Positions 1 to 12,550 of a DNA stretch of 12,550 nucleotides are shown here, piece after piece. Location: NCBI GenBank assembly GCA_017476305.1, contig JAFVAA010000786.1, positions 1-12,550 of the forward strand. The letters are read 5' to 3'. The translations under genes and the position numbers were made by a program. Numbering within the stretch: the stretch's first letter is position 1; every line of letters starts with the position of its first letter. Below the pieces are notes generated by a model. It was not told the DNA's origin. It saw only the letters and a program-made list of their open reading frames with translations, and did no database searches. Source of the stretch: Lachnospiraceae bacterium. GTDB taxonomy: Bacteria > Bacillota > Clostridia > Lachnospirales > Lachnospiraceae.

Positions 1-506
1 CACGCTGCCACGCTGTCTACATACAGATACTCCGGCATCGTCCCGTCCTCCAGCATATTTAAATGCGGAACTTCCGTACAATAATGCTCGAAATCGATTT
101 TCTGACCAAACTGCTGAATATAATCCGGCTCCTCTAAATGATAAATTTTTGAGGCGGCGATCCCCGCTTCTTTATGCTCCTCTAAAAATACGTGAAGATT
201 CCCTATCGCATTTTCATCTAAAAGTGCATCATTATCAATACACATCAAATATGGATAGCCCTTTTCATAAGCCGTCCTTAATCCCGTATTAAACCCGCCG
301 GAGCCACCTAAATTTTCTTTATTGACAAGGAGTGTCAGCCTGTCCCCATAGGCAGAACGGATTTTTTCCAACGAATGGTCCGTGGAGCCATTATCCACTA
401 CATACAGGTCAAAATCCGTAAATTTCGATTCTAAAACACTCTGGATACATTCTAAAACTGCATCCTCTTTGTTAAAATTACAAATGACGATTCCTACTTT
501 CTTCAC
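1..506 (-). CDS. GT2 family glycosyltransferase, N-terminal part (runs off left edge)
   Basis: This is the first 168 residues of a family 2 glycosyltransferase (GT-A fold), a cytoplasmic enzyme that moves a sugar from a nucleotide-sugar to an acceptor glycan. Visible motifs are an N-terminal beta strand (KKVGIVICNFN), the nucleotide-binding VDNGSTD, a rhamnosyltransferase/galactofuranosyltransferase-like NLGGSGGFNTG, and the metal-binding DXD as CIDNDA. The start is GTG at 506-504; a GGAGG lies seven bases upstream and an upstream ATG is out of frame. The NLGGSGGF signature is typical of the rhamnosyl/galactofuranosyl branch, so a role in cell-wall or surface polysaccharide assembly is likely, but the donor cannot be read from the sequence. 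The gene has its own promoter (583-611) and follows a hairpin after the RelA/SpoT gene. The C-terminal end lies outside the window. Confidence 0.9.
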   Translation of the reverse strand, partial: MKKVGIVICNFNKEDAVLECIQSVLESKFTDFDLYVVDNGSTDHSLEKIRSAYGDRLTLLVNKENLGGSGGFNTGLRTAYEKGYPYLMCIDNDALLDENAIGNLHVFLEEHKEAGIAASKIYHLEEPDYIQQFGQKIDFEHYCTEVPHLNMLEDGTMPEYLYVDSVAA

Positions 507-582
507 GCAAAACCTCCATTTCTCAGAAACTGTCTGCTTCATTTCCTCCGCGCCAAAAATCCCCCATCCAAATACACTCTAC

Positions 583-611
583 ATCATAATATATAAACCC
601 ATAAAATGCAA
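583..611 (-). promoter_or_regulatory. sigma-A type promoter of the GT2 gene
   Basis: On the minus strand, TTGCAT (611-606) and TATGAT (588-583) are separated by exactly 17 bases. The start codon of the glycosyltransferase lies about 75 bases downstream. The -35 box begins four bases after the hairpin that ends the RelA/SpoT gene, so termination and re-initiation are packed together. Read from sequence only; no transcript data. Confidence 0.6.
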
Positions 612-614
612 ATT

Positions 615-650
615 CAGGCAAACCGCTTCCTATCGAAGACGGTTTGCCTG
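615..650 (-). terminator. hairpin at the 3' end of the RelA/SpoT gene
   Basis: A perfect 11-base inverted repeat (CAGGCAAACCG at 615-625 and its complement at 640-650) with a 14-base loop. The TAG stop of the RelA/SpoT gene lies in the loop, so the last codons form one arm. On the minus strand it is followed by AATTTGCATTTTAT, a weak and interrupted T tract. It probably acts as a rho-independent terminator or 3' stabiliser; the imperfect T tract lowers certainty of full termination. Confidence 0.6.
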
Positions 651-2096
651 CATCATCTTACTTCTGGCTCTTGCCGTTTTTGACTTTTCTATCCAGGCAT
701 ACGGAAAACTTCCTTTTCTCTGCCCGGTTATGATCTGCACACGATCTCCATTATGAAGCACCGTATCCGGCTGCTCCTTCTTTCCATTTACCATCGCATG
801 AACGATTTCATCCCCTATCCTGCTGTGGATCTGATAGGCAAAATCCATAATGATGGAATCATACGGAAGTTCAATGCTCTCCCCATCCGGCGTAAAGCAG
901 AAAATCTTTTTATCCTGCCTGCTCAGTCTGGTCTTCACAAAATCGGTAAAGTTCTCCTCTGCCATATCCTTCTGCCAGTCGAGAATATCCTTTAGCCACT
1001 CCATTTTTTCCATCTGTGTGACCTGCTCTCCACTATATTTCCAATAGTGAAGAATTCCCACCTGAGAGGTATCCTCCATCTCCACCGTTCGAATCTGTAC
1101 CTCGACAGGCTTTCTCTTTTTCGCCAACAGCGTCGTATGAATCGCCTGGTAGAGATTTGACTTCGGAAGTGCGATAAAATCCTTGAATCTTCCCGGAAGC
1201 GGATTATAGACGTTATGAAGGTATCCCATCACCAGATAGCACTCTTCAAACCCTTCTAAAATAATGTTAATCGCATAGGTGTCATACATTTCCCGAAGAT
1301 CACAGTCTCTCTTTTTGATCTTCTGATAAATACTATAGGTGTTTTTATACTGGGCACGAATCTTCGCCGGAATGTTTCTCTCCTTTAAAATCATGCGGAT
1401 TTCCTGTATAAAGGTGTGAATATCCTCTTCCTCCTCTTTTTTCCGCTTTTCCAGCTGTTCTTTCATATCCTGATATGCCTCCGGCTCCAGATAGCAGAAA
1501 GCAAGCTCTTCAAGCTCCCTTTTTATATCAAAAATACCCAGCTTGTTTGCAATCGGGACGTAAATTTCCATCGTCTCCTCTGCAATCTCTATCTGCTTTT
1601 CCCTTCGCTGAAATTCCAGGGTACGCATATTATGCAGACGGTCTGCCAGCTTTATGATGACCACCCGAACATCCTCGACAGTCGCTAAAAGAAGCTTTCT
1701 CAGGCTCGCTTCCTTCCGCTCCTGCTTATCTCTCTCCATCTCGACACGGATCGTCTTCCGGAGTTTCGTCACGCCTTCTACCAGAAAAAGAACTTCACCG
1801 CCAAACTTTTCCTTTATCATCTCTCCCCGAAGCTCTGTATCCTCAATCGTATCATGCAAAAGAGCCGCTGCAATCGTCTCTTTGTCCAGATGAAGCTTCG
1901 CCAGAATGACCGCCACCTGCAAAGGGTGGATGATATAGGGTTCCCCTGATTTTCTTTTTTGCCTGGCATGGGCAATAGAAGCTACCTCATATGCTTTTTC
2001 AATAATCGTCATATCCTCTGACAGATGATAGCTTCGGATTTCCCGTATTAATCTTTGAAATAAATTATCCGGTGTACATTCACTCGATTTTTCCAT
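630..2096 (-). CDS. short RelA/SpoT family (p)ppGpp synthetase/hydrolase (HD-synthetase-TGS only)
   Basis: A 488-residue cytoplasmic enzyme of stringent alarmone metabolism. The HD hydrolase domain (about 25-190) keeps HPLQ near 57, HDTIEDT at 81-87 and KLADRLHNMRTL around 149-160. The synthetase domain (about 240-355) has YSIYQKIKK, PGRFKDFIALPK and VEVQIRT; RFKD at 303-306 is the RXKD signature of bifunctional Rel/SpoT enzymes rather than the EXDD of RelA. A TGS domain follows (about 397-457), and the protein ends some 30 residues later. The helical, zinc-finger/conserved-cysteine and ACT/RRM domains of full Rel proteins (usually over 700 residues) are absent. Two usual synthetase residues differ: AIN where AIR is common, and YQAIH where YQSIH is common, so synthesis may be weakened. 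The start is ATG at 2096, chosen because GGGAGG lies seven bases upstream; an in-frame ATG at 2114 lies before that site. It has its own promoter. Confidence 0.9.
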   Translation of the reverse strand: MEKSSECTPDNLFQRLIREIRSYHLSEDMTIIEKAYEVASIAHARQKRKSGEPYIIHPLQVAVILAKLHLDKETIAAALLHDTIEDTELRGEMIKEKFGGEVLFLVEGVTKLRKTIRVEMERDKQERKEASLRKLLLATVEDVRVVIIKLADRLHNMRTLEFQRREKQIEIAEETMEIYVPIANKLGIFDIKRELEELAFCYLEPEAYQDMKEQLEKRKKEEEEDIHTFIQEIRMILKERNIPAKIRAQYKNTYSIYQKIKKRDCDLREMYDTYAINIILEGFEECYLVMGYLHNVYNPLPGRFKDFIALPKSNLYQAIHTTLLAKKRKPVEVQIRTVEMEDTSQVGILHYWKYSGEQVTQMEKMEWLKDILDWQKDMAEENFTDFVKTRLSRQDKKIFCFTPDGESIELPYDSIIMDFAYQIHSRIGDEIVHAMVNGKKEQPDTVLHNGDRVQIITGQRKGSFPYAWIEKSKTARARSKMMQANRLR

Positions 2097-2155
2097 GGCA
2101 TAACCTCCCTGCATAATGAGGTGTCAGTGTCAATAGAAGTCTAAAAGTAAACCCT

Positions 2156-2184
2156 ATTATATAATCAATTCTCTTTTTTGTAAA
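2156..2184 (-). promoter_or_regulatory. sigma-A type promoter of the RelA/SpoT gene
   Basis: On the minus strand, TTTACA (2184-2179) and a perfect TATAAT (2161-2156) are separated by 17 bases. The start codon at 2096 is about 60 bases downstream of the -10 box. This argues that the RelA/SpoT gene is transcribed separately from the binding-protein gene upstream of it. Confidence 0.7.
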
Positions 2185-2225
2185 TCCCCTTTCTCTTCCC
2201 GATTTCACCTTTAACCCGCCCGAAA

Positions 2226-2278
2226 TCTCCGTTTTATCCAAACCTTTTTTCAGTCTGTCCGATGATAAAAACCGGAGA
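2226..2278 (-). terminator. imperfect hairpin downstream of the binding-protein gene
   Basis: Minus-strand TCTCCGGTTTTTATC (2278-2264) can pair with GATAAAACGGAGA (2238-2226), with a two-base bulge and a 25-base loop. It lies about 35 bases after the stop of the solute-binding protein gene. Only TTTC follows the stem, so if it is a terminator it is a weak one. Confidence 0.3.
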
Positions 2279-2311
2279 AAACACCTGCCATAAACCATAC
2301 TGCAGCAGAAA

Positions 2312-3418
2312 TCAATACGCTCTGTTTGGCAGTGTAGCCTCTGCCTCTTCTGCAGGGAACACACCCTCCTCCATATACTGCACCTTTTCCACTGTTTCTC
2401 CATTCCTAAGCTGTTTTATCAGCTCCGATACAGCCGGTCCCTCTAAAGGGTTGCATTCTACATCCACATTGATGTCCCCGTCAATCATCGCCTGAAATGC
2501 CTCTCCACCGGCATCAAAGGAAATCACGATTATGTCACCATTTGGTCCACAGGTCTTTCCAGCCTCTTTGATTGCCTCGATCGCACCAAATGCTTCATCA
2601 TCATTCTGGCACACCAGCACGTCAATGTCATCATATTGCTTCAAATATGCTTTCATGACAGCATTTCCGCCATCCTTCGTGAAATTTCCGGACTGCTTAT
2701 CTAAAAGTTTCCAGTTCGAATGCTCCTTTGCCACTTCTTCAAACCCGTCGGTACGTCCGATGGTAGCGGAAGCACCATTCGAGCCTAAAATCGTCAGAAT
2801 ATTGATTTCCTCGGAATCCCTGCCTTTTTTCTGCAGATCCTCCACTAACCAATCACCGGCTGATTTTCCTTCGTTTGTAAAGTCAGAGCCCAGCCAGCAG
2901 GCATAAAGGGATTCATCCGCACTGATGTTACGGTCTACGACGATGACCGGAATATTTGCAGTCTGTGCTTCCTTTAACACGTCCTCATACCCATCCTCCA
3001 CAATCGGATCTAAAATGATGTAATCCACCTGATCCTGAACGAATTTCTGCAGTGCCTCAATCTGTGTTTTCTGATCATTGTTACAATCCACAAAATCGAA
3101 CTGATAACCATTTTCCTCTGTAAAAGCTCCTTTCATGGACTGTGTCTGCGCCAGACGCCAGCCGGATTCCGAACCCACCTGTGCGAACCCTACATGAATC
3201 AGATCTCCCGATGAGCTTTCTGTATTTTCCGTTTCCGTCTCAGGCTCCTGTGTCTCCTCCTTTTTTTGCGTATTCTCTGCTGCCGCATCCTTCGCACTTC
3301 CATCGTCTTCGATTCTCGCATCTCCCTTCGGTGTCAGTACGATCATATCACTATCTCCGCATCCCGTCATCAGAACCATCATCATACCGGTCAAAACCGC
3401 AACTATTCTTTTCTTCAT
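2312..3418 (-). CDS. sugar-binding lipoprotein, YtfQ-like (Peripla_BP_4 type)
   Basis: A 368-residue exported lipoprotein that binds a sugar outside the membrane. The signal peptide is MKKRIVAVL followed by a hydrophobic stretch and the lipobox LMTGC (Cys20). An acidic, Glu/Thr-rich linker (about 45-72) tethers a two-lobed type I periplasmic-binding fold. Segments such as VGFAQVGSESGWR, YIILDPIVEDGYEDVLKEA, IPVIVVDRNI, WLGSDFTNEGKSAGDWL, QSGNFTKDGG and VECNPLEGPAVSEL closely follow the galactofuranose-binding protein YtfQ family, so a furanose or galactose-like ligand is the best guess. ATG at 3418 is chosen because the signal peptide begins there and GAGGG lies seven bases upstream. No ABC ATPase or permease is present in the window. 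The upstream neighbour on the same strand is a chemoreceptor, which suggests a sensing role, or that it serves a transporter encoded elsewhere. Confidence 0.88.
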   Translation of the reverse strand: MKKRIVAVLTGMMMVLMTGCGDSDMIVLTPKGDARIEDDGSAKDAAAENTQKKEETQEPETETENTESSSGDLIHVGFAQVGSESGWRLAQTQSMKGAFTEENGYQFDFVDCNNDQKTQIEALQKFVQDQVDYIILDPIVEDGYEDVLKEAQTANIPVIVVDRNISADESLYACWLGSDFTNEGKSAGDWLVEDLQKKGRDSEEINILTILGSNGASATIGRTDGFEEVAKEHSNWKLLDKQSGNFTKDGGNAVMKAYLKQYDDIDVLVCQNDDEAFGAIEAIKEAGKTCGPNGDIIVISFDAGGEAFQAMIDGDINVDVECNPLEGPAVSELIKQLRNGETVEKVQYMEEGVFPAEEAEATLPNRAY

Positions 3419-3438
3419 CAAAATTCCCTCTCTTTCTT

Positions 3439-3545
3439 CTAAGGAGCTGTAAACAAATACCTTTATCAACTTTTCTCCTAAAACACCCTATACGCAAGTG
3501 TTTCAGAAGAAAAGTTGTAAAGTTTAATTATTTACAGTTCCTAAG
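3439..3545. repeat. MITE-like palindromic element flanked by CTAAG direct repeats
   Basis: A 97-base element (3444-3540) with imperfect terminal inverted repeats (GAGCTGTAAA at the left, and GAACTGTAAA as the reverse complement of the right end) is flanked on each side by CTAAG (3439-3443 and 3541-3545), which looks like a 5-base target duplication. Over 48 bases the two arms match at about 37 positions around an 11-base centre, including a run of ten (CAACTTTTCT). No protein is encoded. It fills most of the gap between the chemoreceptor and the binding-protein genes and ends about 25 bases before the start codon of the latter, so its RNA hairpin lies in the leader of that gene. It could be a non-autonomous transposon or, alternatively, a regulatory or processing hairpin. 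Confidence 0.6.
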
Positions 3546-3607
3546 CAATTTTTATAAAAAATCTTTTTGACACGGAAAACTCTTTCCAATACCTGTTTCA
3601 CTAAATT

Positions 3608-5377
3608 TTAAATAATGAACTTTTTCACTTCATTCCCCAGATTATCTGTTGCCCTGAGATTGCTCTCGGACTGCTCCTTGTTCTGATTCAGATCCTCAGA
3701 AAGCTCGCCCACGCTTACTGTCACGCTCTCGATATTTCTGGTGCTCTCCTCGACTGCAGCCAGAATCTCAGACATGGCGACCTTGATCTTATCAATCTCT
3801 CCTGACAGATGATCTGCCTGCGTCATGCACTCCTCCATGACGTCATGGAAATTCTCAGCATCCTTGCTATACTGCGTTCCTGTCTCAATCAACTGGCCAT
3901 AGCCATATAAGGTATGCTCATTTAAGAAATCAAGCATACGCTCCGCTTCCATCGCCAGATCATGTACGGTCGAAAGCACTACCTCGCTGATCGTGCGGAT
4001 TTCCTCCGCACTCTCCGTCGTATTCTGGGAAAGCTTTCCAATCTCGCCCGCTACTACCGCAAAGCCCTTTCCTGCCTCTCCGGCTCTCGCCGCCTCTATG
4101 TTTGCATTCAGAGCCAAAAGCTCCGTCTGGGAAGATATCTCTAAAATCTTATCGGTCAGCTCGCCGATATTTTCCACCTGACGCGACTTTTCCATCTTTT
4201 CCTTTAGGGAAGCAGCAATCTCAGCCGCCATGATTTCAACTTCCTTTGTTTTTCCCTTCGTTTCTCCCACCAGTCCCGAAGTCTTTTGATGAATAGAAGA
4301 TGCAAGATCCGTACCATTCGCCACATTTTTATCCATCCGTTTCACATATTCATTCATGCGGCTCATTGCTTCGTCTACTTCCTGCACACTCGCCATCGTT
4401 TCCTGCATGGCAGCACTCATCTGCATGATATTATCCGAAATAACATGAATCTCACTATTCGACTTCTCTGCCGTATCACTGCTTAGATGAAGATAATGGT
4501 CTAACTGCTTTGTATTTTCAGAAATATTCGTAATCACGGTCCGGATATAATCTAAAAGAGAATTGATATTTCCTGCGATAGAACCCACTTCATCTCTGGA
4601 GCGGACATTGACCTTCTGTGTCAGATCACCATCCGTCTCCACAATATCCTTGATTTTCTTATTGACCTTTTTCACACTGTTCAAAATACCGCCGATAATA
4701 AACAGAATCAGAACCGAACAGATGACTACTAAAAGGATCGCAACCAAAATGACCTGCTTTTTCATATCAGAAATCGATTTTAACAGATTCTCCGCATCCG
4801 ACTCAATGCACACTGCTCCCACCATCTCGCCGGATCTCGTGGCGACCGGTGCCACCCCGACGATGACCTGCCTGCCATCAATCTTCCGGACGGATTTATA
4901 GGCAAACGGGATATCATTGTTCATCGCAACGAGTGTATTCAGGCTGTCAAATTCAGTAACCGCCTCTCCCGTTTCTTTTCCTGCACTTTCATCCTCTTTA
5001 ATATCCATCAGATAGCAGAGTGCTCCGGATTCATTTTTTCCTATGGTATAAATCCGATTCACTCCTACGCTGTCCACAATATTTTCAATGGAGTCATACA
5101 CGATCATAAAGCTGGTGGAATCTGCCCCATCTGTTCCGATCTTATCCATCGTGGCACCATCGATTCTTGCCTTCGCCATCGTCACCATGGATAATGCCCC
5201 CTGTGCAGCCGTATTCATACACTGCCTTCGAAATCCGTTTAAAATCAAAACACTTAGGACTGCAGCGATGATAATATTCGTACAAATCACCGGAATTAGG
5301 ATTTTAAAGCGTATCCCCAGACCTGCTTTTGTCCTCTCTGCCTTTTTCTTCTCCTTCTTTTCCTTCTCTTCCTTCAC
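3608..5377 (-). CDS. methyl-accepting chemotaxis protein with Cache-like sensor
   Basis: A 589-residue transmembrane chemoreceptor that controls the CheA kinase. A very basic/acidic N-terminus ([11 protein letters not shown]) precedes TM1 (about 25-47). An extracytoplasmic sensor of about 160 residues (48-207) has single-Cache character ([11 protein letters not shown], then [20 protein letters not shown]). TM2 (209-232), a HAMP domain (about 233-285) and a long coiled-coil signalling domain follow. The conserved hairpin tip is at 415-445 ([20 protein letters not shown], then [11 protein letters not shown]). There is no C-terminal CheR-tethering pentapeptide. The start is GTG at 5377-5375, supported by GGAGG seven bases upstream. 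The next gene on the strand is a sugar-binding lipoprotein, so attractant sensing through a binding protein is possible. No cheA, cheW or flagellar gene is visible, and the ligand is unknown. Confidence 0.92.
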
Positions 5378-5444
5378 TCTGACACCTCCACTTTCTTTAT
5401 TTCCGTAAATAATTCAACCACTTCATTCATTACTATCCACAGTA

Positions 5445-5521
5445 CAATGTCATTTAGTTAAGCCATAATGCAGCTATAGTAAGCATTACTTCCGTTCAAA
5501 ATACTTAACTAAATGACATTG
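5445..5521. repeat. 18-base perfect inverted repeat with inner hairpin (77 bases)
   Basis: CAATGTCATTTAGTTAAG at 5445-5462 is matched perfectly by its reverse complement at 5504-5521. The 41-base interior contains a second hairpin, TAATGC...GCATTA. The element lies in the 303-base region between the divergent chemoreceptor and S-protein genes, about 70 bases upstream of the chemoreceptor GTG. It resembles the two ends of a small non-autonomous insertion element brought together, but no clear target duplication flanks it. A regulatory cruciform or leader hairpin for the chemoreceptor mRNA is the alternative. Just to its right, AAGTGTAACACTT (5528-5540) is another short perfect palindrome before a T-rich run. 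Confidence 0.6.
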
Positions 5522-5588
5522 CGTGTGAAGTGTAACACTTATTATTTTTTTATTATAACAGCACTTGCCATGAAATGCTAGTTTTCTT

Positions 5589-5611
5589 TTTTATTATGGT
5601 GTATAATAAAA
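5589..5611 (+). promoter_or_regulatory. AT-rich palindrome overlapping a candidate -10 box
   Basis: Perfect 9-base arms TTTTATTAT (5589-5597) and ATAATAAAA (5603-5611) flank GGTGT. The right arm overlaps TATAAT (5602-5607), the best -10 candidate for the S-protein gene, whose ATG is 73 bases downstream. No good -35 box lies at the right distance, which would fit an activator-dependent promoter with the palindrome as a regulator site. The AT-only arms make chance or simple AT-richness possible. Confidence 0.35.
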
Positions 5612-5680
5612 TCATTATCGTTACTGTTATTCACAGTCATTTTTAAGCCATCATATAGCGGCAGGAAACGGAGGAGTCCA

Positions 5681-6292
5681 ATGAAAAATAATGAAGCAAA
5701 AAAATGGAAATGGCTATTTCCATTCACCCTCGGAAATATTCTTTTAATCTGCGTATGCGTCCTTTTCAATCTGCTCGGCAGATGGTTCGCGGGGAGCTTA
5801 GAACTTCCCCTGTGGTTAGACTGCATCGGCACGTTTCTTTCGGCAGTCTTTCTCGGACCACTTGGCGGGGCAGTCACAGGCGCACTGACCAATGTATTTC
5901 TAAACTTCCGGGCATCCGGTCAGATCTGGTTCGCCATCGTGAACATCGCCGGTGGAATCGCAGTCGGCAGACTTTTCCCACGCGACCGGAAAATTGCCGC
6001 CTTCCCGGTGATTGCAACCTCCATCTACGCTGCATTTATCATGGTCGTCATCTCCACACCGCTAAACATGCTTTTTAATCATGGCTACATCGGAAATCTG
6101 TGGGGAGATGCTCTCGTGGATATGCTCGCTCCCTATATCAGTGCCGTTCTGCCGCGCTGTTTCTTAGGGGAGCTTTTTATCAATGTTCCCGATAAGGTAC
6201 TTAGTATTTTAATTACCATGCTTATTCTGTACCTTGTCAGGAAGAAAAAAGTGAAAAAAACATTACCCACAGAAGCTTCCGCAAATCTATAG
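5681..6292 (+). CDS. ECF transporter S-component-like membrane protein
   Basis: A 203-residue polytopic membrane protein with the hydropathy and motifs of ECF S components: a basic N-terminus (KKWKW), a first helix at 13-33, then LPLWLDCIGT, FLGPLGGAVTGALTNVF, VNIAGGIAVGRLF, STPLNMLFNHGYIGNLWGDAL, INVPDKVLSILITMLILYLV and a basic C-terminal tail RKKKVKK. In the family such proteins capture a vitamin or similar small solute and pass it through a shared T/A1/A2 module. None of those partners is encoded here. Instead the gene is followed at 24 bases, in the same reading frame, by a giant hybrid sensor kinase, which suggests that this protein supplies ligand recognition or membrane input to the kinase (inference). 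The start is ATG at 5681 with GGAGG six bases upstream. The ligand cannot be deduced. Confidence 0.78.
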   Translation: MKNNEAKKWKWLFPFTLGNILLICVCVLFNLLGRWFAGSLELPLWLDCIGTFLSAVFLGPLGGAVTGALTNVFLNFRASGQIWFAIVNIAGGIAVGRLFPRDRKIAAFPVIATSIYAAFIMVVISTPLNMLFNHGYIGNLWGDALVDMLAPYISAVLPRCFLGELFINVPDKVLSILITMLILYLVRKKKVKKTLPTEASANL

Positions 6293-6303
6293 GCTTTTTT
6301 CTT
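6242..6303 (+). other. in-frame junction between S protein and kinase, with 10-base inverted repeat
   Basis: The S-protein frame ends at TAG (6290-6292) and continues without a frame change as A-F-F-L-C-V-G-S into the kinase ATG at 6317. AAGAAAAAAG (6242-6251) and CTTTTTTCTT (6294-6303) form a perfect but low-complexity inverted repeat that encloses the stop codon. No Shine-Dalgarno sequence precedes the ATG. Coupled re-initiation, stop readthrough or a recent nonsense mutation could each explain the arrangement. Confidence 0.5.
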
Positions 6304-6316
6304 ATGTGTCGGTTCG

Positions 6317-9300
6317 ATGCTATGCACCGGCACAGTGCTATGCGCCGCCTCTGTGCTTTTCGGCGAGCCCGTACATGCCTCTGCTCTGACAGACTTTAAT
6401 TCCGACTATGTCTCTACCGTTTACGGAGAAGAAAGCGGGCTTGCTTCCATAGAAATGAATACCATCGCGCAGACAAAGGACGGCTACATATGGTCCGGCT
6501 CTTATTCCGGTCTGTACCGCTTCAATGGGATAAAATTCGAAAAAATGAATCTAGATGACCGTATCAGTAATGTTACCTGGCTCTTCGAAGACAGTCTCGG
6601 AAAGCTTTGGATCGGCACGAACGACAGCGGCGTATTCTGCTATGAACCGGATACCAAAAAAGTAACTCTGTTTTCTACAAAAGAAGGACTTTCCTCGAAT
6701 TCCATCCGCTCCATCTGTGAGGGCGCAGACCGGACGATTTATGTCAGCACTGCAGCAGAGCTCTGCCGGATCACGAAAGATAAGACCGTCTTTGTATATA
6801 AAGAGCTTTCCCAAATCACCTGCGTATATAATCTAAGCTGCATCGGGGATGACATGATCACCGGCGTGACACAGAACGGGCTTTTATTCGTACTTCAGAA
6901 CGATGAGCTCCTTGCCACGAAGGAGTTTGAAAACACGCCCGAAAGTACCAATCCCCTTTCCTATACGGCTGCCGCCTGTGATTCCTCTAAAAATTTTCTC
7001 GCCGGCACCACAGGAGGAGTTTTCGAAAGACTGCATTTCGACGGAAAGAGCTTTCGCAGTAAGGGCATTATCCGGACAAATGATATATCCATGACCAACT
7101 TTTGCGTATATAACGAAAAGGCAAATGGATTTTTCATCGCAGCAGACAGCGGATTTGCCTTTGCAAATACCTCCGGAAATTTAGAGATTCTGACCAGAGA
7201 CAATTTCTCAAGTGCGATAACCCATGCCGTGGTAGATTATCAGGAAAATATCTGGTTCGTATCCTCCAAACAGGGAATTTTAAAGTTATCCGCAAATCCT
7301 TTTGTCAATATCCGAAAGAAGGGCAATCTCCCGGAGAGCATCCCAGGTGGCGCTGTAAATGCCACACTGCTTGACGGAAATATTCTCTACATCGGAACAG
7401 ATAGCGGCATTTACACGATAAATACAGAAGACAATACTCTCGTGGAAACAAAATATGCAGCACTCCTGGAAAGCCTTTCCGGCGAAAGAATCCGTCACAT
7501 TATGATGGACAGTACAAGAACCCTCTGGGCAAGCACCTACGGGGAAATCGGACTGGCAAGCATGTCTGCTGACGGAACATATACCCACTACAGCAAAACC
7601 AATTCCAGCCTTTTAGGAAGCCGTTTTCGTTTTACGCTGGAATTAAAGAACGGAGATATCGCTGCTTTTTCCACAGATGGAATCAACTTTCTCCACAAAG
7701 GCAAGGTCATAAAAACCATCGGTGCTGCGGATGGACTTTCCGTACCGCAAACCCTTTCTGCAGCAGAAAGAGAGGATGGCAGCCTTCTCGTCGGCTCGGA
7801 TGGCGGCGGGATTTATATTGTAAAGGACGGGAATATCACAGACACCATTGACGCGGAAGACGGTCTAAAGTCTCTTATCGTTTTAAAGATTGTCCCATGC
7901 GGGGATGGCTGGTTCTATGTTACCAGCAACGGCATTTACTACGACAACGGGAAAGATTCTATTAAGAAGCTGGAAAATTTCCCATATGCAAATAATTACG
8001 ATATCTACATTACAGAGGACGGTGCTGCATGGATTACCGGCAGTGCGGGTATCTATGTAACGAATGTAAAAAAGATGATAAAGGATAAAAAATATCAATA
8101 TGTCCTTTTAAACCGGAAATGGGGACTGGATACCACCTTTACCGCAAATGCATGGAACAGTGCCTCTGGCGACGATTTTTTCCTATGCTGTACGGATGGT
8201 GTCCGTAAAATCAATACAAAGACCTATCATGATTTTAACCGGAATTACAATATTTCCATTTATTCCTTTTTACATAATGAGAAGAAAAATGTTCCATGGA
8301 AAGACCGGAAATATGTCATTCCTGCAGGAGAAGGGACGCTGCAGATCCATCCCGTGATATTGAACTACACGATGTCGGATCCACTGGTATCCATTTCTGT
8401 AGATGGCATGAAAAAACTATCACTAAAGGCACACCAATCGGAGCTTCCGGAAATGTATGTAAATGATTTTCCATATGGTGACTATATCCTGCATGTCAGA
8501 GTCATCAATGAAATTGACGGAAGCATCCTAAAGGAGGCATCCTTTCCGATTCATAAGTCTTCCAGACTTTATGAGCATAATTATTTTAAAATCTACCTGC
8601 TCTTCGTCTGCGTCATGCTCATCGCCTTCATCGCATGGCTGGTCGCAGAAATGAGCAATATGGCAGTGATCAACAGACAATACGACCAGATTCGCGAGGC
8701 AAAGGAGGAAGCCGAATACGCCAATCAGGCAAAGTCCAAGTTTCTCGCAAATATGTCGCACGAAATCCGGACGCCGATTAATGCGGTACTCGGTATGGAT
8801 GAAATGATTTTAAGAGAAAGCACCGAGCCGGATATCAGAGGATATGCAGCAGATATTTTCACAGCAGGAAATACACTGCTCTCCCTGATCAATGACATTT
8901 TAGATTCCTCAAAAATCGAATCCGGAAAAATGGAGATCGTACCGGTGGAATATGAGCTTTCCACCCTCCTAAGAGATCTGGTCAATATGATTCAGGGAAG
9001 GGCACAGGCAAAGGATTTGATTTTAGAGGTTGAAGTAAAGGAAAGTCTGCCGGTAAAGCTTTTCGGTGATGATGTCCGAATCAGACAGGTCATTACGAAT
9101 ATCTTAACCAATGCGGTCAAATATACGCCGTCCGGTACGGTCTGGTTCCGGGTAAACGGAGAGATGGACGGAGAAGATGCGATTCTTCATTTCGAAGTAG
9201 AGGATACCGGTATCGGAATCAAGGAAGAGGATATGCCGAAGCTCTTTGAGGAATTTCAGAGGATTGAGGAAAGCAGAAACCGGAACATAGAAGGGACGGG

Positions 9301-10543
9301 GCTTGGCATGAATATTACCATCCAGCTCTTGGCACTCATGGGAAGTAAGCTGCAGGTAAAAAGCGTGTACGGAAAGGGTTCCACCTTTTACTTTGATCTC
9401 AGGCAAAGGGTCATGGAAAACACGCCAATCGGTAACTTTAATGAAATGCTTAAACACTCCGCAGACAGCTATACCTATGAGGGCGGATTTCAGGCTCCAA
9501 ATGCCAAGGTTTTGGTCGTAGACGATAATGCCACGAACCGGAAGGTATTCCGCAGTCTTTTAAAGATTACGAAGATTCAGGTCTCTGAGGCAGGAAGCGG
9601 CAAAGAGGCACTTGACCTCGTAGAAAATACAGACTTTGACATGATCTTTATGGATCACATGATGCCGGATATGGATGGTGTGGAAACCATGCAGCGGATG
9701 CGGCAGATGGAGCGTTTAAAAGAGGTTCCGATCTATGTCCTGACTGCAAATGCCGTAACCGGTGCGAAGGAGCAGTATTTAGAGCTTGGATTCGACGGCT
9801 TTATTTCGAAACCGATTGTTTCGGAAAAGCTGGAAAACGCACTAAAGGACGAACTGCCGGAGGAGCTTTTAGAGCCACTCGACGAAGCTGCTTTAGAAAG
9901 GACATCGGAGAAAAAAGCGGCATTCTCCATAGACGATTATCCTGTAGTCGATGGTCTGGACTGGAGCTATGCACAGATGCACCTGCCGGAGGAGGAGCTT
10001 CTTATCTCTACGGTAAAAGATTTTTATGAGGTACTTCTCATACAGGCAGATAAGCTTCAGGAAATGTACCAGGCAGTCGTAAAGGAGCCGTCCGGTGAAC
10101 CGATGACTGCCTACCGCATTCAGGTGCATGCGATGAAAAGTGTCGCTGCCACGATAGGAATCGTACCCTTAGCGGGTATGGCAAAGATGTTAGAGTACGC
10201 TGCGAGAGAGGAGGACTTTGATACCATTCTCTCCCTGCATGATACCTTTATCAGGGAATGGAAATCCTACCGGGAAAAGCTTACCGGAGTATTCGGAACC
10301 GGTACAGAGGAAACCGGAAGGGCAGAGGCAGATAAAGGTATGCTCCTCGCCATGTTCTCCATGCTTCGGCCTGCAATTGATGATTTTGATTTAGATACCG
10401 TCGATGAGATTTTAGAAAAGCTAAAATCCTATCGCTATCCGGAAAAAGTAGAGGAAAAAATGCCGGAGCTGATTGCAGCCGTAAAGGAAATGGAAGCCGA
10501 GGAAGCGGACAGGATCATGGCAGAGATGGAGCAGGTAATGTAG
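6317..10543 (+). CDS. propeller-type hybrid sensor histidine kinase (HK-REC-Hpt)
   Basis: A 1408-residue membrane sensor for a His-Asp-His-Asp phosphorelay. The N-terminus is a signal sequence ending near PVHASA (residue 23). The extracytoplasmic part (about 24-670) is built of Reg_prop beta-propeller repeats, with blades such as TKDGYIWSGSYSGLYRFNG and DSLGKLWIGTNDSGVF. A Y_Y_Y-like domain (about 680-750) and one membrane helix (about 759-779) follow. The cytoplasmic part holds a coiled coil, HisKA with MSHEIRTP (His815), HATPase with N932 in NILTNAVKYT, DTGIGI at 963 and GTGLGM at 993, a receiver (DD 1069-1070, phospho-Asp1113, Lys1165), an Hpt domain with VHAMKS (His1271) and a helical tail of unknown role (about 1335-1408). 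This resembles the one-protein hybrid systems of gut bacteria that sense glycan breakdown products, but it lacks the AraC-type output of the Bacteroides forms. The ATG lacks a ribosome site and its signal peptide has no basic n-region, so the start is uncertain. Confidence 0.92.
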   Translation: MLCTGTVLCAASVLFGEPVHASALTDFNSDYVSTVYGEESGLASIEMNTIAQTKDGYIWSGSYSGLYRFNGIKFEKMNLDDRISNVTWLFEDSLGKLWIGTNDSGVFCYEPDTKKVTLFSTKEGLSSNSIRSICEGADRTIYVSTAAELCRITKDKTVFVYKELSQITCVYNLSCIGDDMITGVTQNGLLFVLQNDELLATKEFENTPESTNPLSYTAAACDSSKNFLAGTTGGVFERLHFDGKSFRSKGIIRTNDISMTNFCVYNEKANGFFIAADSGFAFANTSGNLEILTRDNFSSAITHAVVDYQENIWFVSSKQGILKLSANPFVNIRKKGNLPESIPGGAVNATLLDGNILYIGTDSGIYTINTEDNTLVETKYAALLESLSGERIRHIMMDSTRTLWASTYGEIGLASMSADGTYTHYSKTNSSLLGSRFRFTLELKNGDIAAFSTDGINFLHKGKVIKTIGAADGLSVPQTLSAAEREDGSLLVGSDGGGIYIVKDGNITDTIDAEDGLKSLIVLKIVPCGDGWFYVTSNGIYYDNGKDSIKKLENFPYANNYDIYITEDGAAWITGSAGIYVTNVKKMIKDKKYQYVLLNRKWGLDTTFTANAWNSASGDDFFLCCTDGVRKINTKTYHDFNRNYNISIYSFLHNEKKNVPWKDRKYVIPAGEGTLQIHPVILNYTMSDPLVSISVDGMKKLSLKAHQSELPEMYVNDFPYGDYILHVRVINEIDGSILKEASFPIHKSSRLYEHNYFKIYLLFVCVMLIAFIAWLVAEMSNMAVINRQYDQIREAKEEAEYANQAKSKFLANMSHEIRTPINAVLGMDEMILRESTEPDIRGYAADIFTAGNTLLSLINDILDSSKIESGKMEIVPVEYELSTLLRDLVNMIQGRAQAKDLILEVEVKESLPVKLFGDDVRIRQVITNILTNAVKYTPSGTVWFRVNGEMDGEDAILHFEVEDTGIGIKEEDMPKLFEEFQRIEESRNRNIEGTGLGMNITIQLLALMGSKLQVKSVYGKGSTFYFDLRQRVMENTPIGNFNEMLKHSADSYTYEGGFQAPNAKVLVVDDNATNRKVFRSLLKITKIQVSEAGSGKEALDLVENTDFDMIFMDHMMPDMDGVETMQRMRQMERLKEVPIYVLTANAVTGAKEQYLELGFDGFISKPIVSEKLENALKDELPEELLEPLDEAALERTSEKKAAFSIDDYPVVDGLDWSYAQMHLPEEELLISTVKDFYEVLLIQADKLQEMYQAVVKEPSGEPMTAYRIQVHAMKSVAATIGIVPLAGMAKMLEYAAREEDFDTILSLHDTFIREWKSYREKLTGVFGTGTEETGRAEADKGMLLAMFSMLRPAIDDFDLDTVDEILEKLKSYRYPEKVEEKMPELIAAVKEMEAEEADRIMAEMEQVM

Positions 10544-10550
10544 CAGCACA

Positions 10551-10589
10551 GCACGCAAAGTGCAATTTTTAAAACATACCTATGGTATG
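10551..10589 (+). terminator. weak terminator-like hairpins after the kinase gene
   Basis: GCAC-GCAAA-GTGC (10551-10563) is followed by AATTTTT, a short stem with a T tract eight bases after the kinase stop. Directly after it, CATACC-TAT-GGTATG (10575-10589) forms a second perfect 6-base hairpin. Neither is strong alone; together with the promoter at 10673 they suggest the response regulator is at least partly transcribed separately. A perfect 12-base palindrome, CACACATGTGTG, lies at 10613-10624. Confidence 0.35.
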
Positions 10590-10672
10590 CTGCTTAGTGC
10601 TGTTACAATTTACACACATGTGTGAATCCGTAACTAACGTATAAAGATTTATTACAATTTTAAATCCTATTC

Positions 10673-10699
10673 TTGCAATATGGACCTGATTGCTATAAT
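10673..10699 (+). promoter_or_regulatory. extended -10 promoter of the response regulator gene
   Basis: TGCTATAAT (10691-10699) is a perfect extended -10 element (TGN before TATAAT). TTGCAA at 10673-10678 gives a -35-like box at a short 15-base spacing, which extended -10 promoters tolerate. The regulator start codon is at 10855, leaving a leader of roughly 150 nt. Confidence 0.6.
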
Positions 10700-10705
10700 A
10701 TATTG

Positions 10706-10854
10706 AAAGAGGTAACCGGTCTATCAGGACGAACCATTGATATAAAAAACGGCAATCCGGTACTTATCGGAAAGCCAATACAGCACTTTATGTCTACGCA
10801 CTGCTGGCACAAGGTCGCTCTATACGTAAACGCAGTGCAGAAATGAGGAGTATT
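10706..10854 (+). other. long untranslated leader of the response regulator gene, function unknown
   Basis: About 150 bases lie between the predicted transcription start and the ATG. The segment holds GCACTGC (10798-10804) and its complement GCAGTGC (10832-10838), a 7-base stem that ends just before the AGGAG ribosome site, and an ACCGG/CCGGT pair further upstream. The regulator frame is also open through 10741-10854 with peptide-like content (GTYRKANTALYVYALLAQGR) but has no good start there, so a decayed small gene is another reading. It does not match any riboswitch consensus I can recall. Confidence 0.35.
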
Positions 10855-11622
10855 ATGAAAACAGTAATCATCATTGGAAAAATGAACAAATTAATGAAGG
10901 ATTTAAATGACTATTTGAAAATTTATTTTCAAGTGCAGATCTGCGCAGATGATATCAATAATGCGGAGGGCATGCTGAAGGTCGTAGAACCTGACCTCAT
11001 TATGATAAATCTTATGGGCTATACTGCCGGGGAGCGGGATTTATTTAAAACCATCCAGATCAATTTCCCGACATTCCCGGTCATCACAATCGGTACCGAA
11101 GCAGAACAGAAGATTTTCGCGGACTTTTATTCCGGCGTGCAGTTCGAAAACCTCGTGCGTCCTTTAGAAAACACGGTAATCCTTTCTGCTATCTGCAAAC
11201 GTCTCGGCATCTCCGAGCAGGAAGTAAAGGAAAATGCAAATCTGCCAAAGGACAACCGCCCGAAGATTCTGGCGGTAGATGATAATATGTCAATCCTGCG
11301 AAACATTAAAAGTATTTTGGAAGAAAAATATAATGTTTCGCTCGCCAACTCCGGCATGAAAGCCATGAACATGATCGGAAAGAGCCGTCCGGATCTCATA
11401 CTGCTGGATTACGAAATGCCGGTCGTGGACGGGAAGCAGACTCTGGAAATGATCCGCGCGGACGAAGACATCAAAGATATTCCGGTCATCTTTTTGACCG
11501 GAGTGAATGACGAAAATCATATCCGGGCTGTTTTGGCACTGAAACCGGCGAGATATCTTTTAAAGCCTGTGATTCCGGAGAAGGTGATAGATGCGATAGA
11601 GACTGTGTTAAAAAATAAATAA
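10855..11622 (+). CDS. response regulator: pseudo-receiver plus intact receiver
   Basis: A 255-residue cytoplasmic protein with two CheY-like halves and no DNA-binding or enzyme domain. The N-terminal half (about 1-118) keeps the alternating strand/helix pattern (KTVIIIGK, DLIMINLMGY, FPVITIGT, LVRPLENTV) but has no acidic pair, and Asn52 stands where the phospho-Asp should be, so it cannot be phosphorylated in the usual way. The C-terminal half (about 135-255) is a complete receiver with VDDN (Asp142-143), LLDYEMP (Asp185), FLTG (Thr215) and LLKPV (Lys237). It is the likely terminal phospho-acceptor for the Hpt domain of the kinase just upstream, acting through protein contacts. ATG at 10855 is chosen because AGGAG lies four bases upstream; the in-frame ATG at 10843 precedes that site. 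It has its own promoter. Confidence 0.85.
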   Translation: MKTVIIIGKMNKLMKDLNDYLKIYFQVQICADDINNAEGMLKVVEPDLIMINLMGYTAGERDLFKTIQINFPTFPVITIGTEAEQKIFADFYSGVQFENLVRPLENTVILSAICKRLGISEQEVKENANLPKDNRPKILAVDDNMSILRNIKSILEEKYNVSLANSGMKAMNMIGKSRPDLILLDYEMPVVDGKQTLEMIRADEDIKDIPVIFLTGVNDENHIRAVLALKPARYLLKPVIPEKVIDAIETVLKNK

Positions 11623-11661
11623 TACATAACGTGCAAACAGCGGCATGCGGCTGGAGCGGGC

Positions 11662-12112
11662 TCAATCGTTTCCTCCATCACCCTCACGGCTCATTGCATA
11701 ATCCATGATCTGTTCCGGATGCCTTAGCAGATAAGAAACACAGAACTGGTGTTGGAAATTCCTGTGAACGAACTTGAAGTCCAAGCCGTCCTAAACAAAC
11801 ATACAGGCACGCTCCGCCATGACATAAAAGGCTTCATCATAGAATTTATCATCCTCCACCTTGCCTTTCTTCGCATAGGTAAGAGCCATGATCCCGAGCA
11901 GTAATGGCATCAAGCAGATTCTTGCTCTTCTTCAAGCCATATTTGACAAGGCTCACATACACGGGAATCCGTTGGTCATTTTCAAGTGTGTCCAGCAATA
12001 GATACTTCATCATCATGGTCTTACCCATGCCCGAGCATGTCAAGTATGTGACACCTAATTGTGATTTTTCTGAATCAGAACTTGATAACGCATCACAGAT
12101 ACGTTGGATAGA
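11662..12112 (-). pseudogene. NACHT-type NTPase remnant (internal deletion, frame change, stop)
   Basis: Two pieces of a NACHT/STAND NTPase remain. The first, open from 12112, contains a Walker A-like TCSGMGKTMMMKYLLLDTLE (12040-11981) followed by IPVYVSLVKYG and ends at LLDAI near 11905. The second, in another frame from 11904, reads LLLGIMALTYAKKGKVEDDK, then FYDEAFYVMAE, a TAG at 11793-11791, and DGLDFKFVHRNFQHQFCVSY, which resembles the end of the NACHT module and the segment after it (MALTYA...FYxxAY...FxxxFQQFC). In intact relatives some 200 residues containing Walker B lie between these pieces; here they are missing, with the junction at about 11902-11911. The first glycine of the P-loop is also replaced by Thr. 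Intact bacterial NACHT proteins include anti-phage defence NTPases; this copy is surely non-functional. Family assignment is from motif memory. Confidence 0.72.
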
Positions 12113-12141
12113 TTAGTGCCAAAGCACCAAAAATGCGTTTT

Positions 12142-12164
12142 GCACCTTTTTTAGAAAAGGGTGC
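12142..12164. repeat. short hairpin between the two pseudogenes
   Basis: GCACCTTTT (12142-12150) pairs with AAAAGGGTGC (12155-12164) with one bulged G. It may have been the terminator of the Rpn-type gene read on the minus strand, although only an interrupted A/T run follows. The rest of 12113-12207 shows no gene. Confidence 0.3.
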
Positions 12165-12207
12165 TATGCCGATAGACAGGCACAACACCCGGATAGATAA
12201 CAAACTT

Positions 12208-12550
12208 TTATTTGCTTAATTTTGCTGAGTACATTGCTTTATCTTTTTCAGAAATTCCTATTGCAGCCATAGCTTCATCAGTTGTCATTTCAGAATTTTT
12301 AATCAAATTTTTCAGCGATTCAAATACTCCCTCTATAACACCTTTTTCAAGATTTTTCCTCGCTACCATTTGACCATAATCGCACATGCTAATCATCTCC
12401 TTTTCCATTTCCTTTGTCATTGCAAGATCAAACTCGTCACTATATTCTTCCGATAGTCTGGTGGATTCAAAATCACCCACAAACTCACTATAGGCTTTAC
12501 CTTTTCATAATGACTATTCGTAAATACTGTCCCATATTGTGCAGAAAGCA
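12208..12550 (-). pseudogene. Rpn-family nuclease/putative transposase remnant (runs off right edge)
   Basis: The C-terminal 90 residues (12480-12208) read SEEYSDEFDLAMTKEMEKEM, then CDYGQMVARKNLEKGVIEG, LKNLIKNSEMTTDEAMAAIG and KDKAMYSAKLSK. This is the characteristic tail of Rpn (PD-(D/E)XK, YhgA-like) recombination-promoting nucleases of Clostridia. Upstream, in a different frame (about 12548-12485), lies SAQYGTVFTNSHYEKVKPIV, a mid-protein motif of the same family. The roughly 100 residues normally between these parts are missing and the frames do not join, so the gene has an internal deletion with a frameshift near 12480. The N-terminal nuclease core would lie beyond the window. Not expected to be functional. 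Confidence 0.72.

Follow-up and report, generated by a model that had tools for sequence, protein, structure and literature searches.

An in-frame TAG probably splits a gene of a fused S-component-like sensor kinase family in a Lachnospiraceae bacterium

Organization of the locus

The analyzed window of 12,550 nucleotides is the whole of contig C696 of a Lachnospiraceae metagenome-assembled genome (MAG, G000), which comprises 957 contigs and is 79% complete. It contains a gene for an S-component-like membrane domain (S) followed by a gene for a hybrid histidine kinase (K), both in the same reading frame (Table 1). As the initial annotation had stated, the TAG that closes the first gene is followed in frame by eight sense codons (AFFLCVGS) and then by the ATG of the kinase. 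This TAG is the only internal stop between positions 5681 and 10540, and the kinase frame itself ends with a TAG at 10541-10543. A shared frame would on its own be weak evidence, as it has a chance of one in three, and gains its meaning from the homologues described below. The downstream receiver-domain gene likely starts at position 10855, where the Shine-Dalgarno pairing is -8.1 kcal/mol, and its product is a possible partner of the kinase.

Table 1. Features of the S domain and kinase locus
Feature	Position	Strand	Basis
Shine-Dalgarno sequence of the S gene, GGAGGAG	5670..5676	+	Pairing -9.5 kcal/mol
S-component-like membrane domain, 203 aa, TAG-terminated	5681..6292	+	ORF list; profiles; predicted fold
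Inverted repeat of 10 bp around the stop, arms 6242-6251 / 6294-6303	6242..6303	+	Sequence
Last helix predicted (model residues 200-227), with the TAG at residue 204 inside it	6278..6361	+	Structure model
In-frame TAG	6290..6292	+	Sequence; open in 79 of 80 relatives (best 80 of 113)
Sense gap between TAG and kinase ATG, 24 nt	6293..6316	+	Sequence
Hybrid kinase, 1408 aa: Reg_prop propeller, HisKA, HATPase_c and receiver	6317..10543	+	ORF; profiles
ASA downstream of the junction helix, resembling a signal peptidase I site	6377..6385	+	Motif comparison
Receiver-domain protein, downstream	10843..11622	+	ORF; profiles

Two further elements were observed in the window. A RelA/SpoT-family protein of 494 aa, encoded on the minus strand (630-2114), covers profile positions 1-448 of 687; it looks naturally short, because a second in-frame stop occurs within 18 codons after its TAG. 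Upstream of the S gene, at 5430-5540, lies an element of ~95 bp with long inverted repeats (CAATGTCATTTAGTTAAG ... CTTAACTAAATGACATTG). It has 18 more partial matches with 72-94% identity within the same genome and, judged from its sequence, looks like a MITE-type intergenic repeat.

Start signals of the kinase

The kinase lacks the start signals of a separate gene. Pairing energies of Shine-Dalgarno sequences were computed against a 16S tail. The best pairing at the kinase ATG is -2.6 kcal/mol compared to -9.5 kcal/mol at the S gene, and the alternative in-frame starts at 6335, 6353 and 6455 show -1.7, -1.7 and -3.8 kcal/mol, respectively. Weak Shine-Dalgarno sequences also occur elsewhere, as 9% of 174 long ORFs of the MAG are no better than -2.5 kcal/mol (first 60 codons). 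Two other genes of the window are weak at the first ATG (-1.7 and -0.6) but good at the next ATG (-8.1 and -12.1); unlike these, the kinase has no good next start. The N-terminus of the kinase, MLCTGTVLCAASVLFGEPVHASA, harbors no K or R and hence no basic n-region, and the basic stretch RKKKVKK is located before the stop. In the structure model, the hydrophobic helix is extended through the gap, with a helix predicted, at lower confidence (pLDDT blocks of 68-73), for residues 200-227 that spans the stop. The lack of a Shine-Dalgarno sequence and of a basic n-region and the location of the basic stretch had been noted in the initial annotation and were borne out.

The 10-base inverted repeat described there as enclosing the stop is present, but it is not exceptional. 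When the region was shuffled 500 times, 8 of the resulting sequences contained a comparable repeat, as did 30 of 247 segments of 221 bases from the contig, and the repeat was therefore rejected as a recoding signal. A scan of positions 5300-6500 against Rfam gave zero matches at the gathering score.

Fold of the S domain and comparison with known systems

The S domain scored 21.6 bits against PF12822, below the cut-off of 30.7, and 77.8 bits (E 7.7e-22) against NF045596 (CD3073 family ECF transporter S component), below the equivalog cut-off of 180 bits. The model of residues 1-260 (pLDDT 85.4) points to the fold of ECF S components. Ranks 1-9 in Foldseek were S components or ECF complexes with probabilities of 0.99-1.00 and TM-scores by target of 0.57-0.70, at E-values of 0.018-0.23 and with no match at E <=0.001; this includes rank 5 (4huq_S), titled 'a transporter', which we take to belong to this group. 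The best fold matches were FolT, RibU and ThiT. Two relatives that belong to the CD3073 family, L054 and L055, are stand-alone proteins encoded near two ECF ATPase genes each and are likely transporter relatives of the sensor domain. In the family of the window, in contrast, S is fused to a propeller, and no ECF ATPase was found among the seven ORFs of the window scanned by profile. An AXXXA motif in helix 1 is absent from the window and occurs in 14 of the best 80 of 113 genome_contigs loci; L054 and L055, which are ECF-linked, also lack it at their start, so that the motif is uninformative about ECF coupling.

Hybrid two-component systems with Reg_prop sensors (HTCS) are found in Bacteroides. 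Like these, the locus combines propeller, HisKA, HATPase and receiver on a single chain. Unlike these, the fused relatives harbor an N-terminal S domain, and no C-terminal AraC domain was found by profile scan. In the 5TMR-LYT receptors, histidine kinases and GGDEF proteins likewise use the S-component fold as their membrane part, as described by Partipilo and Slotboom (2024, PMC11109136). Relatives in the fused family carry GGDEF as well (PF00990; best 120 of 495 protein hits). However, the 5TMR-LYT fold is linked to cytosolic domains according to that text (PMC11109136), whereas an additional helix and the propeller intervene here, and the S domain showed no match to PF07694. The word 'propeller' is absent from the main text of PMC11109136. 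The S-fold/propeller/kinase architecture is not named among the literature matches listed, of which this article alone was relevant; this does not prove its absence.

Fused relatives

The S domain was searched in 61 genomes, including that of the window, and 19 of them gave matches. Of 20 stretches examined, 14 encode S and propeller in a single open frame. Among these 14, L047 comes from the same genome as the window and represents another fused copy, which is distant (~28% identity) and cut by a contig end. In four stretches (L040, L041, L043 and L048) the two parts are split into genes in different frames, and two (L054 and L055) contain S without a propeller kinase. The search of genome_contigs matched 148 stretches, 113 of which are relatives. 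Among the best 80 of these 113, S and propeller form one unstopped frame in 79, and the remaining locus runs off its contig; for several of these relatives the contig ends before the output domain. At the protein level, the S-domain signature was present in 119 of the best 120 of 495 hits when whole chains were scanned, the sole exception being P0002, the kinase half of the same species. The initial annotation had suggested examining homologues for the TAG: in the 79 loci the stop is absent and the fusion is genuine. Together with the 119 proteins, this supports its proposal that the two genes are halves of one fusion interrupted by a nonsense codon.

The nearest relative, RUG14105, is fused and shares 75% identity in S and 73% in K over 778 aa, followed by RUG14099, also fused, with 68% in S and 64% in K over 207 aa. 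The available sequence of both does not reach the kinase domain, and the full fusion is present in P0001 (1600 aa, 68% over the first 500 residues). By homology and domain order, the window thus belongs to a family of fused S-domain/propeller/hybrid kinases, from which it departs by the one TAG within its frame. Judged by record titles, the fused family occurs in Lachnospiraceae, Oscillospiraceae and other Clostridia, and many of the named relatives are of ruminant origin. The bacterium of the window is itself uncultured and probably a member of the rumen Lachnospiraceae.

The architecture varies among relatives. P0068, a protein of 1993 aa, carries a kinase-like part ahead of the S domain and propeller, so that its S domain lies further in. 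In the fused relative L093:6001-12573 at least 2000 codons follow the S domain, and the frame is still open where the stretch ends. Butyrivibrio sp. FCS014 possesses two copies with identical S domains (L156 and L154), and the frame ends 728 codons after S in one and 1073 in the other.

Split relatives and phylogeny

The kinases of the four split relatives have Shine-Dalgarno pairings of -11.0, -12.7, -12.8 and -14.0 kcal/mol, compared to -2.6 kcal/mol in the window, and a reading of their DNA (n=4) revealed a basic n-region at the start of the signal peptide. Homologues with the genes in different frames, a clear ribosome binding site and a complete signal peptide had been named in the initial annotation as the finding that would speak against a common gene. 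Such homologues do exist, but only these four, and they are more distant from the window (~34% identity in S).

In the tree of S domains, L080 and P0001 together form the sister group of the window and L081 is the outgroup (support 100/97 and 99/97); all three are fused. As the window nests among fused genes, the fused state is ancestral and the stop is derived. Well-supported branches force at least four changes between the fused and the split state, the window counted. This count was based on 8 split and 81 fused rows with the window labelled split; P0122, L129 and L156 were left out, and P0123, P0124 and P0127 were labelled split from protein length alone. P0122 (191 aa) consists of an S domain only. 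Its sequence follows that of the fused L089 as far as the junction, beyond which the two differ, probably by a one-base shift relative to L089 as judged from the sequences. It represents a second break at the same junction, either real or an artefact.

Constraint on the interrupted gene

Seventy proteins of 1500-1720 aa, taken from the best 120 of 495 hits, were compared with the window and L036. Across these 72 rows there are 161 near-invariant columns, and the window gene deviates at none of them, which also holds for 26 of the 71 other rows. Relative-rate comparisons assigned more unique changes to P0001 or L036 than to the window in 27 of 30 cases; the three comparisons with more changes in the window (39 v 36, 27 v 18 and 22 v 20) are not strong. 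With respect to L036, dN is 0.18 in S and 0.18 in the propeller, and dS is 1.9 or saturated. As there is no sign of decay, the stop appears to be recent or tolerated. Continued production of the kinase would likewise be compatible with the strong constraint on K.

Junction helix and putative signal peptidase site

Junctions of fused relatives were compared after removal of those without both anchor motifs and of repeats of the same segment. A motif [AV]xA is located just past the hydrophobic core in 115 of 139 distinct fused junctions (shuffled mean 80, maximum 96), and a net positive charge precedes the hydrophobic segment in 112 of the 139. Past the next helix before the kinase (helix 8), used as a control, [AV]xA occurs in 1 of 51 segments at a shuffled mean of 23; these segments are strongly conserved, so that the control is not independent. 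A relaxed signal peptidase motif was uninformative, being present in 139 of 139 junctions compared to a shuffled mean of 132. At the level of sequence, the conserved [AV]xA suggests an internal, perhaps cleavable, signal peptide in the fused family. LtaS-type polytopic proteins are processed after an AXA motif, which follows the transmembrane part and precedes the extracellular domain, as reported in PMC3089822. The position is comparable here, whereas cleavage is only predicted and a further helix and the kinase lie beyond the extracellular part.

We tentatively consider that the whole family may consist of polyprotein receptors, in which the junction helix would be cut by signal peptidase I at [AV]xA and the S domain and the propeller kinase would act as two chains. 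Such processing would explain the repeated interchange between fused and split genes (at least four times) as well as the tolerance of a stop at exactly this junction in the window.

The same interchange, the constraint on the kinase and the possibility that the halves act as separate chains anyway, suggested by the [AV]xA site, would also agree with a working two-gene operon, in which the kinase is made by re-initiation at the ATG at 6317 much as in the split relatives. However, the start of the kinase has neither a Shine-Dalgarno sequence nor a basic n-region. Translationally coupled pairs overlap or are separated by a very short gap and have a Shine-Dalgarno sequence, whereas the window has a gap of 24 nt and a pairing of -2.6 kcal/mol. 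In the reporter results given in PMC10666635, gaps of ~20 nt almost abolished re-initiation in three gene pairs of H. volcanii and three of E. coli. Removal of the Shine-Dalgarno sequence substantially lowered re-initiation in four of five E. coli pairs tested and left one unaffected, according to PMC6728339. Coupled re-initiation, one of the options raised initially, is therefore improbable given the gap and the absent Shine-Dalgarno sequence.

Origin of the stop

Recoding of UAG was considered because prfA (RF1) of the MAG carries an in-frame TAG (L183:831-1898, G000:C92). Read-through or recoding would yield the full fusion and would match the junction helix predicted across the stop. A hexamer scan of 468,065 bases detected 35 stops flanked on either side by coding-like DNA (19 TAG, 12 TAA and 4 TGA), so that TAG accounts for 19 of 35 compared to 55 of 200 ends of long ORFs. 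However, inspection by eye placed only ~10 of the 35 inside genes and most others between neighbours, and the set thus includes ordinary neighbouring genes. Furthermore, TAA also interrupts genes (rseP and ispG), the genes for the kinase and for RelA both end in TAG and have additional in-frame stops no more than 18 codons downstream, and the TAG in prfA lies in an error-like cluster while P0128 is an intact RF1 from this species. UAG recoding was rejected on these grounds and is unsupported for this genome. Pyrrolysine was likewise rejected, as the three PylS matches were all below the cut-off. The read-through proposed as an option in the initial annotation thus has little support, and we regard it as highly improbable.

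The main rival is an assembly error: the metagenome assembly is of low quality, the TAG would be a wrong base, and the organism would possess an intact fused gene. Internal stops were found in dxr (TAG), rseP (TAA), ispG (TAA), prfA (TAG) and a corrinoid activase (TAG) of G000, and both halves of all five, searched apart, match one family. With at least five other conserved genes bearing in-frame stops, a base error at 6290-6292 is a real possibility. In prfA the stop lies within a stretch of 12 codons in which four residues are changed, each of them conserved throughout 16 of 16 relatives from the genus. P0128, encoded on another contig, is intact and otherwise identical, differing at exactly four of 355 residues; the prfA stop is thus probably an assembly error. 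The genes dxr, rseP and ispG are neighbours on one 5.8-kb contig (L242:1019-4878, G000:C280), and each is interrupted.

For the stop of the window, in contrast, both halves also occur on other contigs: P0002 (1408 aa) differs in one residue (E904D) and lies on a contig of 13,625 bp, and P0121 (203 aa) is identical and lies on a contig of 14,360 bp. As they show the same split, the stop is probably real, although both might derive from the same reads. No fused protein with more than 68% identity was found among the best 120 of 495 hits, and the gene shows no deviation at the near-invariant columns, although this holds for 26 of 71 other rows likewise. An assembly error is therefore rather unlikely as the cause of this stop, and single-base oddities of the MAG need read support.

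The locus is thus probably one gene of the fused sensor family, split by an in-frame TAG that arose in the lineage of the window, most likely by a recent breaking mutation rather than by a new mode of decoding. In the topology that we infer, proteins of the family begin with an ECF-S-component-like membrane domain, from which a basic linker leads to a helix with a signal-peptidase-like site; the two-component-regulator propeller that follows would be extracytoplasmic, and another helix would join it to the hybrid histidine kinase. The single TAG would have arisen in the unconserved linker just ahead of the junction helix and would end translation after the S domain. This would leave the kinase without a start supported by a Shine-Dalgarno sequence and without a basic n-region, so that probably little or no kinase is produced; the stop would then be a real and recent allele that lowers kinase output.

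As a mechanism the stop itself is ordinary, whether a sensor gene was lost or split or the assembly is in error, and the part worth testing is the proposed internal signal peptide. With an S-component fold ahead of a propeller, the family is also suited to asking if a vitamin-transporter fold can serve as a sensor subunit in trans.
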